Shown here piece after piece: positions 1-64,000 of a stretch of DNA of 64,000 nt; the stretch's first letter is position 1; each line of letters starts with the position of its first letter. The translations under genes were made by a program, and so were the position numbers. The stretch spans positions 2,232,001-2,296,000 of the forward strand of contig NZ_CP011412.1 of the NCBI RefSeq assembly GCF_001007875.1, in the 5' to 3' direction. The notes under the pieces were generated by a model. That model was not told the origin of the DNA and ran no database searches. It was given only the letters and a program-made list of their open reading frames with translations. The DNA comes from Sedimenticola thiotaurini (GTDB lineage Bacteria; Pseudomonadota; Gammaproteobacteria; Chromatiales; Chromatiaceae).

Positions 1-1162
1 GATGCTGCAGCGGCTGATCACAATAGAGTAGCACCGGGTTCATGAAGGCACCCTCGCCGGCCGGCGTCTCGTTTGGATCGCCGTAGACGATCTCACAGCT
101 TTTGGCCAACTCGCTGATGCGCCCCCGTACTTCATTGCACTGGTCACCACTGGCCAGGGCACCCATGGTGACACCCTCCTGATCCGGATCACCCACCACC
201 ACCTTGGCCAAACGTGCCTTCAGGGCCTCGATCACCGCCGGGGCCAGTTGGCGTGGCACCAGGGCGCGCCGGATGGCGGTACACTTCTGTCCGCACTTCA
301 CCGTCATCTCCCGAACCACCTCTTTGACGTAGAGATCAAACTCTTCCGTGCCCGGTTTGGCATCGGGCCCCAGAATAGAGGCGTTGAGGGAATCGGCCTC
401 CATGGTGAAGCGTACCGAGTTATCCAGGATAGCCGGGTGGCGGCGCAACATCTGGCCGGTGGAGGCGGAGCCGGTGAAGGTGACCGCATCCTGGCAGGTG
501 ACATGATCCAGCAGGTCACCCACGCTGCCACAGATCAGTTGCAACGAACCCTCCGGCAGGATACCTGATCCGATCATGTGCCGGACCATCAGTTCGGTCA
601 GATAGGCGGTCTGGCTGGCCGGCTTGATAATACAGGGCACGCCGGCGATGAAACTGGGGGCCAGCTTCTCCAGCATACCCCAGCAGGGGAAGTTGAAGGC
701 GTTGATATGGATCGCCACCCCTTCCAACGGCACATGGATATGTTGTCCGACAAAGGTACCTTTGCGGGACAGCATCTCCGGCTGACCATCGATATAGACG
801 TGGCTGTTGGGCATCTCCCGCCGCCCCTTGCTGGAGTAAGCAAACAGGGTGCCGGTGCCGCCTTCGATATCGATCCAGGAGTCGGAACGGGTTGCGCCGG
901 TGTGCCGGGAGAGTGCATAGAACTCCTCCTTGCGCTCCTGCAGATAGAGACCCAACTCCTTCAGTTTATAGGCGCGTTCATGAAAGGTCAGCGCCCGCAA
1001 CGCCGGTCCACCCACTTCCCGGCCGTAACGCAGCATGGCCTGGAAATCCACCCCCTGGCTGTCGATCTCCGCCACCGGCTCCCCGGTCACCGCGCTGTGC
1101 AACACAGTACCCTGCCCCGTCCCCTCTACCCATGCGCCACAGGCATAACTCTTCAAACGCAT
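1..1162 (-). CDS. paaZ: PaaZ, aldehyde dehydrogenase part (partial, C-terminus off window)
   Basis: Oxepin-CoA hydrolase/3-oxo-5,6-dehydrosuberyl-CoA semialdehyde dehydrogenase of the aerobic phenylacetyl-CoA pathway. The 387 visible residues run from ATG at 1162, behind a GGAGGAG ribosome site, to the left window edge without a stop. The aldehyde dehydrogenase core is plain: NAFNFPCWG near residue 154, the general base Glu in TMEADSLN (about 255) and the catalytic Cys in GQKCTAIRR (about 294). The C-terminal MaoC-like hydratase domain of full-length PaaZ would lie beyond position 1, so whether it is present cannot be judged. It diverges from paaFGHJK across a 350-base intergenic region, which fits a shared control region. 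Confidence 0.93.
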
Positions 1163-1515
1163 CGCTCGCTCCTCCGGCCCACCAGGGCCTGCTTTCATGC
1201 TGTTGGTTACTTGCTAAAAGTATGGACTGCCGGACCGCTCCGACCACCCCGACTGGGAAAGGGGCTATGCTGACGACAGCGGCTTGCAGTGCTACAGATG
1301 GCTGACCGGATAGTAGCCCGTCATCTAAAACGATACAATAAATTATCAATTATTTTATTTTTTGTAGCATTTTAAAACGGAGTTGTGTTAAAACAGGAAC
1401 CATCATTGGATCATCGCCCGGATACCCGCCCAAGACGGGTAACCCCTGATAAAAACCTTAAAAAACAGGGACAAATTATCCGACGCGATATCCACAGGTG
1501 AGGAGAGGAGATGAC
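1163..1515. promoter_or_regulatory. Divergent paaZ / paaF control region
   Basis: This 353-base gap holds no convincing gene. Its centre, about 1320-1400, is strikingly AT-rich against GC-rich flanks, as expected for two divergent promoters. On the minus strand a TTGATA followed 16 bases later by TAGATG (about 1351 down to 1324) could serve paaZ. No -35/-10 pair on the plus strand is convincing. The paaF ribosome site AGGAGAGGAG lies at 1501-1510. I could not recognise a PaaX- or PaaR-type operator with confidence. Confidence 0.4.
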
Positions 1516-2295
1516 ATGACAGCCTATTCGGACATCCTGCTGGATACGCCCCACAATGGCGTCCAACTGATACGGCTGAATCGGCCCGAGGCCCGTAATG
1601 CGTTGCGCAATACCCTGTTGGGTGAGCTGGCCGATGCGCTGCAAAACGCGGCCCGGGATGAGCAGATCAGGGCCGTGGTCATTACCGGATCGGATCAGGT
1701 ATTCGCCGCTGGTGCGGACATCAAGGAGATGGCGGCACTGGATGCGGTGGGACTCTGGAAAGATCCCCGTCCGACCTACTGGAAGGCTATCCGCACTTTT
1801 CCCAAACCCCTGATCGCCTCGGTCAACGGATACTGTCTCGGGGGTGGCATGGAGCTGGCCATGCACGCCGACATCATCATTGCCGGCGAAGATGCCCAAT
1901 TCGGCCAACCCGAGATCAACCTGGGCATCATCCCCGGCGCCGGCGGCACCCAGCGGTTGATACGGACGGTCGGCAAGGCGCTGGCCATGAGACTGGTCCT
2001 CAGCGGCGAGTTCATCCCGGCACGGCAGGCGCTGACCGCCGGCCTGGTAGCGGAAGTGACCCAGCCGGAGCTGACCCTGAAACGGGCTATCGCCCTGGCG
2101 GAGAGCATCGCCAGTAAATCACCGGTTGCAGTACGGCTGGCCAAAGAGGCCATTCTGGCCGGCTTTGAGACCTCCCTGAGCCAGGGACTGGAGCTGGAGC
2201 GCAAGGCGTTCCTGTTCCTGGCCGCCACCGAAGACCGCCAGGAGGGCATCAACGCCTTTCTGGAGAAACGTCCCCCCCAATTCAAAGGCCAATAA
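1516..2295 (+). CDS. paaF: 2,3-dehydroadipyl-CoA hydratase (enoyl-CoA hydratase)
   Basis: Crotonase-family protein of 259 residues, close to the usual PaaF length. It hydrates 2,3-dehydroadipyl-CoA to 3-hydroxyadipyl-CoA in the lower phenylacetate pathway. Visible family marks are the oxyanion-hole segment AAGADIKEM, the GGGMELAMHADI helix and the QPEINLGIIPGAGGTQRL stretch carrying the catalytic Glu. The start chosen is ATG 1516, five bases after AGGAGAGGAG; an in-frame GTG at 1498 lies upstream of that ribosome site and is unlikely. First gene of the plus-strand paaFGHJK run, 11 bases before paaG. Other short-chain enoyl-CoA hydratase roles cannot be excluded from sequence alone. Confidence 0.88.
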   Translation: MTAYSDILLDTPHNGVQLIRLNRPEARNALRNTLLGELADALQNAARDEQIRAVVITGSDQVFAAGADIKEMAALDAVGLWKDPRPTYWKAIRTFPKPLIASVNGYCLGGGMELAMHADIIIAGEDAQFGQPEINLGIIPGAGGTQRLIRTVGKALAMRLVLSGEFIPARQALTAGLVAEVTQPELTLKRAIALAESIASKSPVAVRLAKEAILAGFETSLSQGLELERKAFLFLAATEDRQEGINAFLEKRPPQFKGQ

Positions 2296-2306
2296 CAGAG
2301 AGTTCC

Positions 2307-3098
2307 ATGAGTTATCACACCCTACTATTCCAGGTTGAGGCCGGTGTCGCCACCCTGACCCTGAACCGTCCGGAGAGCCTCAACAGCTTCAATACCGAGA
2401 TGCATGCGGAGATCCGGGATGCACTCAAGCAGGTCCGACAGGACCCGGCCATCCGCTGCCTGCTGCTGACCGGCGCCGGACGCGGCTTCTGCGCCGGCCA
2501 GGATCTCAACGACCGGGCCGTGGCGCCGGGCGAGGCGATGCCGGATCTGAGTCGCTCCATCAAACAGAACTACAATCCGCTAGTACACAGCCTGATGAGC
2601 CTGGACAAACCGGTGGTCTGCGCCGTGAATGGCGTGGCGGCCGGCGCTGGCGCCAACATTGCCCTGGCTTGTGACATCGTGTTGGCGGCCCGCTCGGCCA
2701 ACTTCATCCAGGGCTTCTCCAAGATCGGCCTGATTCCCGATTCTGGCGGCACCTGGACCCTGCCCCGACTGGTGGGGCGGGCCCGGGCCATGGGCATGGC
2801 CATGCTGAGTAACAAGCTGACGGCGGAGCAGGCGGCCCAGTGGGGACTGATCTGGCAGGTGGTGGATGATGACCAACTGATGGACGAAGCCCACAGCCTG
2901 GCCGCCCATCTGGCCACCCAACCCACCAAGGGCCTGGCTCTGACCAAGCGCGCCATCAACGCGGCCGGCGGCAACAGCCTGGAGCAGCAGCTGGAGCTGG
3001 AGTGCGACCTGCAATACATCGCCGGCTGCAGCCACGATTATCGGGAAGGGGTCGCCGCCTTCGTCGGCAAGCGCAAACCGGAATTCAAGGGAGAGTGA
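2307..3098 (+). CDS. paaG: 1,2-epoxyphenylacetyl-CoA isomerase
   Basis: Second crotonase-family gene (263 residues), directly downstream of paaF. PaaG isomerises ring-1,2-epoxyphenylacetyl-CoA to oxepin-CoA and also shifts double bonds in the later beta-oxidation steps. The sequence shows the PaaG-like [13 protein letters not shown] segment near residue 60 (Asp-containing and different from the PaaF AAGADIKEM), [17 protein letters not shown], and [18 protein letters not shown]. The distinction from PaaF rests on these motifs and gene order. A five-base gap separates its stop from paaH, implying translational coupling. Confidence 0.88.
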
Positions 3099-3103
3099 CA
3101 GCC

Positions 3104-4621
3104 ATGACCGCCCTCACCCCCGACCAGACCATCGCCGTCATCGGTGCCGGCACCATGGGCGCCGGCATCGCCCAGATCGCTGCGGCTGCCGGCCACCCCA
3201 CGCTGCTGTTTGATGCCAACCCGCAGGCGGTCGAGCGGGGTATCGAGCAGATCGACGCCGGTCTGAAAAAACGGGTTGCCCGGGGCAAGATGGACGACGC
3301 CCGGCGCAGTGCCCTGCTGGCCAACATCACACCCGCCACTCGCCTGGAGGAGCTGGCCGGCGCCGCCCTGGTGGTGGAGGCGATTGTCGAAAATCTGCAG
3401 GTCAAACAGGAGCTGTTCGCCCAGCTGGAAGCCCTGTGCGATGCCCGGACCATTCTCGCCACCAATACTTCGTCGCTGTCAGTGACCGCCATCGCCGCCG
3501 GGCTGGCACGACCCGGCAACCTGGTGGGTATGCACTTTTTCAATCCGGCTCCGGTCATGAAACTGGTGGAGGTGGTCTCCGGCGTAACCACCAGCCCGAC
3601 GGCGGCCCGGACCGTGTTCGACACCGCCGCCCAATGGGGCAAGCGACCGGTGTTTGCCAAATCCACTCCCGGCTTCATCGTCAACCGGGTGGCCCGGCCC
3701 TTTTATGCCGAAGGGCTGCGTCTGCTGGAAGAGGGGGCCGCTGATGTCGCTACCCTGGATGCCATCATGCGCGAAGCGGGCGGATTCCGCATGGGACCGT
3801 TCGAACTGATGGATCTGATCGGTCATGACGTCAACTACGCCGTCACCAACACGGTCTACGCCGGCTTCTATTATGATCCCCGTTTTCTCCCCTCCCTGAT
3901 CCAGAAAGAGCTGGTGGACGGGGGCCTCTACGGGCGCAAGAGCGGCCAGGGCTTCTACGACTACCGGGAGGGAGCGGCACCGGCAGCACCGAGTGACGCA
4001 CCATCAGCACCGATGCCCGCCACCATCGAGGTGACCGGCAAACTGGGTATCGCTGAGCCACTGGTGGAACGCTGGAAGCAGGCGGGCATCCGCATCAAGC
4101 GCACCGAAGGTAACGGCTGGATCCGTATCGGCCATACCCGCATCGCCCTCACCGATGGCCGCTCGGCCACCCGCCGGGCCGCTACCGATCATCTGCCGGA
4201 CACCATCCTGTTCGACCTGGCACTGGATTACACCCAGGCGAAACGCTTCGCCCTGGCCCCGGCCGACAACGCCTCTGCCGAGGCCCTGCAACAGGCCACC
4301 GGGCTGTTCCAGGCGCTGGGCAACCCGGTCTCGGTAATGGCCGATATCCCCGGCATGGTGGTGATGCGTACCGTCTGCATGCTCGCCAACGAAGCGGCGG
4401 ATGCGGTGTTCCAGCAGGTGTGTGACGCCGCCGGTGCCGACAGCGCCATGCAGAACGGCGTCAACTACCCGCTCGGCCCGCTGACCTGGGCAGAACGGAT
4501 CGGCCTGCCCCAGGTGTTGGCGGTGTTGGAGAATCTGCAACAGGCCTATGGCCTGGATCGTTACCGGGTCTCACAGCTGTTGCGCCGCAAGGTCGAAGGT
4601 AGCAACACCTTCTATCCCTGA
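3104..4621 (+). CDS. paaH: 3-hydroxyadipyl-CoA dehydrogenase
   Basis: NAD-dependent 3-hydroxyacyl-CoA dehydrogenase, 505 residues, oxidising 3-hydroxyadipyl-CoA to 3-oxoadipyl-CoA. An N-terminal Rossmann motif [10 protein letters not shown] sits near residue 12, followed by [15 protein letters not shown] with the catalytic His and a first C-terminal dehydrogenase domain. An alanine/proline linker near residue 295 leads to a second, shorter C-terminal dehydrogenase repeat. ATG 3104 is chosen because the open frame extending back to 3002 overlaps paaG and encodes an Arg-rich stretch unlike the family. It sits between paaG and paaJ as in many paa clusters. Confidence 0.9.
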
Positions 4622-4652
4622 AGCGGACTGACCGACAAACCAGACATAGAGA

Positions 4653-5870
4653 ATGAACATGAACGACGCCTATATCTTTGATGCCATCCGTACCCCCATC
4701 GGCCGCTTTGGTGGCGCCCTCTCCAGCGTGCGTGCCGACGACCTGGGGGCCATCCCCCTGCGGGCACTGATGGAGCGCAATCCTGCCGTGGACTGGAACC
4801 AGGTGGAGGACGTGATTTTCGGCTGCGCCAACCAGGCGGGTGAGGACAACCGCAATGTGGCCCGCATGTCCGCCCTGCTGGCGGGACTGCCGGTCAACGT
4901 GCCCGGCACCACGGTCAACCGTCTGTGCGGCTCCGGGATGGATGCGGTGAGCATGGCGGCCCGCGCCATCAAGACCGGCGAAGCGCAACTGATGATTGCC
5001 GGCGGTGTCGAGTCCATGTCCCGGGCACCGTTCGTCATGCCCAAGGCGGACAGTGCCTTCTCCCGCAAGGCGGAGATCTATGACACCACGATCGGCTGGC
5101 GCTTCGTCAACCGGCTGATGAAACAGCAGTTCGGCATCGACTCCATGCCGGAGACCGCGGAAAACGTGGCCGAACAGTTCAATATTTCGCGCCAGGATCA
5201 GGACGCCTTTGCCCTGCGCAGCCAGCAGCGTACCGGGGCCGCCCAAGCCAGTGGCCGCCTGGCACAGGAGATCGTGCCGGTCACCATCCCACAGCGTAAA
5301 GGCGACCCGATTGTGGTGACCGAGGACGAACATCCGCGTCCTGATACCCGGCTGGAGAAACTGGCCAGTCTGCCCACCCCGTTCCGCCAGGGCGGCTCCG
5401 TAACCGCCGGTAACGCCTCCGGTGTCAATGACGGCGCCTGCGCCCTGTTACTGGGCTCCAGGCAAGCGGCAGAGCGATTCGGCCTCACGCCCAGGGCACG
5501 GGTGGTGGCGGCCACGGCGGTGGGGGTGGAACCCCGCATCATGGGCTTCGGCCCGGCACCCGCTACCCGCAAGCTGCTGCAGATGACCGGTCTGACCATT
5601 GAACAGATGGACGTGATTGAACTGAACGAGGCGTTCGCCGCCCAGGGACTGGCGGTGCTACGGGACCTGAGGGTGGCGGACGACGCCCCTCACGTCAATC
5701 CGAACGGCGGTGCCATCGCTCTGGGACACCCCCTCGGCATGAGCGGGGCACGGCTGGTCACCACCGCGATGTACCAGCTGCAGCAGACCGGTGGACGTTA
5801 CGCCCTCTGCACCATGTGTATCGGCGTCGGCCAGGGCATCGCCCTGATCATTGAACGGGTTGAGGACTGA
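4653..5870 (+). CDS. paaJ: 3-oxoadipyl-CoA / 3-oxo-5,6-dehydrosuberyl-CoA thiolase
   Basis: Thiolase-family acyltransferase of 405 residues that cleaves 3-oxoadipyl-CoA into acetyl-CoA and succinyl-CoA. The acylated Cys lies in [18 protein letters not shown] near residue 90. The His of [12 protein letters not shown] and the terminal [17 protein letters not shown] motif with the second active-site Cys are intact. A second in-frame ATG at 4659 ([12 protein letters not shown]) is an equally plausible start. It ends the beta-oxidation part of the operon; 148 bases then separate it from paaK. Confidence 0.9.
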
Positions 5871-6018
5871 AGCGACGCAGTGCGACAGCCAGCCGACGCG
5901 GCGAAACCCTTAACAAAAGCAGACCGATTTAAAAACAACATTATCCGGGCAGGCGCCGCCAGCGACCTGAATAACACCAACAACACCCGGTCATGACAGA
6001 GATGAGAGGAGTGTGATT

Positions 6019-7368
6019 ATGAACGACCCACGGGCCGCACTGGAACCGATTGAAAAAGCCAGCCTGGATGAGTTACGAAGCCTCCAACTGGAGCGACTGA
6101 AGTGGTCCCTGAAGCACGCCTACGACAACTCGCCCTTTTACAAGGCGCGTTTTGATCAGGCCGGCGTACATCCGGATGACCTGCAGAATCTCTCCGACCT
6201 GAGTCGTTTTCCGTTCACCCACAAGCAGGACCTGCGGGACAACTACCCGTTCAACATGTTCGCGGTACCGAAACAGAAGGTAGTGCGGGTGCATGCCTCC
6301 AGCGGCACCACCGGCAAGGCGACCGTGGTCGGCTATACCCAGAATGATATCGACACCTGGGGCAACGCGGTGGCCCGCTCCATCCGCGCCGCCGGGGGCC
6401 GACCCGGTGACACCTGCCATATCGCCTACGGTTACGGACTCTTTACCGGTGGACTGGGCGCCCATTACGGTGCCGAACGGCTCGGCTGTACCGTTATCCC
6501 CATGTCCGGTGGCCAGACCGAGAAACAGGTGCAGCTGATCAGTGACTTTGAACCCCGCATCATCATGGTCACCCCCTCCTACTTCCTCAATATCATCGAC
6601 GAGATGGAGCGCCAGGGACTCGACCCGAAATCCAGCTCCCTGGAGATCGGCATCTTCGGCGCAGAGCCCTGGACCAACGCCATGCGCCAGGAGATGGAAG
6701 AGCGTATGGGCATCGATGCGGTGGATATCTACGGCCTCTCCGAAGTGATCGGTCCCGGGGTGGCCCAGGAGTGCGCCGAGACCAAGGATGGCCTGACCAT
6801 CTGGGAAGACCTGTTCTACCCGGAGATTATCGACCCGGAGAGCGGCGAAGTGCTACCGGACGGTGAACCGGGCGAACTGGTATTCACCTCCCTGACCAAG
6901 GAGGCACTGCCGATGATCCGTTATCGTACCCGGGATCTGACCCGGCTGCTGCCCGGCACCGCCCGCACCATGCGCCGCATGGACAAGATCACCGGCCGCT
7001 CTGACGACATGATGATCATCCGGGGGGTGAATGTGTTCCCGACCCAGATCGAGGAGATCATTCTCACCATGCCGCAGTTGACCGCCCATTATCAGCTGGA
7101 ACTGTATCGGGACGGCCACCTGGATAAGCTGAAAGTTTTTGTCGAGCAGAAGCCCGATGCGGGCCTGGATCGCCAACAACGTGATACGCTAGCCAAGACC
7201 CTGTGGCATAAAATCAAATCCTATGTGGGCATCAGTACCCAGGTCACGGTCTGTGAACCGGGCCAGGTGGACCGCTCACAGGGCAAGGCACAACGGGTGG
7301 TTGATAATCGCCCCAAAGATGACGTTCTGATGGAGACGGCCAACAAGGTCTCCAGCGGAGCCGCATGA
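6019..7368 (+). CDS. paaK: Phenylacetate-CoA ligase, copy 1
   Basis: AMP-forming ligase (449 residues) that activates phenylacetate to phenylacetyl-CoA with ATP and CoA. The phosphate-binding loop SSGTTGK lies at about residues 94-100, the adenylate motif region is DIYGLSEVIGPGV, and the hinge/A8 region is GRSDDMMIIRGVNVFPTQIEE. ATG 6019 follows GAGAGGA by about eight bases; an in-frame GTG two codons earlier is less likely. The stretch before the hinge reads TARTMRR, like the enterobacterial PaaK, and lacks the cysteines that copy 2 carries there. It follows the lower-pathway genes and precedes the transporter. Confidence 0.93.
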   Translation: MNDPRAALEPIEKASLDELRSLQLERLKWSLKHAYDNSPFYKARFDQAGVHPDDLQNLSDLSRFPFTHKQDLRDNYPFNMFAVPKQKVVRVHASSGTTGKATVVGYTQNDIDTWGNAVARSIRAAGGRPGDTCHIAYGYGLFTGGLGAHYGAERLGCTVIPMSGGQTEKQVQLISDFEPRIIMVTPSYFLNIIDEMERQGLDPKSSSLEIGIFGAEPWTNAMRQEMEERMGIDAVDIYGLSEVIGPGVAQECAETKDGLTIWEDLFYPEIIDPESGEVLPDGEPGELVFTSLTKEALPMIRYRTRDLTRLLPGTARTMRRMDKITGRSDDMMIIRGVNVFPTQIEEIILTMPQLTAHYQLELYRDGHLDKLKVFVEQKPDAGLDRQQRDTLAKTLWHKIKSYVGISTQVTVCEPGQVDRSQGKAQRVVDNRPKDDVLMETANKVSSGAA

Positions 7369-7374
7369 ACCCGA

Positions 7375-7410
7375 CCCCGGCCTCCCGCTTGATGCGGCCA
7401 CCGGCCGGGG
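7375..7410 (+). terminator. GC-rich inverted repeat after paaK
   Basis: An eight-base perfect inverted repeat, CCCCGGCC at 7375-7382 and GGCCGGGG at 7403-7410, encloses a 20-base loop. It lies just after the paaK stop and is followed by GTTAATAAAT rather than a clean T-run. It may attenuate transcription or stabilise the paaK transcript end before the transporter operon; it is not a textbook intrinsic terminator. Confidence 0.4.
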
Positions 7411-7483
7411 GTTAATAAATGTTGCAGACCATGTATCTGCAATCTGTGCACAGCAAAGCGAGTGAAATCGAGGAGAGAGGATA

Positions 7484-8629
7484 ATGAAATCAACAAAACT
7501 GGCATCCACCCTGGCCATCGGCGCACTACTGACCCTGGGGGCCGGGCAGGCTTCGGCGGCGGAGCCGATCCGTATTGGTACTTTTCTGTCGGTGACCGGG
7601 CCGGCATCGTTTCTGGGCGATCCGGAGCTGAAGACCCTGCAGATGTATATCGAGAACATCAACGCCAAGGGTGGTGTGGATGGTCGCCCGGTGGAGCTGG
7701 TGCACTACGACACCGGCGGTAATGCCAAGGAGGCGGTCAACTTCGCCAAGCGCCTGATCCAGAAGGACAAGGTGGATGTCATCGTGGGCGGTTCCACCTC
7801 CGGCTCCAGCCTCTCGGTGATGCCGCTGGTCGAGCGCGCCAAGATCCCCTTTATCTCCCTGGCCGGCTCCATCAAGATCATCGACCCGGTACAGAAGTGG
7901 ACCTTCAAGACCCCCCACACCGACCGCATGGCCGCCCAGAAGATCTACGAGGATATGCAGAAGCGCGGCATCACCAAGGTGGCCCTGATCAGCGGCAACG
8001 GCGGTTTTGGCAAGTCCGGCCGTGCCCAGAGCCTGGCCATGGCACCCAACTATGATATCGAGATCGTCGCCGACGAGCAGTACGGCGCCAAGGATACCGA
8101 TATGACCGCCCAGCTCACCAAGATCCGCGACACCGACGCCCAGGCGATCCTCAACTTCGGCTTCGGTTCCGGTCCGGCGATTGTCACCAAGAACGTGCGT
8201 CAGCTCGGCATCACCCTGCCGCTCTACCAGTCCCACGGCGTCGCCTCCAAGAAGTTCATCGAGCTGGCCGGTGACGCGGCCGAGGGCGTACGCCTGCCCG
8301 CCGCTGCACTGCTGGTGGCCGAGAAGCTGCCCCAGAGCGATCCCCAGCGGCCGGTACTGCTCGGTTACAAGAACCTCTACGAGGGCAAGTACGGTGATGT
8401 CTCCACCTTCGGCGGCCACGCCTATGACGGCCTCATGATCGCCCTGGAGGCGATCGATCGCGCCGACTCCACCGACAAGGCCAAGGTGCGTGACGAGATC
8501 GAGAAGACCACCAACTTCCCCGGCACCGGCGGCGTGTTCACCATGAGTCCCACCGACCACCTGGGTCTGGGGCTGGACGCCTTCCAGATGCTGGAGATCA
8601 AAAACGGCGACTGGACCATCGTCAACTGA
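7484..8629 (+). CDS. Periplasmic solute-binding protein of a branched-chain-type ABC transporter
   Basis: Periplasmic binding protein of the LivK/ANF-receptor type (Peripla_BP_6), 381 residues. A signal peptide is clear: Lys near the N-terminus, a hydrophobic core (LASTLAIGALLTLGAG) and a likely Ala-X-Ala cut after QASA. The mature start EPIRIGTFLSVTGPASFLG and the VDVIVGGSTSGSSLSVMPL segment fit this family. Because it lies between paaK, paaI and a second ligase, an aryl acid such as phenylacetate is a more likely ligand than leucine. The ligand is inference. Downstream permeases and ATPases complete the importer. Confidence 0.85.
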   Translation: MKSTKLASTLAIGALLTLGAGQASAAEPIRIGTFLSVTGPASFLGDPELKTLQMYIENINAKGGVDGRPVELVHYDTGGNAKEAVNFAKRLIQKDKVDVIVGGSTSGSSLSVMPLVERAKIPFISLAGSIKIIDPVQKWTFKTPHTDRMAAQKIYEDMQKRGITKVALISGNGGFGKSGRAQSLAMAPNYDIEIVADEQYGAKDTDMTAQLTKIRDTDAQAILNFGFGSGPAIVTKNVRQLGITLPLYQSHGVASKKFIELAGDAAEGVRLPAAALLVAEKLPQSDPQRPVLLGYKNLYEGKYGDVSTFGGHAYDGLMIALEAIDRADSTDKAKVRDEIEKTTNFPGTGGVFTMSPTDHLGLGLDAFQMLEIKNGDWTIVN

Positions 8630-8640
8630 GTCCGGCGGGC

Positions 8641-8659
8641 GGCCCGGTGTGACCGGGCC
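8641..8659 (+). repeat. Intercistronic hairpin after the binding-protein gene
   Basis: GGCCCGG (8641-8647) and CCGGGCC (8653-8659) form a seven-base stem with a TGTGA loop, 11 bases after the stop of the binding-protein gene. There is no T-run. Such hairpins often protect the upstream message, so that the binding protein is made in excess over the membrane parts. That role is inferred from position. Confidence 0.55.
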
Positions 8660-8790
8660 GTCCACCGTCCGCCCGTGGCGGATGGGCCCGACACGCAACC
8701 CGTTCAAAAACCCGGGAGTAGCGCCACCTCACCGCCCTGTCAACCGGCAGCGGTACGGCTGGACAGCTTCCCCGACACAGGATTTCTCGG

Positions 8791-9672
8791 ATGTTCGATC
8801 AGATCCTCCAGTTTCTGCTTACCGGCATCACCGTCGGCTCCACCTATGCCCTGGTGGGACTCGGTTTTGCCATTATCTATAACGCCTCGGATGTGGTGAA
8901 CTTCTCCCAGGGGGAGTTCGTCATGATCGGTGCCATGAGCGCGGTGGCGCTCTCTGCCGGCGACAGCGGTCTGCCCCTGTGGGCCGCCGCCCTCGGTGCG
9001 GTACTGATCACCACCCTGGTGGGTATGGCGCTGCAGCGCTTCGCCATCGCCCCGGCCCGGGGCGCCTCGGTGGTCACCACCATCATCATCACCATCGGCG
9101 CCTCCATCTTCCTGCGCGGCGTGGCCCTGCTGGTGTGGGGCAAGGATCTGTTCGCCCTGCCGCCGTTCTCCGGTGATGCACCGATCCAGGTCGGCAACGC
9201 CACCGTGCTGCCCCAGAGTCTCTGGGTCATGGGCGGTGCCGCCGTGCTGGTGTTCGGTGCCCAGCACTTCTTCACCCACACCACCCTGGGCAAGGCGATC
9301 CTCGCCTGCTCCTGCAACAAGACCGCCGCCCACCTGGTGGGGATCAACGTCAGCATCATGCTGCTGGTCGCCTACGGCCTCTCCGCCGCCCTCGGCGCCA
9401 TGGCCGGGATCCTGGTGGCACCGATCACCTTCGCCTCCTATGACACCGGTGTCATGCTCGGCCTGAAGGGCTTCTCCGCCGCCATCCTCGGCGGTATGGG
9501 CAACCCCATGGGGGCGGTCGCCGGTGGCCTGCTGCTGGGCCTGATCGAGTCCCTCTCCGCCGGCCTTATCTCGTCCGGTTACAAGGATGCGATCGGCTTT
9601 ATCATCCTGCTGCTGGTGCTGTTCTTCCGCCCCAGCGGCCTGTTCGGCAAAGCGTCCGTGGAGCGGGTATAA
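8791..9672 (+). CDS. Branched-chain-type ABC transporter permease (LivH-like)
   Basis: Integral membrane permease, 293 residues, with about eight hydrophobic segments. The N-terminus ITVGSTYALVGLGFAIIYNASDVVNFSQGEF is the LivH hallmark, and LGGMGNPMGAVAGGLLLG near residue 230 is the family loop that contacts the ATPases. It is the first of two permeases, ending two bases before the LivM-like gene. No strong ribosome site precedes ATG 8791, so some dependence on upstream translation or a shifted start is possible. Substrate is not readable from the sequence; the paa context points to aryl acids. Confidence 0.88.
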   Translation: MFDQILQFLLTGITVGSTYALVGLGFAIIYNASDVVNFSQGEFVMIGAMSAVALSAGDSGLPLWAAALGAVLITTLVGMALQRFAIAPARGASVVTTIIITIGASIFLRGVALLVWGKDLFALPPFSGDAPIQVGNATVLPQSLWVMGGAAVLVFGAQHFFTHTTLGKAILACSCNKTAAHLVGINVSIMLLVAYGLSAALGAMAGILVAPITFASYDTGVMLGLKGFSAAILGGMGNPMGAVAGGLLLGLIESLSAGLISSGYKDAIGFIILLLVLFFRPSGLFGKASVERV

Positions 9673-9674
9673 CC

Positions 9675-10667
9675 ATGAAGCGCCTGAGCGGATTGTTTCT
9701 TCTGGCGGTGGCCATCGTGGTGCTGCCGATCATTTTTCCCGATAACTATTTTGTCACCGTGGTCGGCGTCTCGGCCGGGCTGCACGCCATCCTCGCCGTC
9801 AGCCTCAACCTGCTGATGGGCTATGCCGGCCAGATCTCCCTGGGCCATGCCGCCTTCTTCGGCATCGGCGCCTACAGCTCGGCCATTCTGACCACCCGCT
9901 ACGGCTGGAACCCCTGGCCGAGCCTGCTGGTCGGCCTCGCCTTCACCGGCACCCTGGCCTACATCGTGGCGCGCCCGATCCTCAAGCTCAAGGGCCACTA
10001 CCTGGCCATGGCCACCCTGGGCCTGGGCATTATCGTGCACATCTTTATTGTCCAGCTCGGCTGGCTCACCGGCGGGCCGGATGGCCTGGGGGGTATCCCC
10101 ACCCTCTCCCTGTTCGGCTGGACGGTGGACAGTGACGAGCGCTGGTATATGGTGATTGGCGGGTTGCTGCTGCTGGTGGTGTGGCTGGCGCTGAACATCA
10201 TCGATTCCCGCAGCGGCCGCGCCCTGCGCGCCCTGCACGGCTCCGAGGTGGCGGCCGAGATGATGGGTATCAACACCGCCGCCACCAAGACCGGCGTGTT
10301 CGTGCTCGCCGCCCTGATCGCCGCCCTGGCCGGCAGCGTGTTCGCCCACCAGCAGGCCTTTGTCAGTCCCGACTCGTTCAGCTTTGCCTTCTCCATCGAG
10401 CTGGTCACCATGGTGGTACTGGGCGGCATGGCCTCCACCTACGGCGCCGTGCTCGGCGCCATTATCCTCACCTTCCTGCCCGAGCTGCTGGTGGTGTTCG
10501 AGGATTACGAGGTGATGATCTTCGGCGCCATCCTGATGGGCATGATGATCTTCCTGCCCCAGGGCCTGTTCGTCGGCCTGCTGGAGCTGTTGCGCAAGCT
10601 CATCCGTCGCTCCCGGCCGGCCAACCTCTCTACTCCACAGAAGGAGGATCCCCATGGCGCTGCTTGA
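9675..10667 (+). CDS. Branched-chain-type ABC transporter permease (LivM-like)
   Basis: Second membrane permease of the importer, 330 residues. LNLLMGYAGQISLGHAAFFGIGAYSSAIL near residue 40 and the coupling-loop region ELVTMVVLGGMASTYGAVLGA near residue 245 are typical of LivM. Multiple hydrophobic helices span the chain, and a basic tail (LRKLIRRSRP) ends it. The last 14 bases overlap the start of the LivG-like ATPase, which has its own AAGGAGGA ribosome site inside this gene. Confidence 0.9.
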   Translation: MKRLSGLFLLAVAIVVLPIIFPDNYFVTVVGVSAGLHAILAVSLNLLMGYAGQISLGHAAFFGIGAYSSAILTTRYGWNPWPSLLVGLAFTGTLAYIVARPILKLKGHYLAMATLGLGIIVHIFIVQLGWLTGGPDGLGGIPTLSLFGWTVDSDERWYMVIGGLLLLVVWLALNIIDSRSGRALRALHGSEVAAEMMGINTAATKTGVFVLAALIAALAGSVFAHQQAFVSPDSFSFAFSIELVTMVVLGGMASTYGAVLGAIILTFLPELLVVFEDYEVMIFGAILMGMMIFLPQGLFVGLLELLRKLIRRSRPANLSTPQKEDPHGAA

Positions 10668-11427
10668 GGTCCAGGATCTGACCATCTCCTTTGGCGGTGT
10701 GACCGCCATTGCCGATCTCCACTTCGAGGTCCCGGAGAGCCAGGTCTATGCGGTGATCGGTCCCAACGGGGCCGGCAAGACCACCCTGTTCAACATGCTC
10801 TCCGGCATCTACCGGCCCAACGAGGGGAGTATCCGTTTCCAGGGCCAGGAGATCGTCGGCCGCCGGCCCCACCAGGTGGCCCGGATGGGTATCTCCCGTA
10901 CCTTCCAGAACCTGCAGATGTTCTTCAACATGAGCGTGCTGGATAACGTCAAGGTGGGCTGTCATCTGCGCACCCACAGCCGGCTCTGGAGTGCCGCCCT
11001 GCGCCTGCCCAACATCCGCCGCGAGGAGCGCCAGGCCGAGGAGTGGGCTCGGGAGGCGCTGGTGTTCTGCGGCCTGGAGGCCTATATCGACCAGCCTGCC
11101 GATGCCCTCTCCTACGGGGTGTTGAAGCGGGTCGAGATCGCCCGCGCCCTGGCCGCCCGGCCCAGGCTGCTGCTGATGGACGAGCCGGCCGCCGGGCTCA
11201 ACGATACCGAGACGGTGGAGATGCGCGAGCTGATCCGCCGCATCAGCCAGACCGGGGTCAGCGTGCTGCTGGTGGAGCACAACATGGGGCTGGTGATGCA
11301 GGTCTCCGACCGCATCCTGGTGATCGATTATGGCAGTCGCCTGGCCGAGGGGCTGCCGCAGGAGATACAGAACAACCCGAAGGTGATCGAGGCCTATCTG
11401 GGTGGGGAGGTGCAGTATGCCGTCTGA
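10654..11427 (+). CDS. ABC transporter ATP-binding protein (LivG-like)
   Basis: Cytoplasmic ATPase subunit, 257 residues. Walker A is GPNGAGKTTLFNM at about residues 36-48 and Walker B is LLLMDEPAAGL. The signature position reads LSYGVLKRVEIARALA rather than the canonical LSGGQ, as is common in LivG, and the H-loop is LLVEHNMGLVM. It overlaps the LivM-like gene by 14 bases and the LivF-like gene by 11, so the three are tightly coupled. Confidence 0.92.
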   Translation: MALLEVQDLTISFGGVTAIADLHFEVPESQVYAVIGPNGAGKTTLFNMLSGIYRPNEGSIRFQGQEIVGRRPHQVARMGISRTFQNLQMFFNMSVLDNVKVGCHLRTHSRLWSAALRLPNIRREERQAEEWAREALVFCGLEAYIDQPADALSYGVLKRVEIARALAARPRLLLMDEPAAGLNDTETVEMRELIRRISQTGVSVLLVEHNMGLVMQVSDRILVIDYGSRLAEGLPQEIQNNPKVIEAYLGGEVQYAV

Positions 11428-12139
11428 GGCCCTGTTACAGGTAACCGAACTGACCGCCCATTATGGACCGATCCAGGCCCTGCACGGCATCTCCCTGGAG
11501 GTGAAGCCGGGTGAGCTGGTGGCCATGGTGGGCGCCAACGGTGCCGGCAAGACCACCCTGCTGCACACCCTCTCCAACGTGCACAAGGCGAGCGGCGGCA
11601 GCGTGATCTTTGATGGGCAGGAGATCACCCGCACCGCGCCGCACAAGATCGTCCAGGCCGGTATCTGTCATATCCCCGAGGGGCGTCAGGTGTTCGCGCC
11701 GCTGAGTGTGGAGGATAACCTGCTGCTGGGCAGTTTTACCCGGCGCAAGGAGAAGGCCTGGGTGGCCGAGGAGCTGGAGCGGATCTACCAGCTGTTCCCG
11801 ATCCTGCAGGAGAAGCGCCGCCAGGCGGCCGGTACCCTGTCGGGGGGGCAGCAGCAGATGCTGGCCATGGGCCGGGCGCTGCTGGGCCGGCCCAAGCTGC
11901 TGTTGCTCGATGAGCCCTCCATGGGGCTGGCGCCGCTGCTGGTGGCGGAGATCTTCCGGGTGGTACGCGAGCTCAATGAGCGGGGCGTGACCATCCTGCT
12001 GGTGGAGCAGAACGCCAAGGCGGCGCTCGGCATCGCCGATCGCGGCTATGTGCTGGAGACCGGCCGGGTGGTACTGAGTGCCGCTGCCGACGAACTGCTG
12101 GCCGATGAGGCGGTGCAGAAGGCCTACCTGGGCCACTGA
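11417..12139 (+). CDS. ABC transporter ATP-binding protein (LivF-like)
   Basis: Second ATPase subunit, 240 residues. Walker A GANGAGKTTLLHT, signature LSGGQQQMLAMGRAL, Walker B LLLLDEPSMGLAPLL and the LVEQNAKAAL H-loop variant (Gln for His, usual in LivF) are all present. ATG 11417 is preferred over an in-frame GTG at 11402, which would add five residues and lies in the ribosome site GGGGAGGTG. It completes a five-part importer with no gene missing. Confidence 0.92.
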   Translation: MPSEALLQVTELTAHYGPIQALHGISLEVKPGELVAMVGANGAGKTTLLHTLSNVHKASGGSVIFDGQEITRTAPHKIVQAGICHIPEGRQVFAPLSVEDNLLLGSFTRRKEKAWVAEELERIYQLFPILQEKRRQAAGTLSGGQQQMLAMGRALLGRPKLLLLDEPSMGLAPLLVAEIFRVVRELNERGVTILLVEQNAKAALGIADRGYVLETGRVVLSAAADELLADEAVQKAYLGH

Positions 12140-12193
12140 TAAACGATGGCCCGGGCCAGCCGGGTGATTAACAAGACCGAGGTTGAAGACGCT

Positions 12194-12850
12194 ATGTATG
12201 TGGAACAGATCATGACCCGCGCCGTGGATACCGTGACGGCCGATATGAAGCTCAGCCATGCGGCCCAGGTGATGCGGGAGAAGAGCCGGCGTTATCTGCC
12301 GGTGGTGGATGACAAGAACCACCTGGTGGGGCTGTTCAGCCAGAAGGAGCTGGATCGGGCCGAGCCCTCCGCCATCACCACCCTGTCGGTGGGCGAGGTG
12401 AACTATCTCACCGCCAAGATCACGGTCGGTGAGCTGATGGTGCGGGAGGTGATCACCTGCGCCCCCGATACCCTGGTGGAGGATGCGGGCCGGCTGATCC
12501 GGGACCGGCGCATCGGCAATCTGCCGGTGATCGACAACGGCGAGCTGGTCGGGGTGGTCAGTGAGACCGATATCCTGGACTTCTTCCTGGATGTGATGGG
12601 CTGCGGGATGGACAACGCCACCCGCATCGCGGTCAGCCTGCCCAACCGGGCCCGCGCCCTCGGCAGCCTGCTGCATGAGATCAACGACGCCGGCGGCTAT
12701 ATCGCCACCGTGGTGTCACCCGTCTCCCAGATGAGCAGCCCCAAACGGGTCGCCATCGTGCGCTATACCGCTGAACAGCCGCAGCAGGTCGATGAGACTC
12801 TGCGCCAGCAGGGTTACACCTTACTCTCGGAAAAACTGCCACAGCGGTAA
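12194..12850 (+). CDS. CBS-CBS-ACT domain protein
   Basis: Soluble protein of 218 residues, or 234 if translation begins at ATG 12146. Two CBS domains (MYVEQIMTRAVDTVTAD... and GELMVREVITCAPDTLVED...) form a nucleotide-binding Bateman module. The C-terminal 85 residues (TRIAVSLPNRARALGSLLHEIN...) look like an ACT domain, as in AcuB-type proteins. It lies downstream of the LivF-like gene in the same direction, with a 54-base gap, and ahead of paaI. A regulatory role on CoA-ester or transport activity is guessed from context only. The 12194 start was chosen because homologous CBS proteins usually begin MYVEQIM and a GAGG lies 11 bases upstream. Confidence 0.72.
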   Translation: MYVEQIMTRAVDTVTADMKLSHAAQVMREKSRRYLPVVDDKNHLVGLFSQKELDRAEPSAITTLSVGEVNYLTAKITVGELMVREVITCAPDTLVEDAGRLIRDRRIGNLPVIDNGELVGVVSETDILDFFLDVMGCGMDNATRIAVSLPNRARALGSLLHEINDAGGYIATVVSPVSQMSSPKRVAIVRYTAEQPQQVDETLRQQGYTLLSEKLPQR

Positions 12851-12944
12851 CTTTATAATCAGCCGCCGTCTCCTATGGAACGGTATCCTTTGCAACAGAA
12901 AGGGCTTGGTCATCCCAGCCCCCACGTTTTAGAATAGGGTCTTT

Positions 12945-13403
12945 ATGTCGACAGAAACAGCACAGCAAGCCGAGCGGATCGGCCACTGGATGGAGCAGCA
13001 GGACAAGTTTGCCCGGCTGCTGGGTATCAAACTGGAAGCAGCCAGCCCGGGTTACGCCCGCGCCTCCCTGACCGTGCGGCCGGACATGCTCAACGCGGTT
13101 CAGGTCACCCAGGGCGGCGTCACCTTCACCCTGGCGGATTTCGCCTTTGCGGTCGCCTCCAATTCCCACGGCATCACATCGCTGGCCCTGTCGACCCAAC
13201 TCAGTTTCCCCGGGACGAGCCGTGAAGGTGACCGGTTGATCGCCGAAGCCCGGGAAGAGAATTCAACCAAACGCACCGGTCTCTACACGGTGGAGGTGCG
13301 AACCGCTGAAGGTCGCCTGGTGGGACTGTTCAGCGGTACGGTGTTCCGTCGATCCGACCTGGTTGCCGACTGGATGGAGAAAAATGCTGATCCCGGAGGA
13401 TAA
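12945..13403 (+). CDS. paaI: Phenylacetyl-CoA pathway thioesterase PaaI
   Basis: Hotdog-fold acyl-CoA thioesterase, 152 residues. The PaaI segment QGGVTFTLADFAFAVASNSHG, near residues 58-78, contains the catalytic Asp region and the Asn-Ser-His that marks this family. PaaI is thought to hydrolyse dead-end ring-hydroxylated phenylacetyl-CoA and release trapped CoA. It sits three bases upstream of the second ligase gene, implying coupled translation. Confidence 0.9.
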   Translation: MSTETAQQAERIGHWMEQQDKFARLLGIKLEAASPGYARASLTVRPDMLNAVQVTQGGVTFTLADFAFAVASNSHGITSLALSTQLSFPGTSREGDRLIAEAREENSTKRTGLYTVEVRTAEGRLVGLFSGTVFRRSDLVADWMEKNADPGG

Positions 13404-13406
13404 AAA

Positions 13407-14708
13407 ATGATACTGCATTCCGATTTTGAAACCATGCCCAGGGAAGAGCTGGAAGCACTCCAGCTGAAGCGCCTGAAAGCGACGGTGGAGCGCTGTTATC
13501 ACACGGTTAAATTTTATCGGAATGCGATGGATGAGCTGGGGGTAAAACCCGAACACATCAAGAAGTTGAGTGATGTCAGCCATCTCCCTTATACCAAGAA
13601 GGAACACCTGCGGGAGAACTATCCGTTTGGCCTGTTCGCCGTTCCTACAGAACAGGTGGTGCGGGTACACGCCTCCTCCGGCACCACGGGCAAACCTACC
13701 GTGGTGGGTTACACCAAACGGGATATCCGCACCTGGAGCCAACTGGTGGCGCGCTGCCTCTCCGCCGCCGGTCTGCATGCCGGGGACCGGCTGCACAACG
13801 CCTATGGCTACGGCCTGTTTACCGGTGGTCTGGGCCTGCACTTCGGCGGTGAAGAGCTGGGCGTCATGGTCACTCCGATGTCAGGCGGCCAGACCCAGAA
13901 GCAGCTCATGCTGCTGCAGGATTTTGCCCCCACCGCCATCAGCTGCACCCCCTCCTATGCCCTGAATCTGGCCGAGGCTGCCGAAGAGATGGGCGTCAAT
14001 ATCCGTAAACTGCCGCTCCGGGTCGGTATCCACGGCGCCGAGCCCTGGACCGAGGAGATGCGCTACGAACTGGAGTCCCGTCTCGGTATCGATTGCGTCG
14101 ATATCTACGGCCTCTCCGAGGTGATGGGGCCGGGCGTCGGCAACGAGTGTATCGAGGCCAAGAATGGCCTGCACATCTGGGAGGATCACTTCCTGGTGGA
14201 GTGTGTTGACGTGGATACCGGCAAGCCGGTTCCCTACGGCGAGGAGGGTGAAATCGTCTTCACATCCCTGACCAAAGAGGCGTTCCCCATTATCCGATAC
14301 CGCACCCGGGACATCTCGGTGCTGGACAAGGCGCCGTGCAAGTGTGGCCGTACCCACGTGCGCATGCAACGCATCACCGGTCGCAGCGACGACATGCTGA
14401 TCATCCGCGGCGTCAATGTCTATCCGACCCAGGTTGAGGCGATACTGATGCAGAGTGAAATCCTGTCGCCCTTCTACCAGATCGAACTGTTCCGCGAAGG
14501 CAGTATGGACTCCATGGTGGTCAACGTGGAGGGCAGTCCCCCACTGATGGAGCAGCCCCAGGAAGCCCGGGACCGCACCGCCGCCAAGGTGGTGCGTGAC
14601 ATCAAGGACTTCATCGGTGTCTCCTGTAAAGTGGTGATCAAGGGCGTGGGCGAGCTGCCGCGCTCCGAGGGCAAAGCGGTTCGGGTGATCGATCACCGGA
14701 AAAAGTAA
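13407..14708 (+). CDS. Phenylacetate-CoA ligase, copy 2
   Basis: Second AMP-forming arylacetate-CoA ligase, 433 residues, clearly homologous to the gene at 6019 but diverged. SSGTTGK lies at about 90-96, DIYGLSEVMGPGV is present, and GRSDDMLIIRGVNVYPTQVEA closes the adenylation domain. Unlike copy 1 it has a cysteine pair, KAPCKCGRTH, just before the hinge, as in ligases associated with anaerobic aryl-acid pathways. It probably activates phenylacetate or a substituted arylacetate. It follows paaI by three bases and precedes a hairpin and iorAB. Confidence 0.88.
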   Translation: MILHSDFETMPREELEALQLKRLKATVERCYHTVKFYRNAMDELGVKPEHIKKLSDVSHLPYTKKEHLRENYPFGLFAVPTEQVVRVHASSGTTGKPTVVGYTKRDIRTWSQLVARCLSAAGLHAGDRLHNAYGYGLFTGGLGLHFGGEELGVMVTPMSGGQTQKQLMLLQDFAPTAISCTPSYALNLAEAAEEMGVNIRKLPLRVGIHGAEPWTEEMRYELESRLGIDCVDIYGLSEVMGPGVGNECIEAKNGLHIWEDHFLVECVDVDTGKPVPYGEEGEIVFTSLTKEAFPIIRYRTRDISVLDKAPCKCGRTHVRMQRITGRSDDMLIIRGVNVYPTQVEAILMQSEILSPFYQIELFREGSMDSMVVNVEGSPPLMEQPQEARDRTAAKVVRDIKDFIGVSCKVVIKGVGELPRSEGKAVRVIDHRKK

Positions 14709-14742
14709 CGCTATCCCACTTTATAGTAATATAGTGCGATTC

Positions 14743-14771
14743 CAGGGGGCTGGCCGATGTGGCAGCCCCTG
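14743..14771 (+). terminator. Hairpin between the second ligase and iorA
   Basis: CAGGGGGCTG (14743-14752) pairs with CAGCCCCTG (14763-14771) with one bulged G and a ten-base loop, and TTGTTT follows. It looks like a weak intrinsic terminator ending the transport/ligase transcript. An ATG at 14757 that opens the iorA frame lies in the loop, which argues against that codon as the start. Confidence 0.5.
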
Positions 14772-14798
14772 TTGTTTCAAGTGTCAGAGGTGAATATT

Positions 14799-16697
14799 GT
14801 GAGTGCAGTCCCCCCATTGAGCGAATCGAACCGGCGCTTCATGTCGGGAAATGAGGCCATAGCGCGCGGGGCCTGGGAAGCCGGCTGTAATCTCGCCGCC
14901 GCCTACCCCGGCACCCCGTCGACCGAAATTCTGGAGTATGCAGCCCATTACCCGGAGATGTACACCGAATGGTCGGTGAACGAAAAGGTCTCCCTGGAAG
15001 TGGCCATCGGCGCCTCACTGGCGGGCAGCCGCGCCCTCTGCGCCATGAAGCATGTGGGACTGAATGTGGCCTCGGACGCCCTGATGAGCCAGACCCTGGC
15101 CGGCGTCGGGGCCGGACTGGTGATCGCGGTAGCCGATGACGTGGGCCTCTCCTCTTCGCAGAATGAGCAGGACTCCCGCTTCTGGGGCCGCTTTGCCCAT
15201 GTGCCGGTACTGGAACCGGCCGATACCCAGGAAGCCTATGAATTCGTCCGGCGCGGATTTGAGCTGTCCGAACAGTTCAACACCCCGGTTATCCTCCGTC
15301 TGACCACCCGGATCTGTCATGTAAAAGGCGTGGTCAACCTGGGGCAACGGCAGGAGATAAGCCGCAACGAAGGGTTCGTCAAGGACCCGGCGCGCCTGAT
15401 CATGACCCCCGGCGTGGCCAAAAAGCGCCTGCCCATGATGTTCGAACGGGACGAGGAAGTTCAGCGGCACAGTGAAGCCAGTGAACTGAACTTCATCCAG
15501 GCCGGCAGTGACCGGCGGGTCGGCTTTGTCACCTCGGGACCGACCTATATGCACGTCAGAGAAGCATTCCCGGATGCACCACTGATCAAACTCGGCCTCA
15601 GCTACCCGGTACCCTTCGACAGGATCCGGCAATTGGCGGATCAGGTGGACCAGCTGGTCGTGGTTGAAGAGGTGGAACCCCTGCTGGAGACCGAGCTGAA
15701 GGCGGCCGGTATTGAACTGCTGGGCAAGGAGATACTGCCGCGCATCGGGGAGCTCTCCCCCAATGTGCTGCGTCCGGCCATCGCCGGGCTGCTGGGCGAG
15801 GAAGTTGTGGAGGAGGCTCCGGTCAAACCACCGGTGGAGATCAAGCCACCGGCACCACGTATCGATCCGGCCACCGGTATCAACGTGTTCCCCCGCCCCC
15901 CCACCATGTGCGTGGCCTGTCCGCACCTGGGCATCTACTACTGCCTGTCGAAAATCCGCAACACCACCATCTCCGGTGATATCGGCTGCTACACCCTGGG
16001 TGCCGGGCACCCCTGGAACGCCCTCGACACCACCATCTGCATGGGCGCCTCCATGGGTATCGCCCACGGACTGGACAAGGGACGGGTCGAGGCGGACAAG
16101 GACAAGAAAGTGATCGCGGTGATCGGCGACTCCACCTTCATGCACATGGGCATGCAGGGACTTCTCGACATCACCTATAACAAGGGTAATGTCACCATCC
16201 TGCTGCTGGATAACCGGGCGGTGGGCATGACCGGTGGCCAGGACAATCCGGCCAGTGGCCGGGATATCCACGGCGAGGAGGCGATGCAGGTCGATTTCCG
16301 CAAGCTGTGCGAAGCCCTGGGGGTCAAGCCGGAACGGATCCACGAGGTGAACCCCTACGAACTGCCCACCCTGTTCACCGCACTGCGGCAGGAGGTGAAA
16401 GTTCCCGAGCCATCGGTCATCATCACCAATCAGCCCTGTGTGCTGGTGGACCATTACGGTGCCCAACCGGCTCTGACCGTGGACGATGACAAGTGTACCG
16501 GATGCGGAAACTGTCTGGACATCGGCTGCCCGGCGATCCTGGTAACCCGTCGCGAAACCGTGGTGAAACCCAACGGCAGCGAGAAGGAGCTGGCCTTCGT
16601 GAAGATCGACAGCGGCGCCTGCACCGGCTGCGATCTCTGTCCCAAGACCTGCGGCCCGGACGCCATCGTGCCACTGGCGAACTATGTCCGGCAGTGA
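14799..16697 (+). CDS. iorA: Indolepyruvate/arylpyruvate ferredoxin oxidoreductase, alpha subunit
   Basis: Large TPP- and Fe-S-dependent subunit, 632 residues, converting arylpyruvates (indolepyruvate, phenylpyruvate) and CoA to arylacetyl-CoA, CO2 and reduced ferredoxin. The N-terminal pyrimidine-binding domain (AAYPGTPSTEILEYA) comes first. The TPP domain has MCVACPHLGIYYCL, GDIGCYTLGAGHPW and GDSTFMHMGMQGLLD. Two ferredoxin-type clusters end the chain: KCTGCGNCLDIGCP and ACTGCDLCPKTCGP. GTG 14799 is chosen, eight bases after CAGAGG; an ATG at 14757 falls within an upstream hairpin. It forms a complex with the product of the next gene. Confidence 0.9.
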   Translation: MSAVPPLSESNRRFMSGNEAIARGAWEAGCNLAAAYPGTPSTEILEYAAHYPEMYTEWSVNEKVSLEVAIGASLAGSRALCAMKHVGLNVASDALMSQTLAGVGAGLVIAVADDVGLSSSQNEQDSRFWGRFAHVPVLEPADTQEAYEFVRRGFELSEQFNTPVILRLTTRICHVKGVVNLGQRQEISRNEGFVKDPARLIMTPGVAKKRLPMMFERDEEVQRHSEASELNFIQAGSDRRVGFVTSGPTYMHVREAFPDAPLIKLGLSYPVPFDRIRQLADQVDQLVVVEEVEPLLETELKAAGIELLGKEILPRIGELSPNVLRPAIAGLLGEEVVEEAPVKPPVEIKPPAPRIDPATGINVFPRPPTMCVACPHLGIYYCLSKIRNTTISGDIGCYTLGAGHPWNALDTTICMGASMGIAHGLDKGRVEADKDKKVIAVIGDSTFMHMGMQGLLDITYNKGNVTILLLDNRAVGMTGGQDNPASGRDIHGEEAMQVDFRKLCEALGVKPERIHEVNPYELPTLFTALRQEVKVPEPSVIITNQPCVLVDHYGAQPALTVDDDKCTGCGNCLDIGCPAILVTRRETVVKPNGSEKELAFVKIDSGACTGCDLCPKTCGPDAIVPLANYVRQ

Positions 16698-16742
16698 TAC
16701 AGGGCCTTTAATGAATCCGTTTATCAGAACTGAGTACCTATT

Positions 16743-17345
16743 GTGAGCGAAAACAAAATCACCAATATCCTGGTGGCTGGCATCGGCGGTCAGGGTGTCA
16801 TGACCGCTGCCGAAATCCTCTCCCAGACCGCCCTTGCCCAGGGCTTTGATGTTAAAAAGACCGAAGTGGCGGGCATGGCACAGCGGGGTGGCGTGGTGAC
16901 TTCCCATGTGCGCTTCGGCAGCCAGGTGCTGTCCCCCGCCATCCCCCCTGGCGAGGCCGATATCCTGGTGGGGTTTGAGCCGGCCGAGGCACTGCGCTGG
17001 TGCAGCCATCTGCGTCCCGAAGGGGTGATCATGATCAACACCACGCGCCAGGAACCGCCGGTGGTGAGCCTCGGGCTGTACGACTACCCTGAGGATCCGG
17101 TAGGGGAAATCACCAACACCGGTATCGAGTGCCACGCCTTTGATGCCGGTGCCATCGCCCGCGAGCTGGGTAACTTCAAACTGGTCAACACGGTCATGCT
17201 GGGCGCCATCTCCGAACTGCTGCCGTTCTCTGCGGAAGTGCTGAAGGCGGAAATCCTGGACCGTTTCCGGGGCCGCAAGCCAACTCTGGTGGATATCAAC
17301 GAGAAGGCCTTCGAACTGGGTCGTCAGGCTGCTGCGGACAACTAG
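16743..17345 (+). CDS. iorB: Indolepyruvate/arylpyruvate ferredoxin oxidoreductase, beta subunit
   Basis: Gamma-type small subunit of the 2-oxoacid:acceptor oxidoreductase family, 200 residues. The N-terminal VAGIGGQGVMTAAEILSQTAL motif and KKTEVAGMAQRGGVVTSHVR are standard. The start is GTG 16743 with only a poor ribosome site, 45 bases after iorA. With iorA it gives a route from phenylalanine-, tyrosine- or tryptophan-derived arylpyruvates to arylacetyl-CoA that bypasses the ligases, linking amino-acid catabolism with the paa genes. Confidence 0.9.
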   Translation: MSENKITNILVAGIGGQGVMTAAEILSQTALAQGFDVKKTEVAGMAQRGGVVTSHVRFGSQVLSPAIPPGEADILVGFEPAEALRWCSHLRPEGVIMINTTRQEPPVVSLGLYDYPEDPVGEITNTGIECHAFDAGAIARELGNFKLVNTVMLGAISELLPFSAEVLKAEILDRFRGRKPTLVDINEKAFELGRQAAADN

Positions 17346-17556
17346 TCCACGGGGCATCGGCAGTCCCAGCATAAGTTCAACCTGACACAACCCTGGACAG
17401 GGCATCCCGCTCCCCGGTAACCCGCCTTACCGGCCGGAGCGGTGGCCCGATTCCACCTCCGCACTCCCCAAGGTGAGCAATTTCCGCTATGCTGCCCGCT
17501 GTACTGATCCGGCCGGTCCCGTACCAGCCGCTCCACCCGAATCCCGAGTCACACAG

Positions 17557-18894
17557 ATGAATCACTGGCACCCCGAATCCTGGCAGGATAAACCCGCCAA
17601 ACAGCAGGCCCACTACCCTTCACTGGAGGCCCTCAACGAGACCCTGGCGCAACTGGCCCAGTTGCCGCCGCTGGTCACCTCCTGGGAGATCGAGGCACTG
17701 AAGGAGAAGTTGGCGGCGGCGGCCCGGGGCGAAGCGTTCCTGTTGCAGGGCGGCGACTGTGCGGAGAACTTCAGCGACTGCAATTCACAGATCGTCACCA
17801 ACAAACTGAAGATCCTGTTGCAGATGAGCCTGCTGCTGATCCATGGCCTGAGCAAGCCGGTCATCCGGGTCGGCCGGATCGCCGGGCAGTTCGCCAAGCC
17901 GCGCTCTGCCGATACCGAGACCATCAACGGGGTGACCCTGCCCAGCTATCGGGGCGATCTGGTCAATGGACCGGAGTTCACCCCGGAAGCCCGCACCCCC
18001 GATCCGGTACGACTGCTGCGTGGCTATGGCCGGGCCGCCATGACCCTGAACTTCATCCGGGCCCTGTCCGACTGCGGCTTTGCCGATCTGCACCATCCGG
18101 AGAACTGGGATCTGGACTTCATGAGCCACTCTCCCCTGGCCAAGGAGTACCGCCAGGTGGTTGAAGAGCTGTCCCACTCGCTCAAGTTCATGGAGACCCT
18201 GGGCAGCGCCAGGAACAGTGACCTGAACCGGGTACAGTTCTTCACCAGCCACGAAGGGCTGCATCTGCATTACGAACAGTCCCTGACCCGCCAGGTACCC
18301 AATCGCAGCGGTTATTACAACCTCTCCACCCACCTGCCCTGGATCGGCTTCCGCACGGCGGCCACCACCGATGCCCACATCGAATATTTCAGCGGCATTC
18401 AGAACCCGGTCGGAGTGAAGGTCGGACCGGGCATGTCCAGCCAGTGGATTCAGGAGCTGGTGGAGCGGCTCAATCCACACAGTGAAGAGGGCAAGTTGCT
18501 GTTCATTCACCGCTTTGGCGTGAACAACATCGCCGAAGGTCTGCCGCCGCTTATCCAGGCGGTAAAACGTACCGGGCGACCGGTGCTCTGGGTCAGCGAC
18601 CCGATGCACGGCAATACCGAGTCGACCCAAAACGGCTACAAAACCCGCCATTTCGACAACATTCTCTCCGAGCTGGAGCAGGCGATCGAAATCCACCGTA
18701 GTGAAGGTACGATTCTGGGCGGAGTCCACTTCGAACTGACCGGTGATGATGTGACCGAGTGCATCGGTGGTGCCCGGGGGCTGGATGAGGCCGGCCTGAA
18801 ACGGGCCTATAAGACCCAGGTCGACCCGCGTCTCAATTACGAACAGGCGTTGGAGATGGCGCTGGCGATAACCCACAAGATGGGGCGTCGCTAG
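17557..18894 (+). CDS. 3-deoxy-7-phosphoheptulonate synthase, class II
   Basis: Plant-type DAHP synthase (445 residues), the first step of the shikimate pathway: phosphoenolpyruvate plus erythrose 4-phosphate. MNHWHPESWQDKPAKQQ at the N-terminus, FLLQGGDCAENF near residue 67, and RIAGQFAKPRS are class II signatures. VLWVSDPMHGNT and GGVHFELTGDDVTECIGG carry metal ligands near the end. ATG 17557 matches the family start; the open frame back to 17473 adds a low-complexity Pro/Ala stretch. It converges on an unrelated class I enzyme of the same function. The nearby iorAB genes raise the alternative that this copy serves secondary or aromatic metabolism. Confidence 0.9.
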   Translation: MNHWHPESWQDKPAKQQAHYPSLEALNETLAQLAQLPPLVTSWEIEALKEKLAAAARGEAFLLQGGDCAENFSDCNSQIVTNKLKILLQMSLLLIHGLSKPVIRVGRIAGQFAKPRSADTETINGVTLPSYRGDLVNGPEFTPEARTPDPVRLLRGYGRAAMTLNFIRALSDCGFADLHHPENWDLDFMSHSPLAKEYRQVVEELSHSLKFMETLGSARNSDLNRVQFFTSHEGLHLHYEQSLTRQVPNRSGYYNLSTHLPWIGFRTAATTDAHIEYFSGIQNPVGVKVGPGMSSQWIQELVERLNPHSEEGKLLFIHRFGVNNIAEGLPPLIQAVKRTGRPVLWVSDPMHGNTESTQNGYKTRHFDNILSELEQAIEIHRSEGTILGGVHFELTGDDVTECIGGARGLDEAGLKRAYKTQVDPRLNYEQALEMALAITHKMGRR

Positions 18895-18964
18895 GGGCTG
18901 CCCCCTTATGGGGCATAAACCGCTCCCTCTCCAAACCCACTTTCGGCTATCTCCGGATAAAAAA

Positions 18965-18998
18965 ACAGGCCGCGTTGAGAATTCTCAATGCGGCCTGT
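18965..18998 (-). terminator. Terminator of the class I DAHP synthase gene
   Basis: A 34-base near-perfect palindrome: ACAGGCCGC at 18965-18973 pairs with GCGGCCTGT at 18990-18998, and the centre TTGAGAATTCTCAA is itself self-complementary. On the minus strand the stem is followed by seven T residues, so it terminates transcripts coming from the class I gene. On the plus strand no T-run follows. Confidence 0.85.
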
Positions 18999-19098
18999 TC
19001 AGCTTCTGTGATCAAATGCGTCCCATGGTCAGGGTGGTGGACCGAAGGCAGTATCGAAGTAGCGTGACCACTCTGATCAACTCCTCCTTTTGGATTAG

Positions 19099-19127
19099 GG
19101 CCGCAACCTCCTTGCGGCCTTTTTTTT
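19099..19127 (+). terminator. Terminator of the class II DAHP synthase gene
   Basis: GGCCGCAA (19099-19106) and TTGCGGCC (19112-19119) form an eight-base stem with a five-base loop, followed by eight T residues at 19120-19127. It is a textbook intrinsic terminator on the plus strand. It lies beyond the minus-strand terminator of the facing gene, so the two 3' ends should overlap by roughly 130-160 bases. Confidence 0.85.
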
Positions 19128-19176
19128 ATCCCGAAAACCGCGGCCGGTCCCACCCCGGTGAGCGTGCCGCTCCAGC

Positions 19177-20262
19177 TCAGTCGGCCTGGGGCCTGATCCG
19201 GGCCGGCAATACATCCTTCAGTTTCTCGGCCATACTGCGCAGTAGCTTTTCATTGGTCTCCCAGTCGATACAGGCATCGGTCACCGAGACACCGTACTTC
19301 AGTTGACTGAGATCGTCGGGGATCGGCTGGTTGCCGAACTCCAGGTTACTCTCCAGCATCATGCCGGTGATCGAGCGGTTGCCCTCCAGCACCTGGTTCA
19401 CCACGTTCTCCGCCACCAGCGGTTGCAGCTCCGGTTTTTTACTGGAGTTGCCGTGGCTGCAATCGATCATGATGTTGAGCGGCAGGCCGGCCTTTTTCAG
19501 CGCCTCTTCGCAGAGCGCCACATTGACCGAATCGTAATTGGGACCGCTGTTGCCGCCGCGCAGAATCACGTGTCCGCAGACGTTGCCCTTGGTCTTGATG
19601 ACCGTCACTTCGCCCTTCTGGTTAATGCCCAGAAAACTGTGTGGATGGGCCACCGACTCCAGGGCATTGATCGCCACCGCCAGGCCACCATCGGTGCCAT
19701 TCTTGAAGCCCACCGGCATGGAGAGCCCGGAGGCCATCTCCCGATGGGTCTGGGATTCGGTGGTGCGTGCACCGATCGCCGCCCAGGAGAAGAGATCACC
19801 CAGGTACTGGGGATTGAACGGATCCAGCGCCTCGGTGGCCACCGGCAGGCCCAGTTCGGCCAGCCAGACCAGCAGCTCCCGCGCCTTGTGCAGCCCCTCT
19901 TCGATACGGAAACTGTCATCCATGTACGGATCGTTGATCAGCCCTTTCCAGCCAACCGTCGTGCGGGGCTTCTCGAAATAGATACGCATGACGATGTAGA
20001 GCGTATCGGCCAACTCGTCATGCAGTTTTTTCAGGCGCAGGGCATACTCCTTGGCAGCCTCCACATCGTGAATGGAGCAGGGACCGGTAACCACCAGCAG
20101 GCGATGATCCTGGTGGTCAAATATCCGCTTGATGGTCTGCCTGCCCTCGGTGACGTTGCGCTCACCCTCTGGCGACAGGGGCAGACGACGCTTCAGTTCG
20201 ATGGGTGAGATCAGCACCTGCTCGGAAAGCAGGTTGGTATTGGTCAGGCTGTCTTTGAACAT
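19177..20262 (-). CDS. 3-deoxy-7-phosphoheptulonate synthase, class I (AroF/G/H type)
   Basis: Class I alpha DAHP synthase, 361 residues, starting MFKDSLTNTNLLSEQVLISP. LLVVTGPCSIHD near residue 63, MRIYFEKPRTTVGWKGLINDP, ARTTESQTHRE and MIDCSHGNSSKK supply the phosphoenolpyruvate, metal and phosphate ligands. ATG 20262 is preferred, as family members begin a few residues before the LISP segment. The frame stays open 40 codons further upstream and is unusually Phe-rich there. Which aromatic amino acid inhibits it cannot be told from sequence. It faces the class II isozyme. Confidence 0.9.
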   Translation of the reverse strand: MFKDSLTNTNLLSEQVLISPIELKRRLPLSPEGERNVTEGRQTIKRIFDHQDHRLLVVTGPCSIHDVEAAKEYALRLKKLHDELADTLYIVMRIYFEKPRTTVGWKGLINDPYMDDSFRIEEGLHKARELLVWLAELGLPVATEALDPFNPQYLGDLFSWAAIGARTTESQTHREMASGLSMPVGFKNGTDGGLAVAINALESVAHPHSFLGINQKGEVTVIKTKGNVCGHVILRGGNSGPNYDSVNVALCEEALKKAGLPLNIMIDCSHGNSSKKPELQPLVAENVVNQVLEGNRSITGMMLESNLEFGNQPIPDDLSQLKYGVSVTDACIDWETNEKLLRSMAEKLKDVLPARIRPQAD

Positions 20263-20488
20263 GTCGGGGCTCGGTTGTACAAACAAAAGGGGTTGGAAGA
20301 ATAGGAAATTTGCCCGCCTTTTGCCACCTCTGCCGAACAGAATCTGCTGCGCATGCAACAAAAAGCATTGAAACAGCGCCATAGTATCAGAATTAAAGCG
20401 GTTCGGGCGGCTACCCGCACTGCCCGGGTGGGATCAGCGGCCGGAGGTGGATGACAGCAGAGATCCCTCTCCGGTGTTATCCAGCGCC

Positions 20489-20947
20489 TTAGCGCTCCAT
20501 CACATCCACTACCCGACCACCGGTAATCTGCTTGAGCTGTTCGAACGTCAGCGGCACGCCCGATGCGTCATTGCCCGCCGCCGGGTAGACCAGCGGATAT
20601 TCGGCCAGTCCCTGGTCCAGCAGTATCTCCGCCCCCTCCACGCCGAACGGGCAGACACCGCCGGGCCGGAAACCGGTTACCGCCTCGGTCTCCTCCACCC
20701 GGGCCATGCGCACCTTGGTGCCGGTTTCGGTTTTCATCTTTTTGCTGCAGACCCGCAGGTCGCCCGGGCAGACGGCCAGGTAGTAGTTGCCGTTTTTGCC
20801 CTTGAACAGCATCGACTTGGCGATCTGTCCCACCGCCACGCCGATCCGTTCCGCCGCCCGTTCCGAGGTGGGCGTGCTGCCCGGTTCAAACTCCAGCGCC
20901 GTCAACCCATGTTGGTCCAAAATAGTACTGACTCTGTCCGGTATCAT
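20489..20947 (-). CDS. YbaK/ProX-type aminoacyl-tRNA deacylase
   Basis: Trans-editing hydrolase of the YbaK/EbsC/ProX superfamily, 152 residues, which removes mischarged amino acids (usually Cys or Ala) from tRNA-Pro. The family lysine and surroundings are visible in VGQIAKSMLFKGKNGNYYLAVCPGD, followed by TGFRPGGVCPFG near residue 110. ATG 20947 overlaps the stop of the upstream gene by four bases (ATGA), which fixes the start well. Its exact substrate is not decided by the sequence. Confidence 0.88.
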   Translation of the reverse strand: MIPDRVSTILDQHGLTALEFEPGSTPTSERAAERIGVAVGQIAKSMLFKGKNGNYYLAVCPGDLRVCSKKMKTETGTKVRMARVEETEAVTGFRPGGVCPFGVEGAEILLDQGLAEYPLVYPAAGNDASGVPLTFEQLKQITGGRVVDVMER

Positions 20948-21546
20948 GGCTGATTCATCTGCTCCTGTTGCTGTTCTACAAATACCATCAACTCCGGGAA
21001 GAAATACCGGAACTCCTGTGCCAGTTCGGCGTAATGCCGACGCACCTCTACCATCGCCCCACCCAGCTGATTCGGCCTGCGTAGCCGGCCGGACATACGC
21101 TGGTAGACCCGTTCGATCATGGCCAGCTCCCGGTAGGAGCCGAACCAATCCTCCTGTTGCATGCGCGGCACCAGGGCGGCCAGCTGTTCCGGCAGTTCAT
21201 CCCGGCGCGCCAGCAGCAGTCGATAGATATCCCGGATGAAAGCGTGTCGATCCAGGTCGCTGAACTCGTACCAGTAGCGGCTGAGAAAATGGTCGTACAG
21301 TATATCAAGGATGATGCCGCTGTAGCGCCGATAGGGCGCCGCGATACGTTGTCTGCTGCGTACCACTGCGGGGTGATTATCGGTGAAGCTGTCCACCTGG
21401 CGATGCAGGGCGATCCCCCGCATCACGCCCGGGGTGTAAATCCGGGAGAGGGTCTGCAGACGCCCCCGGGTAAAGTCGGCAATCAGACTGCCGAGCTGCT
21501 CATCCGGATCGGCCGACGAGAGAAACAGGTGTGCCAGGTAGTTCAA
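20944..21546 (-). CDS. acpH: Acyl carrier protein phosphodiesterase
   Basis: AcpH family (DUF479), about 200 residues, hydrolysing the 4'-phosphopantetheine arm from holo-ACP. LNYLAHLFLSSADPDEQLGSLIADFTRG opens the domain with the His/Asp metal ligands. GIALHRQVDSFTDNHP and LDILYDHFLSRYW are the next conserved blocks. Homologues start at the NYLAHL block, so TTG 21546 is chosen. An in-frame ATG at 21588 behind GGTGGA would add 14 residues and cannot be excluded. Coupled to the deacylase gene by a four-base overlap. Confidence 0.8.
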   Translation of the reverse strand: MNYLAHLFLSSADPDEQLGSLIADFTRGRLQTLSRIYTPGVMRGIALHRQVDSFTDNHPAVVRSRQRIAAPYRRYSGIILDILYDHFLSRYWYEFSDLDRHAFIRDIYRLLLARRDELPEQLAALVPRMQQEDWFGSYRELAMIERVYQRMSGRLRRPNQLGGAMVEVRRHYAELAQEFRYFFPELMVFVEQQQEQMNQP

Positions 21547-21663
21547 GACGGCAAACCGGCGCTCAACAGCACGACACAGCCAGCGCATATTCCACCACGC
21601 TGGCCATCCCCACAAGCCGATCAGAATTTACCGGAACCATCATCGCTTTACTTTAGCAACAGT

Positions 21664-21679
21664 TTGAGCGATCATTCAA
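21664..21679. promoter_or_regulatory. Operator-like palindrome 1
   Basis: TTGAGCGATCATTCAA is a 16-base inverted repeat with one mismatched pair (G/T). It is the degenerate partner of the perfect palindrome 25 bases downstream. Together they look like paired binding sites for a dimeric repressor, TetR-family-like by size and symmetry, ahead of the peroxidase-like gene. No regulator gene lies next to them. Confidence 0.6.
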
Positions 21680-21688
21680 TTAACATAT

Positions 21689-21704
21689 TTGAACGATCGT
21701 TCAA
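21689..21704. promoter_or_regulatory. Operator-like palindrome 2
   Basis: TTGAACGATCGTTCAA is a perfect 16-base palindrome, 29 bases upstream of the peroxidase-like ATG and 18 bases ahead of its AGGAGA ribosome site. The sequence between the two palindromes is AT-rich (TTAACATAT) and probably holds promoter elements. Binding here should block transcription. Confidence 0.7.
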
Positions 21705-21732
21705 TTTATCACATTCCCACCAGGAGAAGACC

Positions 21733-22377
21733 ATGGGACTACAGCAGCAGCTCGAAGAACAGAAAAAAAGCACCGTTAACAAAGCCTCCCCCGAGACCAT
21801 CCAGACCATGCTGCAGGCCACTGCCGAGCTGAAGGCGTCAGGGATTGAGAACCGCGCCCTCGCCGCCGGTGACCGGGCACCGGCCTTCAGGCTGCCCAAT
21901 GCCAACGGGGAGACCATTCGCCTGACCGACCTGCTGGATCGCGGCCCTGTGGTGCTGAACTTCTATCGGGGTGGCTGGTGCCCTTACTGCAACTTGGAAC
22001 TGGCCGCCCTGCAAGCGGAATTGCCCAACATTCAGGCCCTGGGAGCTTCACTGATAGCCATCACCCCGGAGCAACCGGACAGGGCGACCGAGACCAGCAC
22101 ACGACACCAGCTTGAGTTCGAGGTGTTAAGCGACCGGGGCAACCGTGTAGCAAGACAGTTCGGCCTGGTGTTCACCCTGCCGGAATCGATTCGCGCCATC
22201 TATGCCAGCTTCGGTACCGATCTGCCAGCCTACAACGGGGACGACCGTTTTGAGCTGCCCCTGCCAGCCACCTATGTAATCCGGCCGGACGGCACCATCA
22301 GCTACGGGTTTGTGGATGCCGATTACACCCGGCGCATGGAACCGGCAGACATTATCCAGGCACTGGGCGATCTTTAA
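21733..22377 (+). CDS. Peroxiredoxin-like (AhpC/TSA family) protein
   Basis: Thioredoxin-fold protein of 214 residues. The probable peroxidatic or redox motif is GGWCPYCNLELAALQ near residue 86. It is preceded by a helical N-terminal region of about 50 residues (LEEQKKSTVNKASPETIQTMLQ) and the DRAPAFRLPNANGETIRLTDLL strand typical of AhpC/TSA proteins. It likely reduces peroxides with thiols. ATG 21733 follows AGGAGA; the much longer open frame back to 21157 is antisense to acpH and is rejected. Control by the two palindromes just upstream is likely. Confidence 0.82.
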   Translation: MGLQQQLEEQKKSTVNKASPETIQTMLQATAELKASGIENRALAAGDRAPAFRLPNANGETIRLTDLLDRGPVVLNFYRGGWCPYCNLELAALQAELPNIQALGASLIAITPEQPDRATETSTRHQLEFEVLSDRGNRVARQFGLVFTLPESIRAIYASFGTDLPAYNGDDRFELPLPATYVIRPDGTISYGFVDADYTRRMEPADIIQALGDL

Positions 22378-22448
22378 TAAGCGACGGCACCGGCTTGGGC
22401 TGCTAACCGGGTCGGCCGCAGTTGCCATGCGCTGCTGCCGATAGTCGA

Positions 22449-24080
22449 TCAGCCAACCGGCCCACCGATGACCACCCGGTTCCGCCCTTCCCGCTTCGCC
22501 CGATAGAGGGCGGCATCGGCCGCCTCCAGCAACTGCGACGCCGTTTTGAATTGGGGATAACAGGCGATTCCGACGCTGACCTGGACCCTAAAAGTCTCCC
22601 CGTTTGCCGTATGCCGCAGTGTACTGAAGGCGATTCTCAGCTCATCGAGCACGACCAACGCCTGCGCCGATTCGGTGGCCGGCAGTATCACCAGAAACTC
22701 CTCTCCACCATAGCGACCGATGGCGTCACTACCCCGCAACCGCTGCTGTATCATTCGGGAACAGGCGGCCAACACCCGATCACCGACCGGATGTCCATAC
22801 TGGTCATTCACCTGTTTAAAGTGGTCCAGATCGATCATGGCGATGCTCAAGGCCTCTTTCTGCCGTTGGGCAATGGCTACGGCATGCTGAAGACGCTCCA
22901 TGATCACCGCGTGATTCAGCAAGCCGGTAAGCCCATCCCGCAGCATCACCCAATTGAGCATGCGGGCCCGCCAGGCCCGCAGATTGACCGCGGCAATCAG
23001 CTCTTTGGCGATGATCGGCTTGGTGATGAAATCATCGGCCCCCACCTGCAGCGCAGCCAGTTGCCGGTCGCGTCGATGCTCGGCGGAGAGGAAAATAATC
23101 GGCACATTGACATACTGGGTCATCTGCCGAACCAGTTGCGCCAGCTCGATCCCGCTGCACTGGGGCATGTAGATATCCAGCAGCAGCAACTCGGGAGAGA
23201 ATGCGGTCAACTGCTCGATGATGGTGGCGGGATCATTGACCACACAGGTAATCATGCCCGCCCGCTCCAGTACCAACGCCGCATATTCAGCCTGGCTTCG
23301 GTCATCGTCCACAATCAACACCCGGAACGGCATACCCCACGCCTGGGGCAACAGCGTATCGACAAAATTCAGCAGGGTCACCCCATCCACCGGCTCGACA
23401 AAAAAACCGTCCATGCCGGATCGCACCGCCTTCAGCCGGGTGGAAAAGTCCCCTGTCCGGCTGATCGCTATCATGGGCGGATGGGAGTGGTCGTGCAGAA
23501 AACCCATGGTGTCACACTGGGCTATATCCACCAGGACAAAAAGCGGGCTGTTTTCCAGTATGGCCGCCTGCAGGAGATCACACTGATCGAAGCGTTCAAT
23601 CTCGATACCCATCCCCTGCAGATTGTTACTCAGGGCAGCATACTGCTCCGGCTTTGTTGAGTAGAGATAACCGAGACGACTGGGTGACACCTCGGTCAGC
23701 AGCCGGTTCTCGGCAACCGGTTGCGCGGAGTTGTGGTTGCCTGCCGGGTAACGGCAGAGCTCCTGTAACTGATGCAGATACAGTTCCAGCTGTTGATTCT
23801 CAGCCAGTGCCGCCAACGGCTGCTGTTCCTTCAAGGCAGTGCGCAACAGATCGGCAACCAGGCGGGCGGCGTCGGTAATATTGCTGAATCCAAACGTGCC
23901 ACCACCACCGGCCAGATTGTGCGCCAGGCGGTACAGATCCTGCCAGCGCTCCCGGTTGTCCGGCTGCTGCTGCAGGCCTAGCCATTGCCGCTCTACTTCA
24001 TCCGCCCGCGTTGGCAACTGGGCGATAAACGCATGGGTGACAGCTTCCAGTTGTTCTATTATGCTCCCTTTATCGCCCAT
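22449..24080 (-). CDS. Hpt-REC-GGDEF diguanylate cyclase
   Basis: Protein of 543 residues with a histidine phosphotransfer domain first (HNLAGGGGTFGF, candidate His about 54). A degenerate receiver-like region follows (about 120-235), then a true receiver domain from VLIVDDDRSQAEY with the phospho-acceptor Asp in LLLLDIYMPQCSG and Lys in FITKPI. The C-terminal GGDEF domain has an intact active site, GRYGGEEFLVIL. It also has an allosteric inhibition site, RGSD, five residues earlier, so it should make c-di-GMP with product inhibition. It is the last gene of the four-gene signalling operon. Confidence 0.88.
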   Translation of the reverse strand: MGDKGSIIEQLEAVTHAFIAQLPTRADEVERQWLGLQQQPDNRERWQDLYRLAHNLAGGGGTFGFSNITDAARLVADLLRTALKEQQPLAALAENQQLELYLHQLQELCRYPAGNHNSAQPVAENRLLTEVSPSRLGYLYSTKPEQYAALSNNLQGMGIEIERFDQCDLLQAAILENSPLFVLVDIAQCDTMGFLHDHSHPPMIAISRTGDFSTRLKAVRSGMDGFFVEPVDGVTLLNFVDTLLPQAWGMPFRVLIVDDDRSQAEYAALVLERAGMITCVVNDPATIIEQLTAFSPELLLLDIYMPQCSGIELAQLVRQMTQYVNVPIIFLSAEHRRDRQLAALQVGADDFITKPIIAKELIAAVNLRAWRARMLNWVMLRDGLTGLLNHAVIMERLQHAVAIAQRQKEALSIAMIDLDHFKQVNDQYGHPVGDRVLAACSRMIQQRLRGSDAIGRYGGEEFLVILPATESAQALVVLDELRIAFSTLRHTANGETFRVQVSVGIACYPQFKTASQLLEAADAALYRAKREGRNRVVIGGPVG

Positions 24081-24089
24081 CCCTGCCCC

Positions 24090-24452
24090 CTATCGATGTG
24101 CCGCCAGCAACGCCTCGACCTGCTGTTCGAAGTCATCCCCTACCGGTTTGCTGATGTAGTTGTCACAACCCGATTCAATGGCCGCGTCGCTCTCCTGGCT
24201 CATGACTGATGCGGTAACCGCCACGATCAGCCCCACATAACCCGCCTCCCGCAATTTGCGGGTCGCCACATGCCCATCCATCACCGGCATATGCATATCC
24301 ATCAGGATAAGATCGAACGGCGATGCCTGCGCCATCTCCAACGCCTCCTGGCCATTTTCAGCCGGCGTGACGGTATGGTCCCGCAGGCTCAGGCGCAGGG
24401 TCAGCATGCGACTGATCAGGGGATCGTCTTCCACTAACAAGATGTTTGCCAC
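24090..24452 (-). CDS. Single-domain response regulator
   Basis: Stand-alone receiver of 120 residues. Acidic pocket EDD at 8-10, phospho-acceptor Asp 52 in LMDMHMPVMDG, Thr 80 in VAVTAS, and Lys 102 in ISKPVG are all present. It has no output domain, so it probably shuttles phosphate between the upstream kinase and the Hpt domain of the next protein. GTG 24452 shares one base with the kinase stop and is preceded by the strong ribosome site GGGAGGTGAT. Confidence 0.9.
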   Translation of the reverse strand: MANILLVEDDPLISRMLTLRLSLRDHTVTPAENGQEALEMAQASPFDLILMDMHMPVMDGHVATRKLREAGYVGLIVAVTASVMSQESDAAIESGCDNYISKPVGDDFEQQVEALLAAHR

Positions 24453-26572
24453 TAGCTATCACCTCCCTTGGTTGGCATGGTAAATCGGAAACAGCTCCCC
24501 TGGCCCACCTGGCTGGTGACCTCGATGCTGCCACCATGCAGCGCTACCAGCCGCTGGGTGATGGCCAGACCAAGCCCGGTGCCCCCCAGTTTTCGGGTAC
24601 TGGAGCTGTCAACCTGCCTGAACTTGTCGAAAATAAACGGCAGGTCTGCCTCCGGTATGCCACTGCCGGTGTCGGTGACACTGATCTCCACCCCGTCAGA
24701 ACAGTGTCGGGTCTCCACCCGGACACTCCCCTGGGCAGTGAATTTGATGGCGTTACCGATCAGGTTAAGCAGAATCTGCTGCAACCGCAGGGGGTCGGCA
24801 AACAACTCCTCACTGCCCGATTGATCAACCAGCGCTATCCCTTTTTTGTCCGCCAGCCCCTGCATTTTGTTACACACCGACGCCACAACTTTACCCACCA
24901 TGATCGACTCCCTGTGCAGGTTCATGCTGCCGGCCTCGATCTTGGAGATATCCAGCAGATCGTTGATCAATCGCAACAGGTGTTGTCCCGACAGGTCGAT
25001 ATCCCGTGCGATCTCCGCAATCATCGCGGGTGATGGCAGGGACTGCGCATTTTTCAGCAATGGCAGATAACCCAGTATCACGGTCAGCGGCGTGCGCAGT
25101 TCATGGCTCATCATATTGAGAAAATCGGACTTCTGGCGATTGGCGTGCTCCGCATTGTTCTTGGCGTTGATCAGTGCCACTTCGGCCGCTTTCTGCAGGG
25201 TGATATCCAGCACCGTCCCTATATACAGCGGATTGTCATCCACCTTCGCTTCACCGATCGACAACAACATCGGGAATACGCTGCCATCCTTGCGGCGACC
25301 GCTCACCTCACGGCCGGCACCGATAATGCGGGCTTCTCCGGTGCGCTGATAACGACGCAGATAGCCATCATGTGCTGAGTGATACGGTTCCGGCATCAGC
25401 ATCTTGACGTTCTGCCCCACCACCTCCGCCTGTTTGTATCCGAAGGTTCGCTCGGCGGCCGGATTAAACCGCTGCACCACGCCCGCTTTGTCAATGGTGA
25501 TCACCGCGGTGATGGCGGTATCCAGAATCGTATTGGTGGTGCGCTCACTCCGTTCCAGTTCCCGGGTGCGCTGCTCAACCAGGTAGCGCACCCGCTGGCC
25601 CCGCAGCAACAGGATGCGCACATACTGGGTCAGGAGCAGGCTCAACAGCAGGCCCGCAACCAGAATCACCCAGGATGTTGACCTATCCACTGCCCCCATG
25701 AATATTCCCGACGGGCTCATATCAACTTTCCAGGTGCGCCCGGCAAAGGAGAACGCTCTGGAAAAGAGGGCGGACCGACCCGCGGTTTTGTCGTCGCCAC
25801 TTGAATACAGCCGTTGCGGCTTTGCCGTCTCGGTCACATCCCATATCGTCAGGTTGAACTCCGTCTTCTCGATGTGGGACTGGGAGATAACGGCCTTCAG
25901 CACCCGATCCATGCGGTAGACCCCCAGCAGGTATCCCTGGAGCAGGTACTGCTCATCGTGGCTATAAAGAGGTACAGCAACCAGGAAACCCAGGTCGCCC
26001 TGCAACAGCTGGATACCGGCCGATACCCTGACATCATTGGCCTGTTCGGCAAGCATCAGCACATTCTGACGGGAATGGAGCGATGCGACATCGAAACCGA
26101 TCACGATCTCGTTACCCACCAGGGGTTCCACGTAATAGACAGGGAAGTAGACATCCCGCAATTCGGCCGCCACCATGGTGCCGGCCCGGGAGCCCTGGGT
26201 GATGACATAGTTTTCCAATCCTTCGCGACGCGCGTCGGCTTCATGCCTGGCCCGCTGATCAGCGGTAATACGCGGCACCCACTCCAGGGCCTGTATAGTA
26301 TCCAAACGCCTGAGCTTCGGTTGGGTAAAGATCCGGAACTCTTCCCGGGTCACGAATTCGGAGGACTGAAATAGCTCCCTCAACCCCAGCAAGGCCTCGA
26401 TATTGATGGCCAGTTCCTTGTTCAGGGTGGCGAACAGGATATCCCCATGATCCCGAAACTGCTGCTGTTGCGACTCCACCTCCCACTGCCTGACAAACTG
26501 AAACGCACCCAGGGTCAGCGTGATGCCCAGGAACAGGATCAACCAGTGGATCCAGACCCGCTGATCCTGCAT
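24452..26572 (-). CDS. CHASE-PAS sensor histidine kinase
   Basis: Membrane-bound hybrid-less kinase of 706 residues. An N-terminal helix (WIHWLILFLGITLTLGAFQF) and a second near residue 300 (SWVILVAGLLLSLLLTQYV) enclose a periplasmic CHASE-type sensor domain of about 250 residues. A PAS domain follows (about 345-455). The dimerisation domain has the phospho-His in MMSHELRTPLTVILGY. The ATPase domain has the N-box NLIGNAIKFT, DTGSGIP and GGTGLGLAIT. A TTG 12 codons upstream (26608) overlaps the previous gene and is an alternative start. Confidence 0.88.
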   Translation of the reverse strand: MQDQRVWIHWLILFLGITLTLGAFQFVRQWEVESQQQQFRDHGDILFATLNKELAINIEALLGLRELFQSSEFVTREEFRIFTQPKLRRLDTIQALEWVPRITADQRARHEADARREGLENYVITQGSRAGTMVAAELRDVYFPVYYVEPLVGNEIVIGFDVASLHSRQNVLMLAEQANDVRVSAGIQLLQGDLGFLVAVPLYSHDEQYLLQGYLLGVYRMDRVLKAVISQSHIEKTEFNLTIWDVTETAKPQRLYSSGDDKTAGRSALFSRAFSFAGRTWKVDMSPSGIFMGAVDRSTSWVILVAGLLLSLLLTQYVRILLLRGQRVRYLVEQRTRELERSERTTNTILDTAITAVITIDKAGVVQRFNPAAERTFGYKQAEVVGQNVKMLMPEPYHSAHDGYLRRYQRTGEARIIGAGREVSGRRKDGSVFPMLLSIGEAKVDDNPLYIGTVLDITLQKAAEVALINAKNNAEHANRQKSDFLNMMSHELRTPLTVILGYLPLLKNAQSLPSPAMIAEIARDIDLSGQHLLRLINDLLDISKIEAGSMNLHRESIMVGKVVASVCNKMQGLADKKGIALVDQSGSEELFADPLRLQQILLNLIGNAIKFTAQGSVRVETRHCSDGVEISVTDTGSGIPEADLPFIFDKFRQVDSSSTRKLGGTGLGLAITQRLVALHGGSIEVTSQVGQGSCFRFTMPTKGGDS

Positions 26573-26597
26573 AACCACACTTCGCCGCTCTGTATCT

Positions 26598-29045
26598 CTA
26601 TTCGACAAAAGGGGTAAATCCTGTCTGAACCAGCGCCCCTACCTGATCACCCGGTACAGGCCGGCTATAGTAGTAACCCTGGATCAACCGGCAGCCCAGG
26701 CGGCGTAAATAGTCGACCTGGGCTTCCTCTTCCACCCCCTCGGCAATGGTTTCGAGTCGAAGACCGGCGCCCAGTCTGATAATGGCCTCCAACAACACCC
26801 TTCCCTGCTCGCTGGTTTGACTTTCGAGAATAAAGGAGCGATCGATCTTCAGGGTATCAAACGGATATCGCTGCAGACTGGAAAGTGCTGAATAACCGGT
26901 TCCGAAATCATCCAGCGACAGCTGGATCCCCATTGACTTCAGCTCCCGCAACTTGCGAATCGCCCCCTCACCCTGATCCATGGCGACACTCTCTGTCACT
27001 TCCAGCATAAGATGTTCGGTCTGCATGCCGGTCTCATCGAGAACAGATTTCACCACGTCGATAAAATCCGGATCCCTGAACTGGCGAGCAGATACATTCA
27101 CCGCCACATGGTCCGGTGCCGGACCGGCTTCCACCCAGTTCAGATAGGTCTTGCAAGCCTCCCGCAACACCCATTTTCCAATCGCCACGATCTGCCCCGT
27201 GTCTTCCGCAATGGGAATAAACCGGGTCGGTGGTACCTGACCCAGGTCGCCGTTTTTCCAGCGGATCAGTGCTTCGCAACCGGTCACCTTGCCGCTTTCA
27301 ATCTCGATCTGCGGCTGATAGCAGAGCTGAAACTCCTGTCGTTCAATGGCGCTGCGCAACGCCTGCTCGATACGGCGCGCCGCCAGGGCGCTGTCATACA
27401 TCGCTCGATCAAAAAAGCGGTAGCTGTTCTTACCAGCACGCTTGGCATAGTGCAGGGCGTTGTCGACGCACTTCAGCAAGCCATAGAACTCCTTGCCATC
27501 CACCGGGTAGACACTGATGCCGATACTGACTGTCAGTTGCACCGACTTGCCATCGGCAGAGAAGGGAATCGACAAAACCTCCAGCAGGCTATCGGCCAGA
27601 TCAGCCAGCCTGGCATCGCCCTTATCCTCTTCCAGGATCAGGGCAAAGGTGTCGCCGCTGAAGCGCATCAGCAGCCCGTTATCCTGAACAATATTGGCGA
27701 TTCTTCCGGCAAAGTCTGTCAGCAACCGGTCGCCGAAAGGGTGTCCGAATACTTCATTGACTGAATTGAAATTGTCGATATCGACCAACATGAAGGCAAC
27801 GCTCTTGCCGTTTTTTTTGCCGCTATCAATGGCCCGCTTGGCTTGTTCCTCAAACATGTTCCGGTTCGGCAGGCCGGTCAGTTCATCGTTTTGTCTGAGG
27901 TAAACCAGGCGTTCCTGCAGATGTTTACTGGCGCTGATATCTGTAAATATACCCACGTAGTGGGTGATGCAGCCGCGCTCATCGAGCACGGCGGAGAGGT
28001 TCAGCAATTCGGGAAACAGCTCACCATTTTTCCGGCGATTCCATATTTCGCCGGTCCAGCTGCCGGTCTCTTCCAACTCGGCCCGCAGTTCCTGATAAAA
28101 AGCGTCATCATGATACCCACAGGAGAGGGCCACCGGCTGCTGGCCCGCCACATCGTCGAGTGTAAAACCGGTAATCCGCTGGTAGGCGTCATTGACGCGC
28201 AGAATACGCATATCCGGATCGGTGATCAGTATCCCCTCCGAGCCGGTCTTGAACACCTGGGCCAGCAGATTCAGCTCCGCCTGCAGATGGGCTCTTGAAG
28301 AGATGTCCTGGAGCAGCAGAACCGCACCACCCGGGTCATCTGCCTCGTCCTGGATTTCGCTGATTTTCAGACTTACCGGCAGTTCGGGCAGGCCCGGTCG
28401 GCGCAAAACCAGCCCCCGATCCACACTCACCGGGTCCGGCCGGTCGAGAACGGCGGTCAACAACCCATCCAGCACATTGACCTCTCCACCATCACGCACC
28501 AGGTTGAGCAACCCGCTAATGGGCTGATCTATGGTTTCCGCCTGGGAGCAGCCCAGCAACTGCTCCGCAGCCGGATTGCACATCACCACCACACCTGCCC
28601 GGTCAACCCGAAACACCGGATCACTCATACCGGAGAGTGTGGCGGCCACCTGGGCCGTCTGGCGGACCTTCTTCTCGATTTGGGATTTATACAGCGCGAT
28701 CGACACCACCGCCTGCAGTTCACTACCGGTAAACGGTTTCAGAATATAACCATAGGGCTCGGTGATACTGGCCCGCCGGATGAACTCCGCATCGTCATAG
28801 GCGGTCAGGAAAACGATAGGAATTCGATATTGGCGGGAGATGCACTCGGCGGTCTCTATGCCGTCCACATCCCCTTCCAGCAGGATATCCATCAGAATCA
28901 GGTCGGGGCGGGCTTCGCCGGCGACCGCAATGGCCTCCTCGGATGACACCACCACCGCAATCACCTCGTAGCCGAAGTGCTGCAGTTTGAGGCTTATGTC
29001 CTGCCCCATCAGCGGGTCATCTTCAACGATCAGAATACGTCCCAC
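26598..29045 (-). CDS. REC-PAS-PAS-GGDEF-EAL c-di-GMP signalling protein
   Basis: Protein of 815 residues and first gene of its operon. A receiver domain (VEDDPLMGQ, LILMDILLEGDVDG, ILKPFTG) is followed by two PAS domains, a GGDEF domain and an EAL domain. The GGDEF signature reads RFSGDTFALI, so cyclase activity is probably lost. The EAL domain keeps CEALIRWK, NVSARQF, LDDFGTGYS and KIDRSF, so phosphodiesterase activity is expected. The degenerate GGDEF may act as a GTP sensor. Phosphorylation probably comes from the kinase encoded next. Confidence 0.88.
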   Translation of the reverse strand: MGRILIVEDDPLMGQDISLKLQHFGYEVIAVVVSSEEAIAVAGEARPDLILMDILLEGDVDGIETAECISRQYRIPIVFLTAYDDAEFIRRASITEPYGYILKPFTGSELQAVVSIALYKSQIEKKVRQTAQVAATLSGMSDPVFRVDRAGVVVMCNPAAEQLLGCSQAETIDQPISGLLNLVRDGGEVNVLDGLLTAVLDRPDPVSVDRGLVLRRPGLPELPVSLKISEIQDEADDPGGAVLLLQDISSRAHLQAELNLLAQVFKTGSEGILITDPDMRILRVNDAYQRITGFTLDDVAGQQPVALSCGYHDDAFYQELRAELEETGSWTGEIWNRRKNGELFPELLNLSAVLDERGCITHYVGIFTDISASKHLQERLVYLRQNDELTGLPNRNMFEEQAKRAIDSGKKNGKSVAFMLVDIDNFNSVNEVFGHPFGDRLLTDFAGRIANIVQDNGLLMRFSGDTFALILEEDKGDARLADLADSLLEVLSIPFSADGKSVQLTVSIGISVYPVDGKEFYGLLKCVDNALHYAKRAGKNSYRFFDRAMYDSALAARRIEQALRSAIERQEFQLCYQPQIEIESGKVTGCEALIRWKNGDLGQVPPTRFIPIAEDTGQIVAIGKWVLREACKTYLNWVEAGPAPDHVAVNVSARQFRDPDFIDVVKSVLDETGMQTEHLMLEVTESVAMDQGEGAIRKLRELKSMGIQLSLDDFGTGYSALSSLQRYPFDTLKIDRSFILESQTSEQGRVLLEAIIRLGAGLRLETIAEGVEEEAQVDYLRRLGCRLIQGYYYSRPVPGDQVGALVQTGFTPFVE

Positions 29046-29167
29046 GTACGCTCCCCGGGTTATCCATATTGTCGTCTATTCCTTTATCACTCAGTCTGAG
29101 TCTAACACAGGGAAGGAATACACCCCCTAACGATGCGCTGGGGAGCAGGGCGCGCAGTACCGGACGG

Positions 29168-29845
29168 TCAGAAAAGGTCGGGGAGTTGCAGATGATCAGC
29201 GGTGGCAAGGGGTGTCGGGGAAGCCAGGTGGGGAATCACCCCCAGGCAGGGAGCTTCCAGCCAGCTGCGCAGGGTCGCCACATTGGCATCGAGCTCGGCC
29301 ATGGCCGGATCGACCTGGTTGCCGACCCAGCCGGCCAGAGGCAGACCGCTGGCCCGGATCGACTCGGCACTCAGCAGCGCATGGTTGATACAGCCGAGCC
29401 GCAGCCCCACCACCAGGATAACCGGCAGATTAAGTGTCACCGCCAGGTCCGCCATGGTACGACCGGCGCCCAAGGGCACCCGCCAGCCACCGGCGCCCTC
29501 CACCAGTACCCGATCGGCAGCGACTGCCAGTTGTCCATAGCAGCGGTTGATTTCGGCGAAATCGATGGATTGGCCCAGCCGTTGCGCGGCCAGATGGGGG
29601 GCGATGGGGGGAGCAAAGCAATAGGGATTGACCAGGTCATAGGCAACCGGCCGGGAGGCTTGGGCCAGCAGCTGTTGGGCATCACCGTTACGCAAACCAG
29701 CGTCGGTCTGCTCGGCACCGGCCGCCACCGGTTTCAGACCGGCCACCTGCAGTCCCCGGGATTGCAGCCGTTGCATCAATCCCAGGGTGATCACCGTCTT
29801 GCCACTATCGGTATCGGTTCCGGTGATGAAATAACCATTGACCAT
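29168..29845 (-). CDS. bioD: Dethiobiotin synthetase
   Basis: ATP-dependent carboxylation of 7,8-diaminopelargonate to dethiobiotin. At 225 residues it has the usual length. The P-loop is ITGTDTDSGKTVITLGLM at about residues 7-24, LKPVAAG follows near 37, and VEGAGGWRVPLG near 114 is the BioD signature. Last gene of bioBFHCD, six bases after bioC. bioA is not in the window. Confidence 0.95.
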   Translation of the reverse strand: MVNGYFITGTDTDSGKTVITLGLMQRLQSRGLQVAGLKPVAAGAEQTDAGLRNGDAQQLLAQASRPVAYDLVNPYCFAPPIAPHLAAQRLGQSIDFAEINRCYGQLAVAADRVLVEGAGGWRVPLGAGRTMADLAVTLNLPVILVVGLRLGCINHALLSAESIRASGLPLAGWVGNQVDPAMAELDANVATLRSWLEAPCLGVIPHLASPTPLATADHLQLPDLF

Positions 29846-29851
29846 GCCGAT

Positions 29852-30742
29852 TCAGCGCTCCCCGCCGGCGTGCTGTCTGTCATAGCCGATACTCTCCAGG
29901 GCGACGCTGGGAGCGTTGGAGCGGCGTCCCGCCTCGGGCGCCCAGGCGTGGCCATAGACCACCTCGTAACTGGCCGGTAGCAGGCCATCCGATGCCCGAC
30001 GAAAAGTTTCATAGGCGTTCTGCATCGCCTGCAGGCGCCCCTTGCCGGTGAGACCCCGCTGCCGGTCGCTATTCACATTGTGGGCACCGAGAATTTTCAG
30101 ATCCTTCATCAGCCCGGTGACCTTTTCATAGGTCAGGGTCAGGCGATCCACATCCATCACCGGATCGGCCAGCCCGGCCCGCAGCAGGGCATCCCCCACG
30201 TCGTGCATATCCATAAAGGTACTGACATGGGAGCCGTTGTCTACCGCGGCCCAGGCGGCCCGCAGTTCACTCAGGGTGTCCGGGCCGAAGGTGGTGAACA
30301 TCAGCAGTCCGCCGGGTCGTAACACGCGGCGAAACTCGGCAAAGGTGCCATCCAGGTCGTTGCTCCACTGAATCGCTGCGTTGGAGTAGATCAGGTCCAC
30401 ACTCTGATCCGCCAGCGGCAACTGCTCCAGGTCACCGCAGATACAGCGTGGCTTACGCAGCCAACTGCCCCGTTTGCGGGCCTGCAACAGCATGGGGAGG
30501 GCAAAATCGAGCGCCAGCACCCGGGATTTCCGGTAACGCTGCGCCAGGGCCGCCGTGGCCACGCCGGTACCGGCGCCGATATCCAGAATCACCTGCGGCT
30601 GCAACCGCACCACGTCCAGTCGCTCCAGCATGCGTTGGCCGATCTCCCGCTGCAGCACCGCCACCTGGTCATAGCGTTCCGCAGCACGGGAAAACGCCAT
30701 GCGGGCCTGCTGTTTGTCGATACGGTGTTCTCGATCAGGCAT
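29852..30742 (-). CDS. bioC: Malonyl-ACP O-methyltransferase
   Basis: SAM-dependent methyltransferase of 296 residues that masks the malonyl carboxylate so that fatty-acid synthesis can build the pimeloyl chain. The SAM motif is VILDIGAGTGVATAAL near residue 54. DLIYSNAAIQWSNDLDGTFAEFRRVLRPGGLLMFTTFGP-type blocks follow, as in BioC. It overlaps bioH by eight bases. Confidence 0.93.
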   Translation of the reverse strand: MPDREHRIDKQQARMAFSRAAERYDQVAVLQREIGQRMLERLDVVRLQPQVILDIGAGTGVATAALAQRYRKSRVLALDFALPMLLQARKRGSWLRKPRCICGDLEQLPLADQSVDLIYSNAAIQWSNDLDGTFAEFRRVLRPGGLLMFTTFGPDTLSELRAAWAAVDNGSHVSTFMDMHDVGDALLRAGLADPVMDVDRLTLTYEKVTGLMKDLKILGAHNVNSDRQRGLTGKGRLQAMQNAYETFRRASDGLLPASYEVVYGHAWAPEAGRRSNAPSVALESIGYDRQHAGGER

Positions 30743-31511
30743 GTTCCGGTTCCAGAAAGTGGTTCAGGGCCCGCAGGCACTGGCGCGGATGGGAGAGAAA
30801 CGGGGCATGGGCGCAACCCTGCAGGATCAGGATCTCGGCAGTCGGCATCAGCCGCTCCAGCTCATCACAGACAGCGACCGGCACCAGGGTATCCCGTTCG
30901 CCGAACAACCAGAGAGTGGGACAGCGGATGTCCGGCAACTCGGCCCGCAGATCCACGGAACGGAGCAGATCCAGGCCATGCTCCAGGGCGATCGGGTCGG
31001 CTTCGGGGCGGGCGGCGATATCCTGACGCAGCAGTCGCAGGGTCTCGCGCGCCGCCTCGTCGCCCTGCACCTGCAGGGAGAGAAACCGCTCCAGGGTCTG
31101 ATGGTGATTGCGTTGCAGGGCGCGGGCGAACTGTTGCAGGGTGGCCTGGGCCATAGCGTGGGGCCAGTCATCGCCCACCACAAAACGGGGACTGGCGGTC
31201 ACCATGGCCAGGGTAGCGATACGCTCCGGCGCCCGCACGGCGGCCCGCAGCGCCAGCTGACCGCCCAGGGACCAGCCGATCCAGGCAGCGCGTTGCGGTG
31301 CCACCGCCAGGCAGGCGTGGACCCAGTCATCCAGGGATGGCCGGGCCGCATCATAGCTGCTGGCACCGTGTCCGGGCAGTTCAATCAGGGTAACCCGCCA
31401 ACTTTTTGATAATTCAGCCACCACCGGGGACCAGACCGCGGCATTCATACCCCAGCCGTGCAGCAGCACCAGATCCGGTCCGCCCCCCGCTATCTCCACA
31501 CTCAGTTTCAA
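30735..31511 (-). CDS. bioH: Pimeloyl-ACP methyl ester carboxylesterase
   Basis: Alpha/beta hydrolase of 258 residues that removes the BioC methyl group from pimeloyl-ACP methyl ester. [14 protein letters not shown], the nucleophile in [10 protein letters not shown] (Ser about 81), the Asp of FGERDTLVP and the His of [11 protein letters not shown] form the triad. The start is TTG 31511, overlapping the bioF stop in the four bases TTGA. A longer frame to 31811 is antisense-type sequence within bioF and does not resemble the family. Confidence 0.93.
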
Positions 31512-32671
31512 GCGTCTGCCTCCCGCTTGAGCCGAGCGAGCGCCTCCAGCAGCTGATCCAGCTGCTCCAGGGTGTGGCTGGCGGACAAGGTGACCCGCAA
31601 CCTGGCACTCCCCTCCGGTACCGTAGGCGGACGGATCGCGGTGACCAGCAGACCCTGACGCTCCAGTGCCTGGCTCCAGGCCAGAGCCTGTTCCGCACTG
31701 CCAGCCAGAATGGGCTGGATGGGGGTCTGGGATGCCATCAGGTTGAGACCCAGCTGGGTGGCGCCGGCCCGGAAATGAGCGATCAGCTGCCGCAACTGCT
31801 CCCGACGCCACTCCTCCTGCTGCAACAGACGCAGGCTGGTGCGGGTCGCTTCGGCCACCGCAGGTGGCAGGGCGGTGGTATAGATATAGCTCCGGGACTG
31901 CTGGATCAGGGTCTCGATCAGCGCCTCGGAGCCGGCCACAAAGGCACCAAAAGTGCCGAACGCCTTGCCCAGGGTACCGACCAGGATCGGCACCGACTGG
32001 CGATCCAGGCCGAAATGGTCCACGCTGCCCCGGCCGCCACGACCCAGCACACCGAAGCCGTGGGCATCATCCACCATCAGCCAGGCCTGTTGCCGCTCGC
32101 AAAGCGTGGCCAGCTCCGGCAGCGGGGCCAGGTCACCGTCCATACTGAACACGCCGTCCACCGCCACCAGGGCATCGCCACCGCTCTGGCACGCCATGCG
32201 GGCGGCCAGGGCAGCCGTGTCGTTATGGGGATAGCGCTTCAGCCCGGCACGACTGAGCAGTCCGCCGTCGATCAGCGAGGCGTGGTTGAGGCGATCCTGG
32301 TAGATGGTATCGTCCCGCCCCAGCAGGGCGGCAATCACCCCCTGGTTGGCCATGTAGCCGGTGGAATAGAGTAGCGCTCGGGGGCGGCCGGTAAACGCCG
32401 CCAGCTCCTCTTCCAGGGCGTGATGGGCCTGGCTATGGCCCGACACCAGATGGGCCGAACCGCTGCCGGCCCCGTAACGGTCCGCACCGCGCTGCAGGGC
32501 GGCAATCACCTCGGGATGGTTGGCCAGCCCCAGGTAGTCGTTACTGCAGAAGCTGAGCAGCTCCTGGCCATCCATCTGCAGCCGGGGATTCTGGGGTGAA
32601 CCCAGTACCCGACGGCGGCGGTAGAGGTGTTCCGCCCTGCGCCGCTCCAGCTCCGGTTCCAGTGGTCGCAT
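31508..32671 (-). CDS. bioF: 8-amino-7-oxononanoate synthase
   Basis: PLP enzyme of 387 residues joining pimeloyl-ACP and alanine. [15 protein letters not shown] near residue 40, [24 protein letters not shown], the cofactor region [11 protein letters not shown], and the PLP Lys in [14 protein letters not shown] are all typical. It lies 15 bases downstream of bioB and is translationally coupled to bioH through a TTGA overlap. Confidence 0.95.
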
Positions 32672-32686
32672 GGGGAAATGTCCGGC

Positions 32687-33712
32687 TCAGGAGAACTCGG
32701 CGGCCAGACGGGCCTGGCGCTTGTTGTCGCACTCCTTCTCGGTCGCCTGCAGTTCCTGGGATTCCTGGAACTGCAGGCCGAGTCGTTCAAACAACCGGCG
32801 ATCAGCATCGGCCTCCGGGTTGTCGGTGGTCAGCAGGCGGTCGCCATAGAACATGGAGTTGGCACCGGCCATGAAGCAGAGCGCCTGCATCTCATCGCTC
32901 ATCTCGGTACGGCCGGCCGACAGGCGCACATAGGATTGGGGCATCAGGATGCGGGTCACCGCGACAGTGCGGATAAACTCGAACGGATCCAGGGCATCGG
33001 CGCCGAACAGGGGGGTGCCCTCCACCTGTACCAGCATGTTGATCGGTACCGATTCCGGATGCTTGGGCAGATTCACCAGCTCCCGCAACATGGAGGCGCG
33101 GTCCCGGCGGGATTCACCCATACCGAGGATGCCGCCACTGCAGACGTTAATCCCCTGTTCACGGACCCGTGCCAGGGTATCCAGCCGGTCCTGGTAGGTA
33201 CGGGTGGTGACCACGTTGCCATAGAACTCCGGAGAGGTGTCCAGGTTGTGGTTGTAGTAGTCCAGCCCCGCCTCCCTGAGGCGCTGCGCCTGGCTATCGG
33301 TCAACATGCCCAGGGTAACGCAGGTCTCCATGCCCAGGTCGCGCACCGCCTGGATCATCTCCACCACACGCTCCAGGTTCTTGTCGGTTGGATTGCGCCA
33401 GGCGGCTCCCATACAGAAGCGGGTGGCCCCCTTCTCCTTGGCCTCTCTGGCGGCCCGCTTCACCTCGTCCAGCGGCAACAACTTCTCCTTTTCAAGATCG
33501 GTGGCGTGCTTGGCACTCTGGGAACAGTAGCCGCAATCCTCGGAACAGGCGCCGGTCTTGACACTCAACAGGGTACTCACCTGTATCTGGTTGGCATCAA
33601 AATGGTGACGGTGGACACTTTGCGCCTGAAACATCAGATCGTTAAACGGCAGATTAAACAGGGCCTCGATCTCGTCCAGGCTCCAGTCGTGTCGTATCGT
33701 CATAGGGTTCAT
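32687..33712 (-). CDS. bioB: Biotin synthase
   Basis: Radical SAM enzyme of 341 residues that inserts sulfur into dethiobiotin. The SAM cluster motif CSEDCGYC lies near residue 58, and the Arg and Cys ligands of the second cluster are in later blocks such as MGAAWRNP and ETCVTLGML. First gene of the bio operon, with a strong candidate promoter and a BirA-box-like operator about 75-130 bases upstream. Confidence 0.96.
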
Positions 33713-33786
33713 AATCGGACTCTGTCAGTATTCAGCGGATTGGGGGATAATTGTCGGCTTCGCAGGGCGCTCCCGGCGAATCCGCT

Positions 33787-33814
33787 ATGATACCGGAGCA
33801 GGATTGCTCGTCAA
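33787..33814 (-). promoter_or_regulatory. Candidate sigma-70 promoter of bioB
   Basis: On the minus strand TTGACG (33814-33809) is followed after 16 bases by TATCAT (33792-33787), a good match to the consensus. It would start transcription near 33780, about 65 bases upstream of the bioB ATG. The -35 element lies inside the left half of the adjacent BirA-like palindrome, so operator occupancy would block it. Confidence 0.65.
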
Positions 33815-33840
33815 CCAGAATGGATTTCTATGGTTTACAG
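33808..33840. promoter_or_regulatory. BirA box (biotin operator) candidate
   Basis: TCGTCAACC (33808-33816), a 15-base spacer, then GGTTTACAG (33832-33840). Against the known bacterial BirA consensus TTGTAAACC-N14-16-GGTTTACAA the halves match 7/9 and 8/9. It overlaps the bioB -35 on one side and the comF start codon (33830) on the other, so biotin repressor could affect both genes. Confidence 0.65.
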
Positions 33841-34522
33841 CTGTATAAAAAATACTCTATCCCTTCTCTATCCCGACCACTGCCAGCTGTGTGACGCCCC
33901 GGCCACCGAGGGTCTCTGCACCCCCTGCCGGGAGGATCTGCCCTATAACCGGCACCCCTGTCCACAGTGCGGCCTGCCCCTGAGTCAACCGCTGGAAGTG
34001 CTATGCGGCAGCTGCCAACAACAGCCGCCGGCGGTTGACCGCAGCTGGATACCCTTTCTCTACGCCGCCCCCGTCGACCGGTTGATCAGTCAGTTCAAAT
34101 TTTCCGAGCGACTACCCCAGGGTCGCCTGCTCAGCCGGTTATTGGCGGAGTATCTGACGCAACGGATCGATCGGCCCGACCTGCTGATACCGGTCCCCCT
34201 GCATCCTGACCGGTTGCGTCAGCGTGGCTATAACCAGGCGCTGGAACTGGCCAGACCGTTGGGCCGCCGGTTCGGTATTCCCCTCGATCACCGCAGTTGC
34301 CAGCGCACCCTGAAAACCCGTCCCCAGCACGCATTGAAGAGACGGCAACGGGAATCCAATATCCGCGGGGCGTTTCGGGTCGTCCGTCCCCTGACGGTCA
34401 GGCATGTGGCCCTGGTGGATGATGTGGTCACCACCGGCAACACGGTCAACGAACTGGCCCGGCAGCTGAAACAAGCCGGGGTAGCCCGGGTGGATGTCTG
34501 GGCCCTGGCGCGCACACCCTAA
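33830..34522 (+). CDS. comF: ComF family phosphoribosyltransferase-like protein
   Basis: ComF family protein of 230 residues. An N-terminal zinc-binding region has cysteine pairs (CQLCDAP, CTPC, CPQCGLPL, CGSC). A phosphoribosyltransferase fold follows, with the pyrophosphate-binding motif VALVDDVVTTGNTVNELA near residue 187 and RGYNQALELARPL. ComF is needed for natural transformation in several bacteria, probably in handling incoming DNA. It is divergent from bioB, a common arrangement in gammaproteobacteria. Confidence 0.88.
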   Translation: MVYSCIKNTLSLLYPDHCQLCDAPATEGLCTPCREDLPYNRHPCPQCGLPLSQPLEVLCGSCQQQPPAVDRSWIPFLYAAPVDRLISQFKFSERLPQGRLLSRLLAEYLTQRIDRPDLLIPVPLHPDRLRQRGYNQALELARPLGRRFGIPLDHRSCQRTLKTRPQHALKRRQRESNIRGAFRVVRPLTVRHVALVDDVVTTGNTVNELARQLKQAGVARVDVWALARTP

Positions 34523-34653
34523 ACAGCCGACACCCGACAATCAGTTGTCGTGCGTCATGTGATAGCAGGCACGCCCTCCTATAATTTCAGTTAGGCGATA
34601 TAAATGGTGCAACCCGCCATAACAACCCACTACTCAACGCAAGGAGATACGCC

Positions 34654-34896
34654 ATGCTGGGAGAAACACACGACATTCTGCACGAATTCCCCGACCTGGA
34701 GGGGACGATCCGCAAACTGCGTCAGGAGGACACCGAGTTTGCCGGCCTGATGGAGAAGCATGACAGCCTGGATGACGAAATCCGTAACCTGGAGGAGCTC
34801 AACCAGCCGATCGATGACTTGAAAATGGAGGAGCTGAAGAAGACCCGGGCGCTGTTAAAAGACCAGATTTACCAGTACCTGCGTGACAACAAGTAG
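34654..34896 (+). CDS. DUF465 (YdcH-like) small protein
   Basis: Charged helical protein of 80 residues with the DUF465 pattern: an N-terminal LGETHDILHEFPDLEGTIRKLR, then EKHDSLDDEIRNLE and LKKTRALLKDQIYQYLR. It probably forms a helical hairpin or coiled coil. Function is unknown. The ribosome site AAGGAGA lies seven bases before ATG 34654. It stands alone between comF and hisG. Confidence 0.85.
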   Translation: MLGETHDILHEFPDLEGTIRKLRQEDTEFAGLMEKHDSLDDEIRNLEELNQPIDDLKMEELKKTRALLKDQIYQYLRDNK

Positions 34897-34914
34897 GACG
34901 CCCCACAGAGCCTG

Positions 34915-34957
34915 ATCCCAACCCCGGACCCGGCCCTTTGCAGTGGGTGGTTGGGAT
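34915..34957. repeat. Inverted repeat after the DUF465 gene
   Basis: ATCCCAACC (34915-34923) and GGTTGGGAT (34949-34957) form a nine-base perfect inverted repeat around a 25-base GC-rich spacer, 19 bases after the stop. No T-run follows. It may end or stabilise the short transcript; the rest of the gap to hisG (34958-35108) shows nothing else clear. Confidence 0.45.
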
Positions 34958-35108
34958 GGCGCAATACTGGTCGTGCTGACCGGGGCGAGGGCCGTCCCTC
35001 CCCTGTCTCCACCTGCCCCGGGGACGGGATCGGGCGAATCGCTATTCAACCGGAAAATCGGGTAAAATCAACCGGATATTTTTTCACTAACCCACATAGT
35101 AGATTCCC

Positions 35109-35987
35109 ATGGCACAACTAAAACTCGGCATCCCCAAAGGCAGTCTGGAGAGCGCCACACTCTCCCTGTTCGAACAGGCCGGCTGGAGCATCACTGCCAG
35201 ATCCCGCAACTACTTCCCCTCCATCAATGACCCCGACATCAGTTGCGCCCTGGTACGCTCACAGGAGATGGCTCCCTATGTGGCCAATGGCACCCTGGAT
35301 CTGGGGCTCACCGGACACGACTGGATTCTGGAAACAGAATCGGAGAAGGGAGTCGAGGAGATCTGCGAGCTGGTCTACTCCAAGAGCTCCGACCAGCCGT
35401 GCCGCTGGGTACTGGTGGTCCCCAAAGACTCTCCCATCCAGTCCATTGAAGATCTGCAGGGCAAGAAGATCTCCACCGAACTGGTCTCCTTCACCAAACG
35501 CTACCTGGCACAGCGGGGTATCGAGGCACAGGTGGAGTTCTCCTGGGGAGCCACCGAGGCCAAGGTGGTGGAGGGACTGGTGGATGCGGTGGTGGAGATC
35601 ACCGAAACCGGCAGCACCATCAGGGCACACGGACTGCGCATCGTGTGCGATATCCTGCACACCGAGACCCGCCTGATCGCCAACCCGCAGGCGCTGCAGG
35701 ATCCCTGGAAACGGGACAAGATCGAACAGATCGCCACTCTGTTGCAGGCCGCGCTGACCGCCCGCCGGAAAGTGGCCCTGAAAATGAACGTGCCGGCGGC
35801 GCAGCTGGAGCTGGTGATCGGCATGCTGCCGAGCCTGCACGCCCCCACGATCAGCCACCTGTACGATCAGGAGTGGCTGGCGGTGGAGACCGTGGTCAAC
35901 AGTGGCGAAGTGCGTGACCTGGTGCCGCGCCTGAAAGCCGCCGGTGCGGAGGGTATTCTGGAGTACGAACTGCGCAAGATGATCTGA
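35109..35987 (+). CDS. hisG: ATP phosphoribosyltransferase, long form
   Basis: First enzyme of histidine synthesis, joining ATP and PRPP. The length of 292 residues and the C-terminal regulatory domain (VALKMNVPAAQLELVIGMLPSLHAPTIS...) make it the long HisG form, which does not need HisZ and is inhibited by histidine. LGIPKGSLESATLSLFEQAGW opens the protein, and DAVVEITETGSTIRAHGL is the PRPP-binding region near residue 160. No other his genes are in the window. Confidence 0.95.
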   Translation: MAQLKLGIPKGSLESATLSLFEQAGWSITARSRNYFPSINDPDISCALVRSQEMAPYVANGTLDLGLTGHDWILETESEKGVEEICELVYSKSSDQPCRWVLVVPKDSPIQSIEDLQGKKISTELVSFTKRYLAQRGIEAQVEFSWGATEAKVVEGLVDAVVEITETGSTIRAHGLRIVCDILHTETRLIANPQALQDPWKRDKIEQIATLLQAALTARRKVALKMNVPAAQLELVIGMLPSLHAPTISHLYDQEWLAVETVVNSGEVRDLVPRLKAAGAEGILEYELRKMI

Positions 35988-36015
35988 TTACACAGTGGGC
36001 GTATGACCCGGACCG

Positions 36016-37080
36016 TCAGCGCTCATCGAGCCACTGGCCGATGGCCGGCGGCACCAGCGCCTGGGCCTTGCCACTGACATAGATGCCGATATGGCCGCCC
36101 GGAAAAGCCAGCTCGGTATAGTCCCGGCTGCCGGTCAACCCCTGCAGGGCGCGGGAAGCGGCCGGTGGCACCAGATGATCCTGTTCACCATAGATATTCA
36201 GCACCGGACAGGTGATCGCCTCCAGTTTCACGTTACGCCCGCCCAGAACCACTTCACCCTTGATCAGCCCGTTCTGCTGGTAGAACTGTTTGATAAACTG
36301 GCGGAAGGTCTCACCGGCCTGGTCCGGGCTGTCGAAGATCCACTGCTCCATACGCAAAAAGGTCTCCACCTGTGCGTCATCCTCCAGAATATCCACCAGA
36401 TGGAGATACTTCTGGCCGGTCAGGGTGAAGGGCTTGAGTGCCATAAAGGTCCAGTTAAGAAACTCCCCCGGGATATTGCCCTGCACATCCACCAGCAGAT
36501 CCACGTCCAGATGCTGTACCCAGGCACTCAGCATATTGTCAGGGGTCTGAAAATCCACCGGCGTCACCATGGTCACCAGGTTGCGGATTTTCGCTTGATG
36601 CAATGCGGTGTAGCAGAGACTCATGGCCCCGCCCTGGCAGATCCCCAGCAGGTTGACCTGCGCTGCGCCATGCCGCTCCCGCAACTGGTCAACACAGCGG
36701 TCGATGTAACCGTTGACGTAATCGTCCAGGGTCAGAAAACGATCCACGCTGTCCGGATAACCCCAGTCGATCAGGTAGACCGCCTGCCCCGCCTCCAGCA
36801 GTTTCCGGATCATGGAGCGATCGGCCTGCAGGTCGGCCATGTAGGGCCGGTTGACCAGCGCATAGACAATCAGCAAAGGTACCGGATTGGACGGGGCACC
36901 GTTGGCCGGCAGGTAACGGTACAGGGTCAGATTATCCTCCCGGTAGATCGCCTCCCGGGGAGAGGCACCCATGCCGCGCTCCTCCGTGGCGCACAAACGC
37001 TCCGCACCGGTTTGTAATTTGCGACAGTAATCCGCCAGCTCTTCAATCAGCTTTTCCGGTTTCAGATCAGGCGGCGCCAT
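36016..37080 (-). CDS. phaC: Class III polyhydroxyalkanoate synthase, PhaC subunit
   Basis: Catalytic subunit of a two-part PHA synthase, 354 residues, about the class III length (class I enzymes approach 590). The lipase-like box with the catalytic Cys is GICQGG (Cys about 148). The Asp lies in NIYGEQDHLVPP and the His in FPGGHIGIYVSG. It polymerises 3-hydroxybutyryl-CoA on the granule surface. It overlaps phaE by 14 bases. Confidence 0.94.
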   Translation of the reverse strand: MAPPDLKPEKLIEELADYCRKLQTGAERLCATEERGMGASPREAIYREDNLTLYRYLPANGAPSNPVPLLIVYALVNRPYMADLQADRSMIRKLLEAGQAVYLIDWGYPDSVDRFLTLDDYVNGYIDRCVDQLRERHGAAQVNLLGICQGGAMSLCYTALHQAKIRNLVTMVTPVDFQTPDNMLSAWVQHLDVDLLVDVQGNIPGEFLNWTFMALKPFTLTGQKYLHLVDILEDDAQVETFLRMEQWIFDSPDQAGETFRQFIKQFYQQNGLIKGEVVLGGRNVKLEAITCPVLNIYGEQDHLVPPAASRALQGLTGSRDYTELAFPGGHIGIYVSGKAQALVPPAIGQWLDER

Positions 37081-38002
37081 CGCGTTTTTCCACTCTGCAG
37101 TTTTTTTTACGGGTTCGGGACGGTTTTTTTACCGGCGCGGAGGATTGCATGGCGGCGACCGTAGCCTGCAAAGACTTGAGCGCCTGGCGATCCTGATGGG
37201 CGCGCCGTTCCAGGGCACGCACCGCCCGGGTGGTAGGCATACCCATGGCGGTGAAGGTCTCATCCAGCATGTCACGCATCTGCTGTTTGACCGCCATCTG
37301 GCTGTTGATCAACTCACCATACAGCCTGACATACTCGGGTGTCATAGCCTGTTCGCTGTAGACCGCTTCGCAGGCGGTGACCCAGCGATCATACAGGGCC
37401 CGGGCTGATTCGATCGATTCCGCCTGGCCATCGAGAGCCGCCAGTTCCTCCTGCAGCCGCTTGACCGAGCGCTGTCCCAGGTCGATAAGAAACAGCTCAT
37501 AGGCCTGGCGCGCCTTCTGGTAACGCAGCAACCGGGCGAGCATCTCCCGTTGCTGAACCTGGCTGCGATGCCCAAGACCGAGGCCGGGCAGTGCGAACAG
37601 CCGCTCCATGTAGTCGCGCGAACTGTCGATGGCCGTTTCCGACAACAGCTCTTCCGGCAACGGATTCATGGTACCGGTAATGGCGGCAATAATACCCCGC
37701 AGATCCCCGAAGGTCTGCTGCACGGCGGCCTGCCAGTCAGGTTCACCCTCCGACTGCTGCTGCGCCCGGATAAACTGTTCCGCCAGATGGAATGCCTGTC
37801 GCCCCTGGGCCAGGGTCTTCTCCAACAGTTCCTGGATGCCCGGCGACGCACTGGGCGCTAACGCCTGCCACCACTGGTTGAGCACCTGCTCCCAGGGGTT
37901 GGTCAGCGGTTCGCCCTCTTTCTGGGCAGCGGCGGACCAGTCGGACCAGAACTTCCGCTGAGCTTCCAGCCACTCTTTGTTCAAGAAGCCACTTTCCTCC
38001 AT
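37067..38002 (-). CDS. phaE: Class III polyhydroxyalkanoate synthase, PhaE subunit
   Basis: PhaE subunit of 311 residues that binds and activates PhaC. The N-terminus FLNKEWLEAQRKFWSDWSAA and NPWEQVLNQWWQ are typical. The middle is helical, and the C-terminus is very basic (KKPSRTRKKNCRVEKRD). ATG 38002 follows TAAGG; a GTG directly before it is an alternative. It is divergent from phaA across 205 bases. Confidence 0.92.
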   Translation of the reverse strand: MEESGFLNKEWLEAQRKFWSDWSAAAQKEGEPLTNPWEQVLNQWWQALAPSASPGIQELLEKTLAQGRQAFHLAEQFIRAQQQSEGEPDWQAAVQQTFGDLRGIIAAITGTMNPLPEELLSETAIDSSRDYMERLFALPGLGLGHRSQVQQREMLARLLRYQKARQAYELFLIDLGQRSVKRLQEELAALDGQAESIESARALYDRWVTACEAVYSEQAMTPEYVRLYGELINSQMAVKQQMRDMLDETFTAMGMPTTRAVRALERRAHQDRQALKSLQATVAAMQSSAPVKKPSRTRKKNCRVEKRDGAA

Positions 38003-38043
38003 CACGCCTTAACCCTGCTATGATCACAACACCGCATACTAGC

Positions 38044-38079
38044 ATGCAAACCAATGTGGTGCGGTGCAGCAATTTGCAT
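38044..38079. promoter_or_regulatory. TGC-rich inverted repeat in the phaE-phaA gap
   Basis: ATGCAAA (38044-38050) and TTTGCAT (38073-38079) form a seven-base inverted repeat. The spacer contains GTGCGGTGCAGCAA, making a TGC/GCA-rich block between the divergent phaEC and phaA genes. PhaR-type repressors are known to bind TGC-rich DNA, so this is a candidate shared operator. The rest of the gap, 38080-38207, shows no clear element. Confidence 0.45.
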
Positions 38080-38207
38080 TAGACTGGTAGGGTGATCAGA
38101 TAGAGTAGAAAGATACTTCCGGCGCCCTGGGGCGCAACATCAAGAGGAAAGGCGGTGACACCAGGATGTCACCTTCCCATATCCATGACAGCAAAAGGTA
38201 ATGCGTT

Positions 38208-39392
38208 ATGAGTGATAACATCGTAATCGTCGCAGCTGGCCGTACCGCTATCGGCAGCTTCACCGGAACCCTTTCAGGCGTACCGGCCAGTGAGATGGGC
38301 GCCAAGGTAATCTCCGGCCTCCTGGAACGTGCCAAGCTCTCTCCCGAGCAGGTCGATGAAGTGATCCTGGGCCAGGTACTGACAGCCGGTTGCGGACAGA
38401 ATCCGGCACGTCAGGCAACCCTGAAAGCCGGTTTACCGCAAGAAGTTCCCGCCATGACCATCAATAAGGTCTGCGGCAGCGGTCTCAAGGCGGTCCATCT
38501 GGCCATGCAGTCAGTCGCCTGCGGCGATGCGGAGATCGTCATTGCCGGTGGTCAGGAAAACATGAGTATCGCCCCCCACGTGGTACCCGGTTCCCGCAAG
38601 GGCCAAACCATGGGTGACTGGAAGCTGAAAGACAGCATGATCGTGGATGGTCTGTGGGACGCCTTCAACGACTACCACATGGGCGTCACCGCCGAGAATA
38701 TCGCCACCAAGTTCGACTTCAGCCGCGAGGAGCAGGATCAGTTTGCTGCCGCTTCCCAGCAGAAGACCGAGGCGGCCCAGAAGGCCGATCGTTTTCAGGA
38801 TGAGATCATCCCGCTGGAGATCCCGCAGCGGAAGGGCGATCCGATCATTTTCAAGAAAGATGAGTTTCCCCGCCATGGCACCACCGCCGAAACCCTGGCC
38901 AAGCTGCGTCCCGCTTTCAGTCGTGACGGAACGGTCACCGCCGGTAATGCTTCAGGCATCAATGACGGCGCCGCCGCCGTGGTGGTCATGAAAGAGAGCA
39001 AGGCCCAGGAGCTGGGCCTGACCCCGATGGCGCGGATCAAGGCATTCGCCGCCAGCGGCGTCGATCCCTCCATCATGGGTACCGGTCCCATTCCCGCCAC
39101 CACCAAGTGCCTGGAGAAAGCTGGTTGGACGGTAGACGATCTGGATCTGATCGAGGCCAACGAGGCGTTTGCCGCCCAGGCGATGTCGGTCAACAAGGAG
39201 CTCGGCTGGGATATGGAGAAGGTCAATGTGAATGGTGGCGCCATCGCCCTGGGCCATCCGATCGGTGCCTCCGGCGCCAGAATCCTGGTCTCCCTGCTCT
39301 ATGAGATGGGCAAACGTGACGCCAAGAAGGGTCTGGCCACCCTCTGTATTGGTGGCGGCATGGGTGTCGCACTGGCGGTAGAACGGGTATAA
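38208..39392 (+). CDS. phaA: Acetyl-CoA C-acetyltransferase
   Basis: Biosynthetic thiolase of 394 residues condensing two acetyl-CoA to acetoacetyl-CoA. The acyl Cys lies in [16 protein letters not shown] near residue 90, the His motif in [11 protein letters not shown] and the second Cys in [17 protein letters not shown]. Placement opposite phaEC and before phaR-phaP points to PHA precursor supply. The usual partner phaB (acetoacetyl-CoA reductase) is not in this window. Confidence 0.92.
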
Positions 39393-39408
39393 ACAGCGGG
39401 GAATCCGC

Positions 39409-39438
39409 GGGGCTGAGCCGTCGTTTCGGTTCAGCCCC
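39409..39438 (+). terminator. Terminator after phaA
   Basis: GGGGCTGA (39409-39416) and TCAGCCCC (39431-39438) pair, and the stem can extend inward as CCG/CGG across one G-T pair. ATTCTTC follows. This is a strong stem with a weak T-tract. The remaining gap to 39722 has only a loose inverted repeat, ACAGTTT at 39647-39653 with AAACTGT at 39677-39683, which may belong to the phaR promoter. Confidence 0.6.
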
Positions 39439-39722
39439 ATTCTTCACCGCTTTGACCTGACGCCTGGTTTTTATCCCCTGAACCCGGCCAGTGCAGAATC
39501 AGATGCCCCGCCTCCATCACTTTGTCAGCAGAGCTTTCCGAGCATACGCCGGCAAGACGGTAGCCCCCCTCGCCTGCCCATGCCCGTGGGAGATACAGGA
39601 CAAACAGAACCCTGTTCGCCCAGGTAAAGCCATCCGGACAGAGTAAACAGTTTTCCCTTTGCCAATATTCCCGGGTAAACTGTCTGAAGGAAGATGAAAA
39701 TTATTCTCGAGGATACGACTTC

Positions 39723-40190
39723 ATGTCCACTATCAGAATTATAAAAAAGTACCCCAACCGCCGCCTCTACGATACGGAGCTGAGTCGCTATATCACCCTG
39801 ACCGATATTCGGGAACTGGTCATGAGTGGAACGGATTTCCAGGTAGTCGACACCAACACAAACGAAGATCTCACCCGCTCCATTCTACTGCAGATCATGC
39901 TAGATGAAGAGTCGGGCGGCGAACCGCTGTTCAGCGCCAAGATGCTCTCCCAGATCATCCGGTTTTATGGCGGCACCGTGCAGGGCATCCTGGCCCGCTA
40001 CCTGGAAGAGAGTCTGTCCATGTTCGTACAGCAGCAGGAACAGCTCAACAACAGCGTCGGCAGTGACCCGGTAACAGCCATCACCAACATGGCCGAACAG
40101 AATATGCGCATGTGGGCCGATATGCAGAAGAACTTCTTCAAGGCTGCCGGTCTGGCCAGTGCCGGAAAAAGAAAAAAAGAAGAAGAGTAG
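39723..40190 (+). CDS. phaR: PHA accumulation regulator PhaR
   Basis: Regulator of 155 residues with the PHB/PHA accumulation DNA-binding domain at the N-terminus: IIKKYPNRRLYDTELSRYITLTDIRELV, followed by the accumulation-regulatory region (SILLQIMLDEESGGEPLFSAKMLSQIIRFYGG). A helical tail ends in GKRKKEEE. Members of the family repress phasin genes and are released by binding to nascent PHA. It lies just upstream of phaP, whose promoter carries paired repeats. Confidence 0.93.
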   Translation: MSTIRIIKKYPNRRLYDTELSRYITLTDIRELVMSGTDFQVVDTNTNEDLTRSILLQIMLDEESGGEPLFSAKMLSQIIRFYGGTVQGILARYLEESLSMFVQQQEQLNNSVGSDPVTAITNMAEQNMRMWADMQKNFFKAAGLASAGKRKKEEE

Positions 40191-40280
40191 CCCCCTCCGC
40201 CACCCGCCCTATCTCTGTCAAAAACCCATCTATTCAGCCACTTGGGTGAGCTGCCTGGCTTGCATCGGCCGTATGGCTGG

Positions 40281-40292
40281 TGCAACGCACAA
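40281..40292. promoter_or_regulatory. Putative PhaR site 1 upstream of phaP
   Basis: TGCAACGCACAA, identical over 12 bases to the copy at 40355. It lies about 65 bases upstream of the predicted phaP start of transcription. The two copies are 74 bases apart, close to seven helical turns. Confidence 0.6.
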
Positions 40293-40310
40293 TTTTTTTC
40301 ATCACTCCTC

Positions 40311-40339
40311 TTGACACCGCCATCAGCAGGGCTTATGCT
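40311..40339 (+). promoter_or_regulatory. phaP promoter
   Basis: A perfect -35 element TTGACA (40311-40316), a 17-base spacer and TATGCT (40334-40339) make the strongest sigma-70 promoter in the window. Transcription would start near 40346. Repeat copies flank it on both sides, which suggests repression by PhaR through bridging or steric block. Confidence 0.8.
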
Positions 40340-40354
40340 GCATCGCAATATTGT

Positions 40355-40366
40355 TGCAACGCACAA
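40355..40366. promoter_or_regulatory. Putative PhaR site 2 downstream of the phaP -10
   Basis: TGCAACGCACAA, second copy, located about +10 from the predicted transcription start and 17 bases before the phaP ATG. Binding here would block transcription or early elongation. Confidence 0.6.
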
Positions 40367-40383
40367 CTTCTGGAGAGCGCGCA

Positions 40384-40761
40384 ATGAAAGACCCGAAAGC
40401 AAATCTGGAACTGTTTAAAGAGTTCGGCATAAACGGTTACGAAAGCATGCGCTCCCTGGCAGAAATCAACCTGCGCACCTGGGAACAACTGCTTGAAAAA
40501 CAGATGAATGCCTTCGGCCTGTTGGTGGACACCGGTATCGAGCAGCTTTCAGTCAGCAGCAAGACCAGCGATCCCAAAGAGCTGCTCTCCAGCCAGATCG
40601 CCCTGAGCAAGACCTTTGGTGAGAGCCTGGCAGGCTCCAGTCGCGACGCCGTCAATCTGGCAACCCAGGCCAGCAACGAGTATCGCAGCTGGCTGGAAAG
40701 CGGCATCAGCACCTTCAACAGCAAGGTAAAAGCGGCTGCTGACGAGGTGATGAAGTCCTGA
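40384..40761 (+). CDS. phaP: Phasin family protein
   Basis: Small granule-coat protein of 125 residues, almost wholly amphipathic helix (EFGINGYESMRSLAEINLRTWEQLLEKQMNAF...), matching the phasin family. Phasins cover PHA granules and set their number and size. ATG 40384 follows CTGGAGAG; the open frame back to 40351 crosses the putative operator and is rejected. Its promoter and operators are unusually clear. Confidence 0.88.
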   Translation: MKDPKANLELFKEFGINGYESMRSLAEINLRTWEQLLEKQMNAFGLLVDTGIEQLSVSSKTSDPKELLSSQIALSKTFGESLAGSSRDAVNLATQASNEYRSWLESGISTFNSKVKAAADEVMKS

Positions 40762-40867
40762 ATTTATATGCGAATCCGCTTTAGCGGGTGCGCTGAAGTC
40801 CCGAAGGTCGACAGAGGCCCTCTGGCATAGATCCTCCTCTCTCTGAACAGTGCATAGAGAGATTTTC

Positions 40868-40895
40868 GCCCGGCTCCCCGCCGGGCATTTTTTTT
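40868..40895 (+). terminator. Terminator after phaP
   Basis: GCCCGGC (40868-40874) and GCCGGGC (40880-40886) form a seven-base GC stem with a TCCCC loop, followed by A and eight T residues. It is a clear intrinsic terminator, about 105 bases after the phaP stop. The rest of the 375-base gap to dsrA holds the elements listed next. Confidence 0.85.
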
Positions 40896-41004
40896 GCCCG
40901 ACTGTTTTATCTCCCCATCACTCCCTGGCTGTACCGACAGGCTGAGTGGTCATCCTGTGCAGCGTCTGACAGGCCCCGGTCCCGAATAACCAGCGGATAC
41001 CCCA

Positions 41005-41029
41005 AATACCTAGTGGTTTACTTGGTATT
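41005..41029. promoter_or_regulatory. Palindromic operator candidate upstream of dsrA
   Basis: AATACC-T-AGT (41005-41014), a five-base centre GGTTT, and ACT-T-GGTATT (41020-41029) make an inverted repeat with nine of ten arm pairs matched. It overlaps the -35 of the candidate dsrA promoter. The cognate regulator is unknown; TTGGTAT-type half sites are seen with some GntR-family regulators, which is only a hint. Confidence 0.55.
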
Positions 41030-41044
41030 AGTTTGATCTATCAT
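41017..41044 (+). promoter_or_regulatory. Candidate dsrA promoter
   Basis: TTTACT (41017-41022), a 16-base spacer, then TATCAT (41039-41044), predicting a start near 41051 and an 85-base leader. A perfect TTGACA at 41061 lacks a good partner at normal spacing (AAGACA after 17 bases). The palindrome covers the first candidate's -35. Confidence 0.4.
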
Positions 41045-41136
41045 CTGCGTCAAGCCCCCATTGACAGGCGGGTCACACTCTAAAAGACAGTTCCGGAACC
41101 ATACTCCGGGTGACTGGTAACTCTGGGAGGAGCAGT

Positions 41137-42387
41137 ATGACAAAACCAATGCATGATACCCCGATGCTGGATCAGCTGGAGGGGGGGCCTTGGCCGAGTT
41201 TTGTAACCGGACTCAAGCGATTAGCCAAAGACAACGACATGATGGTTGACTTGCTGGGCCAGCTTGAGACTTCCTATGAAACCCGCAAGGGTTACTGGAA
41301 AGGCGGCACAGTGGGCGTCATCGGGTATGGCGGCGGCATTATTCCCCGCTTTACCGAACTGAAAGACGAGAACAACAAGCCGATGTTCCCGGCCGCCGCC
41401 GAATTTCACACACTGCGTGTCATTCCACCACCCGGAATGCACTACGACACCAAGACCATTCGCCACCTGTGCGACATCTGGGAGAAATACGGTTCCGGCC
41501 TGATCGCTTTCCATGGCCAGTCCGGGGATATCATGTTCCAGGGCTGTACCACGGAAAATGTGCAGAAGGCGTTTGACGAGATCAACAAGGCCGGCTTCGA
41601 CCTGGGCGGCGCCGGACCGGCTGTCCGCACCGGCATGTCCTGTGTTGGCGCTGCCCGCTGTGAACAGTCCTGCTATGACGAAGCGCGGGCCATGCGTACC
41701 TGCGTCAACGCCAACCTGGATGACATGCACCGTCCCGCCCTGCCCTACAAGCTCAAGTTCAAGGCTTCCGGCTGTGCCAACGACTGCATGAACTCGATCC
41801 AGCGGGCAGACGTGGCCATGATCGGTACCTGGCGGGATGACATGAAGGTGGACCAGGATGAGGTCAAGGCGTTTGTGGCCAGAAAAGGCCGCAAGTACAC
41901 CATTGACAACGTGATCACCCGCTGTCCCACCCAGGCACTGTCGCTGAACGATGACGACACCCTGAGCGTGGATAACCACAACTGTGTACGCTGCATGCAC
42001 TGCATCAACGTCATGACCAAGGCGCTCTCACCCGGCGATGACCGGGGCGTCTCCATCCTGGTGGGTGGCAAGCGTACCCTGAAGATCGGTGACCTGATGG
42101 GAACCGTGGTGGTGCCGTTCCACAAACTGGAAACGGACGAGGATTACGAATGGCTGGAAGAGTTGAGCACCACAATCCTCGATTTCTTTGCCGAGAACGC
42201 CCTGGAGCATGAACGCACCGGCGAGATGATCGAGCGCATCGGTCTGATCAACTTCCTGGAAGGCATCGGCCTGGAGATCGAACCCGAAATGATCTCCCAG
42301 CCGCGTACCAATCCCTATGTCCGTACAGACGACTGGGATGAGCAGGCTGCCAAATGGAACGAGCGCAAAGCGGGAACAACCCACTAG
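41137..42387 (+). CDS. dsrA: Dissimilatory (reverse-type) sulfite reductase, alpha subunit, orphan copy
   Basis: Full-length DsrA of 416 residues. In sulfur oxidisers DsrAB converts sulfane sulfur carried by DsrC to sulfite in the cytoplasm. Siroheme-cluster cysteines are C169-x5-C175 (CVGAARC) and C213-x3-C217 (CANDC). The inserted ferredoxin domain has C263 (TRCPTQAL) and C283, C286, C289 (CVRCMHC). HGQSGDIMFQGC and GGAGPAVRTGMSC resemble the oxidative lineage. ATG 41137 follows GGGAGGA. No dsrB or other dsr gene adjoins it: a hairpin follows at once, then unrelated minus-strand genes. No frameshift or key-residue loss is seen, so it is an apparently intact but unpartnered subunit. Confidence 0.93.
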   Translation: MTKPMHDTPMLDQLEGGPWPSFVTGLKRLAKDNDMMVDLLGQLETSYETRKGYWKGGTVGVIGYGGGIIPRFTELKDENNKPMFPAAAEFHTLRVIPPPGMHYDTKTIRHLCDIWEKYGSGLIAFHGQSGDIMFQGCTTENVQKAFDEINKAGFDLGGAGPAVRTGMSCVGAARCEQSCYDEARAMRTCVNANLDDMHRPALPYKLKFKASGCANDCMNSIQRADVAMIGTWRDDMKVDQDEVKAFVARKGRKYTIDNVITRCPTQALSLNDDDTLSVDNHNCVRCMHCINVMTKALSPGDDRGVSILVGGKRTLKIGDLMGTVVVPFHKLETDEDYEWLEELSTTILDFFAENALEHERTGEMIERIGLINFLEGIGLEIEPEMISQPRTNPYVRTDDWDEQAAKWNERKAGTTH

Positions 42388-42394
42388 TGCCACT

Positions 42395-42425
42395 GCCGGT
42401 ACCCGGCCCCGTGCCGGGTATCGGC
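42395..42425 (+). terminator. Hairpin directly after dsrA
   Basis: GCCGGTACCCGGC (42395-42407) pairs with GCCGGGTATCGGC (42413-42425) over 13 bases with one G-T pair and a five-base loop, beginning eight bases after the dsrA stop. The downstream tract CCATTCCC is not T-rich. A stem this strong suggests the dsrA message ends here and is monocistronic. Confidence 0.6.
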
Positions 42426-42447
42426 CCATTCCCTATCCGTACCCCTT

Positions 42448-42918
42448 CTACTGCCGGGATGCCGACGACGACAGATGCAGTGTTTCGCCGTCGATATGGG
42501 CAATCAACAGCATCAGAAACTTGAACAGGTACTGCAGGCGGGCGCGCACGTTTACCGAGCCCGCATCCAGATCGAGCTTTTTCAGCACCGCAATCCGTTC
42601 ATAGGCCTTGTGAATCAGCTGTTCGGTCGACCAGTCGTGGTATTTCTCAAACTCCCTGATCCCACCGTAGGTGCGTCTTGCAAGGCGCCGTTTCTGGATG
42701 GCGTTGAGCGCCGTCCCCTTTTCAGTGGCCTGGCGATATTGCGCCTGCTCCAGCCCCGCAACAATGGTCGTACCGGGAAGCTGCTCCGCCAGTCCCGCCC
42801 GCAGAAAGGCCAGGTTGTGGCGCAGCTCCAGCACCAGCAGGTTTTTTGAACAGCGCCGCTCCCTGTGCCGTGCATACTCTTTGTCAAAGATTAGATAGAG
42901 ATCCTGGATGATGCTCAC
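42448..42918 (-). CDS. Hypothetical protein
   Basis: Unrecognised protein of 156 residues starting at GTG 42918. It is basic and helical with no signal peptide or membrane segment: RHRERRCSKNLLVLELRHNLAFLRAGLAEQL at the N-terminus, KRRLARRTYGGIREFEKYHDW in the middle, and a Ser-rich end (LSSSASRQ). A single Cys lies at about residue 23. Coding on this strand is supported by its position 28 bases upstream of ubiA in the same direction and by a GGGAG upstream. No function is proposed. Confidence 0.55.
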   Translation of the reverse strand: MSIIQDLYLIFDKEYARHRERRCSKNLLVLELRHNLAFLRAGLAEQLPGTTIVAGLEQAQYRQATEKGTALNAIQKRRLARRTYGGIREFEKYHDWSTEQLIHKAYERIAVLKKLDLDAGSVNVRARLQYLFKFLMLLIAHIDGETLHLSSSASRQ

Positions 42919-42946
42919 CGGCTGAGGTCACTCCCTGTTCTGAGCG

Positions 42947-43852
42947 TCATGCCAGCAGGTAGTCCAGCAGCAGACCGAAAAAGATCACCATGCCAACATT
43001 GTTATTGTTCAGAAAGGCGGTAAAACAGGCGGCCGGCTCACGCTCCCGGATGAGCACCTGCTGCCACACAAACAGCGCCCCGGCGATGACCAGCCCCAGG
43101 TAGTAGGGGATCCCCAGACCGACCTCCATGCCCACCACCACCAGCAGCGCCAGCATCACCAGCTGCAGCAGACCGATAATCAGCCGATCCTGTCGTCCGA
43201 ACAGGATGGCGGTGGATTTCACCCCGATCACCAGATCATCATCCCGATCCACCATGGCGTACTCGGTATCGTAGATCAGCGCCCAGATGATGGCCGACAG
43301 ATAGAGCAGCCAGCCGACCATGGGAACCGTGCCCAGCAGCGCCATGTAGGCCATGGGAACCGCCCAGCCGAACGCCATGCCGAGCACCAGCTGGGGCATG
43401 TGGGAGTAACGTTTCATAAAGGGATAGAGCGACGCCAGCAGCAGGGCAACCACCGACATCATGACCGTCTCCCGGTTGAGCAGCAACACCAGACCGAACG
43501 ACACCAGGCAGAGCAGCACGAAGATCCAGAGCGCCTCTTTGGGTGACACCACACCGGTCGCCAGGGGCCGGTTACAGGTCCGTTTCACCCGGCCATCGAT
43601 GTTTCGGTCGGCATAGTCATTGATGGCACAACCGGCGGAACGCATCAGCCCGACGCCCAGGATGAAGATCACTACCACGCCCCAGCGGGGCTCTCCGGAA
43701 CCGGCCATCCAGAGCGCCCAGAGCGCCGGCCACAGCAGCAGCAGGATGCCGATCGGTTTATCCAGCCGGATCAGCCGGATATATCCATCCAGTTGTTGGC
43801 GCAGGGTACGGGATGCCGTACCGCTTTTGACATCAGATTCCGAATAACTCAT
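42947..43852 (-). CDS. ubiA: 4-hydroxybenzoate polyprenyltransferase
   Basis: Integral membrane prenyltransferase of 301 residues in ubiquinone synthesis. Two Asp-rich motifs bind the Mg-polyprenyl diphosphate: [15 protein letters not shown] near residue 80 and [19 protein letters not shown] near residue 200. About eight or nine hydrophobic helices are visible. It overlaps ubiC by four bases (ATGA), so the first two committed steps are co-translated. Confidence 0.94.
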
Positions 43853-44412
43853 GGGCGACTCGTTGGTATATCGGGTAGAAACAGTTCATTCACCAGCAGG
43901 GGTTTACCGGCCAGGTGGTACAGGGTACGCCGTCCCCAAAGCGTCTGCACCGATTGCAGCCCGCATGTGGCCGATGCAAACAGGCTATGCCCCGGTCGCA
44001 GCTGTGCCATCTGGGTGACTCCGCGCCGCATGGTCGGGTCACTGAACAATACCTCACCCAGTGGCCGCTCTTCCAGCAGGGTCAGGCGTCGGGCCCGCCC
44101 GCGCAGGCTGTGCACCGGGATCAGGGTCCGGGCAAACACCCAGGGCACATCGCCACACAGCATCTCCACCTCACGCAGGATCACAACCCCACCCCGGCGC
44201 ATGCCGAGCAAGCGGCGTTCGCTTTCAAGCGGTCTGGCCCAGCCCTGACGCAACAGCCTGAGCCGGAAATTGCCCTGGGCGGCCTGCTTCAGGCGGGCTG
44301 TCAATGAGCCGGGATAGCGCAGCCAATGCGCCATGCCCACCGGCACCTGCTGATAGCGAAACCGGCACCAGGGGCTCCAGTTGGGTTCACGTCTGCTGTA
44401 AAAATACTTCAA
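43849..44412 (-). CDS. ubiC: Chorismate pyruvate-lyase
   Basis: Soluble enzyme of 187 residues that removes pyruvate from chorismate to give 4-hydroxybenzoate for Ubi[30 protein letters not shown] near residue 30, [20 protein letters not shown] near 85, and the [14 protein letters not shown] block are the UbiC pattern. The start at 44412 gives a normal family length. Confidence 0.92.
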
Positions 44413-44499
44413 GAACCGGATCCAGTGATCACAAAAGAGACATTATCACCGATTTTCCGCCCCGTTTCCCCTCTCAAAAAGATCGCCACAGACACCGAC

Positions 44500-46617
44500 T
44501 CAGACATTGATATAGTGTTGACGGTCACCCACCCAGCGTCGCACCAGCGGAGCAACCCGCTCCGGATACTGCTCCAGCAGCAGTTGGGCGGCCTGCTGCG
44601 CCTCTTCCAGCAACGATTGATCCCGCAACAGGTCGGCAATACGAAACTGCATCTCGCCGGTCTGGCGGGTACCCAGCACCTCACCCGGGCCCCGCAGCTC
44701 CAGATCCTTACGGGCGATCAGGAAACCGTCATTGGTCTCCCGCATCACCGCCAGCCGCTGCTGGGCGTGCCGGGACAACGGCGGGTGATACATCAGGACA
44801 CAGTGACTCTCCACCGCACCGCGCCCCACCCGGCCACGCAACTGGTGCAATTGGGCCAGTCCCAGGCGCTCGGGATTCTCGATAATCATCAGGCTGGCAT
44901 TCGGCACATCCACCCCCACCTCGATCACGGTGGTGGCCACCAGCAGATCCAACCGGGCCTGCTTGAAGGTCCCCATCACGGCCTCTTTTTCCGCCGGTTT
45001 CAGCCGTCCATGCACCAGCCCGATACGCAACTCCGGCAACGCTTCCTGGAGCATGCGCACCGTCTCCTCGGCCGCCTGGCACTGCAGCGCCTCGGACTCC
45101 TCGATCAGGGTACAGACCCAGTAGGCCTGACGCCCCGCCATGCAGGCGCTGCGCACCCGCTCCACCACCTCGGCCCGGCGGCTGTCCGGTATCACCACCG
45201 TGGTCACCGGGGTACGACCGGGCGGCAACTCGTCGATAATGGAGAGATCCAGATCGGCATAGGCGGTCATGGCCAGGGTACGGGGAATGGGCGTGGCGGT
45301 CATGATCAACTGGTGCGGAACACGGTTCGCCGCCCCCTTCTCCCGCAATGCCATACGCTGGTGAACACCGAAACGGTGTTGCTCATCGATAATCACCAGC
45401 CCCAGGCGGTGGAAGTACACATCCTCCTGAAACAGGGCGTGGGTGCCCACCACAATGGACAGGTGACCACTGGAGAGTCCCTCCAGCAACTGCTCCCGGG
45501 CTTTCCCCTTGTGGCGGCCGGTGAGCCAGGCCACTTCCAGCCCCAGCGGCTCAAGCCACTGACGCAACACCCGCAGATGCTGCTCCGCCAGCAGTTCGGT
45601 CGGCGCCATCAGGGCCACCTGATGATCCGCCTCCAGCGCCTGCAGGGCAGCCAGCGCCGCCACCACGGTCTTGCCCGACCCCACATCACCCTGCACCAGC
45701 CGCAGCATGGGGTGATGCTGCTCCAGATCCCGGCCGATCTCCTGCAACACCCGCTGCTGGGCACCGGTCAGGGTGAATCCCAGGCGATCAAGAAACGGCC
45801 GGATCCACTTTTTCGTGGCCACCAGGCCCGGTGCATCCAGTCGCTTCTGGCGCAGGCGGGTCTCCTGCAGACTGAGCTGGTGGGCCATCAACTCCTCAAA
45901 GGCGAGACGTTGCTGGGCCGGATGACCGCCGTCCAGTAGCTGCTGCTGCGGTGCATCCGGCGGCGGCCGGTGCAGGTAACTGATGGCGGCGGCCAGATCC
46001 GGCAGACGAAACCGTTCCAGCAACTCCTGCGGCAACCACTCCGGCAACGCCGACGGATTGGCCTCCAGCAGAGCCAGTGCCCCACCCGCCATGGATCGCC
46101 AGCTCAGCTGGTGCATCCCCTCAGTGGTGGGGTAGACCGGGGTGAGGCTCTCCTCCACCAACGGACTGTCGCCGTCGTTGATACGCTGGTACTCGGGATG
46201 GACCATCTCGTAACCGCTCGGGCCGGGGCGCACCTCACCGTAGCAGCGCAGCCGGTTACCCCGGCCCAGCGCCGCTTTCTGGGCGTTTGAGAAATGGAAA
46301 AAGCGCAGGGTCAGGGAACCGCTGCCATCGGCCAGTTTGACCAACAGGGAGCGGCGCCGCCCGAACCGGATATCCGCCAACTCGATCTCGCCCTCCACTA
46401 CCACATTGTCGCCAGGACGCAATGCACCGATCGGCACCACACGGGTACGATCCTGATAGCGAAACGGCAGATGGAACAGGATATCCTGGACAGTCTGGAT
46501 GCCGAGCTTAGCCAGTTTCGCGCTGTTACGTGTACCGACGCCCTTCAGTGCGGTCACCGGCAACTGGTCCAACCCTGCAGCCGGTCCGTTGTTCTTCAAG
46601 GGCTTCTTCTGTGGCAT
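44500..46617 (-). CDS. recG: ATP-dependent DNA helicase RecG
   Basis: Branch-migrating helicase of 705 residues acting on stalled forks and Holliday junctions. An N-terminal wedge/OB region (VTALKGVGTRNSAKLAKLGIQTVQDILFHLPFRYQDRT) precedes the helicase core. Walker A is GDVGSGKTVVAALAAL, the DExH-like box is VIIDEQHRFGVHQR, and the later motifs are intact (MTATPIPRTLA, HGRLKPAEKEAVM, QLRGRVGRG). ATG 46617 lies nine bases after GGAGGG; the frame is open for 30 further codons. Confidence 0.95.
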   Translation of the reverse strand: MPQKKPLKNNGPAAGLDQLPVTALKGVGTRNSAKLAKLGIQTVQDILFHLPFRYQDRTRVVPIGALRPGDNVVVEGEIELADIRFGRRRSLLVKLADGSGSLTLRFFHFSNAQKAALGRGNRLRCYGEVRPGPSGYEMVHPEYQRINDGDSPLVEESLTPVYPTTEGMHQLSWRSMAGGALALLEANPSALPEWLPQELLERFRLPDLAAAISYLHRPPPDAPQQQLLDGGHPAQQRLAFEELMAHQLSLQETRLRQKRLDAPGLVATKKWIRPFLDRLGFTLTGAQQRVLQEIGRDLEQHHPMLRLVQGDVGSGKTVVAALAALQALEADHQVALMAPTELLAEQHLRVLRQWLEPLGLEVAWLTGRHKGKAREQLLEGLSSGHLSIVVGTHALFQEDVYFHRLGLVIIDEQHRFGVHQRMALREKGAANRVPHQLIMTATPIPRTLAMTAYADLDLSIIDELPPGRTPVTTVVIPDSRRAEVVERVRSACMAGRQAYWVCTLIEESEALQCQAAEETVRMLQEALPELRIGLVHGRLKPAEKEAVMGTFKQARLDLLVATTVIEVGVDVPNASLMIIENPERLGLAQLHQLRGRVGRGAVESHCVLMYHPPLSRHAQQRLAVMRETNDGFLIARKDLELRGPGEVLGTRQTGEMQFRIADLLRDQSLLEEAQQAAQLLLEQYPERVAPLVRRWVGDRQHYINV

Positions 46618-46774
46618 GCCCCGCATCCCTCCTGATTCATCGGCCGAAGTCAGCCGCATCCCCGGATCAACGGGGTGGTTACAGCCGCTGGAACGGTCGT
46701 TAAACAATGCGTGGTAATATTATCAGATAATTCCCCATGGAAAACCTATAGAGAACAAACCAAGGAGAGCGTCC

Positions 46775-47089
46775 ATGTCCGTACTACTGGAGTTTGCCAT
46801 GTTTCCGACCGACAAAGGGGAGAGTGTCAGCCCCTATGTCAGCCGGGTGATTGAACTGATACGTGACAGTGGCTGTGATTACCAGTTGACGCCCATGGGC
46901 ACCATTATCGAGACCGACACCCTGTCACAGGCCCTGGCGCTGGTGGAGGCGGCCTATGCAACCCTGGAACAGGCCGGCTGCTCCCGGGTCTACTCCTCCC
47001 TGAATCTGGATATCCGTAAGGGTAAAGATAACCGTATGCAGGGCAAGGTGGCGTCGATTCGCGCCAGGATCGGTGACATCAACAGCTGA
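46775..47089 (+). CDS. MTH1187/YkoF-type thiamine-binding protein
   Basis: Ferredoxin-like-fold protein of 104 residues (DUF77 / thiamine-binding family). LLEFAMFPTDKGESVSPYVSRVIELIRDSGCDYQLTPMGTIIET is the family pattern. Members bind thiamine or related pyrimidines in the cytoplasm. The start at ATG 46775 follows AAGGAGAG. The next gene, 69 bases downstream, belongs to a family linked to thiamine phosphate synthesis. Confidence 0.85.
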   Translation: MSVLLEFAMFPTDKGESVSPYVSRVIELIRDSGCDYQLTPMGTIIETDTLSQALALVEAAYATLEQAGCSRVYSSLNLDIRKGKDNRMQGKVASIRARIGDINS

Positions 47090-47158
47090 AACCCCGGCGG
47101 GATGAGGATACTCCCCGGGGTTGGAAAATTGCGCCAGTCTGAATAGAGCAGGTAGATT

Positions 47159-47578
47159 ATGTGGATACAGAAGGAGATCAGCCTGAAGCCGCGCCCGCGT
47201 GGCTTTCACCTCATCACCGATGAGATTGAGCAGGCAATCGGTGAAATCGGCACCATAAAAACCGGATTGCTGAACCTCTTTATCAAGCACACCTCCGCCG
47301 CATTGACGATCAACGAAAATGCCGACCCCACGGTGCGGGCAGATTTCGAAAGTTTCTTCAATCGGGCGGTACCGGAAAATGAACCCTACTACCGGCACAC
47401 ACTGGAGGGGAGCGACGATCTGCCGGCGCATCTGAAAAGCAGTATCCTGGGACCCGGTGTACAGATTCCGATCAGCAACGGCCGGCTCAACATGGGTACC
47501 TGGCAGGGAATCTATCTCTGCGAACACCGCAACCAGGGGGGCAGCAGACGGGTGGTCATTACACTTCAGGGGGAGTGA
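47159..47578 (+). CDS. yjbQ: YjbQ family protein
   Basis: UPF0047/YjbQ protein of 139 residues. The conserved block LFIKHTSAALTINENADPTVRADFESFF lies near residue 42, and GPGVQIPISNGRLNMGTWQGIYLCEHRN near residue 100. Some members show weak thiamine-phosphate synthase activity. It shares direction and probably a transcript with the thiamine-binding gene just upstream. Confidence 0.9.
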   Translation: MWIQKEISLKPRPRGFHLITDEIEQAIGEIGTIKTGLLNLFIKHTSAALTINENADPTVRADFESFFNRAVPENEPYYRHTLEGSDDLPAHLKSSILGPGVQIPISNGRLNMGTWQGIYLCEHRNQGGSRRVVITLQGE

Positions 47579-47682
47579 CAGGCAGAAGCTGGCGGCCCGT
47601 TCAACGGGCATCGACCTCTCAGGGATTGTCCCCTTACCGGGGCGGGACAGCGCCAGCCGGCAGGGGCGTAAGGAGCAGAGAG

Positions 47683-48063
47683 TTACAGCACCATGACCGC
47701 ATCCATCTCAACCGCTGCTCCCTTGGGGAGTTCGGCCACACCAATTGCGGCCCGGGCCGGATAGGGCTGGGAGAAGTACTCCGCCATGATACTGTTGATC
47801 AGGGGAAAGTGGGTCAGGTCAGTCAGAAATATATTCAGCTTGGCCACGTCCTTGAGCTCGCCACCGGCGGCCCGGGCGACCGCCTGCAGATTATCAAAGA
47901 CCCGCCGGATCTGTGCCTCCATATCACCCTCCACCATCTCCATGGTTTCCGGTACCAGGGGGATCTGCCCGGACAGGTAAACCGTATTACCCACCTTGAC
48001 CGCCTGGGAGTAGGTCCCAATCGCCTGGGGTGCCAGATCTGTACGAATAATCTCTTTTTCCAT
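47683..48063 (-). CDS. ridA: RidA family enamine/imine deaminase
   Basis: RidA/YjgF protein of 126 residues. It hydrolyses reactive 2-aminoacrylate and related imines released by PLP enzymes. [35 protein letters not shown] and [23 protein letters not shown] include the catalytic Arg in the final block. It lies 22 bases downstream of spoT, a frequent neighbour in gammaproteobacteria. Confidence 0.94.
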
Positions 48064-48085
48064 TGATGTCCGTTCTCTCTGTTAT

Positions 48086-50251
48086 CTAGTTAACCCGGTA
48101 GATGCGCAGCACCGTCTTCAAGCGACGCAGGCGGCGCATGATATTGGCCAGGTGTATGCGGCTGTCCACCGCCACCACAAAATGCAGCGTGGATGTGAGA
48201 CCGTCCCGCTCCTCCATGATCACATTCTTGATGTTGGCGCCCATCTCGGATATGGCGGACGCGACCGATGCCAGGGCACCCCGCTTGTTGCCCACATCCA
48301 CCTTGATCTCGGTGGTGAAGTCGCCCACCGGGTCCTTCTCCCAGCTCACATCCAGCCAGCTGTCGGTCTTGCGGAAATCACCCAGATTACGGCACTCCTG
48401 CCGATGCACCACGATGCCTTTTCCGGGATTGAAGATAGCCACGATCTCATCACCCGGCAAGGGACGACAACATTTGGCAAAACTCACCACCATACCCTCG
48501 GTACCGGTGATGGCCAACGGCGCCGAACCCGTTTCCGGCGGCATCTCCTCCCGGGCCGGATCGGTCGCGGAATCGGTCAGGCGGCGCGCCACCAGCAGCG
48601 GCATGCGATTACCCAGTCCGATCTCCGCCAGCAGGGCATCTGAACTGTCCAGATGAAAATCCTTAAGCACCGGTGCCAGCCGACTGGCCGGGATGGTATC
48701 GATATTCAGATCATACTGGGCCAGATTCTTGTTCAGCAGCCGTCGTCCCAGGGTCACCGCCTCCTGGTGCCGCAGATTCTTCAGGTAGCCACGGATATTG
48801 GCCCGCGCCTTGCCCGTCACCACGAAATTGAGCCAGGCAGCGCTGGGGTTGGCAGTATCGGAAGTAATAATCTCCACTGTCTGGCCACTGTACAAACGGG
48901 TGCGCAGCGGCACCATATGCCGGTCCACCCGGGCCGCCACGGTATGGTTGCCCACATCGGAGTGCACCGCGTAGGCGAAATCGATCACCGTGGCCCCCTT
49001 GGAGAGCACCATGATCTTGCCCCGGGGAGTAAACACATAGACCTCGTCCGGGAACAGGTCCACTTTGACATGCTCCAGGAACTCCATGGAGTCCCCCGCG
49101 TCCTTCTGCAGCTCGAGTAGATTCTTCAACCAGTTGGAGGCGTCCGCGTGGGCCTCGCTGCTCTGATTGTCGCTGGACTTGTACAGCCAGTGGGCGGCAA
49201 TACCCGATTCCGCCATGCGGTCCATCTCCACGGTGCGGATCTGGATCTCGATCGGCAGGCCATGGGGGCCAAACAACAGGGTGTGCAGCGACTGGTAGCC
49301 GTTGGCCTTGGGAATGGCGATGTAGTCCTTGAAGCGTCCCGGTACCGGTTTATACAGGTTATGCACCACCCCGAGCGCCCGGTAACAGGTGTCCAGGCGA
49401 TCAACAATGATACGGAAGGCGTAGACATCCACCACTTCGGAGAAAGAGAGCTTCTTGTCCCGCATCTTGGTGTAGATGCTGTAGAGGTGCTTCTCCCGGC
49501 CCCGCACCACACCCACGATCCCCTCCTGCTCCAGCCGACCCACCAATGCGGCATCGATATTCCCCATCACCTCCTTGCGATTGCCCCGGGCAGTGCGCAC
49601 CGCCTCCTTCAGGGCCCGGTAGCGCATCGGCCAGTAGGCCGCGAAGCAGAGCTCCTCCAGTTCGGTACGCAGACTGTAGATACCCAGTCGATGGGCGATG
49701 GGAGCGTAGATCTCCAGGGTTTCCCGGGCGATGCGCCGGCACTTTTCCGGCCGCATCACTTCCAGGGTGCGCATGTTATGCAGACGGTCGGCCAGCTTGA
49801 TCAGGATAATGCGGATATCCTGGGTCATGGCCAGCAGCATCTTGCGGAAACTGGCGGCCTGCGCCTCGGCTTTGGAGGGGAAGTTGATCTGGTTCAGCTT
49901 GCTGACGCCATCCACCAGGGTGGCCACCTCTTCACCGAACTCCGCTTCCAGCTGCTCCTTGGTGATGGGGGTGTCTTCCAGCACATCGTGCATGATCGCC
50001 GCCATGATGCAGCGAAAGTCGAGCCGGATATCGGCCAGGATACGGGCCACCGCCAGCGGGTGGTAAATATAGGGTTCACCGGTCAGACGTTTCTGACCCT
50101 CGTGCGCCTCGGCACTGAACACGTAGGCGCGATAGACTTCGCGGATCTGTTCAACACTCAGGTAGGATTCGAGGTAGACACAGAGATCGCTGATCAGGAA
50201 GCGGGGTTTATTGGGCGACTGGGAGACCTGGGCGCCGGCCGGACTGCTCAT
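48086..50251 (-). CDS. spoT: Bifunctional (p)ppGpp synthetase/hydrolase SpoT
   Basis: RelA/SpoT protein of 721 residues. The HD hydrolase domain has YHPLAVARI and HDVLEDT near residue 90. The synthetase domain carries GRFKDYIAIPKANGYQSLHT; the R-x-K-D motif is typical of bifunctional SpoT rather than RelA-type E-x-D-D. TGS (YVFTPRGKIMVLSKGATVIDFAYAVHSD) and C-terminal ACT domains complete it. It is followed by ridA and preceded by rpoZ, the usual arrangement. Confidence 0.95.
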   Translation of the reverse strand: MSSPAGAQVSQSPNKPRFLISDLCVYLESYLSVEQIREVYRAYVFSAEAHEGQKRLTGEPYIYHPLAVARILADIRLDFRCIMAAIMHDVLEDTPITKEQLEAEFGEEVATLVDGVSKLNQINFPSKAEAQAASFRKMLLAMTQDIRIILIKLADRLHNMRTLEVMRPEKCRRIARETLEIYAPIAHRLGIYSLRTELEELCFAAYWPMRYRALKEAVRTARGNRKEVMGNIDAALVGRLEQEGIVGVVRGREKHLYSIYTKMRDKKLSFSEVVDVYAFRIIVDRLDTCYRALGVVHNLYKPVPGRFKDYIAIPKANGYQSLHTLLFGPHGLPIEIQIRTVEMDRMAESGIAAHWLYKSSDNQSSEAHADASNWLKNLLELQKDAGDSMEFLEHVKVDLFPDEVYVFTPRGKIMVLSKGATVIDFAYAVHSDVGNHTVAARVDRHMVPLRTRLYSGQTVEIITSDTANPSAAWLNFVVTGKARANIRGYLKNLRHQEAVTLGRRLLNKNLAQYDLNIDTIPASRLAPVLKDFHLDSSDALLAEIGLGNRMPLLVARRLTDSATDPAREEMPPETGSAPLAITGTEGMVVSFAKCCRPLPGDEIVAIFNPGKGIVVHRQECRNLGDFRKTDSWLDVSWEKDPVGDFTTEIKVDVGNKRGALASVASAISEMGANIKNVIMEERDGLTSTLHFVVAVDSRIHLANIMRRLRRLKTVLRIYRVN

Positions 50252-50346
50252 AAAGTGCCCCAGCCCGAGACCGCGCAGGAGAGGGGCGCAGCCTCGACAA
50301 GATGCAGGCTGAAAATAGTGACTGAATGGCCGTTCGTAGACATCCC

Positions 50347-50628
50347 TTACCTGGCAAATGCCTGGTCGTCCACCATCTCAGCTGCGCCGAAGTTATCTTC
50401 CAGGGCGCTCATGTCCACTTCCGGCTCGCTCTTGGGTGCGACCACCTGATCGTCCACCAGCCCGGCGGCAATCTCCCGCAACGCCATGACGGTCGGCTTG
50501 TCATTCTCCCAGGCCAGCAGCGGGGTCACGCCATTGCTCAGCTGGCGGGCACGCTTGGTTGCCAGTAACACCAGGTCAAAACGGTTATCCACATGCTCAA
50601 GGCAATCTTCAACGGTAACGCGGGCCAT
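50347..50628 (-). CDS. rpoZ: RNA polymerase omega subunit
   Basis: Omega subunit of 93 residues starting [30 protein letters not shown], the standard motif, with the acidic tail seen in gammaproteobacteria. The frame stays open upstream to 50775, but that stretch is not like omega and covers the promoter region. It sits between gmk and spoT; the product contributes the ppGpp site 1 on RNA polymerase, fitting its neighbour. Confidence 0.95.
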
Positions 50629-50687
50629 GTTCAATACACTCCGAAAGTCCAATCCCCGCCAACGGTTTAACGGGAGAGAAAATAACA

Positions 50688-50719
50688 CAGCCGAATCGGC
50701 TGGAACACTAAATAGTATA
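50688..50719 (-). promoter_or_regulatory. Candidate rpoZ promoter and adjacent palindrome
   Basis: On the minus strand TG-T-TATACT (extended -10, TATACT at 50719-50714) lies between gmk and rpoZ; no convincing -35 is seen. Twelve bases further downstream is CAGCCGA-T-TCGGCTG (50702-50688), a 15-base palindrome. It would fall at about +5 to +20 of the transcript and might be an operator or an end for the gmk message. Confidence 0.4.
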
Positions 50720-50828
50720 ACAATGCGCGCCGCCACACCAGATGCCAGACAATTGAAGCGGCATCCGGTAACCATCCTGTACCGGGCGGCCTTGACGGGG
50801 CAGTAATCCCGAAAGTAACCGGCGCTGA

Positions 50829-51446
<618 letters not shown>

Positions 51447-51497
51447 TTATTCACTTTTCGTTGCGGTTATCTGGTCAATGGGTAAGAGGTGTCGTGT

Positions 51498-52364
51498 CTA
51501 TTCGATATTCTGGATCTGCTCCCGCATCTGCTCGATCAGCACCTTCAGTTCCACCGAAACCCGGGTCATCTCCACATCATTGGACTTGGAGCCCAGGGTG
51601 TTGGCCTCCCGGTTAAGCTCCTGCATGAGAAAATCGAGACGCCGACCGACCGGCTCATCCCGCTCGAGCACCGCCTCCACCTCATCCAGGTGGGTCAGCA
51701 GCCGGTCCATCTCCTCATCCACATCGAGCCGCTGGGTCAGCAGCACCATCTCCTGCTCGATACGCCCCTCATCCAGTTCGGCGGTCAATTCGACCAGACG
51801 GGCACGCAGCCGATCCCGCAGGGAGACTAGCAGTTGCGGCATCAGCTGTTTGGCTTTGGTCACCTGTTCACGCATCGATTCGCAACGCTGGACAATCAAT
51901 TCCGCCAACCGCTGCCCCTCCCGTTGCCGGGACTCCACCAGGCCGTCCAGGGCCTCTTCCAGCAGGCTGGTGGCACGTTGATGTACCGGTGTCAGATCCA
52001 GCTCCTCCGTCTCCAGTACGCCGGGCCAGCGCAGGATGTCTATCGCCCGGGGCGGTACGGATTGATGCAGCATTTGGCCGATCTCTCCGGCGGCATCGAT
52101 GATCTGCTGGGCAAAGCGTTCATTGACCGCGACGCCAGCGGTGGCATTTTTGGACGGCACAAAACGGAACTGGCAGTCCACCTTGCCACGACCCAGGCGG
52201 GCGGCGACCCGCTCCCTGACCACCGGCTCCAGGGCACGCAGCTCCTCGGGCAGCCGCACAAACAGCTCCAGATAACGGTGATTCACCGAGCGCAGTTCGC
52301 AAACCAGCTCTCCCAGTTCATCCCGGCTCTCTCTTCTCGAAAATGAGGTCATACTGCAGATCAT
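51498..52364 (-). CDS. yicC: YicC family endoribonuclease-like protein
   Basis: YicC protein of 288 residues. MICSMTSFSRRE at the N-terminus, LRSVNHRYLELFVRLPEELRALEPVVRERVAARLGRGKVDC, and the C-terminal FLMQELNREANTLGSKSNDVEMTRVSVELKVLIEQMREQIQNIE block match closely. E. coli YicC has been reported to act on RNA. ATG 52364 matches the family start; an ATG five codons upstream is possible. It is divergent from the kinase-phosphatase-rph operon. Confidence 0.92.
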   Translation of the reverse strand: MICSMTSFSRRESRDELGELVCELRSVNHRYLELFVRLPEELRALEPVVRERVAARLGRGKVDCQFRFVPSKNATAGVAVNERFAQQIIDAAGEIGQMLHQSVPPRAIDILRWPGVLETEELDLTPVHQRATSLLEEALDGLVESRQREGQRLAELIVQRCESMREQVTKAKQLMPQLLVSLRDRLRARLVELTAELDEGRIEQEMVLLTQRLDVDEEMDRLLTHLDEVEAVLERDEPVGRRLDFLMQELNREANTLGSKSNDVEMTRVSVELKVLIEQMREQIQNIE

Positions 52365-52460
52365 GGGCGCACCTGTCATTTATACTTGGATGTGTACTGC
52401 GTATTATCAGTAATCGCAGACATCGGGTACTCGCCGGTTCGTGGAGTCGTTCCTCTCCTG

Positions 52461-52490
52461 TCGATAGGCGGGCGTGGTAACCTGTATCAT
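52461..52490 (+). promoter_or_regulatory. Candidate promoter of the kinase-phosphatase-rph operon
   Basis: TCGATA (52461-52466), an 18-base spacer and TATCAT (52485-52490), with CATAAT overlapping three bases later. The predicted start is only about 10 bases before the GTG start of the kinase, so either the leader is very short or the true promoter is elsewhere. Confidence 0.35.
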
Positions 52491-52508
52491 AATGCGCATT
52501 TGGACTGA

Positions 52509-53486
52509 GTGCATCCGGAGCCAACCATTTCTTCACCGACGGAACAGAACAGAAACAGCCTGCCATCCGGTACGATTATCGACTGTTACTCGATCATCAA
52601 GCTGATCGGTAGTGGCGGTTTCAGCCTGATCTATCTGGCTGAGGATGAGGATACCCAGGATCATGTGGTGATCAAGGAGTATCTCCCCAAGAAGCTGGCG
52701 ATGCGCAACGAGGCCGGCCTGGTTCAGGTTTGCAGTGAGAAACAGAGCGACTCGTTCCACAACGGCCGCCGGCTCTTCTATCTGGAGGCGAAGGCGCTGG
52801 CCACCCTGCGCCATCCCAACATTGTCAATGTCCGCACCTTCTTCCTGGCCAACAATACCGCCTACCTGGTGATGGACTACGAACATGGCAAGAACCTGGG
52901 CAGCTATATCAAAAAGCGCAATGGGGGACTCAGCACCACCTTTATGCTGACGGTCTTTCCGGGTGTGCTGGATGCGCTCAACCTGATCCACTCGGAAGGT
53001 CAGCTGCACCTGGATATCAAACCCAGCAACATCCATCTGCGCCCGGGGGGTAATCCGTTGCTGCTGGACTTTGGCGCTGTACATCAGTTCGCCACTACCC
53101 GAAGCCGCCAGTCATCCCAGGTGGTGACCCCCGGCTTTGCGCCGGTGGAGCAGTACTACGCCTCGGGCTATGTAGGTCCCTGGAGTGATGTCTACGCCAT
53201 CGGCGCCACCATGCGCTCCTGTATCGAAGGCAAGCCACCCCCATCCGCTATTGAACGACATGCTAAAGATTCCATGAAACCGATCGCAAGTCTGTATAAG
53301 AAACAGTACCCGGCTTTTCTGCTGGAGATAATCGACTGGGCGATGGAGGTGGATCCGCTGCTGCGACCACAGAATGCCGGCATCATGCTGGAAGCCCTGA
53401 CCCAGCAGCTTGGACGCCCGGCCAACAACCAACAGTCACAGCTTGAATCCACCGACAGCCTGTTCACGGAGAAACACCCTGAATGA
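52509..53486 (+). CDS. Serine/threonine protein kinase
   Basis: Soluble eukaryotic-like kinase of 325 residues. Gly-rich loop IGSGGFSLIYLAED near residue 33, the ATP Lys in VVIKEYLP, catalytic loop HLDIKPSNI (Asp about 174), metal motif DFGAVHQF, and an APE-like TPGFAPVEQY. There is no membrane segment or sensor domain. GTG 52509 is the only upstream start in frame, with no clear ribosome site. The stop overlaps the phosphatase start by four bases. Confidence 0.88.
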   Translation: MHPEPTISSPTEQNRNSLPSGTIIDCYSIIKLIGSGGFSLIYLAEDEDTQDHVVIKEYLPKKLAMRNEAGLVQVCSEKQSDSFHNGRRLFYLEAKALATLRHPNIVNVRTFFLANNTAYLVMDYEHGKNLGSYIKKRNGGLSTTFMLTVFPGVLDALNLIHSEGQLHLDIKPSNIHLRPGGNPLLLDFGAVHQFATTRSRQSSQVVTPGFAPVEQYYASGYVGPWSDVYAIGATMRSCIEGKPPPSAIERHAKDSMKPIASLYKKQYPAFLLEIIDWAMEVDPLLRPQNAGIMLEALTQQLGRPANNQQSQLESTDSLFTEKHPE

Positions 53487-54364
53487 GTATTCAACCGGGC
53501 GAATTCGCCTTCAGCAGCCTGATAGGCGACCGTAAGATCAACCAGGATCGCAGCATCCGGGTGGAAGATGGAGATGTGACCCTGCTGGGACTGGGCGACG
53601 GCATGGGGGGCCACCCACGGGGGGAGACCGCCGCACAGGTGTTGATTGATACCTGCCAGAACTACTTCGATCTCACCCCCCATCCGATTCTGAACCCCAG
53701 CAGTTTCCTGACCCGGCTGCTGCACAAGGCACATGAGAACATCGTCGCTTTCGGCTATGAGCAGCAACCGGCCATCGACCCCAGAACCACAGCGGTCGCT
53801 TGTCTGATTCAGAAAAATGTCGCCCACTGGGCCCACGCCGGGGACAGCCGGCTCTACCTGCTACGGGAACATCGGGTACTGGCCCGGACCATCGATCACT
53901 CCTATGTGGAGCGACTGAAGCAGCAGGGCGTGATCACCGCCCGCGAACAGAAGCACCATCCGCAGCGCAACTATGTGACCCGCTGCCTGGGCGGCACCCT
54001 GGTCTCACCCGAGATCACCCTGGGCAAACACAAGCTGGAGGCGGGGGATATCCTGCTGCTGTGCAGTGACGGATTCTGGGGCAGTATCAGTGAAGACGAG
54101 ATGTTGACCACCCTGTTCGGCAAACTACCCCTTTCGGAAGCAGTCCAGGAGCTGGCAGAGCGGGCCGCCCACAAGGCGTTTCCGGACAGTGACAATATCA
54201 CCGCCATCGCCGTGCGCATGGAACCGCTGGACGAGCAGCGGGCCAAGCCACCGAAACACGACAGACCGGAGCATTCGGATGAGAGCAACCTGGCCCAGGC
54301 CATTGCCGAACTCCAGAATGCAATCAACAGTTTTGAAACCGAAAACAAACAGGACAAAGAATGA
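53483..54364 (+). CDS. PP2C-type serine/threonine phosphatase
   Basis: PPM-family phosphatase of 293 residues that probably reverses the action of the kinase before it. Metal-binding motifs are present: [57 protein letters not shown] and [11 protein letters not shown] hydrophilic C-terminal tail of about 50 residues follows. It is joined to both neighbours by ATGA overlaps. Confidence 0.92.
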
Positions 54365-55077
54365 GACCCAGTGGCCGTACTCCCGATCAGATGCGCGAAG
54401 TATCCATTACCCGACATTTCACTAAACACGCGGAGGGCTCGGTACTGGTCGCTTTCGGCGATACCCAGGTCATTTGCACCGCCTCGGTGGAGGATCGTGT
54501 CCCCCCCTTTCTCAAGGGCAAAGGGCAGGGCTGGGTTACCGCGGAGTACGGCATGCTGCCCCGCTCCACCAACACCCGCATGGCGCGGGAATCGAGCCGG
54601 GGCAAACAGAGCGGCCGCACCCTGGAGATCCAGCGCCTGATCGGACGCAGCCTGCGGGCGGTGATCGATCTTCAGGCCCTGGGGGAGCGCACCATCACGC
54701 TGGACTGCGATGTCATCCAGGCCGACGGCGGCACCCGCACCGCCTCCATCTCGGGCGCCTATGTGGCGCTGTGCGATGCCATCGGCAACCTGCGCTCATC
54801 CGGCAAACTGGCCACTGACCCGGTGCACGGACAGCTCGCCTCCGTTTCGGTCGGCATCTACCGGGGCACGCCGGTACTGGACCTGGATTACGCCGAGGAT
54901 TCCCAGGCCGAGACCGATATGAACGTGGTGATGAATGACGCCGGTGCCTTTATTGAGGTACAGGGCACGGCGGAGGGTCACGCCTTCCATCTGCAGGAGC
55001 TCAATGCCATGCTGGCACTGGCGGATAGCGGCATTCGGCAGATCATGGCAGTGCAGCAAGCCACCTTGGACAACTGA
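54361..55077 (+). CDS. rph: Ribonuclease PH
   Basis: Phosphorolytic 3'-to-5' exoribonuclease of 238 residues trimming tRNA and rRNA ends. [44 protein letters not shown] opens it; [17 protein letters not shown] and [18 protein letters not shown]-like blocks (here [18 protein letters not shown]) carry the phosphate and RNA sites. Translationally coupled to the phosphatase gene. An intrinsic hairpin follows. Confidence 0.95.
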
Positions 55078-55094
55078 CCCGCACACTATAAAAG

Positions 55095-55114
55095 CGGCTT
55101 CCACCGGGAAGCCG
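55095..55114 (+). terminator. Terminator after rph
   Basis: CGGCTTCC (55095-55102) and GGAAGCCG (55107-55114) form an eight-base stem with a four-base loop, followed by TTCTGT. It lies 17 bases after the rph stop and also just past the end of the convergent aminotransferase gene. Confidence 0.65.
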
Positions 55115-55132
55115 TTCTGTGCCCCACACCGG

Positions 55133-56473
55133 TCATACCGCCTGGATGCTCTCCCCCAGCACTTCGATCATCCGGTCAATTTCATGCTGCCGGATAGTCA
55201 TGGCCGGGCCAAGTTGGATGGTGTCCCCTCCGTAGCGCACATAAACGCCCTGATCCCAGCAACGCATGGCGATCTCCCAGGGACGCCGGGCCGGTTCACC
55301 CGGACTGGGTGCGATCTGTACCGCACCGGCCAGTCCGAAGTTGCGGATATCGGTAATGGCAGGGAGCCCCCTTAAACTGTGCAGGGCCGTCTCGAAGTGG
55401 GGCGCCAGCTCCGCGGCTCGCTCAGCCAGTCGATCCTGTTCAAACAGTTCCAGGGCGGCCAGACCCGCCGCACAGGCCAGGGGGTGGGCGGAGTAGGTGT
55501 AGCCGTGGGGAAACTCCACCAGATATTCCGGTCCACCATGTTCCATGAAGGTCTGGTAGATATCCGCCCGGGCCAGCGTCGCCCCCATCGGTACCACGCC
55601 GTTGGTCAGCCCCTTGGCCAGGGTCATGATATCCGGGGTCACGCCAAAGGCATCCGCCGCGAAGGCGTGACCGGTGCGCCCGAAGCCGGTGATCACCTCG
55701 TCGAAAATGAGCAGGATCGCGTGCCTGTCGCAGATCTCCCGCAGCCGCTGCAGATAGCCCGCCGGCGGCACAATCACCCCGGCCGACCCGGCGATGGGTT
55801 CTACGATCACCGCGGCGATATTGGAGGCGTCATGCAGTGCCACCAACTCCTCCAGCTGATCCGCCAGGTTCGCCCCGTGGGCCGGCACACCCCGACTGAA
55901 GGCGTTGTCCGGCAGCAGGGTATGGGGCAGATGATCGGCATCCAGCAGGGTGCCGAACAACTTGCGATTCGGACCGATGCCACCCAGGCTGATTCCACCA
56001 AAGTTGACCCCGTGATACCCCTTCACCCGGCCGATCAGTTTGCTCTTTCCCGGCATCCCTTTCAGACGCCAGTAGGCGCGCGCCATTTTCAGCGCGGTCT
56101 CAACCGCCTCTGAACCGGAATTGGAGAAGAATACATAATCCAGTCCAGGCGGGGTGAGCTGCTTGAGCCGGTTAGCCAGTTGGAACGACAGGGGGTGACC
56201 GAACTGGAATCCCGGCCCATAGTCCAGGCGATCCAGCTGGGTGCTGATCGCCTGGCTTATCTCGGGCCGGTTATGGCCCGCGCCGCAACACCAGAGACCG
56301 GACACACCATCCAGAATGCGCCGGCCGTCGGCACTCTGGTAATAGTTTCCTTCCGCGGCCACTATCATGCGCGGTTGCTGCTTGAACTGACGGTTGCCGG
56401 TAAAGGGCATCCAGTGCGCTTCCAGCGCCTCACGCTCCAGGCCGGCGCTCAGTCGGGGATCGAAGTCTGACAT
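55133..56473 (-). CDS. Class III omega-amino acid:pyruvate aminotransferase
   Basis: PLP aminotransferase of 446 residues, similar in pattern to beta-alanine:pyruvate and omega-amino acid transaminases. HWMPFTGNRQFK, VSGLWCCGAGHNRPEI, NSGSEAVETALKMARAYW, the cofactor Asp in LIFDEVITGFGRTG and the PLP Lys in MTLAKGLTNGVVPMG are visible. ATG 56473 follows AAGGAAAG; the 21-residue upstream extension is rejected. The amino donor is not known, as no pathway genes adjoin it. Confidence 0.85.
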   Translation of the reverse strand: MSDFDPRLSAGLEREALEAHWMPFTGNRQFKQQPRMIVAAEGNYYQSADGRRILDGVSGLWCCGAGHNRPEISQAISTQLDRLDYGPGFQFGHPLSFQLANRLKQLTPPGLDYVFFSNSGSEAVETALKMARAYWRLKGMPGKSKLIGRVKGYHGVNFGGISLGGIGPNRKLFGTLLDADHLPHTLLPDNAFSRGVPAHGANLADQLEELVALHDASNIAAVIVEPIAGSAGVIVPPAGYLQRLREICDRHAILLIFDEVITGFGRTGHAFAADAFGVTPDIMTLAKGLTNGVVPMGATLARADIYQTFMEHGGPEYLVEFPHGYTYSAHPLACAAGLAALELFEQDRLAERAAELAPHFETALHSLRGLPAITDIRNFGLAGAVQIAPSPGEPARRPWEIAMRCWDQGVYVRYGGDTIQLGPAMTIRQHEIDRMIEVLGESIQAV

Positions 56474-56667
56474 GGCACTTTCCTTAATGCAGCGAAATCC
56501 AGCGAATCCCCCGAACGACAGGGACCGGTGATACAACGATAGTAGCAGTATGGCAGATGGGGCGATTTATACCGCCGAGCCGAAGCGCTTCTGCTAGAAT
56601 GCTGTCCTCAGGTGACCTGTCGTCGGTTGCCAGCCCCATACCGCCCTAACAGAACCAGGGGAAACCC

Positions 56668-57198
56668 ATGATCTCACCCAAACTTCGACTGACGCTGCTG
56701 GGCGTTGCCACCGCACTGCTCACCGGCTACTCCATCGAATCAAACGCCGACCAGAAAGGGGCGGCGGCCACCGGAGAAGCGGAAAACGGCACCTGCAGGT
56801 ACGAACCCGGAGCCCAGTGCTCCTGGGCGGTACGCAGCGGTGTGCAACTTCCCGGCGTCGACATGCATGAGGCATCCATGGCCTCAATGAAGCTGGACAA
56901 TGCCAACCTGCAAGGGGCCAATCTCTCCCGCGCCATCCTGCAGCTGGCAAACCTGCAAGGTGCCAACCTGATGCTGGGTAACCTGGAACACGCTACGCTG
57001 GTTGCAGTGAACCTGCAGGGGGCCAATCTGATGCTGGCCAACCTGCAGGGCGCTAACTTCCTGGAAGCGGATCTTCGGGGCGCTAACCTTCGGGGCGCCA
57101 ACCTGGCGGGGGCGATTCTGATCGCGGCCAGGCTGGATAATGCCATCTGGACAGATGGTCGGGTCTGCGCCGAAGGCTCCAAGGGCGAGTGCCTGTAG
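56668..57198 (+). CDS. Exported pentapeptide-repeat protein
   Basis: Protein of 176 residues with a probable signal peptide (MISPKLRLTLLGVATALLTGYSIESNA). Two Cys follow (GTCRYEPGAQCSW), then about 17 pentapeptide repeats of the A(N/D)Lxx type from residue 65 to 165 (ANLQGANLSRAILQLANLQG and so on), and two more Cys at the end (VCAEGSKGEC). The repeats should form a right-handed quadrilateral beta-helix. The four Cys could form disulfides capping the ends in the periplasm. No function is known. Confidence 0.82.
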   Translation: MISPKLRLTLLGVATALLTGYSIESNADQKGAAATGEAENGTCRYEPGAQCSWAVRSGVQLPGVDMHEASMASMKLDNANLQGANLSRAILQLANLQGANLMLGNLEHATLVAVNLQGANLMLANLQGANFLEADLRGANLRGANLAGAILIAARLDNAIWTDGRVCAEGSKGECL

Positions 57199-57229
57199 CC
57201 GGGGTTAAACCGATCACCCGCACAATAAA

Positions 57230-57257
57230 AAGGCCTTACCCGCAAAGGTAAGGCCTT
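57230..57257. terminator. Bidirectional terminator between the pentapeptide gene and ccmI
   Basis: AAGGCCTTACC (57230-57240) and GGTAAGGCCTT (57247-57257) form an 11-base perfect stem with a six-base loop. On the minus strand TTTTATT follows, so it terminates the ccm operon; on the plus strand it also ends the pentapeptide gene, though less efficiently since GTCG follows. Confidence 0.8.
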
Positions 57258-57281
57258 GTCGATCAGCTACCGGAACCCGGA

Positions 57282-58541
57282 TCAGGGCACAACCGAGTCG
57301 ATCACCAGTTCAACCACAGCATCGTCACTGACCGTGACAGGTGACACCTCACCCAACAGGTCCCCGCTTGCGGCGATGGCGTTGCCGGACTGGGAGATCC
57401 GCGCACCAACGACCACCTGGGGGAATCGGGCCAGGCTCATTCCCGGAACCATCGCCTGTGCTTCATTCAACTCCACGGTGGCGGGCAGGTCACTCGCCCG
57501 CATGCGCACAGCCGCCAGGGGCATTTTCGGGCCGCTAAGGGCGCGGGCGTAGATAAACAGAATCTCGTCAGGCTTCACCCGCTCCGCCAGCTCTTCAGAC
57601 AGGGTGATGCGGGCGGTAATAGCGGCTCCCGACGGGGCGGCAGCGGGCTCAGCCTGCGCTGTTTGTTCCGGGGCAGCGCCTGGTGCCAGGTTTGCCAGTT
57701 GCTGCTCCGTCGCTGCGATCAGCCGGTCGACCTGTTGCGTGGCATCGGGATCTGCAGCCAGCATGGGCTTCAGATGACGCAGATGTTGCAGGGCAAGGGC
57801 CGGATTGCCCGACTGACTCTCCACCATCCCGGCCAGCCAGAGCGCGGTCTGATCGTCTGGTGCCAGGCTGACGGCCCGGCGAATCAGTTCGGCGGGACGG
57901 CCCTGCAGATCACCACCGGCCGACATCGCCAGGGCATCGGCCAGCGCCAGAAGAATTGAGGGCTGATCACTGACCAGCTGATTCACCTTGTCAAAGGCGG
58001 TTGCCGCCTTCTGGTACTCTTTCATCGCCATGTGGGTACGGCCGAGCAGATACCACCCCTCCGCATCCTCGGGATTCTGTGCCAGCCGGGCCTCCAGCAT
58101 ACCCAGCATCTCGTCAATTGAAGGCAGTTCACCATCCTGCTGCTGCGCCACCAGGGCCTCCCCATCAACCAGCTGGGGGGTACCCAAATAGAAATAGACT
58201 GACAGGGTGGCGCCAACAATAAACAGGGCGGAAAACAGCAGGGCAAAGGGGCTGGATCCGGTACTTTTCGGAGCAGCCGTATCGGCACTGTCGCCGCTGC
58301 CACTATCCAGATCGATCAGCAGGGCCTGCTCCAGTTCGAGGCGGGTCTGCTCGTACTCCTCCTCAGACAGCGAGCCGGCTTCGTGTTCGCTTTTCAGCTC
58401 CGCCAGCCGCTCCCGGGCAATAATGACATTTTGCGTGTCGCGGTCGGAATCGGGTAATTCGGAGGCGCGCAGCAGTGAGGGGGCGATAAACGCCAACGCG
58501 ATCAGTATCATGACCGCCGTTACAATCCAGAATACTATCAT
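57282..58541 (-). CDS. ccmI: Cytochrome c biogenesis protein CcmI
   Basis: CcmI (CycH) of 419 residues. Two membrane segments, IVFWIVTAVMILIALAFIAPSLL and one near residue 100 (PFALLFSALFIVGATLSVYFYLG), flank a short cytoplasmic coil. A periplasmic TPR region follows (PEDAEGWYLLGRTHMAMKEYQKAATAFDKV), then a C-terminal domain. It presents apocytochrome c to CcmF/H. Last gene of the operon, overlapping ccmH by four bases. Confidence 0.92.
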   Translation of the reverse strand: MIVFWIVTAVMILIALAFIAPSLLRASELPDSDRDTQNVIIARERLAELKSEHEAGSLSEEEYEQTRLELEQALLIDLDSGSGDSADTAAPKSTGSSPFALLFSALFIVGATLSVYFYLGTPQLVDGEALVAQQQDGELPSIDEMLGMLEARLAQNPEDAEGWYLLGRTHMAMKEYQKAATAFDKVNQLVSDQPSILLALADALAMSAGGDLQGRPAELIRRAVSLAPDDQTALWLAGMVESQSGNPALALQHLRHLKPMLAADPDATQQVDRLIAATEQQLANLAPGAAPEQTAQAEPAAAPSGAAITARITLSEELAERVKPDEILFIYARALSGPKMPLAAVRMRASDLPATVELNEAQAMVPGMSLARFPQVVVGARISQSGNAIAASGDLLGEVSPVTVSDDAVVELVIDSVVP

Positions 58542-58999
58542 CTGTTTTTATCTTCTTCGCCAAGCAACGTCTTGGCTCTCTGCAGGTCGATATCACTGAT
58601 CCGGGTATCCGCCTGTTTACCCCTTCTCCGAATGAAAAAGATCAGTATGAATACACCACCGGCCAGGATCGCGAATGGGCCCACCCAAAGCAGCAGGGTG
58701 GATGCCTGAAGCGGTGGACGATAGAGCACGAAGTCGCCATAGCGTTTGACCATGTAGTCAACCACGTCCTGTTTACTGGAACCATCCTGGACCATCTGGT
58801 AGGTCTTGTGGCGCATGTCCTGGGCCAGTTCCGCGTTGGAGGCGGCCAGATTCTGATTCTGGCAGACCAGACAGCGCAGCTCATCAACCAGCTCCTTGTA
58901 GCGTGCCTCCTTCTCAGGATCATCAAACTCGATCGCTTCAATACCTGCCAGGGCAACCAGGGGCACCAACAGGAGTAAAAACAGCCAGGCACGTCTCAT
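58538..58999 (-). CDS. ccmH: Cytochrome c maturation protein CcmH
   Basis: Periplasm-facing thiol oxidoreductase of 153 residues reducing the CXXCH of apocytochromes. The signal/anchor WLFLLLLVPLVALAGIEAIEF, the redox motif LRCLVCQNQNLAASNA near residue 41 and a C-terminal membrane helix (LLLWVGPFAILAGGVFILIFF) match CcmH. It overlaps ccmG and ccmI by four bases each. Confidence 0.94.
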   Translation of the reverse strand: MRRAWLFLLLLVPLVALAGIEAIEFDDPEKEARYKELVDELRCLVCQNQNLAASNAELAQDMRHKTYQMVQDGSSKQDVVDYMVKRYGDFVLYRPPLQASTLLLWVGPFAILAGGVFILIFFIRRRGKQADTRISDIDLQRAKTLLGEEDKNR

Positions 59000-59529
59000 G
59001 ACTCACCCTCCAGTTGCTGCAACAGCGGCTTGAACTCTTCATCCCAAACCTGCTGATAAAGTGGGCCGGTGTGCTTCTTTCGAATCATGCCCTGTTTATC
59101 AATCACAAAGGTCTCGGGAGCGCCATACACGCCCCAGTCCATAATCGACTCACTCTCCGGATCAAACCCGACAGCGGCAAACGGATTGCCCTTTCTGTTG
59201 AGGAAATTGAGTGCCTCGGCCCGTTCATCACGCCAGTCAATGCCGATAATGGTGATTCCTTCATTTTTGGCCAGATGGAGCAGGAACTCATGCTCACGCC
59301 AACACTCGGGACACCAGGTTCCCCAGACATTGAGCAGCCACACCTTGCCCTTCATAGTGTCGGAACTGACGGTTTTGTCTGGCTCGAACAGGTCAGGGAG
59401 CGTGAAGCCGGGAGCCGGTTCGTTGACCAGCACCGATGGCACATCACGGGGGTTCAGGGTCAGCCCGATGCCAAGCAAAGCCACCAGAGCCAGAAAAATA
59501 CCCAGCGGGATCAGAAAGCGCGCTTTCAT
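58996..59529 (-). CDS. ccmG: Thiol:disulfide interchange protein CcmG (DsbE)
   Basis: Membrane-anchored thioredoxin-fold protein of 177 residues in the periplasm. N-terminal helix FLIPLGIFLALVALLGIGLTL; redox centre LNVWGTWCPECWREHEFL near residue 76 with the WCPEC motif; and the DWGVYGAPETFVIDKQG cis-Pro region. It supplies electrons to CcmH. Confidence 0.94.
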   Translation of the reverse strand: MKARFLIPLGIFLALVALLGIGLTLNPRDVPSVLVNEPAPGFTLPDLFEPDKTVSSDTMKGKVWLLNVWGTWCPECWREHEFLLHLAKNEGITIIGIDWRDERAEALNFLNRKGNPFAAVGFDPESESIMDWGVYGAPETFVIDKQGMIRKKHTGPLYQQVWDEEFKPLLQQLEGES

Positions 59530-61499
59530 ACCGTGCCCACCGTAACACCTTCGACCGCGACGCTGGCTTTGCGCTTCAGTCGGTAATAACGTCGATCAGT
59601 CGCCGCCAGCAGGCCACCAAATGCCATCAGCAGACCACCCAGCCAGACCCAGCGGATAAAGGGCTTGTGGTAGAGGCGGACACTCCAGGCCCCCTCATCA
59701 CCCAGCGGTTCCCCCAGTGCAACAAACAGGTCACGGAACAGACCGGCATCGATACCGGCTTCGGTCATGGGCATACCGGTCTGGTAATTGCGCTTCTCAG
59801 GGCTCAGATGGGTAATCTTCTGCCCCTCCAGATAGACATCCACCTCACCCCGGAAGGCCTGGTAGTTCGGTCCCTGGGAGCGCTTTACCCCCTGAAACAT
59901 GAACTCATAGCCACCCAGCGAATAACTCTCACCCGGTGCCAGGCGCACGTCCTTCTCCTCGCTGTAGACACTGGTCAGGGTAATACCCACGACGAACACC
60001 GCCAAGCCGGCATGGCCCAGCATCATGCCCCAGCCCGAGCGGGGTGTATTGGCCATGGTCTGGGAGAAAGAGCGTCCCGCGGTATGCCGATCAAACAGCC
60101 ACTGCAGGGTGGTGAGCATGATCCACACCGCCAGCACCAGGGCCAGCGCGGCACCCCAGGAAAAATGGGGTGCCAGCAACATCAGACCCAGTCCGGCAAT
60201 CACACTGAACAGCAGGGAGAGGCGCAGCTTGGCAAACAGGCGCTGACCGCTGTCGTGCCGCCAGCGCGCCAGCGCGCCAACGCCCACCAATGCCGCCAGC
60301 GGTGCGGTCAGGGGAATGAAAACCGAATTAAAGTAGGGCGGACCCACCGAGATCTTACCCAGACCAAGGGCGTCGATGGCCAGGGGATAGAGTGTCCCCA
60401 ACAGCACACTGCAGGCCGCCACCACCAGAATCACATTATTCAGCAACAGGCCGGTCTCACGGGAGATCAGCTTGAAACTGACACTGCTGCGGATCTGGGA
60501 AGCGCGCCAGGAGTACAGGACCAGTGAACCACCCACCACCACACAAAGGAAGGTGAGGATAAAGATACCCCGGCCCGGGTCGGTGGCGAAGGCATGCACC
60601 GAGGTGAGAACACCGGAACGCACCAGGAAAGTGCCGAGCAGGCTGAGCGAGAACGCAAATATGGCCAGCAGTACCGTCCAGGCCTTGAAAGCCCCCCGTT
60701 TCTCCGTCACCGCCAGGGAGTGGATCAGCGCCGTACCCACCAGCCAGGGCATGAAAGAGGCGTTCTCCACCGGATCCCAGAACCACCAGCCGCCCCAACC
60801 CAGCTCGTAGTAGGCCCACCAGCTGCCCAGTACGATACCCACGGTCAGGAACATCCAGGCCACGTTGGTCCAGGGACGGGACCAGCGGGCCCAGGCCGCA
60901 TCCAGCTGGCCACCCAGCATGGCGGCGATGGCGAAGGCGAAGGCAACCGAGAAACCCACGTAACCCATGTAGAGCATGGGCGGATGAATCGCCAGACCGG
61001 GATCCTGCAACAGCGGGTTGAGTTCCCGACCCTCTATGGGCGGATTAACCAGCCGGTCAAACGGGTTCGAGGTAAACAGCATGAACAGCAGGAATCCGAC
61101 ACTGACCATTCCCATCACGCCGATCACCCGGGCCAGCATGATTTCCGGCATGCTGCGACTGAACAGCACGACCGCCCCGGTCCATAAGGAGAGAATCAGG
61201 GTCCACAGCAGCAGTGAACCTTCGTGAGCACCCCAGACGCCGGAAATCAGGTAGATCAACGGCAACTGGGTGTTGGAGTTGTGCGCCACATAGCTGACAG
61301 AAAAATCATGTACCAGGAAGGAGTAGGTCAGGCAGCCATAGGCCACCACCATGAACAGCAGCTGTGCCAATGCCGCAGGCTTGGCCACCGCAACCCAGCC
61401 GGCAATGCGCCGATGGGCGCCGATGATCGGCAGAGTCGCCTGAATCAGCGCCAGTGACAACGCCAGAATCAGCGCCACATGTCCAAGTTCAGGAATCAT
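59526..61499 (-). CDS. ccmF: Heme lyase subunit CcmF
   Basis: Large membrane protein of 657 residues with about 15 helices, attaching heme to apocytochrome c. The Trp-rich domain WAYYELGWGGWWFWDPVENA near residue 230 is intact, and His-containing loops (GVWGAHEGSLLLW, GYVGFSV) are present. It overlaps ccmG by four bases and touches ccmE by one. Confidence 0.95.
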   Translation of the reverse strand: MIPELGHVALILALSLALIQATLPIIGAHRRIAGWVAVAKPAALAQLLFMVVAYGCLTYSFLVHDFSVSYVAHNSNTQLPLIYLISGVWGAHEGSLLLWTLILSLWTGAVVLFSRSMPEIMLARVIGVMGMVSVGFLLFMLFTSNPFDRLVNPPIEGRELNPLLQDPGLAIHPPMLYMGYVGFSVAFAFAIAAMLGGQLDAAWARWSRPWTNVAWMFLTVGIVLGSWWAYYELGWGGWWFWDPVENASFMPWLVGTALIHSLAVTEKRGAFKAWTVLLAIFAFSLSLLGTFLVRSGVLTSVHAFATDPGRGIFILTFLCVVVGGSLVLYSWRASQIRSSVSFKLISRETGLLLNNVILVVAACSVLLGTLYPLAIDALGLGKISVGPPYFNSVFIPLTAPLAALVGVGALARWRHDSGQRLFAKLRLSLLFSVIAGLGLMLLAPHFSWGAALALVLAVWIMLTTLQWLFDRHTAGRSFSQTMANTPRSGWGMMLGHAGLAVFVVGITLTSVYSEEKDVRLAPGESYSLGGYEFMFQGVKRSQGPNYQAFRGEVDVYLEGQKITHLSPEKRNYQTGMPMTEAGIDAGLFRDLFVALGEPLGDEGAWSVRLYHKPFIRWVWLGGLLMAFGGLLAATDRRYYRLKRKASVAVEGVTVGTV

Positions 61500-61945
61500 C
61501 AGTTGGCAACTCCCGTCGATGTATCGGTCTGGGCCTTCGCCATGGCATCCGCCACTTCGGGCGGCATGTAGTTTTCATCGTGTTTGGCCAGCACTTCATC
61601 GGCGATGAACACCCCATCCGGGCCCATGCGACCCTGGGCGATCACCCCCTGACCCTCAGCAAACAGATCCGGCAGAATACCGGTATAGGCCACATTGATG
61701 GTGTTGGCATAGTCAGTCACAGCAAACCGCACCGTCAACTCCTTGCCACGCTCCAGACTTCCTGCCGCGACCATACCGCCGAGACGGTAGACATGATCAT
61801 CCGGCGCCTTGCTCTGGGCCACTTCGGTGGGCGAGAAAAAATAGGATAGGTTGCTGTCCAGCGCATTGAACAACAGCCAGGCGGCCAATCCGAGTCCTGC
61901 CAGTCCTGCCACCAGGAACCCAAGTCTCTTATGTCTTGCCTTCAT
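61499..61945 (-). CDS. ccmE: Heme chaperone CcmE
   Basis: Periplasmic heme chaperone of 148 residues with an N-terminal anchor (LGFLVAGLAGLGLAAWLLFNAL). The heme-binding His and nearby Tyr are in VLAKHDENYMPPE near residue 125. It receives heme from CcmC/CcmD and passes it to CcmF. The start overlaps ccmD by four bases (ATGA). Confidence 0.95.
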   Translation of the reverse strand: MKARHKRLGFLVAGLAGLGLAAWLLFNALDSNLSYFFSPTEVAQSKAPDDHVYRLGGMVAAGSLERGKELTVRFAVTDYANTINVAYTGILPDLFAEGQGVIAQGRMGPDGVFIADEVLAKHDENYMPPEVADAMAKAQTDTSTGVAN

Positions 61946-62115
61946 ACCTTTTCTCCTGCTTTCATCCGGTTAATTCGGACAATGCGCTGCAATACGGCAC
62001 GCCGGTGACTCCGAACCATAATCGGCTCAATAATCATCAATAGCGCGGAAATGCCGAACGAGCCCCACACATAGAGGGCATAACCGCCCATATTAAAAAA
62101 CTCAGCCACCGTCAT
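61942..62115 (-). CDS. ccmD: Heme exporter small subunit CcmD
   Basis: Small membrane protein of 57 residues. MTVAEFFNMGGYALYVWGSF starts it, with a single helix through GISALLMIIEP, then a basic cytoplasmic tail (MVRSHRRAVLQRIVRINRMKAGEKV). ATG 62115 overlaps the ccmC stop in ATGA and its TGA overlaps the ccmE start in ATGA. Size, helix, YALYVW motif and exact coupling all identify CcmD, which helps release holo-CcmE from CcmC. Confidence 0.9.
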   Translation of the reverse strand: MTVAEFFNMGGYALYVWGSFGISALLMIIEPIMVRSHRRAVLQRIVRINRMKAGEKV

Positions 62116-62861
62116 TGCCGCACCTCTTCCAATTGACTGACCCAGGTGGTATCCGCTTCCCGTTCCAGGATGATGGAGCGCACACGGGCCATGGCAACCG
62201 CAATGGTGTAGGCCCAGAAAGCCAGGGCCATGATCAGCATGGTCCAGAGCATGGTCTCGCCCATCTTGGAACCGTTATCCAAACTGATACTGGCCCCCTG
62301 ATGCAGCGTATTCCACCACTGCACGGAATAATAGATGATCGGGATATTCACCACGCCCACCAGCACCAGGAGAGCGCCCGCCCGGTCCGCCCGACGGGTA
62401 TCGTCGATTGCGCCCTGCAGGGCCATATAGCCGAGATAGAGAAACAGCAGAATCAGCTCGGAGGTGAGCCGGGCATCCCATACCCACCAGGTCCCCCACA
62501 TCGGTTTACCCCAGAAGGCGCCGGTCCAGAGCGCCAGAAAGGTGAACATGGCCCCGGTGGGTGCCAGCGCACGGGTCATCATGCCCGACAGGCGGGTATT
62601 GAACACCAGTCCGACAGCGGCCCAGAAGGCCATGATCAGGTAGATGAACATGGACATCCAGGCGGCAGGGACATGCACAAAAATAATGCGGTACCCCTCG
62701 CCCTGCTTGTAGTCGGTGGGTGCCACAAAGAAACTCATGTAGAGCCCCACAGCAATCAGGCCAACGGCAAGCACGGTAAAAATCGGCACCATACGACCCG
62801 CCAGGGGATAGAAAGTGGCTGGTGATGAAAACTTGAACCAGTTAATTAATCTTGAATTCAT
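62112..62861 (-). CDS. ccmC: Heme handling protein CcmC
   Basis: Membrane protein of 249 residues with six helices. The Trp-rich heme-binding signature GTWWVWDARLTSELILLFLYLGY lies near residue 120, and a His lies in FVHVPAAWMSMFIYL near residue 62. It loads heme onto CcmE. A 168-base gap separates it from ccmB (62862-63029); there TTGGGA, 17 bases and TTAATT on the minus strand might be an internal promoter, though this is weak. Confidence 0.94.
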   Translation of the reverse strand: MNSRLINWFKFSSPATFYPLAGRMVPIFTVLAVGLIAVGLYMSFFVAPTDYKQGEGYRIIFVHVPAAWMSMFIYLIMAFWAAVGLVFNTRLSGMMTRALAPTGAMFTFLALWTGAFWGKPMWGTWWVWDARLTSELILLFLYLGYMALQGAIDDTRRADRAGALLVLVGVVNIPIIYYSVQWWNTLHQGASISLDNGSKMGETMLWTMLIMALAFWAYTIAVAMARVRSIILEREADTTWVSQLEEVRQ

Positions 62862-63029
62862 TGGATTATATTAAGACCAACTGCTCCGGGCGTTTGATAA
62901 TACAAACGGGGTTTGGTTCCCCCATCCGCCAGATAAATTAATACCGCTACTGATATATTCCCAACCTGGTCACGGACCAGCTTTGATTAAGGACAAATCC
63001 GCAGCCAAAAGTAGCACGCATTTCTCCTG

Positions 63030-63704
63030 CTACTCCACGGAAATTCGCAATCCCGCCGAAGCGGCCAACGGCGCCAACAGCAGGGATAATACCAGAATGG
63101 CACCCAGCATGGAGATATGCCCCTGACCGCCCAGACCGGACGCGGTAGCCTCTACCGCTCCCGAACCGAAAATCAACACTGGAATATAGAGAGGCAGGAC
63201 CAGCAACGAGACCAACACACCGCCGCCACGCAGCCCCAGGGTCAAAGCCGCACCGATGGCACCGATCAGGCTCAGGGCCGGCGTTCCCAATAAAAGTGAC
63301 ACCACCATCACACCCAGCGCTTCACTGGAGAGGTCGTACTGCAGCCCCAGCAGTGGAGCCATCAGCACCAGGGGCAAGCCGGTTACCAGCCAGTGGGCCA
63401 CGATCTTGGCCAGTACCAGAATAAACAGCGGCTGGGGAGTGAGCAGCATCTGCTCCAGCGCGCCATCCTCAAAATCGACCGCAAACAGCCGCTCCAGCGC
63501 CAGCATGGAGGCGAGCAGGGCCGCCACCCAGAAGACCCCCGGAGCAATCAGACGCAGGGTCTTCATCTCCGGACCAATACCCAGCGGAAACAGGCTCACC
63601 ACGATGACAAAGAAGAACAGGGTAGTGAACAGATCGGAACGTCGACGCATCGCCAGCAACAGGTCACGACCCACCAGTGCCCTGAAAGTGCTAAACACGT
63701 CCAT
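63030..63704 (-). CDS. ccmB: Heme exporter membrane subunit CcmB
   Basis: ABC exporter membrane subunit of 224 residues with six helices. FRALVGRDLLLAMRRRSDLFTTLFFFVIVVSLFPLGIGPE at the N-terminus and FEDGALEQMLLTPQPLFILVLAKIVAHW near residue 75 are CcmB hallmarks. With CcmA it drives release of heme-loaded CcmE. It overlaps ccmA by 14 bases. Confidence 0.95.
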   Translation of the reverse strand: MDVFSTFRALVGRDLLLAMRRRSDLFTTLFFFVIVVSLFPLGIGPEMKTLRLIAPGVFWVAALLASMLALERLFAVDFEDGALEQMLLTPQPLFILVLAKIVAHWLVTGLPLVLMAPLLGLQYDLSSEALGVMVVSLLLGTPALSLIGAIGAALTLGLRGGGVLVSLLVLPLYIPVLIFGSGAVEATASGLGGQGHISMLGAILVLSLLLAPLAASAGLRISVE

Positions 63705-64000
63705 CCTCCTTCCAGCCCAGGCGCAGCTCCTTGACCTGTTCCCGGGTGATATTTACTTCCTGGTGGGTGGTGAGCATCACCATACCGCCACCATTTATGT
63801 GTTCACGCATGATCGACTGGAGAAAATCAACCGCCGCCACGTCCAGGGCGGTGAAGGGTTCATCCAGCACCCAGAGACGGGATCTGTTCACCAGCAGTCG
63901 GGCCAGCGCGACCCGTCTTTTCTGCCCTTGCGAAAGCACTCGACTGGGCAGATCCTCATGCCCCATCAGACCCATTTTTTCCAGCGAATCCCAGGCCTGC
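63691..64000 (-). CDS. ccmA: Heme exporter ATPase CcmA (partial, N-terminus off window)
   Basis: C-terminal 102 residues of the ABC ATPase. Signature region VLSQGQKRRVALARLLVNRSRLW, Walker B LWVLDEPFTALD, and the H-loop VMLTTHQEV are present; the Walker A part lies past the right edge. The frame continues upstream of the internal ATG at 63975 to the window end (QAWDSLEKMGLMGHED). First gene of the ccm operon. Confidence 0.93.
   Translation of the reverse strand, partial: QAWDSLEKMGLMGHEDLPSRVLSQGQKRRVALARLLVNRSRLWVLDEPFTALDVAAVDFLQSIMREHINGGGMVMLTTHQEVNITREQVKELRLGWKEDGRV

Follow-up and report, generated by a model that had tools for sequence, protein, structure and literature searches.

The window, a stretch of 64,000 nucleotides of the Sedimenticola thiotaurini chromosome, carries a second dsrA gene, which we call dsrA2, and from its sequence context it probably encodes a separately promoted alternative alpha subunit that works with the DsrB of the canonical dsr operon. 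DsrAB is generally regarded as a unit of two genes that must occur together. In the mechanism proposed here, dsrA2 would be an old duplicate of the operon dsrA, driven by its own promoter and yielding a further functional DsrA; this protein may pair with DsrB from the operon to form an alternative alpha2beta2 or a mixed-alpha reverse sulfite reductase. The separate promoter would alter the supply or the kind of alpha subunit under some condition, and cells could make two alpha forms of rDsrAB. We infer the pairing from the single dsrB in the genome, the retention of all cofactor cysteines, and the few fixed changes in DsrA2.

Below, G-numbers are genomes (G000 is the genome of the window), L-numbers are loci, and C-numbers are contigs; A1 denotes the operon dsrA and A2 denotes dsrA2. 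The genus sample comprises nine genomes (G000 to G008), in which the named Sedimenticola members include S. selenatireducens DSM 17993 and BK-1 as well as S. hydrogenitrophicus. The features of the locus are as follows.

39723 to 40190, plus strand: phaR, PHA synthesis repressor, upstream landmark (NCBIfam and Pfam scans, synteny)
40351 to 40761, plus strand: phasin, upstream landmark (above the Pfam Phasin_2 cutoff, below that of the NCBIfam phasin model; synteny)
40868 to 40886, plus strand: intrinsic-terminator-like site between phasin and dsrA2, setting dsrA2 apart from the PHA genes (scan)
41005 to 41029, no strand: 25-bp near-perfect palindrome AATACCTAGTGGTTTACTTGGTATT, its core aligning across the genus
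41008 to 41022, plus strand: dsrA2 upstream motif ACCNAGTGKTTTWCT, 129 bp before the ATG (129 to 175 bp in relatives)
41017 to 41044, plus strand: sigma-70-like promoter TTTACT-16-TATCAT, with the -35 overlapping the palindrome and the -10 at 41039 to 41044
41137 to 42387, plus strand: dsrA2, 416-aa oxidative-type DsrA without adjacent dsrB (ORF, family models, genus conservation)
42395 to 42425, plus strand: hairpin with a 13-bp stem, 3' of the dsrA2 stop (folding)
42448 to 42918, minus strand: 156-aa ORF, matched in three of the nine genus genomes (G000, G003, G005)
42947 to 43852, minus strand: ubiA, downstream landmark convergent with dsrA2 (synteny; name assumed)

The window gene and the dsr operon

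The dsrA2 reading frame is free of internal stops, and GGGAGGAG sits a short way 5' of its ATG at 41137. Its product scores 549.6 bits against the NCBIfam model TIGR02064 (dsrA), above the curated equivalog cutoff of 392.85, and matches the Pfam families NIR_SIR and NIR_SIR_ferr; among solved DsrA chains matched by sequence, 3mm5_A covers nearly its whole length (residues 5 to 398, E 2e-106). Two four-cysteine motifs hold the eight cluster cysteines (C169, C175, C213, C217 and C263, C283, C286, C289), each of them kept in 35 of 35 aligned full-length DsrAs, and the motifs FHTLR, AVRT, and YKLKFK, which we take to carry sulfite-binding residues in solved DsrAB, are all found. In trees without reductive-type DsrA, DsrA2 groups with the operon DsrA of genomes having dsrEFH-like operon genes, that is, with oxidative-type rDsrA. 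A pseudogene was ruled out by the intact frame together with the low omega described below.

On the 5' side of dsrA2 lie phaC, phaE, a thiolase gene, phaR, and phasin, and on the 3' side, on the minus strand, the 156-aa ORF, ubiA, ubiC, and recG. The names phaC, phaE, thiolase, ubiA, ubiC, and recG are assumed (that of ubiA also comes from an earlier sequence-only reading of this DNA); the family-library scans of the neighbors covered phaR, phasin, and the 156-aa ORF, the last of which had no match in Pfam or NCBIfam. No dsrB or other dsr gene adjoins dsrA2 in the window flanks, nor is a dsrB adjacent at the dsrA2 loci of the genus. The sequence-only reading had described just this, an intact dsrA with all its cluster cysteines, no dsr neighbor, and a hypothetical gene and ubiA next on the other strand, and it holds in each of these respects. 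Its strong terminal hairpin is also real (-27.1 kcal/mol, z -3.99, equaled by 0 of 200 shuffles) but has no T run, and it is possibly a 3' end or a barrier toward the convergent genes.

A genome search for a dsrAB operon, which that reading had proposed as a check, found a full dsr operon on the same chromosome from C1:3738847 onward, with its own dsrA, which makes dsrA2 an additional copy. The operon dsrA and dsrB were identified by family model, and the following genes are presumably dsrE, F, H, C etc., as named from their order. The two DsrA proteins of G000 are 89.4% identical (82.8% in DNA). The sole dsrB of G000 (E 1e-60) lies in the operon at C1:3740193; with regard to an alpha2beta2 DsrAB, an adjacent dsrB is thus absent and a genome-encoded DsrB is present. 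One dsrB each was found in the six genus genomes holding both dsrA copies, while G004, G005, and G007 (completeness 65, 90, and 78) gave no dsrB match. On the upstream side of dsrAB, ten aligned genomes from inside and outside the genus share a conserved block, CCCCCCC..TT.GC.GG.TA...CTAAAATGC (about 4650 to 4715 of L004), which may comprise a dsr activator site and a -10. On the opposite strand, some 2.3 kb 5' of the operon dsrA, lies a small ORF (L004, 2232 to 2576) that by visual inspection resembles DsrC/TusE, and L081, L087, and L088 have DsrC matches in a comparable position.

There is practically no chance that a misassembly, or a recent relocation of the operon's dsrA, produced the window gene. 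The sequence-only reading had entertained relocation as one origin and had named a false contig join at 42400 as a threat to its claim. The same junction recurs in all nine genus genomes, and the G000 assembly (3,962,284 bases in all, chromosome 3,928,944 bases) can be set beside the published S. thiotaurini SIP-G1 genome, which is a closed PacBio genome at 294x with a chromosome of 3,928,944 and a plasmid of 33,340 (PMC4472907); together these exclude a contig-join error. Relocation is refuted as well, since the operon retains its own dsrA and dsrA2 is fixed at one site genus-wide, with the same landmarks in other genera.

Conservation of the site and of the upstream motif

In nine of nine genus genomes dsrA2 has the PHA genes on one side and ubiA on the other (in G005 it is split across two contigs). 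Outside the genus, both landmarks flank it in G038 and in G058, where the PHA side consists of phaR only, phasin, thiolase, phaE, and phaC being unmatched in that stretch, and both are seen, on two contigs, in G017 and G085. G072 shows the PHA side only and has a dsrA C-terminal piece about 10 kb from ubiA; G010, G047, G086, and G117 show the ubiA side only, the latter two with just the final codons. All or part of dsrA2 is therefore found beside one or both landmarks in eight genera, the genus itself and seven more. Other remains are a truncated dsrA at another place in G068 (L208, 6873 to 7525), preceded by a dsrA2-type palindrome, and a C-terminal dsrA piece 4.9 kb from ubiA in G107. With ubiA present, no dsrA2 stands beside it in G101, G116, G119, G088, G068, G133, G046, and G154, among others, and because G101 and G116 are single-contig genomes with the operon, dsrA2 is dispensable to sulfur oxidation as such.

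Contigs stop inside dsrA in G010, G017, G047, G072, G085, and G086, as would happen if the assembler merged two almost identical copies. Such copies appear to break assemblies, and if so, dsrA counts taken from MAGs would be untrustworthy.

The palindrome-bearing promoter region of the sequence-only reading was borne out: the palindrome at 41005 to 41029 has no other match in the genome at 0 to 1 mismatch, and genome-wide in G000 only one weak further site appeared (C1:886626, 3 mismatches; control matches 0). Without mismatch, ACCNAGTGKTTTWCT lies 5' of dsrA2 in all nine genus genomes and in G038, G017, G085, and G072; it has one mismatch at the G068 remnant and two in G058 and in G047, and it was not found before the G010 dsrA2. 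In a scan of 3.39 Mb, with both strands counted and repeats counted where loci overlap, 35 of 85 matches at up to two mismatches fell within 420 bp 5' of a dsrA start, and all but one of these precede dsrA2 or its remnant, the exception being the operon dsrA of G013 (L022, two mismatches). A one-mismatch match lies 449 bp before the G068 operon dsrA, beyond the 420-bp limit. In the genomes whose dsrA2 has the motif, none was found at up to two mismatches within 420 bp 5' of the available operon dsrAs, and the operon upstream region bears a different conserved block. C-runs and ATTA occur in the upstream regions of both the operon and dsrA2.

A search of G000 allowing one mismatch returned a single, perfect match, the one before dsrA2, with two chance matches for the reversed control; this count alone is not striking, so the case rests on conservation. 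The sigma-70-like promoter scan by itself likewise does no better than chance (1 found, 1.1 expected), yet relatives have the promoter at aligned positions, including a TANNAT-like -10 (TAAACT in G058). Judged by this distribution, the ACCNAGTGKTTTWCT motif overlapping the predicted -35 marks dsrA2 and not the operon.

Gene conversion and divergence between the two copies

The whole-gene tree and the 3'-part tree (nt 481 to 1245) hold 35 full-length rows hand-picked from the search matches, the 5'-part tree (nt 1 to 450) holds 39 rows, including four partial pieces padded with gaps, and a wider DsrA tree kept 43 of 93 rows. The rows G086_Ax and G072_C16n were placed in the A1 group, the locus of each being unproven, and the row labeled G119like_G169_A1 is G169. 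A single clade of all dsrA2 coding sequences is rejected by the AU test both for nt 1 to 450 (p 0.001; 13 A2 of 39 rows) and for nt 481 to 1245 (p 1.6e-7; 10 A2 of 35 rows). For G017, G085, G058, and G072, the dsrA2 gene pairs in each case with another dsrA from that genome (bootstrap 99 to 100; the partner locus in G072 is unproven), and the G038 A2 is unpaired with its own A1 in the 5'- and 3'-part trees.

The G058 copies show a sharp tract. In 120-nt windows their identity is 82 to 86% at starts from nt 0 to 360 and 93 to 99% from nt 480; silent-site identity is 0.51 before nt 489 and 0.89 after it (p 0.001, the floor of 1000 permutations), and dS is 1.37 for nt 1 to 450 versus 0.19 for nt 481 to 1080. 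G001 and G006 show a weaker pattern (dS 1.28 and 1.06 versus 0.39 and 0.31). The P values of the longest-run and breakpoint tests were 0.007 and 0.041 for G001, 0.64 and 0.004 for G006, and 0.028 and 0.17 for G038. Among the between-genome controls, one of nine pairs (G003_A1/G006_A2) also gave a breakpoint-test p of 0.044; the signals of G001, G006, and G038 are therefore only suggestive, while that of G058 is firm. No conversion tract was detected in G000 (p 0.67 and 0.30) or in G002, G003, and G008.

Within the genus the A2 rows form a clade. The DsrA tree that the sequence-only reading had suggested places this clade, for the whole gene, as sister to the genus A1 clade; with the 3' part it is weakly sister to genus A1 (91/77), and with the 5' part it falls outside genus A1. 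A possible early exchange of the 3' part, predating the split of the genus, would fit this pattern.

Given that the dsrA2 sequences are not one clade, that four of them pair within their own genomes, and that G058 has its sharp tract, gene conversion between the operon dsrA and dsrA2 is the best account. That A2 coding sequences group with the dsrA of their own lineage would also be expected if dsrA had inserted several times independently into a hotspot, the phasin-ubiA gap, rather than once long ago with later conversion. We consider this highly improbable, since the upstream motif and its spacing are common to the dsrA2 of different genera and unlike the operon upstream region, and the G058 breakpoint falls within the gene. 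A noncoding motif common to several genera, together with differing coding histories, suggests one old locus with gene conversion and not repeated insertion.

Omega is 0.012 to 0.033 in 10 A2-A2 pairs from five genus genomes and 0.017 to 0.055 for A1-A1, and these omegas are rough because dS in the comparisons is high (0.62 to 1.91); many pairs are near saturation, and some dS values are undefined (G008 and several cross-genome pairs). By this measure purifying selection on dsrA2 within the genus is strong. For the A1-A2 pair of a single genome, omega is 0.032 to 0.13 (five of six pairs defined), higher than among pairs of either copy, and the two proteins have thus diverged to some extent, a divergence that was tolerated or favored. 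Fourteen sites fully separate A1 (6 rows) from A2 (8 rows) in the genus, of which only residues 2 and 384 are invariant across all 24 A1 rows compared.

Retention of dsrA2 could be explained by dosage alone: as a spare copy biochemically the same as DsrA, it would add alpha subunit or donate conversion tracts and have no condition-specific role. The near identity of A1 and A2 in G058 (96% in amino acids) and in the first 588 nt of G017 (95% in nucleotides) speaks for this possibility. We nevertheless regard it as rather unlikely, given that the conserved promoter element of dsrA2 is not found before the operon, that A2-specific residues are fixed in the eight genus A2 rows, and that subunits in a 1:1 ratio give no obvious reason for extra alpha alone.

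Solitary dsrA genes and known systems

A class sample of 370 genomes was searched for DsrA (E 1e-100) and DsrB (E 1e-80), and the tables were compared by eye row by row. DsrA was found in 124 genomes and DsrB in 125. A solitary full-length dsrA, away from a contig end and with no dsrB beside it, occurs in five of the 124 (G000, G387, G473, G539, G553); by the same reading none of the 125 DsrB genomes has an equivalent solitary dsrB. Left out as ambiguous were G540 and G504, whose extra dsrA lies at a contig end; G479, G271, and G505, where one dsrA and one dsrB match fall on different contigs and one of the two is terminal on its contig; and G527, with a contig-terminal partial dsrA and no dsrB match. 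G388 has no DsrA match and a dsrB 281 bp from a contig end, G433 has a partial dsrB only, and the additional dsrB fragments in G533 and G422 begin at contig ends. Among 80 named loci, of which L086 and L090 end too soon for dsrB to be judged, five dsrAs have room downstream and no dsrB: four from Sedimenticola and one from a Thiobacillus MAG (L148). The solitary dsrAs have differing neighbors, each groups with the dsrA of its own lineage, and a single clade is rejected (p 6e-5). Across these surveys, dsrA-only duplication is recurrent, in five lineages counting Thiobacillus and the family of the window gene.

Duplicates of other kinds were seen as well. A second, distant dsrA (48 to 50% identity to DsrA2) is present in L067, L068, and L069 (G107, G068, and G133) and in G012 and G369, and in L067 to L069 and G369 it is followed by dsrB (55 to 58%). 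L032 (G014:C15) and other g7-code genomes have a second full dsrAB pair (DsrA 68%, DsrB 73%) beside one at 85%.

The recurrence of solitary dsrA in several lineages, with no clear solitary dsrB, and the separate promoter element of dsrA2 are also what a DsrB-independent DsrA2 would show, whether a homomeric sirohaem/[4Fe-4S] protein or one with another partner, with a role outside sulfur oxidation. We judge this improbable: working sirohaem sites in DsrAB structures require both subunits, there are few fixed differences between the copies, and repeated homogenization with the operon dsrA would keep DsrA2 compatible with DsrB. More broadly, and doubtfully, DsrA may have a second job that dispenses with DsrB or needs a different DsrA:DsrB ratio; this would explain why solitary dsrA, and in the present sample no clear solitary dsrB, has arisen in at least five lineages, and why in this family the gene has retained its neighbors and a switch of its own while conversion re-synchronizes it.

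The sequence-only reading had left three options open, a second, separately regulated alpha subunit, a homomeric protein with a new role, and recent relocation. The first is best supported, by the operon with its sole dsrB and by the conserved promoter element of dsrA2, and the last has fallen. An alternative alpha subunit partnering the operon's DsrB would raise the question of whether rDsrAB exists in exchangeable-subunit forms, and the cultured S. thiotaurini and S. selenatireducens make the idea directly testable. Sulfur cycling is tracked with dsrA as a marker gene, and where a conserved alpha gene with a separate promoter is present, dsrA counts and transcripts can overstate operon activity. 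Judging from the named loci and the accessible part of PMC11059160, the family holding dsrA2 (Sedimenticolaceae) appears to include animal symbionts.

As a kind, dsrA-only duplication is already known. In Thiobacillus denitrificans, two dsrA copies without dsrB exist in addition to a clustered dsrAB elsewhere, as stated in the accessible part of Loy et al. 2009 (PMC2702494), citing Beller et al. 2006, and the premise of the sequence-only reading that dsrA and dsrB are always adjacent was accordingly too strong. Within the accessible open-licence literature, the dsrA2 of Sedimenticola, its conserved site, dedicated promoter, and conversion were not found.

The T. denitrificans copies resemble dsrA2 in having no adjoining dsrB, with a stated DsrA identity of 78 to 83%, but a conserved site, motif, or conversion is not described for them in the accessible part of PMC2702494. 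The Thiobacillus case also differs in its independent origin, the solitary dsrA of the MAG lying at a different site and pairing with the other (partial) copy of its own genome. The second dsrAB sets of Chlorobaculum tepidum and Magnetococcales, as far as the available sources describe them, likewise give more than one dsrA per genome; they duplicate dsrA and dsrB jointly, whereas Sedimenticola duplicates dsrA alone. With the oxidative-type DsrA of the gammaproteobacterial rDsrAB operon (TIGR02064), DsrA2 shares family, length, cluster cysteines, and 89% amino acid identity to the G000 operon copy, and it differs in standing without neighboring dsrB or other dsr genes and in having its own promoter element.
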